From Clostridia bacterium DTU030 (GTDB taxonomy: Bacteria > Bacillota > DTU030), in assembly GCA_001513125.1 (NCBI GenBank), contig LFSN01000124.1, forward strand, positions 8,355-62,752: DNA of 54,398 bases, in the 5' to 3' direction. This document shows positions 1-54,398 of the stretch, piece after piece; position 1 is the stretch's first letter; each line of letters begins with the position of its first letter. The position numbers and the translations under genes were made by a program. The notes under the pieces were generated by a model. That model did not search any database. It saw nothing but the letters and a program-made list of their open reading frames with translations, and was not told the origin of the DNA.

Positions 1-102
1 TTCCGCCAGGCCCCTTTCCCGGCCGACCCGGAGGAAGTCCTCCAGGTATTCCCGGGTCAAGGGGCCGTTTTCCAGGTGCAGGTGATAGTCAGCCAGCATC
101 AT
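1..102 (-). CDS. PHP-family phosphatase, N-terminal fragment (probable histidinol-phosphatase)
   Basis: Reading the minus strand from an ATG at 102, the frame stays open to the window edge and gives 34 residues beginning MMLADYHLHLENGPLTREYL. The D-Y-H-L-H-L motif is the first metal-binding H-x-H of the PHP hydrolase superfamily. The start follows GGGAGGGAG by a few bases and lies 9 bp after the hisIE stop, so it is the next gene of the his operon. PHP-type enzymes supply histidinol-phosphate phosphatase in many Firmicutes, so the position suggests that job. A second ATG directly follows (99-97). The gene is cut by the window, so the rest of the active site cannot be checked. Confidence 0.75.
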   Translation of the reverse strand, partial: MMLADYHLHLENGPLTREYLEDFLRVGRERGLAE

Positions 103-111
103 GCTCCCTCC

Positions 112-765
112 CTACTTTCGCCTGTTGCCCAGTTCGGCAAAGACCAGCTCTGGCGGCAGTTCCAGATAGCCCAGGGCAAGGAGGCAGTGGAACCACAGGT
201 CGGCCATCTCGTAGATGGTGTCGGCCTGGTTTTTGTTTTTGGCCGCCAGGACTACCTCTACGGCCTCTTCCCCGATCTTCTGCAAAACCCGGTCCAGGCC
301 CTGCCGGGTCAGGCGGGCCACATAGGAGTTCTCAGGCAGTTCCTCCTGGCGCTGGCGGATCACCCGGTATACTTCCGCCAGGATTTCCGGCCCCACCGGG
401 GGTGGGGTTCCTTCCTGGTCCCCTTCCTGGGCCAGGCCCCCTTCCCAGCTTACTTTCCGGTAGAAGCAGGAAGGGGAACCGGTATGGCAGGCCGGCCCCG
501 TCGGGTTCACCCGGTAGAGGACGGCATCGCCGTCGCAGTCCAGGTAGATTTCCTCTACCCGCTGCTCGTTGCCCGATGTCTCTCCCTTGCGCCACAGCTT
601 TTGGCGGCTGCGGCTGAAGAACCAGGCCCTCTTCTCCTGCCAGGTCCGCACCAGGGCCTCCTGGTTGGCATAGGCCAGGGTCAGGACCCGGCCAGTAGCG
701 GTGTCCTGGACAATTACCGGGACCAGGCCCCGGTCGTCGAATTTTATTTTTTCAAGCCATTCCAT
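112..765 (-). CDS. hisIE: Bifunctional phosphoribosyl-AMP cyclohydrolase / phosphoribosyl-ATP pyrophosphatase HisIE
   Basis: This 217-residue protein carries out histidine steps 2 and 3 in the cytoplasm: PR-ATP to PR-AMP, then ring opening to ProFAR. The HisI half (about 1-110) shows the D-C-D-G-D metal site (76-80) and zinc-type cysteines at 77, 93 and 100 in [11 protein letters not shown]. The HisE half (about 125-217) has K-I-G-E-E-A-V-E (163-170) and E-M-A-D-L, the acidic motifs of the pyrophosphohydrolase fold. Fused HisIE is common, and the length is normal. Its ATG lies inside the end of hisF (14-bp overlap), which suggests translational coupling. It is the seventh gene of the his operon. 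Confidence 0.96.
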
Positions 766-1519
766 CTCTGACCTTCACTCCTCTAGTCTGCAGGTATTCC
801 TTGGCCTGGGCAATGGTATACTGGCGGTAATGGAAGATGGAGGCAACCAGGGCGGCGGCAGCCCTGCCCTGGGTCAGGACTTCCAGGAGGTGTTCCAGCT
901 TTCCCGCCCCGCCCGAGGCAATGACGGGGATGGAGACGGCTTCGGCCACAGCCCGGGTTAACTCCAGGTCGTAACCGGCCTTGGTCCCATCCCGGTCCAT
1001 GCTGGTAAGGAGGATTTCCCCCGCTCCCAGTTCCTCGACCTGCCGGGCCCAGGCCAGGGCATCGCGGCCGCTGGGTCGGCTCCCGCCGTGGGTATAGACC
1101 TCCCAGCGGCTCTCGTCCACCCTCTTGGCATCGATGGCTACCACCAGGCACCGGCTGCCGAAGATTTCGGCGGCCTCCCTAATGAGGTCGGGGTTTAGCA
1201 CTGCCGCCGTGCTGATGGAAACCTTGGCGGCCCCGGCCTGGAGGATCCTGGCTATATCATCTATTGATTTAATCCCGCCGCCTACGGTGAGGGGAATGGA
1301 GAGCTGTTCTGCCGTCCGGGCCACCAGATCCAGCAGGGTCTGCCGCCCTTCGGCAGAGGCGCTGATATCAAGGAAGACCAGTTCATCGGCCCCCTCCCGG
1401 TCATAATAGGCGGCCTGCTCTACCGGGTCGGCAATGTCCTGGAGCCCGGCAAAATTTACTCCCTTCACCACCCGCCCGTCCTTGACGTCGAGGCAGGGGA
1501 TAATCCGTTTTGGCAGCAT
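752..1519 (-). CDS. hisF: Imidazole glycerol phosphate synthase cyclase subunit HisF
   Basis: The 255-residue TIM barrel forms imidazole-glycerol phosphate and AICAR from PRFAR, using ammonia made by HisH. It begins [20 protein letters not shown], with the catalytic Asp of C-L-D-V-K near residue 11. The second catalytic region, T-S-M-D-R-D-G-T-K, and the late phosphate loop V-I-A-S-G-G-A-G are both present. AGGGGGAG precedes the ATG by 6-7 bases. The gene follows hisA after about 24 bp and overlaps hisIE. Its glutaminase partner gene hisH is not beside it, which is unusual because the two proteins form an obligate pair for glutamine use. Confidence 0.96.
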
Positions 1520-1543
1520 TTTTCTCTCCCCCTTCTGCCTTCT

Positions 1544-2272
1544 TTATTGCTCCCTTTTCAGCCGGGCGAGGGCGGTGGGCAGGTCGATACTGCCGGTGTA
1601 GAGGGATTTGCCCAGGATGGCCCCCACCAGGCCCCTTTCCTCTAACTTCTGCAGGGCCAGCAGGTCGGCCAGGGTGGCAATGCCCCCGGCGGCAATCACC
1701 TGGACCCCCAGCCCCAGGACCCCTTCCAGGGAGTTTAGGTTTGGGCCCTGCAGGGTGCCGTCCCGGCTGACATCGGTGAAGATAATGGTATCGATGCCTT
1801 TCCTGGCCAGCTGTTTGACAAAATCCGCTGCCGTCAGGGAGAGGGTTTCCTGCCAGCCCTGTACAGCCACCTGCCCCGCCCGGGCATCGACGCTGACGAT
1901 GAGCCGCTGGCCGTAGGACGGGACCAGTTTGTCCAAAAAGTCTGGATCGCAGGCGGCCCGGGTGCCTAAAATTACCCAATCCACCCCCAGGGCCAGCACC
2001 TCTTCTATGGCCGCCACATCCCGCAGGCCTCCCCCCACCTGGAGGGGAATTTTCACCGCCGCCCGGATTTTCTCAATTACTGGCAGGTGCTGGGGCCTGC
2101 CGGCGAAGGCCCCGTCCAGATCGATTATGTGCAGCCTTTGGGCTCCCAGGCTTTCCCACTTTTGGGCCACCTCCACCGGATCGTGGGAAAAGACGGTCTC
2201 TTCTTCGGGGCGGCCCTGATAGAGGCGCACACACCGGCCACCTTTTAAATCAAGGGCGGGGATTAAGAGCAT
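1544..2272 (-). CDS. hisA: ProFAR isomerase HisA
   Basis: This is the 242-residue (beta-alpha)8 isomerase that converts ProFAR to PRFAR. The N-terminus MLLIPALDLKGGRCVRLYQG holds the catalytic Asp of A-L-D-L-K. T-D-V-S-R-D-G-T carries the second Asp, and A-A-G-G-I binds phosphate. I chose the ATG at 2272 because AAGGAGG sits 8 bases before it. An ATG at 2308 overlaps the hisC stop as ATGA but has no ribosome binding site, and the extension would contain the Shine-Dalgarno sequence. Only about 32 bp separate it from hisC, where hisB and hisH are usually found. Confidence 0.95.
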   Translation of the reverse strand: MLLIPALDLKGGRCVRLYQGRPEEETVFSHDPVEVAQKWESLGAQRLHIIDLDGAFAGRPQHLPVIEKIRAAVKIPLQVGGGLRDVAAIEEVLALGVDWVILGTRAACDPDFLDKLVPSYGQRLIVSVDARAGQVAVQGWQETLSLTAADFVKQLARKGIDTIIFTDVSRDGTLQGPNLNSLEGVLGLGVQVIAAGGIATLADLLALQKLEERGLVGAILGKSLYTGSIDLPTALARLKREQ

Positions 2273-2304
2273 GGACAATTCCTCCTTGGATATGGTGTCG
2301 GTTT

Positions 2305-3342
2305 TCATCTATTCGGCGAGCAGCCCTTCCTACTCCTTGCCTTGAGGATGGCGGCCAGTTCGGAGAGGAAGAGGGTGTTTTCTTCTTCGGTGCCGATGCT
2401 GACTCGTAGATATTGGGCCAGTTCCGGTATATCGGGATAGTAGCGGACCAGGATCCCCCGCCTCTTTAGCTCTTCCCAGATGGGGCCGGCCGGTTCCGGG
2501 AGGGAGAAGAAAATAAAGTTGGTTTCCGAGGGCAGGGGTGTTACTCCCGGCAGGGCGGCCAGGCCTTCCGCCACCCGCTGGCGCTGGGCAATGATCTCCC
2601 CAAGGGGGGCCAGGAGCTCCCCTTTGTGCTGCATCAGATACCAGGCGCCGAGGAGGGAAAAGAGGCTCATATTGTAGGGGAGAATGGTTTCCTCCAGGCG
2701 CCGGACAATCTGGGGCTGGGCCAGGAGATAGCCGACCCGCAGTCCCGCCAGGCGGAAGGCCTTGGAGAAGGTGCGCAGGATGATCAGGTTTTCGTAGCGG
2801 GGCAGGAGGTGGGCCAGGCTGGAGCCGGAATACTCGGCATAGGCTTCATCGACCACCACCGGGCCCCGGGCCCGCTGGAGGATATATTCGGCTTCCCCGG
2901 CCGGGATGCTGCTGCCCGTGGGGTTGTTGGGGCGGCAGAGAAAGAGGAGGGCTTCTGGGTCGGCCCCTTCCAGGACAGCCAGGAGCTTTTCTACGTCCAG
3001 GGAAAAGCGGGGCGGGGATAGGGGAAAGTTTATGATCCGGCTCCCCACCTGTTTGGCTACAAATTGGTACATGGGGAAGGTGGGGGTGGGGATGACCACC
3101 GGTTTTCCCGGACCGGAAAAGGTCAGGACCAAAAGCTGGATCAGTTCATCGGAGCCATTGCCCAGGAGTACTCCGTCGGGGCTGAGCCCGTTTTCTGCGG
3201 CGATGAGGGCCCGGAGCTTTTCTTTGTGGGGTCCCTCATAACGGTTAAAGGGCAGGTCCCTGGCTGCGGCCAGAATCTTTTCCTTGATGGCCAGGGGTAT
3301 ATCAATGGGGCTTTCATTGGCATCGAGTTTAGCCCTGATCAC
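2305..3342 (-). CDS. hisC: Histidinol-phosphate aminotransferase HisC
   Basis: This PLP-dependent class I/II aminotransferase of about 345 residues makes histidinol phosphate from imidazole-acetol phosphate and glutamate. Visible family motifs are L-D-A-N-E-S-P near the N-terminus, L-G-N-G-S-D-E-L-I, R-P-N-N-P-T-G, V-D-E-A-Y and T-F-S-K-A-F, whose lysine binds PLP. A GTG start at 3342 is preferred because AAAAGGAGG is 9 bases upstream. The ATG at 3351 directly abuts that site and is too close. With the GTG start it overlaps the end of hisD by 14 bp, the same overlap as hisF/hisIE. Confidence 0.94.
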   Translation of the reverse strand: MIRAKLDANESPIDIPLAIKEKILAAARDLPFNRYEGPHKEKLRALIAAENGLSPDGVLLGNGSDELIQLLVLTFSGPGKPVVIPTPTFPMYQFVAKQVGSRIINFPLSPPRFSLDVEKLLAVLEGADPEALLFLCRPNNPTGSSIPAGEAEYILQRARGPVVVDEAYAEYSGSSLAHLLPRYENLIILRTFSKAFRLAGLRVGYLLAQPQIVRRLEETILPYNMSLFSLLGAWYLMQHKGELLAPLGEIIAQRQRVAEGLAALPGVTPLPSETNFIFFSLPEPAGPIWEELKRRGILVRYYPDIPELAQYLRVSIGTEEENTLFLSELAAILKARSRKGCSPNR

Positions 3343-4642
3343 GGTTATCATCCTCCTTTTCGCTGGTGCTGGTGCGGACCAAGAGGGAGCGGGCGTGGCC
3401 CTCCAGGCCTTCGGCCCGGGCCAGGGTGATGACGGTATCTCCCAGGGCAGGAAGGGCCTCTGGGCCTATATAAAGGAGGCTGGATCGCTTTTGGAAGTCG
3501 GCCAGGCCCAGGCAGGAGGCAAAGCGGGCCGTTCCCCCGGTGGGAAGGACGTGGCTGGGCCCGGCGGCGTAGTCGCCCACGGGCACAGGGGCCGCGGTTC
3601 CCAGGAAGATGGCCCCGGCGTTTCTAATTTTAGCGACCAGGGGCCAGGGGTCCTCCAGGGCCAGCTGCAGGTGCTCCGGGGCAACCAGGTTGGCCAGCTC
3701 CACTGCCTCTGCCCAATCCTCTGCCACTACCAGGGCTCCCCGGTCTTCCAGGGCCTGGGCGGCGATCTCCCTACGGGGCAGGCTGGAAAGCTGCCTTTCC
3801 ACCTCCCGGGCCGTGGCGGCGGCGAGATCCGGAGAAGTTGTGATCAGGATAGCCGCTGCCTCCGGGTCGTGCTCGGCCTGGGCCAGGAGGTCGGCGGCCG
3901 CCCAGGCGGGGGGCAGGGAGGCGTCGGCGATTATTACCACCTCACTGGGACCTGCCAGCCCGTCGATGCCCACCACTCCCGCCACCATTTTCTTGGCCAG
4001 GGTGACGTAGATATTCCCCGGGCCGAAGATCTTGTCCACGGCGGGTATGGATTTTGTCCCGTAGGCCAGGGCGGCAATGGCCTGGGCTCCGCCGACTTTG
4101 AAGATCCGGCAGGGACCGGCCAGCTGGGCTGCCACCAGGACGGCCGGGTGCACCCTGCCCTGCTGGTCCGGGGGGGTGCACAGGATTATTTCCTCGACCC
4201 CGGCAACCCGGGCCGGAATGACGGTCATCAGGACCGAGGAAGGGTAGAAGGCCCGTCCCCCGGGTATGTAGATCCCTACACGCTCCAGGGGGCGGACAAT
4301 TTCTCCCAGGACCCGGCCGGGGCCGGGCTGGAGTTTCCAGGCCTCTTCTTCCTGCTGCTGGTAAAAGGCGGTGATATTGGCTGCCGCCTGCCGGAGGGCG
4401 GCGGCGACATCTGGTTCCACCTCCTGCCAGGCGGCTTTGTACTCCTCTTCCTGTACTTCCAGCTCCCCGGGGGAAAGGGTGACCCCGTCAAAGCGGGCAC
4501 TGTATTCCAGGAGGGCCTGGTCCCCCCGGGCCTGGACTTCGGCCAGGATCTCCCGCACCTGTTTCTCCCGTCCGTCCCCTAACAGGGAAGCTTTTTCCCT
4601 GTCCCAGAAAGTGCGAAATTCGCTGCCGGTTAGGAGCCGCAT
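3329..4642 (-). CDS. hisD: Histidinol dehydrogenase HisD
   Basis: The 437-residue enzyme catalyses the last two NAD-dependent oxidations, from histidinol to histidine. The family signature runs through G-P-G-N-I-Y-V-T, V-G-I-D-G-L-A-G-P-S-E-V and the A-E-H-D-P-E-A zinc region. The catalytic A-P-E-H-L-Q-L follows. Length is typical. The ATG at 4642 lies inside the end of hisG (13-bp overlap), so it is probably translationally coupled. The ribosome binding site is a weak G-run (GGGGGGTGAAG). It is the third gene of the operon. Confidence 0.96.
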   Translation of the reverse strand: MRLLTGSEFRTFWDREKASLLGDGREKQVREILAEVQARGDQALLEYSARFDGVTLSPGELEVQEEEYKAAWQEVEPDVAAALRQAAANITAFYQQQEEEAWKLQPGPGRVLGEIVRPLERVGIYIPGGRAFYPSSVLMTVIPARVAGVEEIILCTPPDQQGRVHPAVLVAAQLAGPCRIFKVGGAQAIAALAYGTKSIPAVDKIFGPGNIYVTLAKKMVAGVVGIDGLAGPSEVVIIADASLPPAWAAADLLAQAEHDPEAAAILITTSPDLAAATAREVERQLSSLPRREIAAQALEDRGALVVAEDWAEAVELANLVAPEHLQLALEDPWPLVAKIRNAGAIFLGTAAPVPVGDYAAGPSHVLPTGGTARFASCLGLADFQKRSSLLYIGPEALPALGDTVITLARAEGLEGHARSLLVRTSTSEKEDDNRDQG

Positions 4643-5304
4643 TTTTCTTCACCCCCCGGGTTCTTGCCGTCGACCTGTTCCCTGATTTTTTCTACCAGGG
4701 GCCAGATCCGGTCACTCTTTAACCGGTAACTGACGGGGTTGGCCACCAGGCGGGCTGTACAGCGGGCGATCTCTTCTACTTCCACCAGCTGGTTTTCCCG
4801 CAGGGTGCGGCCGGTGGAGACCAAATCCACCACCACATCGGCCAGGCCAACCTTGGGTGCCAGTTCCGTTGACCCTTGCACGGTGATAATCTCTGCCAGC
4901 ACCCCGACTCGGCGGAAGTATTGGGCCGCGGTGCGGGGATACTTGGTCACCACCCGCAGGTGGTTGCTGCCCCGCTTCTTATAATCCTCCTGCAGGTGGG
5001 CCGGTACCGCCACTACCAGGCGGCAGAAGCCCTCCTTGAGGTCAAAGAGCTCAAAGAGGTCTCCTTCTGCTTCCATAAGGACATCCTTGCCCACGACACC
5101 CAGATCGGCGGCACCCTGGATTACATAGGTGGGGACATCGTCGTCCCTGATAATAAAGAGGCGGATAGCCGCATCTTCCAGGTCGATGACTGCCGACCGG
5201 CCCCATTCCTCGGCAGGGGGGATGGGGACCCCGGCAGAGCGCAAAACGGCAAGGCTCGGCTCCAACAGCCGGCCCTTGGGCAGGGCGATATTTACTACAT
5301 CCAC
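4630..5304 (-). CDS. hisG: ATP phosphoribosyltransferase, short form HisG
   Basis: This 224-residue catalytic subunit makes PR-ATP from ATP and PRPP, the first and feedback-controlled step of histidine synthesis. It begins with a GTG codon and I-A-L-P-K-G-R, and carries A-D-L-G-V-V-G-K-D and the PRPP loop D-L-V-S-T-G-R-T-L. At about 224 residues it lacks the C-terminal regulatory domain of long HisG. Short HisG enzymes need HisZ, and hisZ is directly upstream (about 36 bp gap). GAGAGGAGG lies about 8 bases before the GTG. Confidence 0.95.
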   Translation of the reverse strand: MDVVNIALPKGRLLEPSLAVLRSAGVPIPPAEEWGRSAVIDLEDAAIRLFIIRDDDVPTYVIQGAADLGVVGKDVLMEAEGDLFELFDLKEGFCRLVVAVPAHLQEDYKKRGSNHLRVVTKYPRTAAQYFRRVGVLAEIITVQGSTELAPKVGLADVVVDLVSTGRTLRENQLVEVEEIARCTARLVANPVSYRLKSDRIWPLVEKIREQVDGKNPGGEEKCGS

Positions 5305-5340
5305 AACGGAACCTCCTCTCCTTTAACACTGTCAGTGCAG

Positions 5341-6561
5341 CTAATCATTTTTTTTCACTGGTATTATCTCAATTTCATCTCCCGTCAGGAGGATAACCTC
5401 CCTGATCCCCCTCTGGGCCGCATATTCCAGGCTCTGGTCCAGGGCCACCGGGCGGAGTTCTATTTCTACCCGGTAGCCTTCCCGGCGCAATTCCCTGGCC
5501 TTGATCAGGGCGGCGGTGTAATTGTCTGGTTCCGGTATTACCAAATAATCGGTGGCTGTTGCCGGGGGCAGGGTACCCTGGCTTACACAGAGGTCAAGGA
5601 GTTCGGGAAAGCCCAGGGCAAAGCCGGTGGCCGGCAGGGGGCGGCCGAAATTGGCCAGGAGGCGATCGTAGCGGCCCCCGCCGCCTACGGGGTGGCCCAG
5701 GCCGGGCCCGTAGATCTCAAAGATAACCCCGGTATAGTAGTCGAGATTCCGGACTATGCCCAGGTCCAGGTAGATTTTATCCTCCACCCCGTAGGCCGCC
5801 AGGGCCCGGAAGAGTTTTTCTACCTGGAGCAGCTCCTCCTGGGCCTTTTCCCCCACCTGGTTCAGGAGGTTGGACAAAACCGCCTCGAAGCTGCCGTTCC
5901 CGTGTTTGGTCAGGACCTCCCAGAGGAAGTTCTGCTCCTCCCCGGACAGCCCCGTTGCCCGCAGGGTCCTTTCCAGGCGGACCAGATTTCGTTCCTGCAG
6001 GCAGTGCATGATTGCCTCGCCCTCCTCCTGGCTGAGCTGGGCGTCGGCGAGAATAGAGCGCAAAAAGGCCACCTGGCCGATGCCCACCTTATACTGGCTA
6101 ATGCCCAGCTGGTCCAGGCAGGCGACGGCCAGGGCAATGATCTCGGCATCGGCGCCAATGGAGGGGACTCCCAGGATTTCTCCCCCGGCCTGATAGAACT
6201 CGTGGAGGTGGCCGCTTCCTTCCTTTTGTACCTGGAAGACATTGGCCAGGTAAAACAGCCGCCACGGCCCCTGGCCACCGGCCAGGGAGGTGGCGGTAAC
6301 CCGGGCGATGGGGGTAGTCATTTCCGGCCTGAGGGCCAGGATCCGGCCCCGGTTGTCGCAGAACTTGTAGGCATTTTCCAGGACCCGCCTTCCTACCCCG
6401 GCCTGCAGATGCTCGTAAAACTCAAAACAGGGGGTTATTACCTCGGCATACCCCCACCTTTTGAAGACTGTACTTAATTCCCTTTCCAGGTAGCGGTGGC
6501 GCTCGGCATCCTCCGCCAGATAATCCCTTACCCCGTCAGGCAACAACTCTCCCCGTGCCAT
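5341..6561 (-). CDS. hisZ: ATP phosphoribosyltransferase regulatory subunit HisZ
   Basis: The 406-residue protein is a histidyl-tRNA synthetase paralogue that serves as the regulatory and activating subunit of short HisG. Class II synthetase motifs remain: W-G-Y-A-E-V-I-T-P-C-F-E near the N-terminus, L-R-P-E-M-T-T-P-I-A-R (motif 2 side), and a G-G-G-G-R-Y-D-R-L motif late in the fold. There is no room for the full anticodon-binding domain of HisS, and the operon position next to short hisG supports HisZ over a tRNA synthetase. GGGGAGGAG precedes the ATG. It is the first gene of the operon, about 64 bases after the predicted transcription start. Confidence 0.92.
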   Translation of the reverse strand: MARGELLPDGVRDYLAEDAERHRYLERELSTVFKRWGYAEVITPCFEFYEHLQAGVGRRVLENAYKFCDNRGRILALRPEMTTPIARVTATSLAGGQGPWRLFYLANVFQVQKEGSGHLHEFYQAGGEILGVPSIGADAEIIALAVACLDQLGISQYKVGIGQVAFLRSILADAQLSQEEGEAIMHCLQERNLVRLERTLRATGLSGEEQNFLWEVLTKHGNGSFEAVLSNLLNQVGEKAQEELLQVEKLFRALAAYGVEDKIYLDLGIVRNLDYYTGVIFEIYGPGLGHPVGGGGRYDRLLANFGRPLPATGFALGFPELLDLCVSQGTLPPATATDYLVIPEPDNYTAALIKARELRREGYRVEIELRPVALDQSLEYAAQRGIREVILLTGDEIEIIPVKKND

Positions 6562-6619
6562 CTCTTCTCCTCCCCATAATAAAAAAAGTGCCAGATGCTT
6601 TAGTCTGGTAACGAATTAA

Positions 6620-6661
6620 TATACTAAAATTAGTATAGCACCTTTCCCTCCGGGGAGTCAA
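6620..6661 (-). promoter_or_regulatory. his operon promoter with overlapping palindromic operator
   Basis: On the minus strand TTGACT (6661-6656) and TATACT (6637-6632) are separated by 18 bp, a good housekeeping promoter. An 18-bp inverted repeat, TATACTAA-AA-TTAGTATA, occupies 6620-6637 and covers the -10 box. A repressor bound there would block transcription. The leader to the hisZ start is only about 64 bases, too short for a T-box, so control by a DNA-binding repressor is more likely. A TrpR-family regulator (HisR/YerC) is a candidate from known Firmicute biology, but the match is an inference. Confidence 0.75.
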
Positions 6662-6717
6662 CCATCATTTGGCAAAGTAAGTTATGGCTGTTAAACAAGG
6701 AGCCCAGCCGGGAACCA

Positions 6718-7716
6718 TCAGCCGGGCAGCCCAATTTCACCGGCATAGTTGGTGAGCATGATACGGGTGACTTCCTCTAAATCATCCCCCTGTCCCAGGG
6801 CCCACATGAGTTTGGCCACCAGGGCCTCGGTGGCCATGTCATAGGCCGGGATCACCCCGGTTTTCAAGGCCTTCCGGCCCACTTCATAGACGCTGAGGTC
6901 GGCCTCGCCCCACAGGCACTGGCTGGTGATGGCCACAGCCAGGCCTGCTGTCACCAGCTCCTCCAGCCCGGGCAGCAGGTTGCGGCCCTGAAAGGGTACG
7001 CCGCCCAGGCCGAAGGCTTCAATCACCAGGCCCCGGTAGCCCAGGTCCTTGATGGCGGTCAGGAGTTCCGGTCTGGTGCCCGGGATCAGTTTGAGGAGGG
7101 CCACCTGGGGACAGAGGCTGGTATTGAGGGAGGGGGAGCCGGCGGCAAGCTGGGTGGGCCGCTGCCGGTAGGTTATCTGGCCCGCCTTGACCCTGGCCAC
7201 CTCGGAGCAGTTGATGCTGGCAAAGGCCTGGAAATCCCTGGTGTGGATTTTGGAGGCCCGGCAGCCTCGGATCACTTTGCCGCCGAAGACGACATACACG
7301 CCCGGGATGCTGTCACAGGCGACACAGAAGGCATCGTAGATATTCCCGGGGGCGTCGCTGCCGGCTTCCCCCATGGGGATCTGGGAGCCGGTAAGGATCA
7401 CCGGCTTTTTGATCTTCTGAAGCATAAAGCTTAAGGCCGCAGCGGTGTAGGCCATGGTGTCGGTGCCGTGGGCTATTACCACCCCGTCGTAATTGTCCAG
7501 GGCTAAAAAGGCAGCCTCGGCTATGGTAACCCAGTTTTCCGGCTGCATATTGGAACTGTCCATATTCAAGAGGGGACGGATGTCAATGTGGCAGAGGCGG
7601 GCTAACCCTGGCACCGCCTGCAATAAATCCTCCCCGGACTGGGCAGGGGCCAGCCCCTCCTTCCCCGGCGCCGAGGCGATGGTCCCCCCGGTGGTGATAA
7701 AGAGAATCTTTTTCAT
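6718..7716 (-). CDS. L-asparaginase, type I/II fold
   Basis: The 332-residue protein hydrolyses L-asparagine to aspartate and ammonia. It begins MKKILFITTGGTIAS, with the nucleophile Thr12 in the T-G-G-T-I motif. The second signature I-A-H-G-T-D-T-M-A-Y-T-A carries Thr85-Asp86, and a Lys-containing S-K-I-H-T-R-D-F loop follows near 160. There is no signal peptide, so it is probably cytoplasmic. I chose the ATG at 7716 because AAGGAGA lies 7 bases before it and the family begins there; an upstream extension to 7785 has no support. It lies just upstream of the his promoter, on the same strand. Confidence 0.92.
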   Translation of the reverse strand: MKKILFITTGGTIASAPGKEGLAPAQSGEDLLQAVPGLARLCHIDIRPLLNMDSSNMQPENWVTIAEAAFLALDNYDGVVIAHGTDTMAYTAAALSFMLQKIKKPVILTGSQIPMGEAGSDAPGNIYDAFCVACDSIPGVYVVFGGKVIRGCRASKIHTRDFQAFASINCSEVARVKAGQITYRQRPTQLAAGSPSLNTSLCPQVALLKLIPGTRPELLTAIKDLGYRGLVIEAFGLGGVPFQGRNLLPGLEELVTAGLAVAITSQCLWGEADLSVYEVGRKALKTGVIPAYDMATEALVAKLMWALGQGDDLEEVTRIMLTNYAGEIGLPG

Positions 7717-7888
7717 TTCTCTGTCTCCTTTTCCACTTTTTTCTTTTGACCAGTGGTGGCCCAATTGGGCTCCGGGCCAGGTCATGGGGATTTATTTCGC
7801 TCTTAATACAATTAAGCCCTTCTGCCCATATCTGAAGAATGGTAATAGAAATACAAGGGCCAGGAGACAATGGACGGGATATAATCAA

Positions 7889-7913
7889 GGCCCGGTTTAA
7901 AAGCTACCGGGCC
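7889..7913 (-). terminator. Hairpin terminator after the polysaccharide deacetylase
   Basis: A perfect 8-bp stem GGCCCGGT/ACCGGGCC with a 9-base loop lies just past the stop of the minus-strand deacetylase. The tail TTGATTAT is only moderately T-rich, so termination may be partial. Confidence 0.6.
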
Positions 7914-7921
7914 AGCCCTTC

Positions 7922-8809
7922 TTAGCGCCGGGGGACGGGGGAGAGGCCCAATAATTCATGGACGGTGACAAAGGTATATCCCTTCTCCTTGAAGGTGGCA
8001 ATAATCTCTGGCAGGGCTTCCACCGTCCCCGTAAGGTCCTGGCCGGGTCCCGCTGCCGAGTGCTGGAGAATGATGGAACCATTCTGCACTTTGGGCAGGA
8101 CATTTTCCAGGACCTTTTCCCGGGGCAGGTTCATCCAATCCAGGGAGTCCACATCCCAGAGAACGATTTTGTAGCCGGCGGCCCTGATGGCCTCGATGGA
8201 ACGGCTGTCCAGGGCTCCGTAGGGTGGGCGGAAGATGTTGACCAGCTGTTCCGAAGCCTGGGCAATGACCTGGCTGTTTTTATCCAGGTCCTGCTGGATG
8301 GCCCTGGGAGTTAAAGTTGTGTAATCCTTGTGGTAATAGCCGTGGCTGGCCAGGCTGTGGCCTTCATCGGCTATGCGCCTGGTAATCTCGGGGAATTGTT
8401 CCACCCGGACCCCGGTTAGAAAGAAGGTCGCCCGTACCCCCTGCTCCTTTAAAATATCGAGGATGGGTGGGGTGAAGGTGGCGTCGGGGCCATCATCGAA
8501 GGTGAGGGCAAGCTGTTTTTTATCCCGATCACCAAAGCGGAAAACCAGGTTGGGGTAGAGTTGGACCAGGTCCTCCCCCTCCAGTTTACGCCTTTCCTTT
8601 TCTGTACCCTCTGGGAAGGGGTAGGGCTCAGGCTCTTCCTTTCCCTCCCGCCCTTCCAGGAGATCCCTGGTGTCCTCGGCCAGCTTATCTAAAGGGGCCG
8701 GGGTTTCCAGGGGCGGTTCGCCAAAAAAAGTGGTCAGCCAGTAGCCAAAGACAGACCCGGCGGCAAAGATCAACAAGCCAGCAGCAAGCTTGACCCAGCG
8801 GCGCCCCAT
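7922..8809 (-). CDS. Membrane-anchored polysaccharide deacetylase (NodB homology)
   Basis: This is a 295-residue carbohydrate esterase family 4 protein. An N-terminal segment (about 6-26, K-L-A-A-G-L-L-I-F-A-A-G-S-V-F-G) anchors it to the membrane, followed by an acidic, proline-rich linker of about 60 residues. The NodB domain shows T-F-D-D-G-P-D (catalytic and metal Asp), H-S-L-A-S-H-G-Y-Y-H (metal histidines), F-R-P-P-Y-G and a late I-L-Q-H-S motif. It probably removes acetyl groups from peptidoglycan or a related wall polymer; the exact substrate is unknown. The ATG at 8809 follows AAGGGGGTG. A TTG at 8863 could extend it by 18 residues but has less support. Confidence 0.9.
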   Translation of the reverse strand: MGRRWVKLAAGLLIFAAGSVFGYWLTTFFGEPPLETPAPLDKLAEDTRDLLEGREGKEEPEPYPFPEGTEKERRKLEGEDLVQLYPNLVFRFGDRDKKQLALTFDDGPDATFTPPILDILKEQGVRATFFLTGVRVEQFPEITRRIADEGHSLASHGYYHKDYTTLTPRAIQQDLDKNSQVIAQASEQLVNIFRPPYGALDSRSIEAIRAAGYKIVLWDVDSLDWMNLPREKVLENVLPKVQNGSIILQHSAAGPGQDLTGTVEALPEIIATFKEKGYTFVTVHELLGLSPVPRR

Positions 8810-8867
8810 GGGCAACACCCCCTTGTGGCTTTTGTAACTACTTGGGATGGGCAAAGGGGACAACGGG

Positions 8868-8873
8868 ATTATA
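8868..8873 (-). promoter_or_regulatory. Probable -10 box for the deacetylase
   Basis: A perfect TATAAT reads on the minus strand about 59 bases before the deacetylase ATG. Upstream is AT-rich sequence with TTGTTA only 14 bp away, so the -35 element is unclear. The divergent interval 8810-9025 otherwise holds GC-rich imperfect repeats before the subtilase. Confidence 0.4.
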
Positions 8874-9025
8874 TAGTTATTGTTTCATAACAAATTATTT
8901 TTATTAGCAGCTGCAGCCGGCCCGGCTCCCCACCCACAAGAATTGTTCTGCCCTCTGGGTCCGAGGGGCCGGCCGGTCCGGGCACCCTTAGCCTTCTCTC
9001 CGCGTATTATGGAGGGAGAGGAGGG

Positions 9026-10240
9026 ATGCCCGTGGCTTCAATACTCGATCTCCTCCTGACCAGTCTTATCCTTGACAGCAGGAGCGGGGATAAGGACCCT
9101 CCCCGGCGCCAGATCGTTGTCTTTAAAGAAGGTTATAAACCTTCGGCGGCGACGGTGGCCGAGCTGGGAGGGAAGGTGCTCAAGGAAATACCCCTGGTCA
9201 ACGGGATCGCCTGCACCATAACAGAACCCATCAGCCCGCGGCTGCTCTCCCGGCACAGGGAAATACTCCGCATTGATGAAGATCTCCCCGTTTCCATCGT
9301 GGCGGAGCACAACTTTCCCCTGCCCCTCTTTTTGCTCCTCTTGTTATTTCTCCGGCCTGCCCCGGGAAGAAGCAAAAATGAAGGGGAGGCAGTCCCCTGG
9401 GGAGTGAAAATGGTCGGAGCCCCGGATATTTGGCCCCTAACCCGGGGCGAAGGGGTAAGGGTGGCCGTCATAGACACCGGTGTCGACCTGGATCATCCTG
9501 GCCTGGCGGCCAATCTGCGGCCGGGAATTAATATCCTTGCGGGAGGAAGTCCCCCTCAGGATGGTAACGGACACGGCACCCATGTGGCAGGGATCATCGG
9601 TGCCGTGGGCAAGGGTGGGGAACTGGCTGGTGTCAGTCCCGGGGTGGAGATTTATCCCGTAAAGGCCTTAAACGATAAGGGAAATGGCTGGCTTTCCGAT
9701 ATCATTGCCGGTGTGGAGTGGTGCATTAAAAATGAGATGCACATTATCAATATGAGTTTTGTGGTCCATGGGGATAATGACAGCCTCAGGGAAATGCTCC
9801 AGGCGGCGGATGGGGCCGGACTGCTGGTGGTGGCGGCGGCGGGAAACAGCGGCCCGGGGGAAAACACCGTCCGCTTCCCGGCCCGCTATGGGGAAACCAT
9901 CGCCGTTTCTGCAGTGGACAGAAGGCAGCAGATCGCCGGCTTTTCCAGCCGGGGGCCGGAGGTGGATTTAACGGCCCCGGGGGTGGAGGTCCTTTCCCTC
10001 TGGCCGGGGGGAAAGAAGAAAATAATGCAGGGAACTTCCATGGCCGCCCCCCACGTTACCGGGGTTGCGGCCCTGGTCCTCAGCGTGTACCCCACGGCCA
10101 CTTCCACCGCTGTCAAGAAGATTTTGCTGGAAGCCGCCCGCCCCCTGCCGGACTTGAAAAAAAGCGAACAGGGGGCCGGCCTGGTGGATGCCCGGGCGGT
10201 ATTAAAGGTACCGGCAGTACTGCCGCCGGCAGGAAAGTAG
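9026..10240 (+). CDS. Subtilisin-like serine protease (S8) with inhibitor-like prodomain
   Basis: In this 404-residue subtilase the catalytic triad is complete: Asp150 in A-V-I-D-T-G-V-D, His183 in G-N-G-H-G-T-H-V-A-G, and Ser338 in G-T-S-M-A-A-P-H. The oxyanion Asn274 is in A-A-G-N-S-G-P. Residues about 29-92 resemble an I9 inhibitor or propeptide domain. There is no classical N-terminal signal peptide. Instead a very hydrophobic stretch (about 97-110, P-L-P-L-F-L-L-L-L-L-F-L) lies between the prodomain and catalytic domain. A GTG six bases downstream (9032) is an alternative start. Substrates are not evident, and it stands alone before a terminator. Confidence 0.92.
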   Translation: MPVASILDLLLTSLILDSRSGDKDPPRRQIVVFKEGYKPSAATVAELGGKVLKEIPLVNGIACTITEPISPRLLSRHREILRIDEDLPVSIVAEHNFPLPLFLLLLLFLRPAPGRSKNEGEAVPWGVKMVGAPDIWPLTRGEGVRVAVIDTGVDLDHPGLAANLRPGINILAGGSPPQDGNGHGTHVAGIIGAVGKGGELAGVSPGVEIYPVKALNDKGNGWLSDIIAGVEWCIKNEMHIINMSFVVHGDNDSLREMLQAADGAGLLVVAAAGNSGPGENTVRFPARYGETIAVSAVDRRQQIAGFSSRGPEVDLTAPGVEVLSLWPGGKKKIMQGTSMAAPHVTGVAALVLSVYPTATSTAVKKILLEAARPLPDLKKSEQGAGLVDARAVLKVPAVLPPAGK

Positions 10241-10273
10241 CTGGGGTTAAAGGAAGAATAACAACAGGGAGGG

Positions 10274-10302
10274 AAAAGGCGCCCTTGCCCGGCGCCTTTT
10301 TT
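10274..10302 (+). terminator. Intrinsic terminator after the subtilase
   Basis: AAAAGGCGCC pairs perfectly with GGCGCCTTTT across a 7-base loop, and the T-run continues to six residues. This is a strong Rho-independent terminator on the plus strand. Confidence 0.9.
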
Positions 10303-10363
10303 CCTTTCCCCTGGGGGATCTTCCTTTCCTGGAGGTTGGTAGGTTTTTTGCTAATAGGATCTA

Positions 10364-10372
10364 TGGTATAAT
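10364..10372 (+). promoter_or_regulatory. Extended -10 promoter for the MATE gene
   Basis: TGGTATAAT is a perfect TGn-TATAAT extended -10 element without a clear -35 hexamer. Transcription should start near 10379. Confidence 0.65.
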
Positions 10373-10400
10373 AAAGGGAAAAATGACAGGGGATACGCCC

Positions 10401-11753
10401 ATGGTTGTTCTCGACGGGGCCCAGGCCGACTTGCGCAAGGGGATCCTTAAGCTGGCCTGGCCGGCAATTCTGGAAATGGTCCTGCATATGATGGTTGGTA
10501 TTGTCGACACCGCCATGGTTGGCCGCCTGGGACCCCAGGAATTGGCTGCCACAGGTCTGGGTAGCCGGATTCTTTTTTCCGTGGTCTTTGTCTTTGCCGC
10601 CATGGGAACCGGGGCCGCTGCCCTGGTGGCCAGGTCCGTGGGGGCCAAGGATTTGGCGGGGGCAAAGCGGATTGCCGCCCAGGCAATGGCCCTGGGCTTC
10701 CTGGCCGGGGCTGCCATTTTCCTGGTGAGCTTTTCTGTGGCCGGCTCCCTTTTCTCCCTCCTGCAGGTGGAACCCCTGGTAGCTCGTCTGGGACGGGAAT
10801 ACCTGCAGATTACTATGCTGCCGGCTGCGCTGATCTTGCCCTTATTTATTGCCAATGCTATCCTCAGGGGGGCCGGTAACACCAGGGCCCCCATGCTAAT
10901 TGCCCTCATTACCAATGGGATAAATGTTGTTGGCGACTATGTTCTCATTTTTGGCAAGGGGGGCTTCCCGGCCCTGGGTGTGGCCGGGGCGGCCGCAGCC
11001 ACGGCCGCGGCCCAGGTCTTGGGCTGCCTGCTGGCCCTTGCTGTTTTGTTCTGGGGCGATCCCCTGCTCCGCCTGCAGCCGCGGGATTTCCTTTTCTGGG
11101 ATGGGAAGCTGGTGGGCAGGATCCTCAGGCTCAGCCTCCCGGCGGGGATGGAGGAACTGATGTTTTCCGTTGCCGGGATGGTTTTTACCTTTATGGTAAC
11201 CAGGCTGGGAACGGTACCCTTCGCCGCCCACCAGGTTGCCACCTCTGTGGAATCCCTCTCCTATATGCCCGGACACGGCTTTGCCATTGCTGCTGCCACC
11301 ACAGTGGGGCACAATTTAGGTGCCGGGCGCCTGGAAGAGGCAGCAGAGGGCGGACGGCAGGGGGCGATGCTGGCCCTGCTGGTGATGACGGGAATCGGCC
11401 TTGTCTTCTTTACCTTTCCCCGTCAGCTGGCGGCCCTTTTTGCCCCGGGGGAGGTTGGGGTCATCGCCCTGGGGGCCACGGCCATCCGCATCAGCGCCCT
11501 GGAACAGCCGGCCATTGCCCTGGAGATGGTGCTGGCCGGAGCCCTCCGGGGGGCCGGCGATACCCGCTTTCCTTTATTGGTGACCTCATTGGGATTCTGG
11601 TTGGTACGGATGCCCCTTACTTATCTGGTGGTCTTTGTCTGGCAGCTGCCCCTGGGGGCTGTGTGGGTGGTGACGGCCATCGATTGGTTTTTCCGCAGCA
11701 TCCTGCTGTACCGTTACTACCGGCGGGGCCAGTGGCTCAAGGTACGGGCCTAG
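10401..11753 (+). CDS. MATE-family multidrug/sodium antiporter
   Basis: This integral membrane protein of about 450 residues has some 12 hydrophobic segments in two homologous halves. The N-terminal half begins I-L-K-L-A-W-P-A-I-L-E-M and carries V-D-T-A-M-V-G-R-L-G, and the second half has L-P-A-G-M-E-E and A-L-R-G-A-G-D-T-R. These motifs mark the NorM/DinF branch. Such proteins export cationic drugs or metabolites using Na+ or H+ gradients. An ATG at 10383 is in frame but only about 4 bases from the predicted transcription start. The ATG at 10401 follows AGGGGAT at proper spacing and is preferred. It is about 20-30 bp before uvrB, so it may be cotranscribed. Confidence 0.92.
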   Translation: MVVLDGAQADLRKGILKLAWPAILEMVLHMMVGIVDTAMVGRLGPQELAATGLGSRILFSVVFVFAAMGTGAAALVARSVGAKDLAGAKRIAAQAMALGFLAGAAIFLVSFSVAGSLFSLLQVEPLVARLGREYLQITMLPAALILPLFIANAILRGAGNTRAPMLIALITNGINVVGDYVLIFGKGGFPALGVAGAAAATAAAQVLGCLLALAVLFWGDPLLRLQPRDFLFWDGKLVGRILRLSLPAGMEELMFSVAGMVFTFMVTRLGTVPFAAHQVATSVESLSYMPGHGFAIAAATTVGHNLGAGRLEEAAEGGRQGAMLALLVMTGIGLVFFTFPRQLAALFAPGEVGVIALGATAIRISALEQPAIALEMVLAGALRGAGDTRFPLLVTSLGFWLVRMPLTYLVVFVWQLPLGAVWVVTAIDWFFRSILLYRYYRRGQWLKVRA

Positions 11754-11782
11754 CAGGGGGAAAGTTTTAGGAGGTGATGCCG

Positions 11783-13762
11783 GTGCCTGCCTTTAAAGTA
11801 GTATCCGAGTTTGAGCCCAAGGGCGACCAGCCCCGGGCCATTAAAGAGCTGAGTGATGGCATCAGGCGGGGATTGAAGAACCAAACCCTCCTCGGGGTCA
11901 CCGGGTCAGGGAAAACCTTTACCATGGCCAAGGTCATTGAAGCGGTGCAAAGGCCGACCCTGGTAATTGCCCATAACAAGACCCTGGCGGCCCAGCTGTG
12001 CAGTGAATTCCGGGAATTCTTTCCCCACAATGCTGTGGAGTATTTTGTCAGCTATTACGACTATTACCAGCCTGAGGCTTACCTGCCCCAGACTGATACC
12101 TATATCGAAAAGGATGCTTCCATCAATGATGAGATCGATAAACTGCGCCACTCGGCCACCAGTGCCCTCTTTGAACGGCGGGATGTGATTGTGGTGGCCA
12201 GTGTTTCCTGTATCTACGGCCTGGGTTCCCCGACCGAATACCGGGAACAGGTCCTGTCCCTGCGCCAGGGCATGGTAAGGGACCGGGACGAGGTCCTGCG
12301 GAAGCTGGTTTCCATCCAATACCAGAGAAATGACATCAACTTTACCAGGGGCAAGTTCCGGGTACGGGGCGATGTGGTTGAGATCTTTCCTTCTTCCTAT
12401 GGGGAGAGGGTGATCAGGGTTGAATTTTTCGGCGATGAGATCGACCGGATCCTGGAAATAGACGTTATTACTGGGGAAATTATCGGGGAGCGGAATCATG
12501 TAGCCATCTACCCGGCCACCCACTTTGTCACCTCCCGGGAGGTTATGGAAAGGGCCTTCCGGAGCATTGAGGCCGAACTGGAGGAACGGGTGCGGGAGCT
12601 GGAGGCGGCCGGGAATGCCATCGCCGCCTACCGCCTCCGCCAGCGGACCAATTATGACCTGGAAATGATGCGGGAGATGGGCTACTGCAAGGGTATTGAA
12701 AACTATTCCCGCCACCTGACGGGCCGGGCCCCGGGGGATCCTCCCTACACACTGCTGGACTATTTCCCCCCTGACTTTTTGGTTATAATAGATGAGTCCC
12801 ACATGACCATTCCCCAGCTGGGTGCCATGTATGCCGGGGACAAGTCCCGGAAAGACAGCCTCATCGAGCACGGCTTTCGTTTACCTTCGGCCTATGACAA
12901 CCGTCCCCTGGTTTTTGAGGAATTTGAGGAGAAGATAAACCAGGTGATTTTTGTTTCCGCCACCCCCGGTCCCTATGAACTGGAACACAGCGAGCAGATC
13001 GTGGAACAGGTGGTCCGTCCCACGGGCCTCGTGGACCCGGAAGTGGAGGTCCGGCCTGTCAGGGGACAGATCGACGACCTGTTGGCCCAAATCCAGGAAC
13101 GGGTGAAAAAGAATCAGCGGGTCCTGGTCACCACCCTGACCAAGCGGATGGCCGAAGATCTGACCGATTACCTGCGGGAGATGGGGGTCAAGGTCCGCTA
13201 CCTCCACTCGGAGATCAATACCCTGGAGCGGATGCAGATCATCCGGGACCTGCGGCTGGGTGAATTCGATGTGCTGGTTGGTATAAATTTGCTCCGGGAA
13301 GGGCTGGACCTGCCCGAGGTAGGTTTGGTGGCCATCCTGGATGCCGACAAGGAAGGCTTCCTGCGCTCGGAGCGGTCCCTGATTCAGACCATCGGTCGGG
13401 CGGCCCGGAATGTGGAAGGAAAGGTCATCATGTATGCCGATGTCATTACCGATTCAATGGCCAGGGCCATTTCGGAAACCAACCGGCGGCGGAAACTGCA
13501 GATGGAATACAACCGCAGGCACGGCATCACCCCCGAGACGGTGAAGAAGGCGGTGCGGGATGTCATCCAGGCCACCAGGGTGGCGGAAAAGAGGGAAGAG
13601 TATCTGCCTGATAAGGCCGTTGGTGAGTTGTCGGGTAAGGAATTGGAACGCTGGATTAAAAAGGTGGAAAAGGATATGCAGGCGGCGGCCCGGGAACTGG
13701 CCTTTGAACGGGCGGCCGAACTGCGGGACCTGCTCTTTGAGTTGAAAAAGCAGGTCCAGTAA
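11783..13762 (+). CDS. uvrB: Excinuclease ABC subunit B (UvrB)
   Basis: The 659-residue helicase-like damage-verification subunit of nucleotide excision repair has Walker A G-V-T-G-S-G-K-T near residue 40. The beta-hairpin [12 protein letters not shown] inserts into damaged DNA, and D-E-S-H is the Walker B. Helicase motifs T-I-G-R-A-A-R-N and the C-terminal UVR domain (about 620-655, [10 protein letters not shown]) complete it. AGGAGG at 11769-11774 is best spaced (8 bases) for the GTG at 11783. ATG 11777 and GTG 11774 are closer or overlap it. It heads the uvrB-uvrA-uvrC cluster. I saw no LexA-type GAAC-N4-GTTC box nearby. Confidence 0.97.
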
Positions 13763-13781
13763 CAGGGAGAGGTTTGATGGA

Positions 13782-16601
13782 ATGAGCAAAGAGAAAATTG
13801 TTGTCAGGGGTGCCCGCCAGCACAACCTGAAAAATATCGATGTAGATATACCCCGGGATAAACTGGTGGTGATCACCGGTCTCAGCGGCAGCGGCAAGAG
13901 CAGCCTGGCCTTTGATACCATCTATGCCGAGGGACAGCGCCGGTACGTGGAGTCCCTCTCGGCCTATGCCCGGCAGTTTTTGGGTCAGATGGATAAACCC
14001 GATGTGGATTACATCGAGGGCCTGTCACCGGCGGTCTCCATTGACCAGAAGACGACCAGTAAAAACCCCCGCTCGACGGTGGGTACGGTGACGGAGATCT
14101 ACGACTATCTCCGCCTCCTCTTCGCCCGGGTGGGCCAGCCCCACTGCCCCGACTGCGGCAGGGCCATAACCCGCCAGACCATCGATCAGATGGTGGATCA
14201 GGTCCTGGACCTGCCGGAGAGGACCAGGTTCCAGGTCCTGGCCCCTATTGTCCGGGGGCGGAAGGGGGAGCACAAGAAGATACTGGCTGATCTCCACAAG
14301 CAGGGTTTTGTCCGGGTGCGGATCGATGGCGAGATCAGGGAACTGGGTACTGACATTGAACTGGAAAAGAATAAAAAGCACACCATTGAGGTGGTGGTGG
14401 ACCGGATAATCGTCCGGGAGGGTATCCGGAAGCGCCTGGCCGACTCCCTGGAGCTGGCCCTGGGCCTGGCCGGAGGCCTGGCCATTATCCAGCTGGTGGA
14501 CGAGGACAGGGAGCTGGTCTTCAGCCAGAACCTGGCCTGTCCCGATTGTGGTTTTAGCCTGGAAGAATTGAGCCCAAGGCTTTTTTCCTTTAACAGCCCC
14601 TATGGGGCCTGCAGTTATTGTACCGGCCTGGGCTTTCGGCTGGAGGTTGATCCGGAACTGGTGATCCCCGACCGGAGTAAATCCCTGGCCGAAGGGGCCA
14701 TAGCCCCCTGGAGCCGCTCCTATAACTATTACCCCCAGCTCCTGGGGGCTGTGGCCAAGAAATACGGCTTCAGTACCGAGGTGCCCCTTTCCCAGCTCAG
14801 CGACGAGGCCCTCCAGATAGTCCTCTACGGGAGCAAGGAACCGGTGCGGGTCCACTATGTAAATATGCACGGGCAGAAGCGGATCTTCGATACCGTCTAC
14901 GAAGGGGTGATCCCCAATCTGGAGCGCCGCCTGCAGGAAACCCAGTCGGAGGGAGCCAGGAGGGAACTGGAGGCCTATATGAGCAGCCGCCCCTGCCCCC
15001 ACTGCCGGGGAGCCCGCCTGCGGCCCGAAGCCCTGGCGGTGCTGGTGGGAGGACTCAATATTGCGGAAGTAACGGCCCTGTCCGTCGGGGAGGCCTATCA
15101 GTTTTTCACAGATCTGAAACTGGGGGAGAGGGATCGGGCCATAGCCAGGCAGGTTTTAAAGGAAATCAAGGAACGGCTCCGGTTTTTGCTCAATGTGGGC
15201 CTGGAATATCTGACCCTGGACCGGGCCGCCGGGACCCTATCTGGAGGTGAGGCCCAGCGGATCCGGCTGGCTACCCAGATCGGTTCGGGCCTTGTGGGGG
15301 TACTGTATGTCCTGGATGAACCCAGCATCGGCCTCCACCAGCGGGACAACCAGCGCCTGATCGAGACCCTCAAGCAACTCAGGGATCTGGGGAATACCCT
15401 GATCGTGGTGGAGCACGACCGGGAAACCATCGAGGCGGCCGACTACATTATCGACATCGGGCCCCGGGCAGGGGAAGAGGGCGGCTACCTGGTGGCAGCC
15501 GGGACCCTGGAGGAGATCAAGGCCTGTCCCGCTTCCATTACCGGGGATTATTTGAGCGGCCGGCGGAAGATAGCGGTGCCCCCGAGCAGGCGGGGGCCCA
15601 ATGGGAACTGGCTGGTGATCAGGGGGGCCCGGGAGCACAATCTCAAGAATATCGATGTGGCCATTCCCCTGGGCGTCTTCACCTGTGTTACCGGCGTCTC
15701 GGGTTCGGGCAAGAGCACTCTAATCAATGACATCCTGCACCGGGCCCTGGCCCAGCGGCTCCACGGGGCGCGCCAAGCCCCGGGAGATCACGACGGGATA
15801 GAAGGGGTGGAGTACCTGGACAAGATTATTGCCATCGACCAGTCCCCCATCGGGCGGACCCCCCGTTCCAACCCGGCCACCTATACCGGCGTCTTTGATA
15901 ATATCCGGGAGGTCTACGCCCAGACACCGGAGGCCAGGGTGCGGGGCTACAAACCGGGCCGGTTCAGCTTCAACGTGAAGGGCGGCCGCTGCGAGGCCTG
16001 CCGGGGCGATGGGATCATCAAGATAGAGATGCACTTTCTGCCCGATGTCTATGTTCCCTGTGAGGTCTGCAAGGGGAAGCGCTACAACCGGGAAACCCTG
16101 GAGGTAAATTACAAGGGCAAGAGCATTGCCGATGTCCTGGATATGACGGTGTCGGAAGCCCTCCAGTTCTTTAAGAACATTCCCCGGATCAGCCGCAAGC
16201 TCCAGACCCTCTACGATGTAGGCCTCGGCTATATGCGGCTGGGCCAGCCGGCCACCACCCTTTCGGGGGGCGAGGCCCAGCGGGTAAAATTGGCCACCGA
16301 GCTTTCCCGGCGCAGCAATGGCAAGACCCTCTACCTTTTGGACGAGCCGACGACGGGCCTGCATTTTGCCGACATCTCCCGCCTTTTAGATGTGCTGGGG
16401 CGGCTGGTGGACGCCGGGGATACCGTCGTTGTGATTGAGCACAACCTGGACGTGATCAAAATGGCCGATTACATTATCGATCTGGGCCCCGAGGGGGGCG
16501 AGGGGGGCGGGCGGATCGTGGCCCAGGGCACTCCCGAAGAGGTGGCCCAGGTGCCCGAATCCTACACCGGCCAGTATCTGGCGAAGGTTCTAAAGGAGTG
16601 A
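13782..16601 (+). CDS. uvrA: Excinuclease ABC subunit A (UvrA)
   Basis: The 939-residue DNA-damage sensor ATPase has tandem ABC domains. The first Walker A is G-L-S-G-S-G-K-S (33-40) and the second is G-V-S-G-S-G-K-S near 640. Two L-S-G-G-E-A-Q-R signature motifs are present. Zinc-binding C-P-D-C, C-P-H-C and C-E-A-C...C-E-V-C clusters are intact. UvrA dimers load UvrB at lesions. GGGAGAGG lies before the ATG, and the gap to uvrB is only 19 bp, so the two are cotranscribed. Confidence 0.98.
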
Positions 16602-16692
16602 TTACAGGGGGTAGCCTGCGCTCTTTTGACCTGTGTCTCAATGCTGTTTTCGGGGCCCTTCCGGAGCTTCGAACCTTGAGAGGGGGATTGTT

Positions 16693-18564
16693 ATGGCGGA
16701 ACCACGGGTGCTGGAAAAGCTGGAGCACATACCGGAAAAGCCCGGCGTCTACATCATGCGGGACCGGGCGGGAGCGGTCATCTATGTGGGCAAGGCCGTC
16801 TCCTTGAAAAACCGGGTCCGCTCCTACTTTTCCGGCCAGCAGAGCCCCAAGGTCAGGGTTCTGGTTAGCAGGGTGGCAGATCTGGAGTATATCGTTACCG
16901 ATACCGAGGTGGAAGCCCTGATCCTGGAGTGCAATCTGATTAAAAAATACCGCCCCCGCTACAATGTCAACCTCAAGGACGATAAAAATTACCCCTACTT
17001 GAAGGTTACGGTTCAGGAGGAATTTCCCCGCCTGATAATCACCCGCAACATGGTCAAGGATGGGGCCAAGTATTATGGGCCCTACACCAATGCCGGGGCC
17101 CTTCACGATACTGTGGGTCTGCTGCGGAAAATTTTCCGCCTGCGCACCTGCACGGAGGGGCAGCTTTATAACCGGCAGCGGCCCTGCCTCAATTACCATA
17201 TCAAGCGTTGTGATGCCCCCTGCATGGGCTATATTTCTCCCGAGGCCTACCAGGAAATGATCAAGGAGGTCTGCCTCTTCCTCGACGGGCGGCAGGAAGA
17301 CCTGGTCCGGCGCCTCCAGGAGCGGATGGAGGAGGCGGCGGCTGCCCTGGAGTTTGAGCGGGCGGCCCGGCTCCGGGACCAGATCCAGGCGGTGCGGCAG
17401 GTGCTGGAGCGGCAAAAGATGGTCTCCAAGGGGATGCAGGACCAGGATATTATTGCCTTTGCCCGGGAAGGGGATGAGGCCTGCTTCCAGATCTTCTTTG
17501 TCCGCCAGGGCAAGGTGGTGGGCCGGGAACACCATTTCCTGGAAGGGACGGGGGAACTGGAGCGCCCGGAAATAATGGCCGCCTTCCTGAAGCGCTACTA
17601 TGACCGGGTTCCCTTTATCCCCCGGGAGATTCTCCTGGCCGAGGAAACGGCGGAGCAGGCTGTCCTGGAGGAATGGCTCAGCCAGAAGCGGGGCCGCCGG
17701 GTGTACCTGCGGGTGCCGAAACGGGGGGAAAAGGCCAAACTGGCGGCCATGGTAGCCAAGAATGCCCTCCTGGTACTCAAGGAGCGGGAGGCCAGCTGGC
17801 AGCAGGAAGAAGATAGGGCGGCAGCCGCCCTGGAGGAACTGGCGGAGCGCCTCTCCCTCCCCTTACCCCCGGAGCGGATCGAGTGTTACGACATTTCCAA
17901 CATCCAGGGTACCCTGGCGGTGGGCTCCATGGTGGTCTTTACTGCCGGAAAGCCGGACAAGAAGGAGTACCGGCGGTTTCGGATCAAGACTGTCCAGGGT
18001 CCCGACGATTATGCCATGCTGCGGGAAGTTCTCTACCGCCGCTTTCGCCGCACCCTGGATGACGAAGAAGGGGATGGGGAAGAGGGGGGCTTTGGCCAAC
18101 TGCCGGATCTCATCCTCATCGACGGCGGCAAGGGTCAGCTGGCGGCAGCCCTGCAGGTCCTGGACCGGGTTGGTTTTGAAGACATTCCTGTCTTCAGCCT
18201 GGCGGAGAAGAAGGAGGAAGTGTATGCCCCGGGTGAGGAAAAGCCCCTGCTTCTCCCCCGGAATTCCGAGGCCCTGTATCTGCTGCAGCGGATCCGGGAT
18301 GAGGCCCACCGCTTTGCCCTGGAATACCACCGCCGGCTCAGGCAAAAACAGCTTTCCCGTTCCCTCCTGGATGAAATCCCCGGAATTGGGCCGCGGCGGA
18401 AAAAGGCCCTGCTGAAGTCTTTTGGCTCCCTCCAGAACATTGCCCAGGCTTCCCTGGAGGAGCTGGCGGCGGTGACGGGAATGAACAGGCGGGTGGCGGC
18501 TGAGGTCTTTGCCTTTTTCCGGAATCAGGGTGTAGAAAAGGAGGGAAAGGGCCAGGACTATTGA
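16693..18564 (+). CDS. uvrC: Excinuclease ABC subunit C (UvrC)
   Basis: This 623-residue dual-incision nuclease cuts on both sides of lesions bound by UvrB. The N-terminal GIY-YIG domain shows P-G-V-Y-I-M-R-D and V-I-Y-V-G-K-A. A UVR motif lies near 205-240 (F-E-R-A-A-R-L-R-D-Q), and the RNase H-like nuclease holds C-Y-D-I-S-N-I-Q-G and L-I-L-I-D-G-G-K-G-Q. Helix-hairpin-helix repeats end the protein (I-P-G-I-G-P-R-R). The ATG at 16693 follows GAGGGGG by about 7 bases; an upstream extension to 16633 lacks a site. Its stop codon overlaps the -35 box of the mgtE promoter. Confidence 0.97.
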   Translation: MAEPRVLEKLEHIPEKPGVYIMRDRAGAVIYVGKAVSLKNRVRSYFSGQQSPKVRVLVSRVADLEYIVTDTEVEALILECNLIKKYRPRYNVNLKDDKNYPYLKVTVQEEFPRLIITRNMVKDGAKYYGPYTNAGALHDTVGLLRKIFRLRTCTEGQLYNRQRPCLNYHIKRCDAPCMGYISPEAYQEMIKEVCLFLDGRQEDLVRRLQERMEEAAAALEFERAARLRDQIQAVRQVLERQKMVSKGMQDQDIIAFAREGDEACFQIFFVRQGKVVGREHHFLEGTGELERPEIMAAFLKRYYDRVPFIPREILLAEETAEQAVLEEWLSQKRGRRVYLRVPKRGEKAKLAAMVAKNALLVLKEREASWQQEEDRAAAALEELAERLSLPLPPERIECYDISNIQGTLAVGSMVVFTAGKPDKKEYRRFRIKTVQGPDDYAMLREVLYRRFRRTLDDEEGDGEEGGFGQLPDLILIDGGKGQLAAALQVLDRVGFEDIPVFSLAEKKEEVYAPGEEKPLLLPRNSEALYLLQRIRDEAHRFALEYHRRLRQKQLSRSLLDEIPGIGPRRKKALLKSFGSLQNIAQASLEELAAVTGMNRRVAAEVFAFFRNQGVEKEGKGQDY

Positions 18565-18590
18565 CTTATCTTGGCCCCCTGATCTAAACT
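18561..18590 (+). promoter_or_regulatory. mgtE promoter overlapping the uvrC stop
   Basis: TTGACT (18561-18566) and TAAACT (18585-18590) are 18 bp apart, placing the start near 18597, just ahead of the M-box. The -35 box includes the uvrC TGA. Confidence 0.6.
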
Positions 18591-18619
18591 TGTAAATAGA
18601 AGTAAATAAAATAAACCTT

Positions 18620-18776
18620 ACCCCCTGTTAGGTGAGGCTCCTGTACGGATATAAGCCACTGCCCGGAAATGTCGAGAGACACCAATGGGTAAACAGGTAT
18701 TACCGGCTTAAGGTTTTACCTAATGTGGCTGGAGCAATCCTAGGCCGTACAGTGCTAAAGCTCAACAAGGAGGGGT
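18620..18776 (+). promoter_or_regulatory. M-box (ykoK) Mg2+ riboswitch
   Basis: The sequence carries the conserved M-box blocks in order: GTTAGGTGAGGCTCC, GGATA, ACTGCCC, GTCGAGAGACACCAATGGGT, GGCTTAAGGT, GGCTGGAGCAA and GCCGTACAGTGCTAAAGCTC. The closing helix pairs ACCCC at the 5' end with GGGGT of 18764-18776. The segment GGAGGGGTTTT (18769-18779) can instead pair with AAAACCCTTCC (18804-18814), the 5' half of the downstream terminator. High Mg2+ should therefore lock the aptamer and allow termination, and low Mg2+ should favour the antiterminator and mgtE expression. This fits the known mechanism of the class. Confidence 0.95.
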
Positions 18777-18806
18777 TTTTTGGTGTGGCTGCAACCAGCC
18801 CTTAAA

Positions 18807-18834
18807 ACCCTTCCCTTGTGGGAAGGGTATCTTT
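18807..18834 (+). terminator. M-box expression-platform terminator
   Basis: ACCCTTCCC pairs with GGGAAGGGT over a TTGT loop, a perfect 9-bp stem. The tail ATCTTTA is poor in T, so termination may be incomplete or aided by other factors. Its 5' arm is the partner of the antiterminator. Confidence 0.75.
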
Positions 18835-18853
18835 ATGGCGAAGGAGGTGGTGG

Positions 18854-18901
18854 ATGTGGAAGCAGGCGCTGAACACCCTCCGCGAAGTAAACATGGTATG
18901 A
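18854..18901 (+). CDS. Possible 15-residue leader peptide before mgtE
   Basis: A consensus AAGGAGG (18841-18847) stands 6 bases before an ATG that opens a 15-codon frame, MWKQALNTLREVNMV, ending in TGA. A second overlapping frame from ATG 18835 (49 codons, ending 18984) has GAAGGG 7 bases upstream, inside the terminator arm. A GC-rich perfect hairpin (GGCGGCGG/CCGCCGCC, 18910-18934) follows the short frame. The mgtE site itself (AAAGGGGGG) is no better. This could be a translated control element, but coding is unproven. Confidence 0.35.
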   Translation: MWKQALNTLREVNMV

Positions 18902-19016
18902 GTATTTCCGGCGGCGGCCGGCCCATCCGCCGCCTCCCAAACCGGCTGGTGGGGATTCCCCCTGCAAGGCTTGGGATAAACTAAGGGCCGAATACAACCA
19001 AAGGGGGGCGTTCCCA

Positions 19017-20378
19017 ATGAAAAATGGCGAAAAAAGTTTGGCCCAGATCCGAGCCCTTCTTACCGCCCAGCAAGCTTCCCAGATCCTTGAACTGTTTTCT
19101 GCCCTGCAGCCCTATGACCAGGCTGAATTGGTCAGCATGTTGGCCCCCGAGGAACGCTGGCAGGTCTTGCACCTTCTTCCCGATGAAACCCTGGCTTCCA
19201 TCTTCGAAGAATTGGATGCCGAACTGGTTGCTGAAATTGTAGAAGAGCTGGAAGAGGAACGGGTATCGCGAGTATTGTGTGAGATGTCTTCCGATGACGT
19301 CGTTGATCTCCTGGCGGAATTGGAAGAGGAACAGGCAGAAGAGCTTCTGGAATTGATGGAGGCAGAGGATGCCCGGGAAGTCAAATCCCTCCTCACCTAT
19401 CCGGAAAATACTGCCGGGCGTCTCATGACCAACGAGTATGTCACTTTAAAGAGTGACTGGACGGCAGAGGAAGCCCTGCGCCGGTTGCGGAAGGAGGCGC
19501 CGGGGGCGGAAACCATTTATTATCTCTATGTCACCGATAACCAGGAAAAATTGGTGGGTGTGGTATCCCTGCGGGAATTGATTGTGGCTGCGGCGGACAC
19601 ACCCATTGCCAATATAATGTCTGAGAATGTCGTTTTCGTGTCTGCCGAGGTGGACCAGGAGGAAGCGGCCCGCTTAATTGAGCGGTATGACTTTTTGGCC
19701 CTGCCGGTAGTGGACGAAAACCAGCGCCTGGTGGGGATTGTGACCGTCGACGATGTCATCGATGTCCTGGAGGATGAAGCCACCGAGGACTTTTCCCGCC
19801 TGGCGGCCATTGAAGGTATAACCGAGGTCAGCGACCTCAGGGTTCCTGCCTACCAGGCGGCCTTCAAGCGCTTGCCCTGGCTTGTCCTATTGATGTTTTT
19901 TGGCTTTATTTCAGGGAATATAATCGCCCGCTTTGAAAAAACTCTGGAGGCGGTGGCGATTCTGGCTATATTTATTCCCTTGATTGCCGACATGGCCGGC
20001 AATACGGGCACCCAGTCCCTGGCCGTTGTTGTCCGGGGGTTGGCGGTTACCGAATTTAGGCCCCGGGATTTCCTGTGGCTGCTGCGGCGGGAGGCCGGTG
20101 TCGGGTTGATTATTGGCACTGTAAGCGGCCTTCTCATTGCTCTATTGACATATCTCTGGCAGGGTAATATATGGCTGGGTTTTGTCCTCGGTTTTTCCCT
20201 CTGGCTCACCCTCTTTGTTTCCACCATGTCTGGGGCAGTTGTACCCCTGATCCTCAACTATTTTAAGATTGATCCGGCCGTGGCTTCCGGCCCCTTTATC
20301 ACCACCATCAACGATATTATTGGCCTCACCATTTATTTCTCTGTCGCTACCGCCTTCATTAGTTTCCTGGTTCCCTGA
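19017..20378 (+). CDS. mgtE: Magnesium transporter MgtE
   Basis: The 453-residue channel-type Mg2+ transporter of the plasma membrane has the full MgtE architecture. The acidic, Glu-rich N domain covers about 1-125. A CBS pair spans about 130-255 (M-T-N-E-Y-V-T and V-V-D-E-N-Q-R-L-V-G-I-V-T-V-D-D). Five transmembrane helices follow from about 275 to the end, with the pore motif P-L-I-A-D-M-A-G-N-T-G-T-Q-S. CBS and N domains close the pore when cellular Mg2+ is high. Expression is controlled by the M-box upstream, so Mg2+ acts at both the RNA and protein levels. Confidence 0.97.
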   Translation: MKNGEKSLAQIRALLTAQQASQILELFSALQPYDQAELVSMLAPEERWQVLHLLPDETLASIFEELDAELVAEIVEELEEERVSRVLCEMSSDDVVDLLAELEEEQAEELLELMEAEDAREVKSLLTYPENTAGRLMTNEYVTLKSDWTAEEALRRLRKEAPGAETIYYLYVTDNQEKLVGVVSLRELIVAAADTPIANIMSENVVFVSAEVDQEEAARLIERYDFLALPVVDENQRLVGIVTVDDVIDVLEDEATEDFSRLAAIEGITEVSDLRVPAYQAAFKRLPWLVLLMFFGFISGNIIARFEKTLEAVAILAIFIPLIADMAGNTGTQSLAVVVRGLAVTEFRPRDFLWLLRREAGVGLIIGTVSGLLIALLTYLWQGNIWLGFVLGFSLWLTLFVSTMSGAVVPLILNYFKIDPAVASGPFITTINDIIGLTIYFSVATAFISFLVP

Positions 20379-20404
20379 AGCAATTTGGTTTTAGGAGGTT
20401 TTGC

Positions 20405-21601
20405 ATGCGGCGGCTCATTGCAGTGTTCCTGATAATAATTGTCATCTCCTGGACCCTACCCGCTGTGGCAGCAGATGGGCTCCAGCTCGAGGCAGAGGCT
20501 GCTGTGGTTATGGACGGGGAGACGGGGCGTGTCCTCTGGGCCAAAAACCCCCACCTGCCCCTGCCCCCGGCCAGCACGACCAAGATTATGACCATCCTCC
20601 TGGGTCTGGAGCTGGGCCAGCCGGAGGAGGTCGTCACCGTCTCCCCCCTGGCTGCTTCCCAGGATGGGAGCCGGATATATCTCGGGGCGGGGGAAGAGTA
20701 TACCTTGCGGGAATTGCTCTACGCCGTGCAGCTGGCCTCGGCCAACGATGCCGCAGTGGCTGTGGCCGAGCACCTGGCCGGCTCCGTGGAAGAATTTGCC
20801 CGCCTGATGAACCAGCGGGCCAGGGAACTGGGGGCAAAGAACACCAACTTCGTCAACCCCAACGGCCTGCCGGATCCGGAGCACCGGACGACTGCCCACG
20901 ATCTTGCCCTCATCGCCCGCAAAGCCCTGGAATACTCTGAATACCGGGAGATGATCACCACCAAATGCTACCCCATCTCCTGGCCGGGCCACGAGGAAGA
21001 ACGCCAGCTCTGGAACCGGAACAAACTCCTGGAGATCTATGATGGGGCCGATGGGGTCAAGACCGGCTATACAACGGAAGCCGGCCACACCTTTGTCGGT
21101 TCCGCCACCCGGGGAGGCAGACAGCTGATCAGTGTTGTGCTGGGCAGCACCAATGGTGGGGTCTGGTCGGACACGGTGAGTCTCTTAGATTATGGCTTCG
21201 AGAATTTTGCCAACTATGAGCTGGTCAGGGCCGGGGAAGAGGTTGCCCTGGTACCCGTCAAATACGGCAGCGAGGTGCCGGTCCACACGGCTGCCGGTTT
21301 TATCTACACCCTGACACCGGGGGAGAGGGAAGGGGTCAGCACCGAAATCCACCTGGCCGAAGGCCTGGTGGCCCCCATAGAAGAGGGGGCGGAACTTGGT
21401 ACCCTAACGGTTTCCCTGGGATCGGAGCAGCTGGCCGATATCCCCCTGGTGGCAGCCAGGGGGGTAAAGAGAAAGATCTATACCCACTGGTGGTTCTGGC
21501 TCCTGGCCCTTTATATTCCCTGGCGCATCCGGGTCGGTATCCGGCGCCTCCAGCGCCAGCGTCGGCGCCGGCGGTTGAAGGTAAAGAAAAAAGATTGGTA
21601 G
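20405..21601 (+). CDS. D-alanyl-D-alanine carboxypeptidase (PBP5/DacF type)
   Basis: The 398-residue exported penicillin-binding protein trims the terminal D-Ala of peptidoglycan stem peptides. An N-terminal signal peptide (L-I-A-V-F-L-I-I-I-V-I, A-V-A-A cleavage near 23) precedes the S11 peptidase domain. Active-site motifs are S57-T-T-K60, S112-A-N114 and K219-T-G. A C-terminal PBP5-like beta domain ends in a hydrophobic or aromatic segment and a strongly basic tail (R-R-L-Q-R-Q-R-R-R-R-R), probably a membrane anchor. AGGAGG precedes the ATG by 6 bases. DacF-type enzymes often act in sporulation, but this role is inferred only from the family. Confidence 0.93.
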   Translation: MRRLIAVFLIIIVISWTLPAVAADGLQLEAEAAVVMDGETGRVLWAKNPHLPLPPASTTKIMTILLGLELGQPEEVVTVSPLAASQDGSRIYLGAGEEYTLRELLYAVQLASANDAAVAVAEHLAGSVEEFARLMNQRARELGAKNTNFVNPNGLPDPEHRTTAHDLALIARKALEYSEYREMITTKCYPISWPGHEEERQLWNRNKLLEIYDGADGVKTGYTTEAGHTFVGSATRGGRQLISVVLGSTNGGVWSDTVSLLDYGFENFANYELVRAGEEVALVPVKYGSEVPVHTAAGFIYTLTPGEREGVSTEIHLAEGLVAPIEEGAELGTLTVSLGSEQLADIPLVAARGVKRKIYTHWWFWLLALYIPWRIRVGIRRLQRQRRRRRLKVKKKDW

Positions 21602-21615
21602 TAGGGGGGAGCAGG

Positions 21616-22140
21616 GTGCCTCCGATTAAAGAGCAGGATTTCATGGTTGTAGAGACCCGTTGGGGCTGGGTTGGGGTTGGCTTTTCTGAGGCCGGGTTGG
21701 TATCCTCCTCTTTGCCCCAGGAAAGCCGGGACCAGGTCGTAAAAAGGCTGCAGGCCTACCGTCAATTGGGGGAGGAGAGCGACTACCCCGGCCTGCGCCG
21801 GGATCTGGAGGACTACTTTGCCGGCAGGAAGGTGGATTTTCGCAGATACGCAATTGACTGGGAGGGCTGCACCCCTTTCCGGCGGCAGGTGCTGGAAAAA
21901 GCGGCGGCCATTCCCTATGGAGAAGTCAGGTCCTACCGTTGGTTGGCCCTGGAGGCGGCCGGGCGGCCGGGCTGCAGCAGGGCCGTAGGCGGTGCCATGG
22001 CGGCCAATCCCTTACCCCTCATTATTCCCTGCCACCGGGTGATCCGGAGCGATGGCGAACTGGGCGGTTTTGCCGGCGGTCTGGTCCTGAAGGCCCGGCT
22101 GCTGGAGCTGGAAGGGGTAAAACTGCCGCGCAAATCTTAA
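21616..22140 (+). CDS. ogt: Methylated-DNA--protein-cysteine methyltransferase
   Basis: This suicide repair protein removes O6-alkyl groups from guanine. The acceptor is Cys139 in the I-P-C-H-R motif. The recognition-helix region R-A-V-G-G-A-M-A-A-N and the trailing G-G-F-A-G-G-L motif are present. The GTG at 21616, after a GGGGGGAGCAGG tract, gives 174 residues, normal for Ogt. An ATG at 21643 is the alternative. A longer frame back to 21490 would lie inside the carboxypeptidase gene and is unlikely. It ends before a strong bidirectional terminator. Confidence 0.93.
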   Translation: MPPIKEQDFMVVETRWGWVGVGFSEAGLVSSSLPQESRDQVVKRLQAYRQLGEESDYPGLRRDLEDYFAGRKVDFRRYAIDWEGCTPFRRQVLEKAAAIPYGEVRSYRWLALEAAGRPGCSRAVGGAMAANPLPLIIPCHRVIRSDGELGGFAGGLVLKARLLELEGVKLPRKS

Positions 22141-22149
22141 GGAAAACAA

Positions 22150-22188
22150 AGGTGGGGGCTGTTCCCAGTAAAGGAACAGCCCCCACCT
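22150..22188. terminator. Bidirectional terminator between ogt and apbE
   Basis: A perfect 16-bp stem AGGTGGGGGCTGTTCC/GGAACAGCCCCCACCT with a 7-base loop lies between the convergent genes. T-rich tails are present on the minus side (TTTGTTTTCC) and partly on the plus side (ATTTACT). Confidence 0.92.
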
Positions 22189-22190
22189 AT

Positions 22191-23285
22191 TTACTCACTG
22201 CTATCATGGGCAGTGGCACCGTGGCTTGCCAACATTTTTTCCATGCCTTCCGTTACCTTCACGCTGCCGTCGGCCATGACCCAGAGGGCCTCGACACCGG
22301 GTAGGCTGTCGATTAGCCCTCTGCTTTCGGGATAAGGTAGTAAAAAGGCCGTTGTGGAGAGGAAGTCGGCCAGGCCTGAATCGGGGGCTACTATGGTTAC
22401 CCCCTTGTAGTACTTGGCCGGCATGAGGGTGTCAGGGTCAATTATGTGGTGGTAGATTTCACCGTCTACCGTGTAGTAACGCTGGTAATCGCCGCTGCTA
22501 ACTATGGCCGCATCGGTCACAAAGAGGGTATCGAAATAATCGCTGTTCCCATGCAGGGAAGCAATGGGGTCCTGTATGCCTATGGACCAGCGCTCCCGCT
22601 GGCCGTCGAGGGGTTTGCCGATGGTGCGCACATTGCCGCCGGCGCTGATGATTCCGGCTTCCAGGCCGGCAGCCACAACCTCCTGGACGACTAATTCTAC
22701 GGCGTAACCCTTGGCGATTGCCCCTACATCGAGGCTCATCCCTTCCTCGGCCAGGTAGACGGTCCCCTCCTCTGGGTCGACTATGACCTGGTCGAGATCC
22801 GTGTACCGGGCGGCCTGGCGGAGCTCTTCCGGGGGAGGGAGCTGGGCCTTGTCCGGGTCTTTAATGCCCTCGGTGCGGTAATCGTGCCAGATTTTCAGTA
22901 CGGGGCCCATGGCTATGTTGGTGCGGCCTCCCGTCCTTTGGTGCCAATCCTTGGCGAAGAGGAGCAGGTCGATTATTTCCTGGGCTGCGGGCACCGGTTT
23001 CCTGCCGGCATTATCGTTGATTGTTTTGATGTTGTTGATGCCCTCGTACTCGTGGTAGATGTCATAGAGCTGGTGGAGCTCCTGAAAGCGGCTTTCCAAA
23101 AGCTGGTAGTAAGTTTCGAACTCTTCTTCGCTTTTGGCATAGGCGACAAACTGGATGATGGTATCGAAGGTACCGAGAAAGCTCCTGCTGTAGCGCTCAT
23201 ATTCACTGGCCGGGCTTCTTCTGCAGCCTGTAAGAAGCAGGAGGAAGGACAAGAGGATTATAATGGGGCGTGTCAGTCTTTTCAT
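22191..23285 (-). CDS. apbE: FAD:protein FMN transferase ApbE, lipoprotein
   Basis: This extracytoplasmic flavin transferase is about 364 residues long. The signal K-R-L-T-R-P-I-I-I-L-L-S-F-L-L-L-L-T-G-C ends in a lipobox, so it is tethered outside the membrane. ApbE motifs D-V-G-A-I-A-K-G-Y-A-V, G-G-N-V-R-T and T-D-A-A-I-V-S-S-G-D-Y (metal site) are intact. The family attaches FMN covalently to a Ser/Thr of exported electron-transfer proteins. The next gene upstream encodes a lipoprotein flavin reductase, so the pair probably works together. AAAAGGTGAT supports the ATG at 23285; ATGs at 23291 and 23306 are alternatives. Confidence 0.93.
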   Translation of the reverse strand: MKRLTRPIIILLSFLLLLTGCRRSPASEYERYSRSFLGTFDTIIQFVAYAKSEEEFETYYQLLESRFQELHQLYDIYHEYEGINNIKTINDNAGRKPVPAAQEIIDLLLFAKDWHQRTGGRTNIAMGPVLKIWHDYRTEGIKDPDKAQLPPPEELRQAARYTDLDQVIVDPEEGTVYLAEEGMSLDVGAIAKGYAVELVVQEVVAAGLEAGIISAGGNVRTIGKPLDGQRERWSIGIQDPIASLHGNSDYFDTLFVTDAAIVSSGDYQRYYTVDGEIYHHIIDPDTLMPAKYYKGVTIVAPDSGLADFLSTTAFLLPYPESRGLIDSLPGVEALWVMADGSVKVTEGMEKMLASHGATAHDSSE

Positions 23286-23346
23286 TTTCATCACCTTTTC
23301 CATCATAACAAAAACTACCTGCGGAAACAATGGAAGAAAGGAAAAG

Positions 23347-23395
23347 AAAGCCCCTGCATGGCGCCGGGCTAAGGGGCCCAGTCTGCAGGGGCTTT
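23347..23395 (-). terminator. Terminator after the flavoprotein gene
   Basis: A 12-bp perfect stem AAAGCCCCTGCA/TGCAGGGGCTTT with a 25-base loop reads into CTTTCTTTTC on the minus strand. It separates the flavoprotein from apbE, so apbE expression would need read-through or its own promoter. Confidence 0.8.
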
Positions 23396-23434
23396 ATTAT
23401 GCCCTTACCGGGTTAGAGATATGAAGGGCAAGTG

Positions 23435-24916
23435 TTAATTGTTCAGGTTTTTCGCTGCATGCTCGCCGGCGATACGGCCGCTGGTCAGGGCAAATTGTAC
23501 CGCACTGCCGGACATGTAAACCTGATTGTAGAGGACCTTGTTGGCGCACTCGCCGCCGGCATACAGGTTGTTGATTACCGAGCCGTCTGCCCGCAGGACG
23601 CGGTAGAATTCATCGGTTTTTACCCCGCCGAAGGTCCCCATGGTTTTGGGATGGGCCTTGATGGCGTAGAAGGGGGCCTTTTCAACGGGGAGCACGAATT
23701 CCGGATCCTTGCCCATGGCATCTTTGCCGGTTTTTGCCCCCTGATTGTATTCTTCGATGGTAGCAACAAAGTTTTCCACGGGAACCCCCATGGCTTCGGC
23801 CAGCTCTTCTAAGGTATCGCCCTTGGCCACCTCGTCGGTGGGCATGGCTTCTTCCATGGCGGCGATGAGATCGGCATTGGCTTCGGCGGAATCCATTACG
23901 ATCCAGACATCGCCTTCTTCGATAATCTTATTGGTAGCGATGGCATAGTGCATCTGCTCACTGGCAAAGCGTTTTCCTTCACCGTTGACGTAGAGCTTGG
24001 TCCAATCCATCATTAAAGAATCTGTACCCTTAACCTTTGTCCCGACACCCAAACCGATGATCCAGGGTTCCTCGTACAGGGCGGCCCCGACCTTCTCTGC
24101 CATCAGGATCCCATCGCCGGTGCTGCCGGCGGCAGCAGCCGTTATTTCCGAGGAGCCCTTGACCTCGGGAACAAACCTGGCCAGGAGATCCTCATTCCTG
24201 GCAAAGCCGCCGGTGGCCAGGATAACCTTTTTCGCTTCAATGACTATCCTTTCACCGTCGGGCCCTTCAGCCACCACGCCGATTACGTCACCATCTTCAT
24301 TGGTAAGGAGTTCTTTACCGGGGGTTTCGGTGAGGATCTCAACCCCCCGCTCTTTCAGGTAGTTTTCCAAGCTCTCGATAACCTCCCGGCCACCCCTTTC
24401 CGGGAAGTGAAGCCGCCGCACCGGGTCCAGGCCAAAGCCTTCTATCCTGGCGTATTTGTGGCCGATGGTATCTGCCATCCATTCTGTAGTGATGACGGCC
24501 TCGTCCATAAACATGTCAACGAAGTCATAATCGGGATACATGCCATCGGGGTTGCTGGTAGCCTGGCGCTCCTTCCAGAGTTCCATCCAGGATTCCTTGG
24601 AATCTTCAATACCCTCGGCCCGCTGGAATTTGGTGTCCGTGGCGGCAATTCCACCCCCCGACAGGGCGGTAGAGCCGCCGGTAAAGGCCAGTTTTTCCAG
24701 GACAATTACCTCTGCCCCGTGCTCAATGGCTGAAGCGGCGGCAGCCAGGCCGGTCCCGCCGGCGCCGACAATTACTATGTCGGTAGTTAAAAGCGTTTCC
24801 CCTTCTTGGTCTCCCTCCTCTTCCGGTGCCGAAGAACGTGGTGTACAGGCAGCTAAACTGGCCATCAACAGGAGACACAAGAGTAGGCCTACTGCCTTTG
24901 CCCATTTCCTTTGCAT
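23435..24916 (-). CDS. Lipoprotein FAD-dependent reductase of the fumarate reductase flavoprotein family
   Basis: This 493-residue exported protein begins with a signal peptide and lipobox (A-S-L-A-A-C, Cys24). Residues 47-60 carry the FAD-binding D-I-V-I-V-G-A-G-G-T-G-L, followed by L-E-K and G-G-S-T-A-L-S-G-G-G-I. The C-terminal half holds the flavocytochrome c/urocanate reductase-type domain with T-M-G-T-F-G-G-V and L-Y-A-G-G-E. The N-R-L-G-G motif with the substrate-binding Arg of fumarate reductases is replaced (Y-N-Q-V-Y-M-S-G-S), so the substrate is probably not fumarate. No FMN-binding domain with a D-G-x-S-G-A-T motif is visible. AAGGAGGGG lies 8 bases before the ATG. Confidence 0.9.
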   Translation of the reverse strand: MQRKWAKAVGLLLCLLLMASLAACTPRSSAPEEEGDQEGETLLTTDIVIVGAGGTGLAAAASAIEHGAEVIVLEKLAFTGGSTALSGGGIAATDTKFQRAEGIEDSKESWMELWKERQATSNPDGMYPDYDFVDMFMDEAVITTEWMADTIGHKYARIEGFGLDPVRRLHFPERGGREVIESLENYLKERGVEILTETPGKELLTNEDGDVIGVVAEGPDGERIVIEAKKVILATGGFARNEDLLARFVPEVKGSSEITAAAAGSTGDGILMAEKVGAALYEEPWIIGLGVGTKVKGTDSLMMDWTKLYVNGEGKRFASEQMHYAIATNKIIEEGDVWIVMDSAEANADLIAAMEEAMPTDEVAKGDTLEELAEAMGVPVENFVATIEEYNQGAKTGKDAMGKDPEFVLPVEKAPFYAIKAHPKTMGTFGGVKTDEFYRVLRADGSVINNLYAGGECANKVLYNQVYMSGSAVQFALTSGRIAGEHAAKNLNN

Positions 24917-24940
24917 AAATACCCCTCCTTGTTTTCATTA

Positions 24941-25070
24941 TTAAGTAGAAGCTGAGAGTTCTGGTCTAGTACCACCCCCTGTTTAGAATCTTCTACTTAA
25001 ATTATTGCAAATAGTGGGTTTACTTATCCGAGGATACGAGTTTAAGTAAAACTACAGTCGATAGTACTAT
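24941..25070. repeat. Cluster of inverted repeats with a TTAAGTA core upstream of the flavoprotein gene
   Basis: TTAAGTAGAAG (24941-24951) has a perfect inverted copy CTTCTACTTAA (24990-25000). A second pair, TTTACTTA (25019-25026) and TAAGTAAA (25043-25050), flanks TATCC-GA-GGATA. ATAGTACTAT (25061-25070) is a perfect palindrome. The TTAAGTA/TACTTA core thus occurs four times in about 110 bases. The whole 24917-25122 interval has no gene. It may be an operator region or leader structure. Confidence 0.6.
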
Positions 25071-25122
25071 TCGTCACAGATGGGTAGTTTCCTTCCTGCC
25101 GGTGGAACTTTCATATTTTTCG

Positions 25123-26031
25123 TTATAGATGGCCTTTGTTTCGCAAATATTGGTTGATGCCATTAAAAAGGGCCTGGGCCAGCCGCTGGCGGAAATCTAC
25201 GTCCCGCAGCAGGCCTTCGTCGAGGCGGTGGGAAATACAGGCTGCCTCGATCAGGGCGGCGGGGACCGGTGCTTCCCGCAGGAGGGTCATGTTGACAGCG
25301 GCCCTGCCGTGGGAGGGGATACTGAGTTTACGCTGCATTTCCCCTTCCAGGCAGGCGGCCAGGAATTCATTCTCTGGCCTGCCCGGGTAGTACCGGATCC
25401 GGAAGCCCGACTGGGGTTTTTTCCTATTAACCCAGGTGGCGATACTGAGGAAAAGAGTCGGCTGCAATTCCCGGCACAGTTGGAGGCGGTCGGCGACGGG
25501 TACATAATAGGCATCTAGGCGGGTGAGATTGACCCTGGCCTTGACTCCGGTCAGGAGCTGGGCCAGGCGGCGGGCTATATCCAGGGTTGGGATGTGTTCG
25601 GGGAGACCCGTGGGGCTCACAGCCCCCTTTCTTTTCCCGTCCCAGTAGGGGTCGAGGACCACATGCTGGTTCTGGAAATAGGCCAGCAGGGGGGAACGGT
25701 CCAGGTCCAGGACCAGGCGGTAGGGGAGTCCGGGAACCTCTGTCACTGTACAGCCGGTTTCCTCCAGGGTAGTGATTAGGAACCGGGGATTTCCCCCCCC
25801 GTTCCTTGTGACCAAAACCCTTGTAATCAGGCCGTCCCAGACATTGATTATGCCGGGGGGCATGTTGAGTTTTGCCCCGGGCAGGATCAAGCTCGTCTTC
25901 CTTCCTCCCCCTTTTTCTAAAAGCCATTCCAGGGGCGCTGTGGCCTCTATAATAATGCGGGAAGGGGGGCAGGGAAGGGGGCCGGGGGGGCCATAAAGGC
26001 CGGTGCGGATGTTGGTCAAGTAGGCTAGCAA
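25123..26031 (-). CDS. N-acetylmuramoyl-L-alanine amidase-like protein lacking zinc histidines
   Basis: In this 302-residue protein the first ~120 residues resemble an AMIN-type beta domain. The rest follows the Amidase_3 fold: H-V-V-L-D-P (123-128), D-I-A-R-R-L-A-Q-L-L, a V-N-L-T-R-L-D strand and P-A-A-L-I-E-A-A near 258-264. The usual D-P-G-H-G-G is D-P-Y-W-D-G here (His to Trp130). The usual S-I-H-A-N is S-I-A-T-W (His to Ala198). Glu145 and Glu262 remain. Two zinc ligands are therefore missing, and hydrolysis is unlikely. There is no obvious signal peptide. A TTG start 10 bases after AAGGAGG is used. Confidence 0.75.
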   Translation of the reverse strand: MLAYLTNIRTGLYGPPGPLPCPPSRIIIEATAPLEWLLEKGGGRKTSLILPGAKLNMPPGIINVWDGLITRVLVTRNGGGNPRFLITTLEETGCTVTEVPGLPYRLVLDLDRSPLLAYFQNQHVVLDPYWDGKRKGAVSPTGLPEHIPTLDIARRLAQLLTGVKARVNLTRLDAYYVPVADRLQLCRELQPTLFLSIATWVNRKKPQSGFRIRYYPGRPENEFLAACLEGEMQRKLSIPSHGRAAVNMTLLREAPVPAALIEAACISHRLDEGLLRDVDFRQRLAQALFNGINQYLRNKGHL

Positions 26032-26182
26032 GGGGGCCAGACCTCCTTCGGCTAGGATCTTGTTCTATTTAATAGATATGAAGCTGGAGCGGGGTTCATC
26101 TCTTCTTTGCGCCAGGGACAAAAGTTTGCCTAATTGAATAGTATGGAGTACTCCTGCAGTTAACCTTGGGATATTTGTCTCT

Positions 26183-26830
26183 TTGGGGGTGGTGAGGACG
26201 GCGGCAAAGATAGCCATCAGAACCCATCTCTTGACCCCGGGGGAAGACATCGTGGAGGTAGTTGAGGAATATACGAAGAATATAGCGGAAGTGGGAGATT
26301 TGATCGCCATCTGTGAAAGTGTGGTGGCCATTACCCAGGGCCGCCTGGTCCGGCCGAAAGAGGTTAAGGCCGGGGCCCTGGCCAGCTTTCTCTGCCGCTT
26401 TCCAGCCCGGCATGGCAGTTTGACCTCCCCGGCCGGGATGCAGCTGGCCATCAATGAAGTCGGCCCCTGGCGGATTCTCCTGGGGGCAGCCCTGGGCGCC
26501 CTGGGAAAAATAGCCGGGAAAAAGGGCCTGTTCTATTATATAGCTGGCCGGCAGGTGGCCCTCATCGACGATGTGGCCGGGACCATGCCCCCCTTTGAGG
26601 GTTATATTGTCCTGGGACCCAAGGATCCGGCCCGGGTGGCCCGGGCTGTCTGGGAGCGAACGGGGGTAGATACCGTTATTGTCGATGTCAATGACCTGGG
26701 CTGTGTCGACATAGTGGGTGCCTCTCCCGGGATCAAGAACCAGCTGGTGAAAAGGCTCCTGGAGGATAATCCCAGTGGCAATTATGATCAGCAGACACCC
26801 ATTACCTTGATCAAGGATTATCTCAACTAA
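26183..26830 (+). CDS. CofE-like (F420-0:gamma-glutamyl ligase family) protein
   Basis: The 215-residue protein resembles coenzyme F420-0:L-glutamate ligase across most of its length. Seen motifs are R-T-H-L-L-T-P-G-E-D, D-L-I-A-I-C-E-S-V-V-A-I-T-Q-G-R near residues 38-53, and D-V-N-D-L-G near 172. In CofE these regions bind GTP, metal and F420-0. No other F420 genes are present, so it may act on another acid and amine. The start is uncertain: TTG 26183, GTG 26189 and GTG 26192 are in frame with no strong ribosome site. It ends 12 bp before a decarboxylase gene and is likely cotranscribed. Confidence 0.75.
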   Translation: MGVVRTAAKIAIRTHLLTPGEDIVEVVEEYTKNIAEVGDLIAICESVVAITQGRLVRPKEVKAGALASFLCRFPARHGSLTSPAGMQLAINEVGPWRILLGAALGALGKIAGKKGLFYYIAGRQVALIDDVAGTMPPFEGYIVLGPKDPARVARAVWERTGVDTVIVDVNDLGCVDIVGASPGIKNQLVKRLLEDNPSGNYDQQTPITLIKDYLN

Positions 26831-26842
26831 GGCGGTGATCAA

Positions 26843-28324
26843 TTGGTGATGCGGAAGGAAAGCCAGACCAGGGCTCCCCTCCTGGAGGCCCTGACCGACT
26901 ACCTGGAGGATGGGGTTGTCCGCTTCCATATGCCGGGACACAAGGGCGGCCGTAATCTGGATCCCCAGGTAGCCCGCCTGGTGGGGGAGCAGGCCTTTGC
27001 CCTGGACATTACCGGTGTTGAAGGAATGGATGATCTCCACCAACCCCAGGGAGTACTGGCCCGGGCCCAGGAGCTTTTGGCCGAGGCCTTCGGTGCCGAC
27101 TATTCCTATTTTTTAATCAACGGGACCTCATGCGGCATCCAGGCCCTGCTCCTTACCCTGTGCAATCCCGGTGACAAGATAATCGTGCCCCGCAACATGC
27201 ACAAATCTATGATCGCAGGAGTAATCTTCAGCGGGGCCCATCCCCTCTTCGTGGCCCCGGAAGTCGATGCCAGCCGGGGGATTGCCCTGGGGGTGACTCC
27301 GGGCAGGATCCAGCAGGTGCTGGATCAGCATCCCGACGCCAGGGGAGTCCTCCTCATCAATCCCACCTATTACGGGACCAGCTCTGACCTGGAGGGAATT
27401 GGGGCTGTCCTGGCAGCCTACAACGTCCCCCTGGTCCTTGATGAAGCCCACGGCCCCCACTTCTATTTTCATCCCGGCTTCCCCAGGCCGGGCCTGGCGG
27501 CCGGGGCCGCGGCCGTTGCCCAGGGCATGCACAAACTCTTGGGGGGTCTTACCCAGAGTTCCGTCTTACATCTCAAGGGAGAGGGCCTGGAGCGGGAGCG
27601 GCTGGAGGCGAGTCTCAGGCTTTTACAGAGCACCAGTGCCTCCTACCTTCTGCTGGCTTCCCTGGACGGCGCCCGCCGCCAGATGGTCCTCCACGGCCGC
27701 CAGCTCCTGGAGGAAACCCTGGCCCGGGCCCGCTGGGCCAGGGAAGAAATAAATAAAATCCCCGGCCTTTCCTGCCTCGGCAAGGAGGAAGCGGGGAGAC
27801 CCGGCTTTGACGATCTCGATGAGACGAAGCTGACGGTGACGGTGAAGGACCTGGGCCTGACAGGACAGCAGGTGGAACTTATACTGCGCTATCAGTATAA
27901 TATCCAGGTTGAACTGTCCGACCTCTTCAATATTCTCCTCATGGTGACCATCGGGACCACCGATAGGGATATTGAAAAGCTTTTATTTGCTCTGCGGGAT
28001 ATTTCCAACCGGCGCCGGGAGTTTGCCGGAAGGGGAGAGCTCCTCCGGCGGGCAGAAGGGCTGCTTGAGGAGCCCCTGATCCCTGAACTGGTCCTGCTGC
28101 CCCGGGAGGCCTTCTTCCGCCCCTCCCGGGTCGTGGCCCTGGAAGCGGCCGCGGGAAAGATCAGCGCCGAGGTTGTCACCGCCTACCCGCCGGGGATTCC
28201 CATCGTCTGCCCCGGCGAGGGGCTTACCCCGGAGATCATCGATTACCTTATCCTGATCAGGGAAGCGGGCCTCAGGATTTCCGGGCCCCGGGACGCAAGC
28301 CTTCAGACCATCCGGGTCCTCTAG
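26843..28324 (+). CDS. PLP-dependent Orn/Lys/Arg decarboxylase (SpeA/YaaO type)
   Basis: The 493-residue fold-type I decarboxylase of the short Firmicute arginine-decarboxylase group begins with F-H-M-P-G-H-K-G-G (28-36). The PLP site is D200-E-A-H203 and G-M-H-K231-L-L-G-G-L-T-Q-S-S. The C-terminal decarboxylase domain ends with Y-P-P-G-I-P-I-V-C-P-G-E. Arginine is the most common substrate in this branch, giving agmatine for polyamines, but lysine or ornithine cannot be excluded. No agmatinase or other polyamine gene is adjacent. TTG 26843, GTG 26846 and ATG 26849 are possible starts after AAGGCGGTGATC; TTG has the best spacing. Confidence 0.88.
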   Translation: MVMRKESQTRAPLLEALTDYLEDGVVRFHMPGHKGGRNLDPQVARLVGEQAFALDITGVEGMDDLHQPQGVLARAQELLAEAFGADYSYFLINGTSCGIQALLLTLCNPGDKIIVPRNMHKSMIAGVIFSGAHPLFVAPEVDASRGIALGVTPGRIQQVLDQHPDARGVLLINPTYYGTSSDLEGIGAVLAAYNVPLVLDEAHGPHFYFHPGFPRPGLAAGAAAVAQGMHKLLGGLTQSSVLHLKGEGLERERLEASLRLLQSTSASYLLLASLDGARRQMVLHGRQLLEETLARARWAREEINKIPGLSCLGKEEAGRPGFDDLDETKLTVTVKDLGLTGQQVELILRYQYNIQVELSDLFNILLMVTIGTTDRDIEKLLFALRDISNRRREFAGRGELLRRAEGLLEEPLIPELVLLPREAFFRPSRVVALEAAAGKISAEVVTAYPPGIPIVCPGEGLTPEIIDYLILIREAGLRISGPRDASLQTIRVL

Positions 28325-28396
28325 CCGGGGACAAGGGACGAAGTTTGTCACCCTTGGGAAGGCCCCTGGGCCCTTCCTTCTCCGGGGGAAAGGAAA

Positions 28397-28429
28397 GCAT
28401 ATTGCCGGGGGCGGCTGCGTATATATTAT
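28397..28429 (+). promoter_or_regulatory. Possible promoter upstream of spoVB
   Basis: TTGCCG (28402) and TATTAT (28424-28429) are 16 bp apart. GCATATT at 28397-28403 also matches the -35 consensus of sporulation sigma-E, with CGTATATA 14 bp later as a weak -10. Either reading is tentative. Confidence 0.35.
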
Positions 28430-28441
28430 ATGGATTTTAGC

Positions 28442-28470
28442 AGGGACGTTGGGGGCGTCCCTTCTTTGTT
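28442..28470 (+). terminator. Hairpin with T-rich tail before spoVB
   Basis: AGGGACG pairs perfectly with CGTCCCT over a 7-base loop and is followed by TCTTTGTT. It may end the cofE-like/decarboxylase transcript or attenuate spoVB, because it lies between the possible promoter and the spoVB start. Confidence 0.5.
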
Positions 28471-28486
28471 AAAGGGGTGGCCAAGA

Positions 28487-30037
28487 TTGTCCTTTTTGCG
28501 CGGTGCCCTGGTCCTTACCCTGGCAGGTCTTTGCAGCAAGATCATTGGGGCCCTGTACCGGGTTCCCCTCAGCTATTTATTGGGGGCGGAAGGGATTGGC
28601 CTCTACCAGATGGCCTATCCCTTTTACAGCCTTGCCTTTGTCCTGGCGGCAGCGGGTATTCCCATTGCCGTGGCGAAACTAAGTGCCGAAGAGATAGCCC
28701 ACGGCCGCCACCATGTTGCCCGGCTGATATTCCGGGCTGCCCTGGCCCTTTTAGCCCTTACCGGTTTTTGTTTTTCCCTCCTCCTTTATCTGCTGGCCCC
28801 CGTCCTGGCCACGAAGATTCTGGGAGATCCCAGGGCCCTCTATCCCCTCCGGGCCATTGCTCCGGCCGTCTTTTTGATAGCCATCCAGGTGGCCCTCCGG
28901 GGCTATTTCCAGGGCAGGCAGAAAATGGTACCCATAGGGGGCAGCCAGGTAGTGGAGCAGCTGGTGCGGGTTGTAACCATGCTGGGGCTGGCCTATGCCC
29001 TCCGTCCCCGGGGGTTGGAATATGCTGCTGCCGGTGCCACCTTTGGGACCGTTACCGGTGCCCTGGCCGGCAATCTCCTCCTGGGGGCCCTTTATCTTCG
29101 TTCTCCGCAGACTGTGGATCGCCATCCCACCGGGGCAAAGGAGATGGGGGCAATCCTGGCTGACATCGTCCGCCTGGCCCTGCCCATTACCCTCGGTGCC
29201 TTTATCATGCCGGTTATGGATACCGTCGATGCGGTGATTGTCCCCATGCGCCTCCAGGTCATTGGTTTTTCCGTCCGGCAGGCGACGGCCCTCTACGGGC
29301 AGCTCTCGGGGATGGCCGTCAGTTTAATCCTCTTTCCCACCGTCATTACAGCCGCCTTTGCCTTCAGCCTGATTCCGGCCATTTCCGAAGCAGTGGCCTT
29401 AGAAAGGGAGGATCTGGTTTCCCGGCTGGTAGGTGAGGCCCTGGGGGTAACGGTTCTGGTCGCCTTGCCTGCCACGGTGGGCCTCTATCTCCTGCCGGCG
29501 GAAATCTGTCAGCTCCTCTTTCAGACGCCGGAGGCGGGGGCACCGCTAATTTTTTTGGCCTTCGGCTGCTTTTTCCTCTGCCTGCAGCAGACAACGACGG
29601 GCATCCTCCAGGGACTGGGCCGGGCCAGTGTCCCGGTGCAGAGTATTTTCCTGGGCGCCTGCTGCAATGCCGTCTTAAACTATTACTTGACGGCGATACC
29701 GGCCCTCAATATCAAGGGTGCCGCCCTGGGGACAGGCATCGGTTTTACGGTAGCTGCCCTCTTTAACCTGCGGGCCCTTGGGTCCTTGACGGGGATTAGG
29801 TTCAGGCTCAGGTATTTATTATTCCGACCCCTGCTCGCCACCCTGGGGATGGCGGCGGCAGTGAAGGCAGCTTACCCCTGGTTCTGGACCCGGACGGGGG
29901 GGAGCTCTCTGGCCGTCCTGCCGGCAATTCTCCTCGGCGGCGTAGTTTACCTCCTCCTGGCCCTGCTGACCGGGGCAGTGCCCTGGCGCTATCTGGCCTT
30001 TTTTATACCCTTCAGGGGGTTTCGGAGGCGGGATTAA
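28487..30037 (+). CDS. spoVB: Stage V sporulation protein B-like lipid flippase (MOP/MVF family)
   Basis: This membrane protein of about 516 residues has roughly 14 hydrophobic segments. The N-terminus F-L-R-G-A-L-V-L-T-L-A-G-L-C-S-K and G-A-L-Y-R-V-P-L...G-A-E-G-I-G-L-Y-Q-M-A-Y-P match SpoVB/MurJ-type flippases, which move lipid-linked wall precursors across the membrane. SpoVB is needed for spore cortex synthesis in Bacillus. The TTG at 28487 stands 9 bases after AAAGGGG and matches the family start. An ATG at 28430 would add 19 residues that cover the hairpin sequence. No other sporulation gene is adjacent. Confidence 0.87.
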   Translation: MSFLRGALVLTLAGLCSKIIGALYRVPLSYLLGAEGIGLYQMAYPFYSLAFVLAAAGIPIAVAKLSAEEIAHGRHHVARLIFRAALALLALTGFCFSLLLYLLAPVLATKILGDPRALYPLRAIAPAVFLIAIQVALRGYFQGRQKMVPIGGSQVVEQLVRVVTMLGLAYALRPRGLEYAAAGATFGTVTGALAGNLLLGALYLRSPQTVDRHPTGAKEMGAILADIVRLALPITLGAFIMPVMDTVDAVIVPMRLQVIGFSVRQATALYGQLSGMAVSLILFPTVITAAFAFSLIPAISEAVALEREDLVSRLVGEALGVTVLVALPATVGLYLLPAEICQLLFQTPEAGAPLIFLAFGCFFLCLQQTTTGILQGLGRASVPVQSIFLGACCNAVLNYYLTAIPALNIKGAALGTGIGFTVAALFNLRALGSLTGIRFRLRYLLFRPLLATLGMAAAVKAAYPWFWTRTGGSSLAVLPAILLGGVVYLLLALLTGAVPWRYLAFFIPFRGFRRRD

Positions 30038-30055
30038 CAAAAATTTTGGGCTTTG

Positions 30056-30087
30056 GTCTGGCCCGGGATGGCGGGACAAATTTTTTT
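30056..30087 (+). terminator. Terminator after spoVB
   Basis: GTCTGGCC pairs with GGCGGGAC with one mismatch and one wobble, followed by AAATTTTTTT. The U-run makes this a likely intrinsic terminator. Confidence 0.7.
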
Positions 30088-30155
30088 GGACTAAATTGAA
30101 TATTAATCGGCAGGGATTTTTCTTTTTTAGACGAAGCATAACTTATTAAAACAAT

Positions 30156-30164
30156 TGTTATTAT
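30156..30164 (+). promoter_or_regulatory. Extended -10 promoter for the HAD phosphatase
   Basis: TGTTATTAT fits a TGn extended -10 element, placing the start near 30171. No clear -35 box is visible. The palindrome AACAATTGTT overlaps its upstream edge. Confidence 0.5.
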
Positions 30165-30231
30165 ACCGGAAAGGGGGCTATGGCAACAATTCGGAAAATT
30201 ATTGGCAAAGACAGCAAGGAGGAAAGAAAAT

Positions 30232-31032
30232 ATGAAGTATAAATTGGTCGCAGTAGATATCGACGGCACCCTGGTGGGAGAGGATCTCGTCATCCGGGAC
30301 AACACCCGCCGGGCCCTGCACCAGTGTGCACAACAGGGGCTTGTAGTAACACTGGCCACCGGCCGCATGTTCCAGTCAACCAAACCCTATGCGGAAAAAC
30401 TCGGCCTCGATGTTCCCCTGATTACATATAACGGTGCCCTGGTTAAGCATTCGGGAACGGGGGAAGTCTATCATCACAGGACCATCCCCCTGGAACTGGC
30501 CCATGAGATTGTGAGGTTGTGTAAGGAATTGGGCCTCCACCTGCATACCTATGTGGATGATGAGTACTATGTGGAAGAATACAGTGATTGGAGCCGCAGG
30601 TATGAGGAGATTTCCGGGGTTACCGGCCATGCCGTCGGTGATTTGGAGAAATTTTTAACCCGGGAGCCGACCAAATTTATTATTTCCGAAGAACCGGAAA
30701 AGTTGGAGCAATATATAGACTATTTGTGGGAAAAACTCTCTCCCAAACTGTATCTGGCCCGCTCCCGCCCCATTTTCCTGGAAATTCTCCATCCTTCCGT
30801 CTCCAAGCTTGAGGGCCTCAGGTTCCTGGGGGAGTGCCTCGGCATCCAGTTGTCTGAGATGATGGCCATAGGGGATGCCTACAATGATGTAGAGATGCTA
30901 AAGGGCGTGGGGTTGGGCGTTGCCATGGGCAATGCGCCCCCTGACGTCCAGGCCCAGGCCGACTGGGTAACGGCCGGGATAGAGGAAGAGGGGTTGGTAG
31001 TAGCCCTGGAGAAGTTTATTTTAAAGGGGTAG
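30232..31032 (+). CDS. Cof-type HAD-IIB phosphatase
   Basis: The 266-residue haloacid dehalogenase-type hydrolase has nucleophile D-I-D-G-T-L (residues 8-13) and motif II T-G-R-M. The late K-x18-G-D-A-Y-N-D motif M-A-I-G-D-A-Y-N-D-V-E-M binds Mg2+. The cap domain is of the IIB class. Such enzymes dephosphorylate sugar phosphates, flavin precursors or PLP; the substrate here is unknown. AAGGAGG stands 10 bases before the ATG at 30232. A 20-codon frame beginning ATG 30180 runs into this start and ends ten bases inside the gene. Confidence 0.9.
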   Translation: MKYKLVAVDIDGTLVGEDLVIRDNTRRALHQCAQQGLVVTLATGRMFQSTKPYAEKLGLDVPLITYNGALVKHSGTGEVYHHRTIPLELAHEIVRLCKELGLHLHTYVDDEYYVEEYSDWSRRYEEISGVTGHAVGDLEKFLTREPTKFIISEEPEKLEQYIDYLWEKLSPKLYLARSRPIFLEILHPSVSKLEGLRFLGECLGIQLSEMMAIGDAYNDVEMLKGVGLGVAMGNAPPDVQAQADWVTAGIEEEGLVVALEKFILKG

Positions 31033-31044
31033 GGCCCCAATCTA

Positions 31045-31053
31045 TGCTATACT
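31045..31053 (+). promoter_or_regulatory. Extended -10 promoter for the tandem PHP genes
   Basis: TGCTATACT is a TGn extended -10 element in the 55-bp gap after the HAD gene. There is no recognisable -35 box. Confidence 0.55.
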
Positions 31054-31087
31054 GGAATTAGAATATATTGGAAAGGAGGACGAGGAG

Positions 31088-31825
31088 ATGATATTGGAAG
31101 CCGACCTGCATGTGCACACTGTCGCCAGCGGCCATGCCTACAGCACGGTAATTGAAATAGCCCGGGAAGCCAGGAAAAAGGGTTTGAAGATGGTGGCCAT
31201 CACCGACCATGGCCCCGCTATGACGGGGGCACCCACGCCCATCTATTTCAACAACCTCTGGGTTGTCCATCCCCAGGTGGAGGGGGTGGAGATCCTCCGG
31301 GGTGTTGAGGCCAATATCTTGGAGGGGGGCGCCCTGGATCTGGAAGAGAGGTATTTGCGCCGGCTGGATCTGGTCCTGGCAGGCTTCCATTCTGAATGCC
31401 TGGAGCCCGGCTCCGTGGAGGAAAACACCAGAAACATGATTAAGGCCCTGGAGAACCCCTATGTGGATATGATTTGTCACCCCGGGAATCCCAGCTTCCA
31501 GATCGACCCGGAACGGGTGGTCAAGGCGGCCAAAAGGTTGGGAAAGATCCTGGAGATCAATAATAACTCTTACCGGGTAAGGATGGGAAGCTACGAGAAC
31601 TGCCTGGAAATAGCCCGCCTGGTAGCCCGGGAAGGTGTCATGATTGCCATCAACAGTGACAGCCATTTTGCCTATGATGTGGGCGAGTCCGACTGGGCTC
31701 TGAGCATTATCAAGGATGCGGGGGTACCGGAGGAGCTGGTCCTCACGGCCAAGGCCGAGCGGGTGAAGGAATATCTAAAACAAAGGGGCAAGCGTTTGGG
31801 GGAACACACCACGGCCGTCGTCTAA
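31088..31825 (+). CDS. PHP-domain phosphatase/phosphoesterase (YcdX-like)
   Basis: The 245-residue trinuclear-metal hydrolase begins with A-D-L-H-V-H-T (H8, H10), followed by I-T-D-H-G-P-A, G-V-E-A-N, L-A-G-F-H, I-C-H-P-G and N-S-D-S-H-F. All expected metal ligands of the PHP fold are in place, so it should be active. Substrates of this YcdX-like branch are poorly known, although some act as phosphatases. GGAGG-rich sequence stands before the ATG. It is followed after 60 bp by a paralogue. Confidence 0.88.
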   Translation: MILEADLHVHTVASGHAYSTVIEIAREARKKGLKMVAITDHGPAMTGAPTPIYFNNLWVVHPQVEGVEILRGVEANILEGGALDLEERYLRRLDLVLAGFHSECLEPGSVEENTRNMIKALENPYVDMICHPGNPSFQIDPERVVKAAKRLGKILEINNNSYRVRMGSYENCLEIARLVAREGVMIAINSDSHFAYDVGESDWALSIIKDAGVPEELVLTAKAERVKEYLKQRGKRLGEHTTAVV

Positions 31826-31885
31826 AGGACCCTGGAGGGCGATAAAAAAGAGGATATCAAGGGGGGAGGGACCGGGAGCGGATAA

Positions 31886-32674
31886 TTGCAGGGGGGAATA
31901 CAGCTGTATCTTTTCGCCGATTACCATACCCACTCCCAGTACAGCCACGGCAGGGGAGACCTGGAGGGAAATATCAGGACTGCCCGGGCCCGGGGTCTGG
32001 AGGAGCTTGCCATCACCGATCACGGTCCGGCCCTGGCCTTTAACCTGGGGGTGAGAAGGGCGGAAGAGCTGCTGGAGATCAAGGGTAAGATTGGCCGCCT
32101 GCAGGAGAAGTACCCGGAGGTGCGGGTTCTTGCCGGGGTTGAAGCCAATGTCATCAACAGTAATGGTGATCTGGATGTTCCTGGGGAGATCCTGGATCAG
32201 TTGGACATTGTCCTTGCCGGCCTACACCCCAATATATTTCCCCGCACTTTCGAGAATTTCCGCCTCCTTGCCCTTTATTGGGGCGGGAAATTGAGCGGCT
32301 ACCTTGGCCAAAGATCCCGGCTCTTTAACACCCGGGCCCTGGTCAATGCCGTGGAAAGATACCCGATAGCCATCGTGACCCATCCGGGCTTAAAGCTGGC
32401 CGTCGATACCAGGGAGCTGGCCCGGGCGTGTGCAGCCTGCGGCACCGCCCTGGAGATTAATTCCTCCCACGGCTATCTGACTGCCGCCTTTGTCAGTGTC
32501 GCTGCCGCCGAGGGGGTGAAATTTGCCATCAACAGCGACGCTCACCACCCCTGGGCTGTTGGGGACCTGGGCCCAGGCCTGGCCGTAGCCCGCCAGGCCG
32601 GTCTTACGGCAGCCGAGATCATTAACGCCAGGGAGCTGCCCCCAAGGGGCTTCCCGACTTCTCCCGGCCTTTAG
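31886..32674 (+). CDS. Second PHP-domain hydrolase
   Basis: The 262-residue paralogue of the preceding gene has the same motif order: A-D-Y-H-T-H-S, I-T-D-H-G-P-A, G-V-E-A-N, L-A-G-L-H-P, V-T-H-P-G and N-S-D-A-H-H. Metal ligands are complete. Because the two are dissimilar outside the motifs, the duplication is old. In other Firmicutes a PHP gene often precedes rapZ-yvcK-whiA, and this matches that position. The TTG at 31886 lies after a GGGAG site, but the start is uncertain by about 10 residues. Confidence 0.85.
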   Translation: MQGGIQLYLFADYHTHSQYSHGRGDLEGNIRTARARGLEELAITDHGPALAFNLGVRRAEELLEIKGKIGRLQEKYPEVRVLAGVEANVINSNGDLDVPGEILDQLDIVLAGLHPNIFPRTFENFRLLALYWGGKLSGYLGQRSRLFNTRALVNAVERYPIAIVTHPGLKLAVDTRELARACAACGTALEINSSHGYLTAAFVSVAAAEGVKFAINSDAHHPWAVGDLGPGLAVARQAGLTAAEIINARELPPRGFPTSPGL

Positions 32675-32771
32675 AGAGGGCCACAAATAGGGACCAGCTT
32701 GGTGGAGAGGTGGTTAGGCAGGGACCAATACCTGTTGGGAAGTGGGCAATCAGGATGAAGGAGGTATAGAA

Positions 32772-34292
32772 ATGGCCAAATATATCATGGGTATTGACTG
32801 TGGTTTGACCAATTCGAAGGCGGCTCTCTTTGACCTGAATGGCAACGAGATTGCCGTTGCCTCCAGACGTTTTGAAGTCAGCAACCCCAAACCATCCTGG
32901 GTGGAGGGGGACCCGGAAAGGCTGTGGCAGAATACGGCCGACTGTATCCAGGAGGTCATTGCCAAAGCGGGGATAGACCCGGCAGAAATTGGTGCCATTG
33001 GTTTTACCGGCTTTGGTAACGGGCTCTTTGTCGTCGATGAAGAGGGCAATGCCGTCCGCAATGCCATCGGTTCCAACGACGGCCGGGCAGTAGATGTATT
33101 GGAAATGTTGAAGGAAGAGGGAGCTTACGAGAAAATATCGGCCATCAATGCCACCCTGCCCTTCTCCGGCCAGCCCTTTACCCTGCTCCGCTGGATCAAG
33201 GAGAAGGAGCCGGAGAATTATGCCAGGATCCGGCGGATTCTGCAATGCAAGGATTTTATCCGCTCCAAGCTGACGGGTAAATTTGTTTCTGAGCACAACG
33301 ATTTGAGCGGCGGCGGCCTGATGGATTTTGCTAAAAAAGCCTATTCCCGGGAGTTGATGGAACTTTACGGCATCCCGGAGATGTTCGACAGGCTGCCGGA
33401 GATGGCCCCGGCCAGCCGGGCCATTGTCGGCTATGTAACGGCCGAGGCGGCGGCCCGGACGGGCCTCAAGGAAGGCACCCCCTGCGGAGCGGGGATGATG
33501 GACGTCACCGCCAGCTGTATCGGCTCTGGTGTGATTGCAGAGGGCTATGTTTCCATAGTCGTGGGAACCTGGTCCATCAACCAGGTCATTACCGACCGGC
33601 CCCTGCAGAATATGACCATCAACCTGCACTTCGACCTGCCCGGCAAAGTGCTGGCCTTGAGTGGCGGGGCCACGTCGGCGACCAACTTGGAATGGTTCGT
33701 CAACCAGCTGGGTGCCGGGGCAGCCCTGGAGGCGGAAAAGAAGGGAATATCCAAGTATGATGTCATTACCGAGGCAGCGGCCTCTATCCCTCCGGGGGGC
33801 ACCAGTGTCATCTACCATCCCTTCATTGCCCAGCCTAACGTTCATCCCCGGGGACGGGCAGGCTTCTACAATATTGCCCAGGGCCATACCTTTGCCGATC
33901 TGGCCCGGGCCCTCTTCGAAGGGATCACCTTCGACCATAAAATGCATATAGACAATATCGTCCGGCACGGTGGCGAGGTCAAGGCCGCCCGCCTGGCCGG
34001 TGGCGGGGCCAAGAGCGATTTCTGGAGCCAGATGTTCGCCGATGTCCTGGGTGTTCCCGTAGAGGTGGTGACGGCCACCGAGATTGGCGCCCTGGGCTGT
34101 GCCCTGGCCGCCGCCGTGGGGGCCGGTGTCTACAAGGACTATGAGGAGGCCTTTGCCCGGGCGGTAAAGATCAGGGCTACTTTCCAGCCCATTCCCGAGC
34201 ACACCGAGGCCTACGGGCGCCGCTATGAGGACTGGTGGACCCTGGTCGAGACCATGAAACCGGCCTGGGAAAAACAGCACCTGGATGATTAG
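32772..34292 (+). CDS. FGGY-family carbohydrate kinase (xylulose/erythritol type)
   Basis: This 506-residue sugar kinase of the actin-ATPase fold begins [17 protein letters not shown], the first phosphate loop. [10 protein letters not shown] is near 75, and G-G-G-A-K-S-D-F-W carries the FGGY C-terminal adenosine signature. The sequence [18 protein letters not shown] and the substrate region resemble L-xylulokinase and erythritol kinase rather than glycerol kinase. The sugar is unknown, and no transporter or isomerase is nearby. AAGGAGG precedes the ATG by 7 bases. It interrupts the usual PHP-rapZ linkage and ends at a strong terminator. Confidence 0.88.
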
Positions 34293-34307
34293 AGCTTGAG
34301 ACCGGCG

Positions 34308-34337
34308 AGATGCCCCAAAGGGGGCATCTTTTTCTTT
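34308..34337 (+). terminator. Terminator after the sugar kinase
   Basis: AGATGCCCC pairs with GGGGCATCT over an AAAG loop, followed by TTTTCTTT. This is a strong intrinsic terminator. Confidence 0.9.
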
Positions 34338-34348
34338 CCCCGGCCTTG

Positions 34349-34357
34349 TGATATAAT
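34349..34357 (+). promoter_or_regulatory. Extended -10 promoter for rapZ-yvcK
   Basis: TGATATAAT is a perfect extended -10 element just beyond the kinase terminator. Its -35 position would fall in the terminator T-run and is not recognisable. Confidence 0.65.
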
Positions 34358-34399
34358 TTTTGTACATTGCCAAAGATTGAATAAGCTAGGGATGGGAGA

Positions 34400-35302
34400 A
34401 TGATCAGCATGGAAAACATACAGGAAAAGAGGCAATTTATTATCATTACTGGCCTTTCGGGGGCGGGGAAAACCCAGGCGGCCCACTTCCTCGAGGACAT
34501 GGGCTTTTACTGTGTCGATAACCTTCCCCCCACCCTCATCCCCAAGTTTGCCGAGCTGTACAACCAGGCGGGGAGCCAGCTCAGCCGGGTGGCCCTGGTG
34601 GTGGATATCCGGGGCGGCGAATTCTTCGACCACCTCTTTGCCGCCCTGGGGGAACTGGAGGCAGCGGGCATCGCCTACCGGATAATCTTTTTAGACGCCT
34701 CCGATGAGACCCTGGTGCGGCGGTTTAAGGAAACCCGCCGCCGCCACCCCCTGGCTGCCACCGGCCTGGTAACCGAGGGTATCAAGCGGGAACGCCAGCG
34801 CTTGGAGGAATTAAAGGCCAGGGCCCATCATATTATAGATACCAGCCATCTGTCCACCGGGCAGCTGAAGGATGAGATCAGGCGGCTTTTCAGCGCAGAT
34901 CAGGGGGGCGATGACCTGCCCGTCACCATCATCTCCTTCGGCTTTAAGCACGGGATACCCCTGGATGTGGATCTGGCCTTTGACGTCCGTTTTTTGCCCA
35001 ATCCCTACTATATCGAATCCCTTCGCCACAAGACCGGCTATGAAGAAGAGGTCAAGAACTATGTCTTGAAATGGCCGGTAACCAAGGAATTTTTGACCCG
35101 CATTACCGATCTTTTGCTCTTTCTCCTTCCCCACTACCGCAAGGAGGGTAAGACCCACCTTTTGGTAGGGATCGGGTGTACCGGGGGGCGCCACCGTTCT
35201 GTGGTGATCGCCCAGGAGCTGGCTCGGATGCTGGGACAGAGACAAAAGAGGGTACTGGCCGAACATCGGGATATTGGGAGAACGGGGGTAGGTGATGGAT
35301 GA
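34400..35302 (+). CDS. rapZ: RapZ (YvcJ), nucleotide-binding regulator
   Basis: The 300-residue protein has an N-terminal P-loop G-L-S-G-A-G-K-T (18-25) and Asp/Arg-rich signalling residues. Its C-terminal domain carries V-G-I-G-C-T-G-G-R-H-R-S-V (about 256-268), the phosphosugar/UDP-GlcNAc-binding motif of RapZ. In E. coli RapZ guides sRNA decay for GlcN6P control; in Bacillus YvcJ affects competence and morphology. In Firmicutes it nearly always sits with yvcK and whiA, as here. An inner ATG at 34409 is an alternative. Its stop overlaps the yvcK start as ATGA. Confidence 0.95.
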   Translation: MISMENIQEKRQFIIITGLSGAGKTQAAHFLEDMGFYCVDNLPPTLIPKFAELYNQAGSQLSRVALVVDIRGGEFFDHLFAALGELEAAGIAYRIIFLDASDETLVRRFKETRRRHPLAATGLVTEGIKRERQRLEELKARAHHIIDTSHLSTGQLKDEIRRLFSADQGGDDLPVTIISFGFKHGIPLDVDLAFDVRFLPNPYYIESLRHKTGYEEEVKNYVLKWPVTKEFLTRITDLLLFLLPHYRKEGKTHLLVGIGCTGGRHRSVVIAQELARMLGQRQKRVLAEHRDIGRTGVGDG

Positions 35303-36555
35303 AGTCCTTGCTGAAATGGCTGTACCCGGGGCTGGGAATAAAGCGCTGGTTCCTCCTGTTCCTCGGGGGAGTGGGGATGGGAAGCTATGGTTTAGCCATG
35401 CTCCTTCCCCTGCCCCTGCCCCCCCTTTCTCCCCTCCGGGGCATATTGTTCATCTGCCTGGGGACCGGGATGGCTGTGGTGGGCCTGCGCCAGACCTTCC
35501 GGTCCCTCCTTAGTGTCCTTTTGCCCCAGGACGAAGAGCGCCTGGCGGATGTGGTTTACCGCCGCCGCCATTTGGGGAAGGGGCCCAAAATTGTTGCCCT
35601 GGGCGGCGGCACCGGTTTGTCGGTCCTCCTCCGGGGTTTAAAGGAATACACGGGAAATATTACCGCCATTGTGACGGTGACCGATACCGGCGGCAGCTCA
35701 GGTCGGCTCCGGGAAGAGCTGGGGATACTGCCACCCGGGGACATCAGGAACTGCCTGGTAGCCCTGGCCGATACGGAACCCTTGATGGAAAGTTTGTTCC
35801 AGCACCGCTTCCAGAGCGGGGAGGGCCTGGCCGGACATAACCTGGGCAATCTTTTCCTGGCCGGCTTGACGGAGATTTTGGGGGATTTTTCCGCTGCCGT
35901 CAGGCAGGCAAGCCGGGTCCTGGCCGTGCAGGGACAGGTCCTGCCCTCTACCCTGGAAAATGTAACCCTGCAGGCAGAACTGGCGACGGGGGAAAGGGTG
36001 GTCGGGGAGACCAATATTGCCGGGCAAGGGGAGCGGATCCGGCGTCTTTCCCTGGTGCCGGCAAAACCCCGCCCGGTGCCCGAGGCTGTGGAGGCTATCC
36101 GGGAGGCCGATGCCATTGTCCTGGGCCCGGGCAGTTTGTACACCAGCGTCCTGCCCAATCTCCTGGTAGAAGAGCTGGCCGAGGCCATCCGGCTTTCCCC
36201 GGCGCCCTGCATTTATGTCTGCAATGTGATGACCCAGTGGGGGGAAACCCATGGCTACACGGCGGCCGATCATCTGGAGGTTCTGCAGGAGCACATTGGT
36301 GCCGGACTGGTTGATTATATAATAGTCAATACCGTTGCAGCACCCCCCCGGATCCTTGAACGCTACCGGCAGGAGAAGGCTCACCCGGTGCGGGTTGATC
36401 TGGAGCGCCTGCAGAAGATGGGGGTAAGAATTATCCGGGGCAACTTTATTAGCTATACCAATTATGTCCGCCATGATCCAGCCCGCCTGGCCCGGGCTGT
36501 TATGAAATTGGTCGTGGGCAGTTATTTCCGGCAACCCTTCTCGGGGCGCTGGTAA
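35299..36555 (+). CDS. yvcK: YvcK/gluconeogenesis factor, membrane-anchored form
   Basis: The 418-residue protein is longer than Bacillus YvcK (about 317). About 90 extra N-terminal residues contain two hydrophobic helices (17-36 and 47-63). The CofD-like domain follows with V-A-L-G-G-G-T-G-L-S-V-L (99-110), V-T-D-T-G-G-S-S-G-R-L-R and P-G-D-I-R-N-C-L. YvcK binds UDP-sugars and supports cell-wall growth on gluconeogenic carbon sources. It is coupled to rapZ by a 4-bp ATGA overlap. In this strain it would sit at the membrane. Confidence 0.94.
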   Translation: MKSLLKWLYPGLGIKRWFLLFLGGVGMGSYGLAMLLPLPLPPLSPLRGILFICLGTGMAVVGLRQTFRSLLSVLLPQDEERLADVVYRRRHLGKGPKIVALGGGTGLSVLLRGLKEYTGNITAIVTVTDTGGSSGRLREELGILPPGDIRNCLVALADTEPLMESLFQHRFQSGEGLAGHNLGNLFLAGLTEILGDFSAAVRQASRVLAVQGQVLPSTLENVTLQAELATGERVVGETNIAGQGERIRRLSLVPAKPRPVPEAVEAIREADAIVLGPGSLYTSVLPNLLVEELAEAIRLSPAPCIYVCNVMTQWGETHGYTAADHLEVLQEHIGAGLVDYIIVNTVAAPPRILERYRQEKAHPVRVDLERLQKMGVRIIRGNFISYTNYVRHDPARLARAVMKLVVGSYFRQPFSGRW

Positions 36556-36664
36556 TATTTCCCTGGCCGGAAGGGGGAATTTTGGGACAAAGTCGGGCTG
36601 GAAAGGAGGGTTTGGGGCGAATATTGCGAATTATATCCGTACAACTTGAAGGGAGGGGTATAGC

Positions 36665-38050
36665 TTGAAACAGGAATACCTGGCGGAACCCTTTCGGATT
36701 AAAATGGTGGAACCCCTGGTAATGACAACCCGCAAGGAGCGGGAGGGCCTGTTGCAAGAAGCCGGTTATAATTTATTTTTGCTGCCCTCCGAGGCTGTCT
36801 ACATCGATCTCCTCACCGACAGCGGGACGGCGGCCATGAGTGATAACCAGTGGGCGGGCCTGCTGCTGGGTGACGAAGCCTATGCCGGCAGCCGCAACTT
36901 CCAGCACCTCCAGGCGGCGGTAAAAGAGGTGATGGGGTTCGAATATGTCCTGCCAACCCATCAGGGCCGGGGAGCGGAAAACATTCTCTTTACGACCCTG
37001 GTCCGGGGGGAGAGGGAGCAGTATATCCCCAACAATATGCACTTTGACACCACCAAGGCCCATGTCCAGCACAAGGGGGCAAAGCCCGTGGACCTGGTCC
37101 GGGATATTGCCTATGATCCCGTGGCCAGGGAGCCCTTCAAGGGGGACATGGATACGGAAAAGCTGGAGGCTTTCATTAGGGAGAAGGGTGTGGAGAAAAT
37201 ACCCCTGGTAATGCTGACCATTACCTGTAACAGCGGTGGGGGCCAGCCCGTTTCCCTGGCCAATATTAAGGCTGTCAGCGCCATCTGCAAAAAATACGGG
37301 ATACCCTTCTTTATCGATGCCTGCAGGTTTGCGGAAAACGCCTACTTTATCCAGCAGCGGGAAGAGGGCTATGCCGACAAATCTATTGCTGAAATTGTGA
37401 AGGAGATCTTTTCCTATGCCGACGGCTGTACCATGAGCGGCAAGAAGGATGGTTTGGCCAACATCGGGGGCTTTCTGGCCCTGCGGGATGAGGAACTCTA
37501 CCGGCAGGTGCAGGTCTGGGGCGTCCTTTTTGAAGGCTTTCCCACCTACGGCGGCCTGGCCGGACGGGATATGGAGGTCCTGGCCCGGGGCTTGCGGGAG
37601 GTATGCCGGGAAGAGTATCTGCGTTACCGGCTCGACCAGGTTAAATACCTGGGGGATAGGCTGCTGGAAGCAGGGATTCCCATTATAGAGCCGGTGGGAG
37701 GCCATGCCGTCTATTTGGATGCCAAACGTTTCCTGCCCCACCTGCCCCAGGACCAGTTTCCCGGACAGGCCCTGGCAGTGGCCCTGTACCTGGAAGGGGG
37801 CATCCGGGGAGTGGAAATCGGCACCGTCCTGGCCGGCCGGGATGCCGAGACAGGAGAGCACGATTATCCCCAGTTGGAGATGGTCCGGCTTGCTATCCCC
37901 AGGCGGGTTTACACCTACCGGCATATGGATGCGGTGGTGGCAGCCGTAAAGGGTGTTTACCAAAAGCGGGAACAGATTAGGGGCCTGCGCTTTACCTACG
38001 AACCCCCTGTACTGCGGCATTTTACCGCCCGTTTCGAATACGTGTTATAA
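36665..38050 (+). CDS. tnaA: Tryptophanase/tyrosine phenol-lyase family beta-eliminating lyase
   Basis: This is a 461-residue PLP enzyme closely matching the aromatic amino acid lyase family. Seen are A-E-P-F-R-I-K near the N-terminus, L-T-D-S-G-T-A-A-M-S-D (50-60), Y-V-L-P-T-H-Q-G-R-G-A-E, D-A-C-R-F-A-E-N-A-Y-F and T-M-S-G-K-K261-D, whose lysine binds PLP. The position of tyrosine phenol-lyase Arg381 is Ile385 (G-V-E-I-G-T-V-L-A-G), as in tryptophanase, which favours indole-producing tryptophan cleavage. The TTG at 36665 follows GGGAGGGG by 7 bases. No transporter or leader peptide such as tnaC is evident. It interrupts yvcK-whiA. Confidence 0.85.
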   Translation: MKQEYLAEPFRIKMVEPLVMTTRKEREGLLQEAGYNLFLLPSEAVYIDLLTDSGTAAMSDNQWAGLLLGDEAYAGSRNFQHLQAAVKEVMGFEYVLPTHQGRGAENILFTTLVRGEREQYIPNNMHFDTTKAHVQHKGAKPVDLVRDIAYDPVAREPFKGDMDTEKLEAFIREKGVEKIPLVMLTITCNSGGGQPVSLANIKAVSAICKKYGIPFFIDACRFAENAYFIQQREEGYADKSIAEIVKEIFSYADGCTMSGKKDGLANIGGFLALRDEELYRQVQVWGVLFEGFPTYGGLAGRDMEVLARGLREVCREEYLRYRLDQVKYLGDRLLEAGIPIIEPVGGHAVYLDAKRFLPHLPQDQFPGQALAVALYLEGGIRGVEIGTVLAGRDAETGEHDYPQLEMVRLAIPRRVYTYRHMDAVVAAVKGVYQKREQIRGLRFTYEPPVLRHFTARFEYVL

Positions 38051-38091
38051 TAAGGAGAAAAGGCCCCGGTGGCCAGGGATGGTGAAGGAGA

Positions 38092-39024
38092 TTGTCCTTT
38101 TCAGCCGGTGTTAAAAACGAGATTGCCCGGATCCTGGGGGAGGGAAGGTGCTGCCTGCGGGCGGAGCTGGCTGCCCTGCTGGCGGTAAATTCCTTGACCT
38201 TGCGGGAGGAAGGGGGCACTGGTTCCCAGGGTATAGTGATTGCCACGGAAAATGCTGCCATAGCCCGCAAGGTTTTTACCCTCTTTAAGAAGGTGACCAG
38301 GCTGCATACCGAGGTTGCAGTGCAAAAGGGAGTCCGCTTCCGCCGGACCAATACCTACATGGTGCGTGTGCCCGCCCAGGGAGGGCTGGAGGCCCTGCTG
38401 CAAGACCTGGCCCCCTTGGAACCGGCTGCCGGCGGGCTGAGCTGCTGCTGGCGGGCCTACCTCAGGGGTGCCTTCCTGGCCGGCGGTTCCATCACCAATC
38501 CGGAAAGGGGTTACCACCTGGAGATAGCTGCCCCCAGCCGGGAAGTGGCGGCAAAGATAGGGGCGGTAATGGAGGGCTATGACCTGGTACCCAGAATGGT
38601 GCGGCGCAAGGGCAAGTATGTTATTTATTTGAAGGAAGGGGAGCAGCTGGTCCGCTTCCTCAGCATCGTCGGCGCCCACAGGGCCCTGTTGGAGTTTGAA
38701 AACATCCGGGTCTATAAGGATGTGCGCAATAACATTAACCGGCTGGTAAACTGCGATACGGCCAATCTGGGCAAGACGGTAGAGGCGGCCCGGCGGCAGG
38801 TGGAAAAGATCCGATACCTGGAGAGGACTGTTGGCCTTGACAGCCTCCCCCTGGGCTTGCGGGAAGTGGCCCGGCTGAGGCTGGAGCACCCTGACCTGAG
38901 CCTGAAGGAGCTGGGGCAGCTTATGACACCAAAATTGGGCAAGTCGGGGGTGAACCACCGCCTCCGCCGGTTGGAAGCCATGGCCGATGGTTTGCAGCGG
39001 GATGGGGGGATGGCCAACGGTTAA
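38092..39024 (+). CDS. whiA: WhiA sporulation/division regulator
   Basis: The 310-residue protein has the WhiA plan: an N-terminal homing-endonuclease-like (LAGLIDADG-type, catalytically dead) domain and a C-terminal helix-turn-helix. Seen are L-R-G-A-F-L-A-G-G-S-I-T-N-P (123-136), N-R-L-V-N-C-D-T-A-N, and A-R-L-R-L-E-H-P-D-L-S-L-K-E-L-G-Q-L near the end. In Bacillus WhiA affects division and chromosome segregation. An in-frame TGA lies just upstream, so the TTG at 38092 must be the start even though AAGGAG is only one base away. Confidence 0.93.
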   Translation: MSFSAGVKNEIARILGEGRCCLRAELAALLAVNSLTLREEGGTGSQGIVIATENAAIARKVFTLFKKVTRLHTEVAVQKGVRFRRTNTYMVRVPAQGGLEALLQDLAPLEPAAGGLSCCWRAYLRGAFLAGGSITNPERGYHLEIAAPSREVAAKIGAVMEGYDLVPRMVRRKGKYVIYLKEGEQLVRFLSIVGAHRALLEFENIRVYKDVRNNINRLVNCDTANLGKTVEAARRQVEKIRYLERTVGLDSLPLGLREVARLRLEHPDLSLKELGQLMTPKLGKSGVNHRLRRLEAMADGLQRDGGMANG

Positions 39025-39050
39025 TCAATCTGGGGTGTTGTCTTTTCACC

Positions 39051-39079
39051 TTGTCCCGCTGCTGGGAATGTGATATGAT
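39051..39079 (+). promoter_or_regulatory. ribU promoter
   Basis: TTGTCC (39051-39056) and TATGAT (39074-39079) are 17 bp apart, with TGA before the -10 (extended form). Transcription would start about 15 bases before the FMN aptamer. Confidence 0.75.
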
Positions 39080-39101
39080 TAAAAAAGAATACCCGCTAAA
39101 A

Positions 39102-39229
39102 CCTTCGGGGAGGGGTGGAATTCCCCACCGGCGGTGAACCCCAAGGGGTAAGCCCGCGAACCAACCGTGCCGGTTGGCCGACCCGGTGCAATTCCGGGGC
39201 CGACAGTGACAGTCTGGATGGGAGAAGGT
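39102..39229 (+). promoter_or_regulatory. FMN riboswitch (RFN element)
   Basis: The six-stem RFN consensus is clear: CGGGGAGGGGTGGAATTCCC, ACCGGCGGT, AGCCCGCGA, CCGGTGCAATTCCGGGGCCGACAG and GTCTGGATGGGAGAAGG. CCTTC at the start pairs with GAAGG at the end. FMN binding should favour the terminator at 39254 and shut off the riboflavin transporter gene downstream. Confidence 0.97.
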
Positions 39230-39253
39230 GAGGATGTCCAGTGCCGACTTATG

Positions 39254-39279
39254 CCCCCTGGAGGTATCGGGGGTTTTTT
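39254..39279 (+). terminator. RFN expression-platform terminator
   Basis: CCCCC pairs with GGGGG over a 10-base loop and is followed by six T residues, typical for transcription control by an FMN riboswitch. Confidence 0.8.
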
Positions 39280-39322
39280 ATTTGCCAAGGGGGTTTTAGT
39301 GGGTCAAGAGGAGGAAGAGCCG

Positions 39323-39892
39323 GTGAAGATAAACAGGATGGTTCGGGTGGGTATTCTGTCGGCTATTGCCTTTGTGGTCATGCTCATCGAATTTCCCCTT
39401 CCCCCCTTTCCCGATTTTCTCAAGTACGATGCCAGCGAACTGCCGGCCCTCCTGGGAACCTTTGCCATGGGGCCCTGGGTGGGGGTGTTGATCCAATTAT
39501 TGAAAAACCTCCTTTATCTTACCCTTTCCGGCCGGGGCAACCCGGTAGGAGTGCTGGGCAATTTTCTGGCAGGAAGCAGCATGGTTTTTGTGGCCGGTTG
39601 CATCTACCAGAGGATAAAAACCAGGAAGGGTGCAGTTTTGGCCCTCCTGGGTGGCAGTGTGGCCATGGGCTTGATTATGCTCCCCCTCAATCTATTCATC
39701 CTCTTTCCCCTCTACGGTGTCCGCCTGGCTCCGGAGCAGGTGGTGCCCATGATGCTGGGAATGGTACTTCCCTTTAACCTGATCAAAGGAGTGCTAACTT
39801 CTACCATTACCTTTCTCCTGTACAAGCGGGTGCGGGGTTTTCTCCACGGGGAAATGGGGTGGGCAGGGCTCCCCGCCGGCGACGAAGAATGA
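39323..39892 (+). CDS. ribU: Riboflavin transporter RibU (ECF S-component)
   Basis: The 189-residue membrane S-component has about 5-6 hydrophobic helices. The motif F-P-D-F-L-K-Y-D-A-S-E-L-P-A-L-L near residue 30 is diagnostic of RibU, and E-F-P-L-P-P-F precedes it. It binds riboflavin outside and joins the shared EcfT/EcfA module for uptake; that module is not in this window. The GTG at 39323 has GAGGAGG 8 bases upstream. An open frame back to 39167 would run through the riboswitch and is not the start. Control is by the FMN riboswitch above. Confidence 0.94.
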   Translation: MKINRMVRVGILSAIAFVVMLIEFPLPPFPDFLKYDASELPALLGTFAMGPWVGVLIQLLKNLLYLTLSGRGNPVGVLGNFLAGSSMVFVAGCIYQRIKTRKGAVLALLGGSVAMGLIMLPLNLFILFPLYGVRLAPEQVVPMMLGMVLPFNLIKGVLTSTITFLLYKRVRGFLHGEMGWAGLPAGDEE

Positions 39893-39905
39893 AGATTTTG
39901 GGCAC

Positions 39906-39935
39906 CCGGGCCCCGTTCTCTTTTAAGGGGCCCGG
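39906..39935 (+). terminator. Hairpin after ribU
   Basis: A perfect 9-bp stem CCGGGCCCC/GGGGCCCGG with a 12-base loop follows ribU closely. There is no U-run after it (CATATTATTG), so it may be a processed 3' end or a weak terminator. Confidence 0.5.
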
Positions 39936-40055
39936 CATATTATTGAAATAGATAATCCCCAGGGGAAGGGTTTTTCGGGAGTTCTGTCGAAATAGAAACT
40001 TAATGACAACTCTGGCAAGGCAGCACTTCTATTTGTAGGGGAGGTGGAAAAGATT

Positions 40056-41447
40056 ATGCGGATGGCCTTTCGCCTTAATATCGAACAAAGCCAAAGGCTG
40101 GTAATGACACCTGAACTTAGGCAGGCCATCACCGTATTGCAGCTATCTGCCCTAGAGCTTTCAGAATATATAGAACAGGAGCTTTTGGAAAATCCCCTTC
40201 TCGAGATGGAAAATGGCACCGCGGCAGAGGACGGAGCAGCTGCCAGGGAAGAGGAACCTTATGATCTGGATTGGCAGGAGTATTTTGCCGACACCAGTGA
40301 TTTGGGATATATAGGCAGGGGCACTGCCGAAAGCAGCTCCCATTCCGACTATTCCTTTGAACACTTCCTTTCCCGGGAATCAACCTTGTACGAACACTTG
40401 CTCTGGCAGTTACACCTGAATGTAAAGGATGGACCCAGGCGGCAGCTTGGTGAGTTTATCCTCGGCAACCTGGACGAAAACGGTTATCTGACCTGTCCAC
40501 CGGCAGAGATAGCCCGGCTCCAGGGGGTTACCGAAGGGGAAGTAAGGGAAGTTTTGGAGATTATCAAGACCTTTGACCCACCGGGGGTGGGGGCCGAGGA
40601 TTTGAAGGAATGCCTGCTGCTGCAGGTTAAGGCCCTGGAAATTGACTACCCCCTTCTGGAGATTATTATCAATTCTTATCTTCCCGATTTAGCCCAGGGC
40701 AGGCTGATGCGGGTGGCGGGAGAACTGGGGGTTTCGGTGCAGGAAATTCAAGCTGCCGGGGATTTTATCCGCACCCTCGATCCGAAACCGGGGCGGCGTT
40801 TTGGGCCGGTACCTGAGGGCAATTACATTGTTCCCGACGTGATCGTAGAAAAGGTGGGGGACGAGTACGTCATTATTGTCAGCGACGTTTCCTCACCCCG
40901 GCTGACAATTAACTCCAATTACCGGAATATCCTCCAGGCAAGGGATGCCGGCGACCAGGCCCGGGCCTACATTGAGTCCAAATTAAACTCGGCCCGCTGG
41001 TTGATCAAAAGCATCGAGCAGAGGCGCTTGACGGTCTACAAGATCGTGGAAACCCTGGTCCAGTTTCAGCGGGATTTCTTTGACCGGGGTGTTCGGTACC
41101 TGAAACCCTTAACCTTAAAAGAGGTGGCAGATGCAGTCGGGGTTCATGAATCTACGGTGAGCAGGGCTACCAGCAATAAATTCATTCAGACTCCTCGCGG
41201 TGTTTTCCCCTTGCGCTTCTTCTTTGCCAGTGGAGTGGAAAATACTGAGGGCTCCAGTACTTCCTCGGAGAGCATAAAGAAAATGCTGGAGGAGATAGTG
41301 GAAGGGGAGGACCCAAGTAAACCCTACAGTGATCAGAAACTGGCCGACATCCTGCGGGAACGGGGAATCATGATTTCACGGCGGACCGTGGCCAAGTACC
41401 GAAATGATCTCGGCATTCCACCTTCCAACTGCCGCAGGCGCTATTAA
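40056..41447 (+). CDS. rpoN: RNA polymerase sigma-54 factor RpoN
   Basis: This sigma factor of about 463 residues has the regions in order. The N-terminal activator-binding region begins L-N-I-E-Q-S-Q-R-L-V-M-T-P-E-L-R-Q-A-I. An acidic region and the core-binding domain follow (S-F-E-H-F-L-S-R and L-G-N-L-D-E-N-G-Y-L). The C-terminal helix-turn-helix has V-H-E-S-T-V-S-R-A, and the RpoN box S-R-R-T-V-A-K-Y-R recognises the -24 element. GGGGAGG precedes the ATG at 40056; GTG 40044 and ATG 40062 are alternatives. Placement before cggR and the glycolytic genes occurs in other Firmicutes. No sigma-54 activator gene is in the window. Confidence 0.96.
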   Translation: MRMAFRLNIEQSQRLVMTPELRQAITVLQLSALELSEYIEQELLENPLLEMENGTAAEDGAAAREEEPYDLDWQEYFADTSDLGYIGRGTAESSSHSDYSFEHFLSRESTLYEHLLWQLHLNVKDGPRRQLGEFILGNLDENGYLTCPPAEIARLQGVTEGEVREVLEIIKTFDPPGVGAEDLKECLLLQVKALEIDYPLLEIIINSYLPDLAQGRLMRVAGELGVSVQEIQAAGDFIRTLDPKPGRRFGPVPEGNYIVPDVIVEKVGDEYVIIVSDVSSPRLTINSNYRNILQARDAGDQARAYIESKLNSARWLIKSIEQRRLTVYKIVETLVQFQRDFFDRGVRYLKPLTLKEVADAVGVHESTVSRATSNKFIQTPRGVFPLRFFFASGVENTEGSSTSSESIKKMLEEIVEGEDPSKPYSDQKLADILRERGIMISRRTVAKYRNDLGIPPSNCRRRY

Positions 41448-41512
41448 AAAAGAAAAAATCCTTCCTTGTTAAGGAGGAATTAGTCCCTTTAACAAGAATA
41501 ATATGAAGGGGA

Positions 41513-41551
41513 AGAGCAGGGAAGACTAATAGCGAGCTCTCCTCTTTTTTT
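41513..41551 (+). terminator. Possible terminator after rpoN
   Basis: AGAGC pairs with GCTCT around an 18-base loop, followed by CCTCTTTTTTT. The stem is short but the T-run of seven is clear. A longer imperfect hairpin (CTTGTTAAGG with CCTTTAACAAG) precedes it. Confidence 0.4.
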
Positions 41552-41559
41552 GGGAGCGG

Positions 41560-41600
41560 TGGGACAGAAATAGCAACCATGGGACAAATGGCGTCCCTGT
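41560..41600 (+). promoter_or_regulatory. CggR-type operator
   Basis: TGGGAC occurs at 41560 and again at 41580, exactly 20 bp apart. The Bacillus CggR operator has CGGGAC repeats with the same 20-bp period, each followed 6 bases later by TGTC. Here the second repeat is followed at the right place by CGTC and also forms GGGAC-N7-GTCCC. It lies directly before cggR, so autoregulation of the glycolytic operon by fructose-1,6-bisphosphate-sensitive CggR is likely. Confidence 0.7.
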
Positions 41601-41613
41601 AGGTGGTATTAGG

Positions 41614-42675
41614 ATGGACAAACTCCTGCAAATACTGCAAAAAACAGTACCCGATATGATAGCAGTCCTGGAAAAAAGATATACTATCATACGAACAGTA
41701 CAGCTTTATCAACCCATTGGGAGGCGTAATTTAGCCCGGCGCCTCGGGCAGGGAGAAAGGCAGCTGCGGGGAGAATTGGATTTTCTGCGCCAGGCAGGCC
41801 TGGTCAGGTATACCAGGGAGGGCGTTCTTTTAACCCATGAGGGCACCTCCCTCCTGTGGGATTTGACCCGCTATATGCATAAACTAAGGGGAGTGAGCGC
41901 CGTCGAACAGGGGCTAAAAAAGGCCTTCGCCCTCGAACAGGTGATAGTTGTGCCCGGGGATCTGGATCAGGATGAGCTGGTGAAAATGGATTTGGGGCGG
42001 GCGGCAGCCGCCTACCTCCAGGACAACCTGCAGGATGGCGATATCATTGCCGTCTCCGGGGGAACAACCATCGCCGAAGTGGCAAGAAACATGCCGGCCG
42101 GGAATCATGCCCGGGATCTGGTGGTAGTCCCGGCCCGGGGCAGCCTGGGAGAAGATCTGGAACTCCAGGCCAATACCATCGCTTCCCTCCTGGCCCGCAA
42201 GCTGGGGGGCAGCTACCGGCCCCTGCCTGTGCCCGATAATGTGGGCATAGATACCATTGCGGCCTTGAGCCAGGAACGCCAGATTAAGGAAGTTCTGTCC
42301 ATCATCCATGGGGCCACCTTTCTCCTCTTTAGTATTGGTGAGGCGGAAGTTATGGCCCGGCGCAGGGCCCTTTCGCCGGCTGAAATGGAGATCTTGCGGG
42401 AGAAGAAGGCAGTCGGCGAAGCCTTCGGCTATTACCTGAACCAAAGGGGGGAGATCGTCTACTATACACCCAGTATTGGCATGTCTCTGGAAGAAGTAGC
42501 CGCCATTCCCCATGTGGTTACGGTGGCCGGGGGCAAGAGTAAGGCTAGAGCTATGTTGGCCGTTCTGTCTTACCAGCCTGGCGGTGCTTTGATTACCGAT
42601 CAGGGAGCGGCCAATGAATTAATGAAATTATTATCACAGAAGGGGGGAGGAAAGGACGATAAATTGCTGGAGTGA
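41614..42675 (+). CDS. cggR: Central glycolytic genes regulator CggR
   Basis: The 353-residue SorC-family repressor has an N-terminal winged helix (G-R-R-N-L-A-R-R-L-G-Q-G-E-R-Q-L-R-G-E-L). The C-terminal sugar-phosphate-binding domain has D-I-I-A-V-S-G-G-T-T-I-A-E-V and V-V-V-P-A-R-G-S-L-G. In Bacillus CggR binds fructose-1,6-bisphosphate and then releases the gapA operon. The gene heads cggR-gap-pgk-tpiA-gpmI-eno here too, and its own leader carries a matching operator. The ATG follows AGGTGG. Confidence 0.94.
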   Translation: MDKLLQILQKTVPDMIAVLEKRYTIIRTVQLYQPIGRRNLARRLGQGERQLRGELDFLRQAGLVRYTREGVLLTHEGTSLLWDLTRYMHKLRGVSAVEQGLKKAFALEQVIVVPGDLDQDELVKMDLGRAAAAYLQDNLQDGDIIAVSGGTTIAEVARNMPAGNHARDLVVVPARGSLGEDLELQANTIASLLARKLGGSYRPLPVPDNVGIDTIAALSQERQIKEVLSIIHGATFLLFSIGEAEVMARRRALSPAEMEILREKKAVGEAFGYYLNQRGEIVYYTPSIGMSLEEVAAIPHVVTVAGGKSKARAMLAVLSYQPGGALITDQGAANELMKLLSQKGGGKDDKLLE

Positions 42676-42727
42676 TACCCATTGTTATATACTTATTGGA
42701 GTGATATCGAGGCGATATTCTTTTTAA

Positions 42728-43753
<1,026 letters not shown>

Positions 43754-43763
43754 GCCTCTTCTG

Positions 43764-43844
43764 TCCTGACCCCTGGGAGTTCAGCAGTTGGATATGGGAA
43801 GTAGAGATTTCCCATATCCACTGTCCCAGGGCCTGCGGTCAGGA
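43764..43844 (+). ncRNA. Long nested hairpin between gap and pgk
   Basis: Four paired segments nest perfectly: TCCTGACC (43764-43771) with GGTCAGGA (43837-43844), CCTGGGA (43772-43778) with TCCCAGG (43824-43830), CAGT (43785-43788) with ACTG (43820-43823), and GGATATGGGAA (43790-43800) with TTCCCATATCC (43809-43819). This gives 30 base pairs with small bulges. There is no T-run, so it is not an intrinsic terminator. It may stabilise or process the gap-pgk mRNA. The 10-bp palindrome GTAATATTAC follows at 43850-43859. Confidence 0.6.
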
Positions 43845-43905
43845 ACTCTGTAATATTACGGCTTTGGAAGGATACTAGTCAGATTTTGAGGCGGAGGTAG
43901 GAAAG

Positions 43906-45102
43906 GTGAAGAAAACCATCAGGGATATCGACGTCAGGGGCAAGAGGGTGCTGGTCAGGGTTGACTTCAACGTTCCCCTTGCCGAAGACGGGACAGTAGC
44001 CGACAGTACCAGGATCAGGGCTGCCCTGCCCACAATCCGCCATTTGCAGGAGCAGGGAGCGAAGATCATCCTCGTCTCCCACCTGGGACGCCCCAAGGGC
44101 AAAGTGGTGGAAGATTTGCGCATGGACCAGGTAGCCCGGACCCTGGCGGATTTGCTGCAGCATGAAGTTAAAAAGGTCGATGCCTGTATTGGTCCTGAGG
44201 TTGAAGAGGCCAGTGCTGCCCTAAAAGAAGGGGAAATCCTCCTTTTGGAGAACGTCCGCTTTTACCCGGGAGAAGAGAAAAACGATCCCGACTTTGCCCG
44301 GGCCCTGTCCCGCCTGGCCGACATCTTTGTCAATGATGCTTTCGGTACGGCCCACCGGGCCCACGGGTCCACCGCCGGTGTAGCTGCCTATCTCCCGGCT
44401 GTGGCCGGTTTCCTTCTGGAGAAGGAAATTGAAATGCTGGGCCGGGCCCTGTCTGCTCCCCAGCGCCCCTTTGTGGCCGTGCTGGGCGGGGCCAAGGTGT
44501 CGGATAAAATAAAGGTGATTACCAATCTCCTGTCCAAGGTAGATGCCCTCCTGGTCGGCGGGGGTATGGCCTATACCTTCCTGAAGGCCCAGGGCCACGG
44601 TATTGGCAATTCCCTCCTGGAAGAAGACAAGTTGGCGTTGGCCCGGGATATTATGGACCAGGCTGCCGCCCAGGGGGTGGACTTCTTCCTGCCCGAGGAT
44701 GTGGTGGTGGCAGCAGAGCTGAAGGCCGATGCCCCCCACCAGACGGTGTCTGTGACGGCAATACCGCCCGACAAGATGGGCGTCGACATCGGGCCCAAAA
44801 CCAGGGCCAGCTACGGAGAGGTCATCGCCGGGGCAGGAACGGTAATTTGGAATGGCCCCATGGGGGTTTTTGAACTGGAACCCTTTGCTGCTGGCACCCG
44901 TTCCGTTGCCGAGGCTATGGCTGAATGCCAGGGGATTACCATCATCGGCGGCGGCGACTCGGCGGCGGCAGTGGAAAAATTTGGCCTGGCCGAGGCCATG
45001 ACCCATGTTTCTACCGGCGGCGGTGCTTCCCTGGAGTTTTTGGAAGGCAAGGAACTGCCCGGCGTGGCAGCCCTGCTGGATAAGGACACTGCGGAAAGCT
45101 AG
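43906..45102 (+). CDS. pgk: Phosphoglycerate kinase
   Basis: The 398-residue enzyme transfers phosphate from 1,3-bisphosphoglycerate to ADP. It starts with K-K-T-I-R-D-I-D-V, followed by the signature [21 protein letters not shown] and G-G-G-D-S-A-A-A-V complete the two-domain pattern. GGAGG stands 7 bases before the GTG start. It is separated from gap by 152 bp with strong RNA structure, and is 22 bp before tpiA. Confidence 0.98.
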
Positions 45103-45124
45103 CCTGGGGTTAAGGAAAGGAATG

Positions 45125-45895
45125 ATGAAGGAAATGCGTAAGATTATAATCGGTGCCAACTGGAAAATGAACAAGACTCCCCAGGAAGGAGTGGAATTGG
45201 TCAGCGAGCTAAAGGAACAGCTCGGTGCCCTCGGGGACATGGAGGTAGTGATTTGTCCTCCTTACCCTGCCCTCCTCCCGGTGGGTGCTGAGCTCAGCGG
45301 CACAGATATGGTGCTGGGAGCCCAAAACCTCTACTGGGAAAAGGAAGGTGCCTACACAGGAGAGGTGTCTCCCGGGATGTTGAAGGCTTGTGGCTGTGAA
45401 TATGTGATAATCGGCCACTCGGAGCGGCGCCATGTCTTTGGTGAAACCGATGACGAAGTGGCCAAAAAGGTCAGGGCAGCCCTGGATGAGGGCTTAAAGC
45501 CCATCCTGTGTGTGGGAGAGCTTTTAGAAGAACGGGAAGCGGGGAAAACGGAAGCCGTTGTAAAAAGGCAGTTGGAAGCTGCCCTGGCCGAGGTTTCCGC
45601 CGAGGAAGTGTCTGAGATAGTGATTGCCTATGAGCCGGTCTGGGCCATCGGAACAGGGAAGGCTTCCACAGCCGACGATGCCCAAAGGGTTGCCCACTTT
45701 ATCCGGCAGCTCCTTGCGAAAGGATATGGGAATGAAAAGGCCGAGGCCGTGAGGATCCAGTACGGGGGCAGTGTCAAGCCCGACAATGTCAGGGCCTTTT
45801 TAGAGCAGCCCGATGTTGATGGGGCCCTGGTAGGAGGGGCGAGTCTAAAGGCGGCAGTTTTTGCCGAGCTAGTAAAGAATAGTAGAGAAGGGTGA
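45125..45895 (+). CDS. tpiA: Triose-phosphate isomerase
   Basis: This TIM-barrel enzyme of about 256 residues interconverts DHAP and [11 protein letters not shown] holds the catalytic Lys, I-I-G-H-S-E-R-R the His, and [11 protein letters not shown] the Glu and flexible loop. ATGs at 45122, 45125 and 45134 are all in frame; AAGGAA fits 45125 best. The stop overlaps the start region of gpmI by a few bases, so translation is coupled. Confidence 0.97.
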
Positions 45896-45900
45896 CGGTG

Positions 45901-48791
<2,891 letters not shown>

Positions 48792-48846
48792 TCATTGGCG
48801 GAAAGATAATAATCTCTTAAATGCTGGAAATCTAAGGCGACTGGAC

Positions 48847-48883
48847 ACGGTGTGCAGGCTCTGCTGGGCACACCGTTTTTTTT
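48847..48883 (+). terminator. Terminator of the glycolytic operon
   Basis: ACGGTGTGC pairs perfectly with GCACACCGT over a 12-base loop and is followed by eight T residues. Confidence 0.95.
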
Positions 48884-48929
48884 CTGAAAAATCCTTCCAG
48901 CAGGCTTAGCGTCTAAAGGCCACCTTCTG

Positions 48930-48958
48930 TTGCCATTTTGCCAGCATTGTGTTACAAT
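48930..48958 (+). promoter_or_regulatory. secG promoter
   Basis: TTGCCA (48930-48935) and TACAAT (48953-48958) are 17 bp apart, a near-consensus housekeeping promoter. Confidence 0.8.
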
Positions 48959-49029
48959 AGACCCGGTTATAGCACGACCTATTCTATTTAAAACCCGGGG
49001 CAAATTTTGCTTTCAATGGAGGTGATCAG

Positions 49030-49251
49030 GTGTCCTTAGCGCTAACTATTGTCCACCTTTTGGTTGCAATTGCCCTTATAATTTCCGTGGTCCTGCAATC
49101 GGGGAAGAGTGCCGGCCTTTCTGGAACCATTGCCGGCGGTGCCGAATCCTTCTTTGGCAGGAAAATGGGCCTGGAGGAAAAACTAGAAAGGATTACCGCA
49201 ATCCTGGCAGCAGCTTTCATGGTAACAGCCCTGCTTTCAGTAATTTTCTAG
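49030..49251 (+). CDS. secG: Preprotein translocase subunit SecG
   Basis: This 73-residue membrane protein has two hydrophobic helices (about 3-22 and 52-72). The family loop Q-S-G-K-S-A-G-L-S-G-T-I-A-G-G-A-E-S-F-F-G lies between them. SecG supports SecYEG-dependent protein export. The extended Shine-Dalgarno GGAGGTGATC precedes a GTG start. secG next to rnr is common in Firmicutes, but here hppA lies between them. Confidence 0.93.
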   Translation: MSLALTIVHLLVAIALIISVVLQSGKSAGLSGTIAGGAESFFGRKMGLEEKLERITAILAAAFMVTALLSVIF

Positions 49252-49261
49252 AGGCCCCTTT

Positions 49262-49294
49262 GCACCTTACTTTACGGTGAGGTGCTTTGCTTTA
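49262..49294 (+). terminator. Terminator after secG
   Basis: GCACCTTAC pairs with GTGAGGTGC (one GU pair) over TTTACG, followed by TTTGCTTTA. This separates secG from hppA. Confidence 0.75.
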
Positions 49295-49324
49295 GCACCA
49301 TTGCTCCCGGTTTCTGTTTTCCGC

Positions 49325-49387
49325 TGCTATAAGAACCCCCCTGTACCAGCGGGGGGTCCCTCAACCTTGGTCCTTCCAGGATCAAGG
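49325..49387 (+). promoter_or_regulatory. hppA promoter and two-hairpin leader
   Basis: TGCTATAAG (49325-49333) fits an extended -10 element. The leader then forms two stable hairpins: ACCCCCC/GGGGGGT (49335-49357) and CCTTGGTCCT/AGGATCAAGG (49365-49387, 10 bp with one wobble, 3-base loop). Neither is followed by a U-run. They may protect the 5' end or bind a regulator; the class is not one I recognise. Confidence 0.45.
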
Positions 49388-49438
49388 GCTTACTAGTTTG
49401 AGAAAATTTTTGTAAAAGGGAAAAAGGAGGTCAACTAG

Positions 49439-51403
49439 GTGGAAGTATATTTATATATCGCTCCCCTGGTAGGATTGCTTGCTTTGGGCTTTGTAGCTTT
49501 TATGGCAGCGAAGGTAAACAGAACGCCTCCCGGTACAGAAAAGATGCAGGAAATAGCTGCTGCTATCCATGAAGGTGCCATGGCCTTTCTTAGACGTGAA
49601 TATCGGACCCTGGTTTTTTTTGTCATTTTTGTCTTTGTCGCCCTCAGTATCTTTGTTAACCTCCCTACGGCCATTTGCTTCCTACTGGGGGCTTTTTCTT
49701 CTGCCCTGACCGGTTACATTGGGATGAATGTGGCCACAAGGGCCAACGTTCGGACGGCCAATGCCGCCAGATCCGGCCAGAACCAGGCCCTGGGGATTGC
49801 CTTTGCCGGGGGTACAGTAATGGGAATGTCGGTGGTTGGCCTGGGGCTGTTGGGTCTGGGTGTCCTGTACATAATTTATAAAGACCCGGATATTGTCAAC
49901 GGTTTTGCCCTGGGTGCCAGCTCCATTGCCCTCTTTGCCCGGGTTGGAGGCGGGATCTATACCAAGGCTGCCGATGTGGGGGCTGATCTAGTCGGTAAGG
50001 TGGAAGCCGGCATTCCTGAGGACGATCCCCGCAACCCTGCCGTAATCGCCGATAATGTTGGCGACAACGTCGGTGATGTGGCCGGGATGGGGGCTGACCT
50101 CTTTGAGTCCTATGTTGGTTCCATAGTAGCCGGCCTTTCTGTCGGTATAATATCCCACGGGTTAGCCGGTGTAGCCCTGCCCTTTGCCCTCGCGTCGACA
50201 GGGATCCTGGCTACCATCATTGCCACCTTCTTTGTCCGGACCAGCGAAGGGGCCAATCCCCATACAGCCCTGCGTAACGGGACCTTTGCCAGCAGTGTTA
50301 TTGTGACCATTGTTTCCTACTTCCTGTCCCGGAGCATCCTGGGGGATCTGGGACCCTTTTTCGCCATTATTTCCGGCCTGGTGGCGGGCATCGCGGTGGG
50401 TATGGCCAGTGAGTATTATACTTCTGCCGACTATAAGCCAGTTCAGGGTATTGCCAGTGCCTCCCAGACGGGACCGGCCACCAATATCATCAACGGCTTT
50501 GCCGTTGGTTTGGCCAGCACTGCCCTGCCTGTTGTGCTCATCGCTGCAGCCATCTATGTTGCTTACAATTTTGCCCAGCTCTACGGCATTGCCCTGGCAG
50601 CTATAGGGATGCTTTCCACAACGGGCATGACCGTCGCTGTCGATGCCTACGGCCCCATTGCCGACAATGCCGGGGGCATAGCGGAAATGGCCGGCCTGGA
50701 TCCGGAGGTCAGGCAGATTACCGACAAACTCGATGCCGTGGGGAACACTACTGCCGCCATTGGGAAGGGGTTCGCCATCGGTTCTGCTGCCCTCACGGCC
50801 CTGGCCCTATTTTCTGCCTATGCTGCCGCCGTGGGCCTCCAGGAGACGGGGATCAATATCCTGGATGCCGATGTAATAATAGGCCTCTTCATCGGTGGGA
50901 TATTGCCTTTCCTCTTTTGTGCCCTGGCCATGCAGGCCGTCGGCAAGGCCGCCTTCCAAATGATTGGGGAGGTGCGCCGCCAATTTAGGGAAATACCCGG
51001 GCTGATGGAAGGGGAGGCCAAACCCGACTATGCCCGTTGCGTCGATATCAGTACAACGGCAGCCTTGCGGGAAATGGTGATACCCGGGCTGTTGGCTGTG
51101 GCAGCTCCTGTTGCCACCGGGCTGCTCCTGGGGAAGGAAGCTTTGGGTGGCTTGTTGGCCGGTTCCCTCCTCACCGGGGTACTGCTGGCCATCCTCATGG
51201 CCAATGCCGGTGGGGCCTGGGACAATGCAAAGAAATACATTGAAGACGGTAATTTTGGCGGGAAGGGAACGCCGGCCCATGCTGCCGCCGTTGTGGGGGA
51301 CACTGTGGGAGACCCCTTCAAGGATACGGCTGGTCCTTCCCTCAATATTTTAATTAAACTCATGTCCATCGTTTCCTTAGTTTTGGCTCCCCTCTTTGTT
51401 TAG
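49439..51403 (+). CDS. hppA: Membrane-bound K+-dependent pyrophosphatase (Na+ or H+ pumping)
   Basis: The 654-residue protein has about 15-16 transmembrane helices. Catalytic motifs are [30 protein letters not shown] and D-N-A-K-K-Y-I-E near the end. [10 protein letters not shown] at about 435-444 has Ala at the residue that is Lys in K+-independent enzymes, so activity should need K+. Such pumps use PPi to move Na+ or H+, and Moorella-type enzymes are often Na+ pumps; the ion cannot be settled here. AAGGAGG stands 9 bases before a GTG start. It has its own promoter and terminator. Confidence 0.96.
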
Positions 51404-51444
51404 TAGTGGGAGTGGGTTTCCTGTGGTTTTGGATGTGAATCTAA

Positions 51445-51484
51445 GGGCAGACTAAGTTTATTGACTTGGTCTACCCATTTTTTC
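51445..51484 (+). terminator. Terminator after hppA
   Basis: GGGCAGACTAAG pairs with CTTGGTCTACCC with one mismatch and one wobble, followed by ATTTTTTCTG. Confidence 0.85.
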
Positions 51485-51551
51485 TGCTGTGACAGCTTAC
51501 TAAAAAGGATCCTACCCTTTAACCAGGGAGTAAGAAGGAGGGTTTTGTCAC

Positions 51552-53660
51552 TTGATTGAGAAGGAAGACATTCTACTGTTTATGGAAAAAGAAGCCAGCA
51601 AGCCGGTAGCGCTGGCTGAGATCGGGGAATATTTTCGCATTGAAGAAGGTCACTATGACTCCCTGCGGGAAGTTCTGGAGACCCTGGAAGATGAAGGGAG
51701 GATAGTGCGGGTCCGGAAGGGGAAGTATGCCCTACCTGAGCGCTTGAATATGCTGGTGGGCCGGCTGCAGGGCCATCCCCGGGGCTATGGTTTTGTCCTG
51801 GTGGAGGGGGGAGATGATGTCTATATCCCGGCCGACAGGATGCACGGGGCCATGCACAATGACCGGGTGCTGATTAAGATTAAAAGTGCAGTCCTTGCCG
51901 GAAAATCCCGGGAGGGGGAGGTTGTCCGGATCCTGGACCGGGCCAATGAACGGATCGTCGGCACCTATACGGGAACCAAACGCTACGGCTTTGTAGTCCC
52001 GGAAGAAAAGAGGATCTGGCAGGATATCTTCATTCCCGGAACGGCCAGCGGGGAAGCCAGGAGTGGGGATTTGGTCATAGCCGCCATAACCAGGTGGCCC
52101 CAGGAGAAGCGCAATCCCGAAGGGGAGATTGTGGAGGTCCTTGGCCACAAGGATGCCCCGGGCATAGATATCCTGGGCATAATAAAAAAGTACCACTTAG
52201 AGGAAAACTTTCCAGAGCCGGTGCTGCGGGAAGCTGAGGGTCTCCCTTCAGTAGTAAAGGGGGAGGAAATAATTGGCCGCACCGACCTGCGGCAGCTGCA
52301 GACTGTAACCATCGATAATGATGACGCCCGGGATCTGGATGATGCCCTCTCCATAGAAAAGAAGGTCAATGGCAATTACCTGCTGGGGGTGCACATTGCC
52401 GATGTTGGCCATTATGTAGCAGAGGATAGCGTCCTGGATAAAGAGGCCCGGAAACGGGGCTGCAGTGTCTATTTCCCCGACAGGGTAATACCCATGCTGC
52501 CGCCCCGCCTCTCCAACGGCATCTGCAGCCTTAACGAAGGGGAGGACCGCCTAGCCTTGACAGTCTTTATTGAAGTGGATCCCGGGGGGACGGTGATATC
52601 CTATGAGATTATGGAATCGGTGATCAATGTTGCCAGGCGGCTGAGCTACAGCACCGTCAATGAGATTATTGCCGGCAACGAAGAAATGCAGCGTCAGTAC
52701 AGTGAGCTGGTCCCTGACCTGGAATTAATGGATGAGCTGCGCCAGGTCTTGAAGGAAAGGCGGAGGAAGCGGGGGAGCATTGATTTTAACTTCCGGGAGA
52801 GGACGGTGAAACTCGATGACTGGGGCCGGCCGGTAGAGGTTGAGTTCAGGGAACGCACTGTGGCCGACGAGATGGTGGAAGAATTTATGATCCTGGCCAA
52901 TGAAGTGATTGCCGAACACGTCTACTGGCTGAATCTGCCCTTTATATACCGGGTCCATGAAAAACCAAATCCCGATGACATCGCCTTCATGCGGGAGTTT
53001 CTCCATAATTTGGGCTATCCCTTGCGGGCCAGGAAACGGGTGGGGACCAAGAACTTGCAGGCTGTCCTCGCCTATGCCCAGGGCAGGCCCGAGGAACGGC
53101 TGGTCAATGAAGTGGTCCTGCGTTCCTTGAAAAGGGCCCGTTATTCGGCTGACTGCCTGGGACACTTTGGACTGGCCACCAAATTCTACACCCATTTTAC
53201 CTCGCCCATTCGCCGCTATCCCGATCTTACCATTCACCGGATTATCAAGGCCATGCTCAAGGATGCCCTGGACGAGAAGCAGCTGCGGAAGCTGGCTGAG
53301 AAGCTGGTGGTCATAGCTGAGGAAGCCTCCCAGCGGGAGCGGATTGCCGAGGAGGCGGAACAGGAAACGGTGGATCTGAAGATCGTCGAGTATATGAAGG
53401 CCAAGGAAGGCCAGGTTTTTGCCGGTGTAATTAGCGGGGTGACGCCCTTTGGTATTTTTGTCCAATTGGCCAATGGGGTAGAAGGGCTGGTGCATGTGAG
53501 CAGTATCACCGATGACTATTATCATTACCTGGAGAAGCAGTTGGCCCTGCAGGGAGAGCGGACGAAAAAACGCTACCGGATCGGTGACAAAGTCCGGGTT
53601 CTGCTGACCAAGGCCAATTTGGCCGATCGAACCATCGATTTTGAGTTGGTTGATGATTAG
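51552..53660 (+). CDS. rnr: Ribonuclease R
   Basis: The 702-residue 3'-5' exoribonuclease handles structured RNA and trans-translation decay. An N-terminal helix-turn-helix region and two OB/cold-shock domains (G-R-L-Q-G-H-P-R-G-Y-G-F near 77) are followed by the RNB domain, with D-N-D-D-A-R-D-L-D-D-A-L-S near 258-270 holding the catalytic Asp residues. H-F-G-L-A and an S1 domain (G-V-I-S-G-V-T-P-F-G-I-F-V-Q, about 623-700) follow. AAGGAGGG stands 9 bases before the TTG start. The usual partner smpB does not follow; insertion-sequence DNA begins within 50 bp. Confidence 0.96.
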   Translation: MIEKEDILLFMEKEASKPVALAEIGEYFRIEEGHYDSLREVLETLEDEGRIVRVRKGKYALPERLNMLVGRLQGHPRGYGFVLVEGGDDVYIPADRMHGAMHNDRVLIKIKSAVLAGKSREGEVVRILDRANERIVGTYTGTKRYGFVVPEEKRIWQDIFIPGTASGEARSGDLVIAAITRWPQEKRNPEGEIVEVLGHKDAPGIDILGIIKKYHLEENFPEPVLREAEGLPSVVKGEEIIGRTDLRQLQTVTIDNDDARDLDDALSIEKKVNGNYLLGVHIADVGHYVAEDSVLDKEARKRGCSVYFPDRVIPMLPPRLSNGICSLNEGEDRLALTVFIEVDPGGTVISYEIMESVINVARRLSYSTVNEIIAGNEEMQRQYSELVPDLELMDELRQVLKERRRKRGSIDFNFRERTVKLDDWGRPVEVEFRERTVADEMVEEFMILANEVIAEHVYWLNLPFIYRVHEKPNPDDIAFMREFLHNLGYPLRARKRVGTKNLQAVLAYAQGRPEERLVNEVVLRSLKRARYSADCLGHFGLATKFYTHFTSPIRRYPDLTIHRIIKAMLKDALDEKQLRKLAEKLVVIAEEASQRERIAEEAEQETVDLKIVEYMKAKEGQVFAGVISGVTPFGIFVQLANGVEGLVHVSSITDDYYHYLEKQLALQGERTKKRYRIGDKVRVLLTKANLADRTIDFELVDD

Positions 53661-53699
53661 GTGCCTGCCCTTTTAGGAAGAAATCTGGGGCCGGCTGCA

Positions 53700-54340
53700 T
53701 AGTGTAAAATTATTGTAGGTAAAAAATAAACAAGAGATCGTCCTTTTTGGTAAAATGAAGTTGCCACAACAATTACCAAAGGAGGAGATCTCTTGTTTAA
53801 TACTATTCTACTACAAATCTGTGAAAATTTCATAAGGGGAGTAGCAGAATTTTTCATTGAAGGTAATGGGCCTAAAACGATAACTGAGATGGAGGTACAT
53901 CTAAAGGAGAAGGCGGATAATTTTATATTAGCTTTTATGAAAGCTTACCTGGAGGAGCTAAATAAATCCATAGTTGATGATAAAGCAAATAGGAGAAAGG
54001 AAGGAATTGTAATTGAACGTAGGAACGATAAGCGGGAGCTGTATACACAGTTTGGGCAACTCATATTTAGTAGAACCTATTTCCATGACAAAAAGAACGA
54101 CGAGTACGTCTATTTATTGGATAAAGCTGTTGGGATAGAGAACTACCAACGCATATCTGATACTGTCACCCAAAATCTCATAGAGTGTGCGAGTGAAACC
54201 TCATACGGTAAAACGAGCAAATATGTTACAAATGGAGCTGTAAGCCGGCAAACAGTGATGAATAAGCTGCATAGGGTAAGGAACTTAAAAGTGGTTCCAC
54301 CCGCCGAGAAGCGCCAGGCATCGGTATTATATGTAAATTA
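53700..54340 (+). mobile_element. 5' part of an ISLre2-type insertion sequence
   Basis: Base composition drops sharply to AT-rich at about 53700, just after rnr. The segment contains an ISLre2-family transposase start and its leader hairpin, then ends where another element begins at 54341. The exact left end was not identified; it probably lies near AGTGTAAAATTATTG at 53701. The rest of the element is outside the window or lost. Confidence 0.7.
53727..53799 (+). promoter_or_regulatory. Hairpin sequestering the transposase start
   Basis: TAAACAAGAGATC (53727-53739) pairs perfectly with GATCTCTTGTTTA (53787-53799). Inside, TCC-TTT-GGTAA (53741-53753) pairs with TTACC-AAA-GGA (53773-53783), with a small bulge. 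The helix covers AAAGGAGG and the TTG start. Transcripts entering from outside the element would fold this way and block translation, as known for other transposase leaders. Confidence 0.65.
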
Positions 54341-54350
54341 TAGATCGTAA
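53793..54350 (+). pseudogene. Truncated ISLre2-family transposase
   Basis: The open frame has 185 residues, against about 450-480 for a full ISLre2 (UPF0236) transposase. The first ~180 residues look native, including R-R-K-E-G-I-V-I-E-R-R and a Q-F-G-Q-L-I-F-S-R-T-Y-F segment, and run to A-S-V-L-Y-V. The frame then leaves the family, where D-A-D-E-D-H is expected, and stops after Y-R-S. The break matches the boundary with a second element. A TTG start follows AAAGGAGG. It is likely inactive unless the distal part lies beyond the second insertion and can be restored by excision. Confidence 0.8.
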
Positions 54351-54398
54351 AATAGAATTGATCCTAGATCGTCAAGTAAAACTGATCCACCTGTGATA
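54341..54398. mobile_element. End of a second insertion element with tandem 24-bp repeats
   Basis: Two adjacent 24-bp repeats lie at 54341-54364 and 54365-54388. Both begin TAGATCGT and end TGATCC, and they match at 20 of 24 positions. Such repeated ends are typical of IS21-family elements. The element runs past the window, so its type and orientation cannot be confirmed. Confidence 0.5.

Follow-up and report, generated by a model that had tools for sequence, protein, structure and literature searches.

A single-copy, genus-restricted stem-loop between gap and pgk in Clostridia bacterium DTU030 is most likely a 3'-end stabiliser of gap mRNA

The window analysed here is a 54,398-nucleotide stretch of the Clostridia bacterium DTU030 assembly (GCA_001513125.1, contig LFSN01000124.1, positions 8,355 to 62,752). 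It carries, in order, the sigma-54 gene rpoN (40044-41447), a gene for a SorC/DeoR-like regulator that we call cggR from its position (41614-42675), gap, pgk, tpi, gpmI and eno, with an RNase R gene (51552-53660) a few genes past the glycolytic operon. RNase R can break down structured RNA, and the genome also encodes RNase Y, PNPase, RNase III and Rho. The gap open reading frame (42743..43753, forward strand) specifies a type I glyceraldehyde-3-phosphate dehydrogenase of 336 amino acids, which matches NCBIfam TIGR01534 with 445 bits against a cut-off of 367. The open reading frame for phosphoglycerate kinase, pgk, opens with GTG (43906..45102, forward strand) and is preceded by a ribosome-binding region (GGCGGAGGTAGGAAAG, 43890..43905, forward strand) that is well conserved in G001, a genome of the same genus. 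Judging by gene order and spacing, cggR-gap-pgk-tpi-gpmI-eno would form one operon. Between the gap stop codon, which ends at 43753, and the pgk start lie 152 nt that fold with -63.1 kcal/mol. The junctions further down measure 28 nt (pgk-tpi), about 8 nt (tpi-gpmI) and 41 nt (gpmI-eno), and the gap-pgk spacer is the only long, structured one within the operon.

This spacer holds a stem-loop of about 32 bp (43764..43844, forward strand) that starts 10 nt past the gap stop codon and is interrupted by two 6-nt bulges and one 1-nt bulge. From the outside in, it consists of an 8-bp helix (TCCTGACC at 43764-43771 with GGTCAGGA at 43837-43844), a 7-bp middle helix (CCTGGGA at 43772-43778 with TCCCAGG at 43824-43830), the two 6-nt bulges, one on each side (43779-43784 and 43831-43836), a 3-bp helix (CAG at 43785-43787 with CTG at 43821-43823) and, parted from the latter by a single bulged T, a central helix of 12/13 bp (TGGATATGGGAA at 43789-43800 with TTCCCATATCCA at 43809-43820). 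No U-run follows the hairpin on its 3' side. The initial annotation, which had described a nested hairpin of four complementary blocks with no U-run and a palindrome behind it, had the sequence and its coordinates right.

As an isolated element of 81 nt, the stem-loop folds with -47.4 kcal/mol (z -5.98); 200 dinucleotide shuffles gave -26.4 +/- 3.5, and all of them were less stable. When 90-nt windows across the whole 54 kb were ranked by composition-corrected stability, the gap-pgk hairpin came third; in raw energy, several GC-rich stretches lie below it. The second rank belongs to a strong perfect hairpin at 22126-22215 (AGGTGGGGGCTGTTCC...GGAACAGCCCCCACCT). The fold in the window that departs most from expectation (z -9.1) is an imperfect 44-nt inverted repeat at 53716-53816, immediately 5' of a truncated ISLre2-type transposase gene (region 53793-54350), on whose 3' side we observed sequence like another insertion-element end.

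Several other uses of the spacer found no backing. The palindrome GTAATATTAC, located 3' of the hairpin (43850..43859, forward strand), reads GTAACATTAC in G001, where the perfect palindrome is not kept. With one mismatch it has six strand-wise matches in the genome, at three places, against seven for a reversed control; because it is not over-represented, we rejected it as a regulator operator. The sole open reading frame across the hairpin region is a 61-aa frame that starts within gap. The spacer differs from that of G001 by indels of 16, 8, 2 and 1 nt, and the frames in G001 hold stops or differ, so that a small coding gene is unsupported, as the initial annotation had judged. A scan for the sigma-70 consensus found no internal pgk promoter in the spacer, and an Rfam search returned only chance matches, far under the gathering cut-offs.

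In G001, the gap-pgk spacer measures 179 nt and carries, at the corresponding position, a diverged homologue of the hairpin (z -3.59), which again has no U-run after it. What G001 keeps is the 16-bp central stem (43785..43823, forward strand) together with an outer clamp of 5 bp, whose halves TCCTG (43764..43768) and CAGGA (43840..43844, both forward strand) are identical in the two genomes. The two left arms of the central stem agree at 15 of 16 positions. The right arms show three differences, a deletion and an insertion of one base each and a substitution, yet pairing is kept throughout, with the bulged U shifted to the opposite end of the stem. Specifically, the outermost pair (43785-43823) is C-G here and U-A in G001; that is, both sides have changed. 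Covariation, which had been proposed as a check on an RNA role, is thus represented by one compensatory pair in a comparison of two sequences. Conservation does not extend to the middle helix: the 7-bp helix that G001 could form in its stead is a different one and is absent from its best fold, and the nested shape scores -27.8 there, compared with -37.3 for the best fold. What the two genomes share is therefore the central hairpin with its clamp; the nested stem in its full form is specific to this species.

Hairpins at this junction are not peculiar to one genus. We collected spacers from 30 genomes (that of the window and its relatives) and from 80 loci found by gap similarity, of which 106 gap-pgk spacers were usable; the set is rich in Bacilli and its start codons were called automatically, so the numbers are approximate. 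A strong compact hairpin was present in 50 of the 106 gap-pgk spacers, in 4 of 67 pgk-tpi spacers from the same loci, and in 4 of 505 shuffled sequences. For loci with both junctions, discordant cases ran 31 to 4 (p = 3.5e-6, uncorrected for relatedness). Grouped into genus-level or unnamed units, 28 of 69 had the hairpin in the majority of their members. Part of the contrast between the junctions is explained by spacer length, the median being 118 nt for gap-pgk and 26 nt for pgk-tpi; when only spacers of 60 nt or more are counted, the hairpin occurs in 39 of 64 and 4 of 14, respectively (p = 0.04). The hairpin sequences are unrelated between groups. The hairpin described here is a new example of its kind, and such hairpins at gap-pgk junctions are already common in related bacteria.

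Unequal expression of gap and pgk has been noted before. In the gap-pgk operon of Zymomonas mobilis, it was reportedly attributed by Eddy et al. in 1989 to the stability of mRNA segments; this bacterium is unrelated, and the likeness drawn here is that of unequal expression from one operon. Parallels also come from operons under selective RNA processing and stabilisation (SRPS), for example cip-cel of Clostridium (Ruminiclostridium) cellulolyticum (PMC4423207, PMC10311766, PMC8219983), also in a gram-positive anaerobe, where a strong stem-loop lies 3' of an internal cistron, mostly with no U-run, and the preceding gene is expected to be the more abundant. In that species the stem-loops by intergenic processing sites mostly lack U-runs, and their stability correlates with the transcript abundance of the adjacent gene (PMC4423207). 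The operon is a different one, with mapped processing sites, and the fold here (-47 kcal/mol) is more stable than the C. cellulolyticum range of -6.6 to -31.8. SLOFE uses such stem-loops to predict operon stoichiometry; the paper on it counts gapA of B. subtilis among the SRPS cases (PMC8219983). The B. subtilis operon, cggR-gapA-pgk-tpi-pgm-eno, has the same gene order as ours and expresses gapA apart from the downstream genes, with RNase Y cleavage in cggR, a hairpin-stabilised gapA mRNA and a separate 1.2-kb gapA transcript (PMC10470536, PMC11780869). A gapA probe detects mRNAs of 2.2 and 1.2 kb (cggR-gapA and gapA) and a large read-through transcript that includes pgk to eno (PMC10470536). 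Mutational tests there concerned a stabilising hairpin at the 5' end of processed gapA mRNA, while the hairpin in the window is 3' of gap.

We propose, with a probability of roughly 0.55, that the stem-loop is an SRPS-type element that stops 3'-5' decay of cggR-gap mRNA after its processing, thereby lifting gap above pgk. This reading draws on the position of the element, the missing U-run, the central stem shared with G001, the recurrence of hairpins in relatives and the published precedent. The features found are those of an SRPS-type element: a stable stem-loop in the 3' UTR, inside what appears to be a polycistronic operon, with no U-run; this anatomy fits a stabilising stem-loop better than a terminator. 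RNA polymerase would mostly read through the stem-loop, which would become part of the gap 3' untranslated region. Endonucleolytic cleavage downstream of the stem, probably by RNase Y, or decay of the distal mRNA would then expose it to 3'-5' exonucleases, of which PNPase would be halted and RNase R less so. The (cggR-)gap segment would outlast the pgk-eno segment, and each transcript would yield more GapDH than Pgk. We infer all three of its elements, that is, the cleavage, the decay block and the effect on stoichiometry. The suggestion in the initial annotation that the hairpin sets gap:pgk stoichiometry through mRNA ends therefore stands as the best hypothesis.

A possible but doubtful alternative is that the hairpin acts during transcription, as a partial terminator or pause site (an unusual intrinsic one, or one assisted by Rho/NusG) that lowers pgk transcription after gap. 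The genome encodes Rho, and 27 of the 50 gap-pgk hairpins in our survey do have a T-run and are of the partial-terminator type; U-runs were counted by the compact-hairpin method, as whole-spacer folds hid U-runs inside stems. Many of the surveyed Bacillus hairpins have the U-run typical of read-through terminators, and in Clostridium beijerinckii, where a hairpin likewise directly follows gap, read coverage drops downstream of it at a predicted intrinsic terminator (PMC3271303). In an intrinsic terminator, however, a U-run comes directly after a GC-rich hairpin, and neither the hairpin in the window nor that of G001 has one. A terminator scan of 41-49 kb did not list the gap-pgk hairpin. The operon's own terminator looks different: the hairpin with T8 that follows eno (48842-48885) is probably the intrinsic terminator of the glycolytic operon, and is what a terminator looks like here.

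It is also unlikely, and slightly more so, that the stem has no function today and is either the relic of a mobile palindromic element or an inverted repeat that arose by chance. Its distribution is what gives this idea weight. In the sister genus (G003 and G004), the gap-pgk spacers are 78-80 nt long and unstructured, with no hairpin, so the element is dispensable over longer times and either arose in this genus or was kept only there. In a further genome of the same genus (G002, 79% complete) we did not find pgk, and the gap match was a distant one at 52% identity, so this genome carries no information on the junction. Most of the spacer also diverges at a nearly neutral rate: identity to G001 is 75% over the aligned sites of the whole spacer and 69% at third codon positions of gap, and this similarity, together with the 8- and 16-nt indels that change its length, implies that only the central stem and the ribosome-binding region are under constraint. 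The central stem, however, has been retained while its flanks diverged, and independent hairpins occupy the same junction in many relatives. Nor is there a further copy. A BLAST search of the spacer against the whole genome (1.81 Mb, 95% complete) returned only the self match, the remaining matches being weak fragments or the inverted repeat against its own other strand. Across the five genomes that the family search returned, BLAST gave no other copy, and a covariance model derived from the sequences of this genome and G001 matched nothing but these. A dispersed palindromic repeat or MITE requires several similar copies, so we rejected it, and with it the mobile-repeat option of the initial annotation, which had named a genome-wide copy search as the way to decide.

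Even less probable is a double-strand cleavage site for RNase III that splits gap from the pgk-eno mRNA. The near-continuous duplex of about 32 pairs is long enough and the enzyme is encoded, but the 16-bp stem and 5-bp clamp retained by G001 fall below typical substrate length, and a long duplex is therefore not a conserved property. We give very little credence to a genus-specific structured RNA, made of the hairpin and the motif GUAAYAUUAC that follows it, that would be a regulated decay or read-through switch responsive to a protein or metabolite and not a passive barrier.

The single element described here is modest, and the wider pattern at the junction is more useful. The recurrence of unrelated hairpins between gap and pgk, only some of them terminator-like, suggests that an excess of GapDH over Pgk evolved repeatedly, and by two mechanisms; existing RNA-seq data from cultured Bacillota could test this pattern. 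Within the survey, several Paenibacillus gap-pgk spacers (for example, those of loci L055, L061, L063, L119 and L123) are 260-570 nt long and fold very stably, with z values reaching -9; additional conserved RNA elements or repeats may be present in them.
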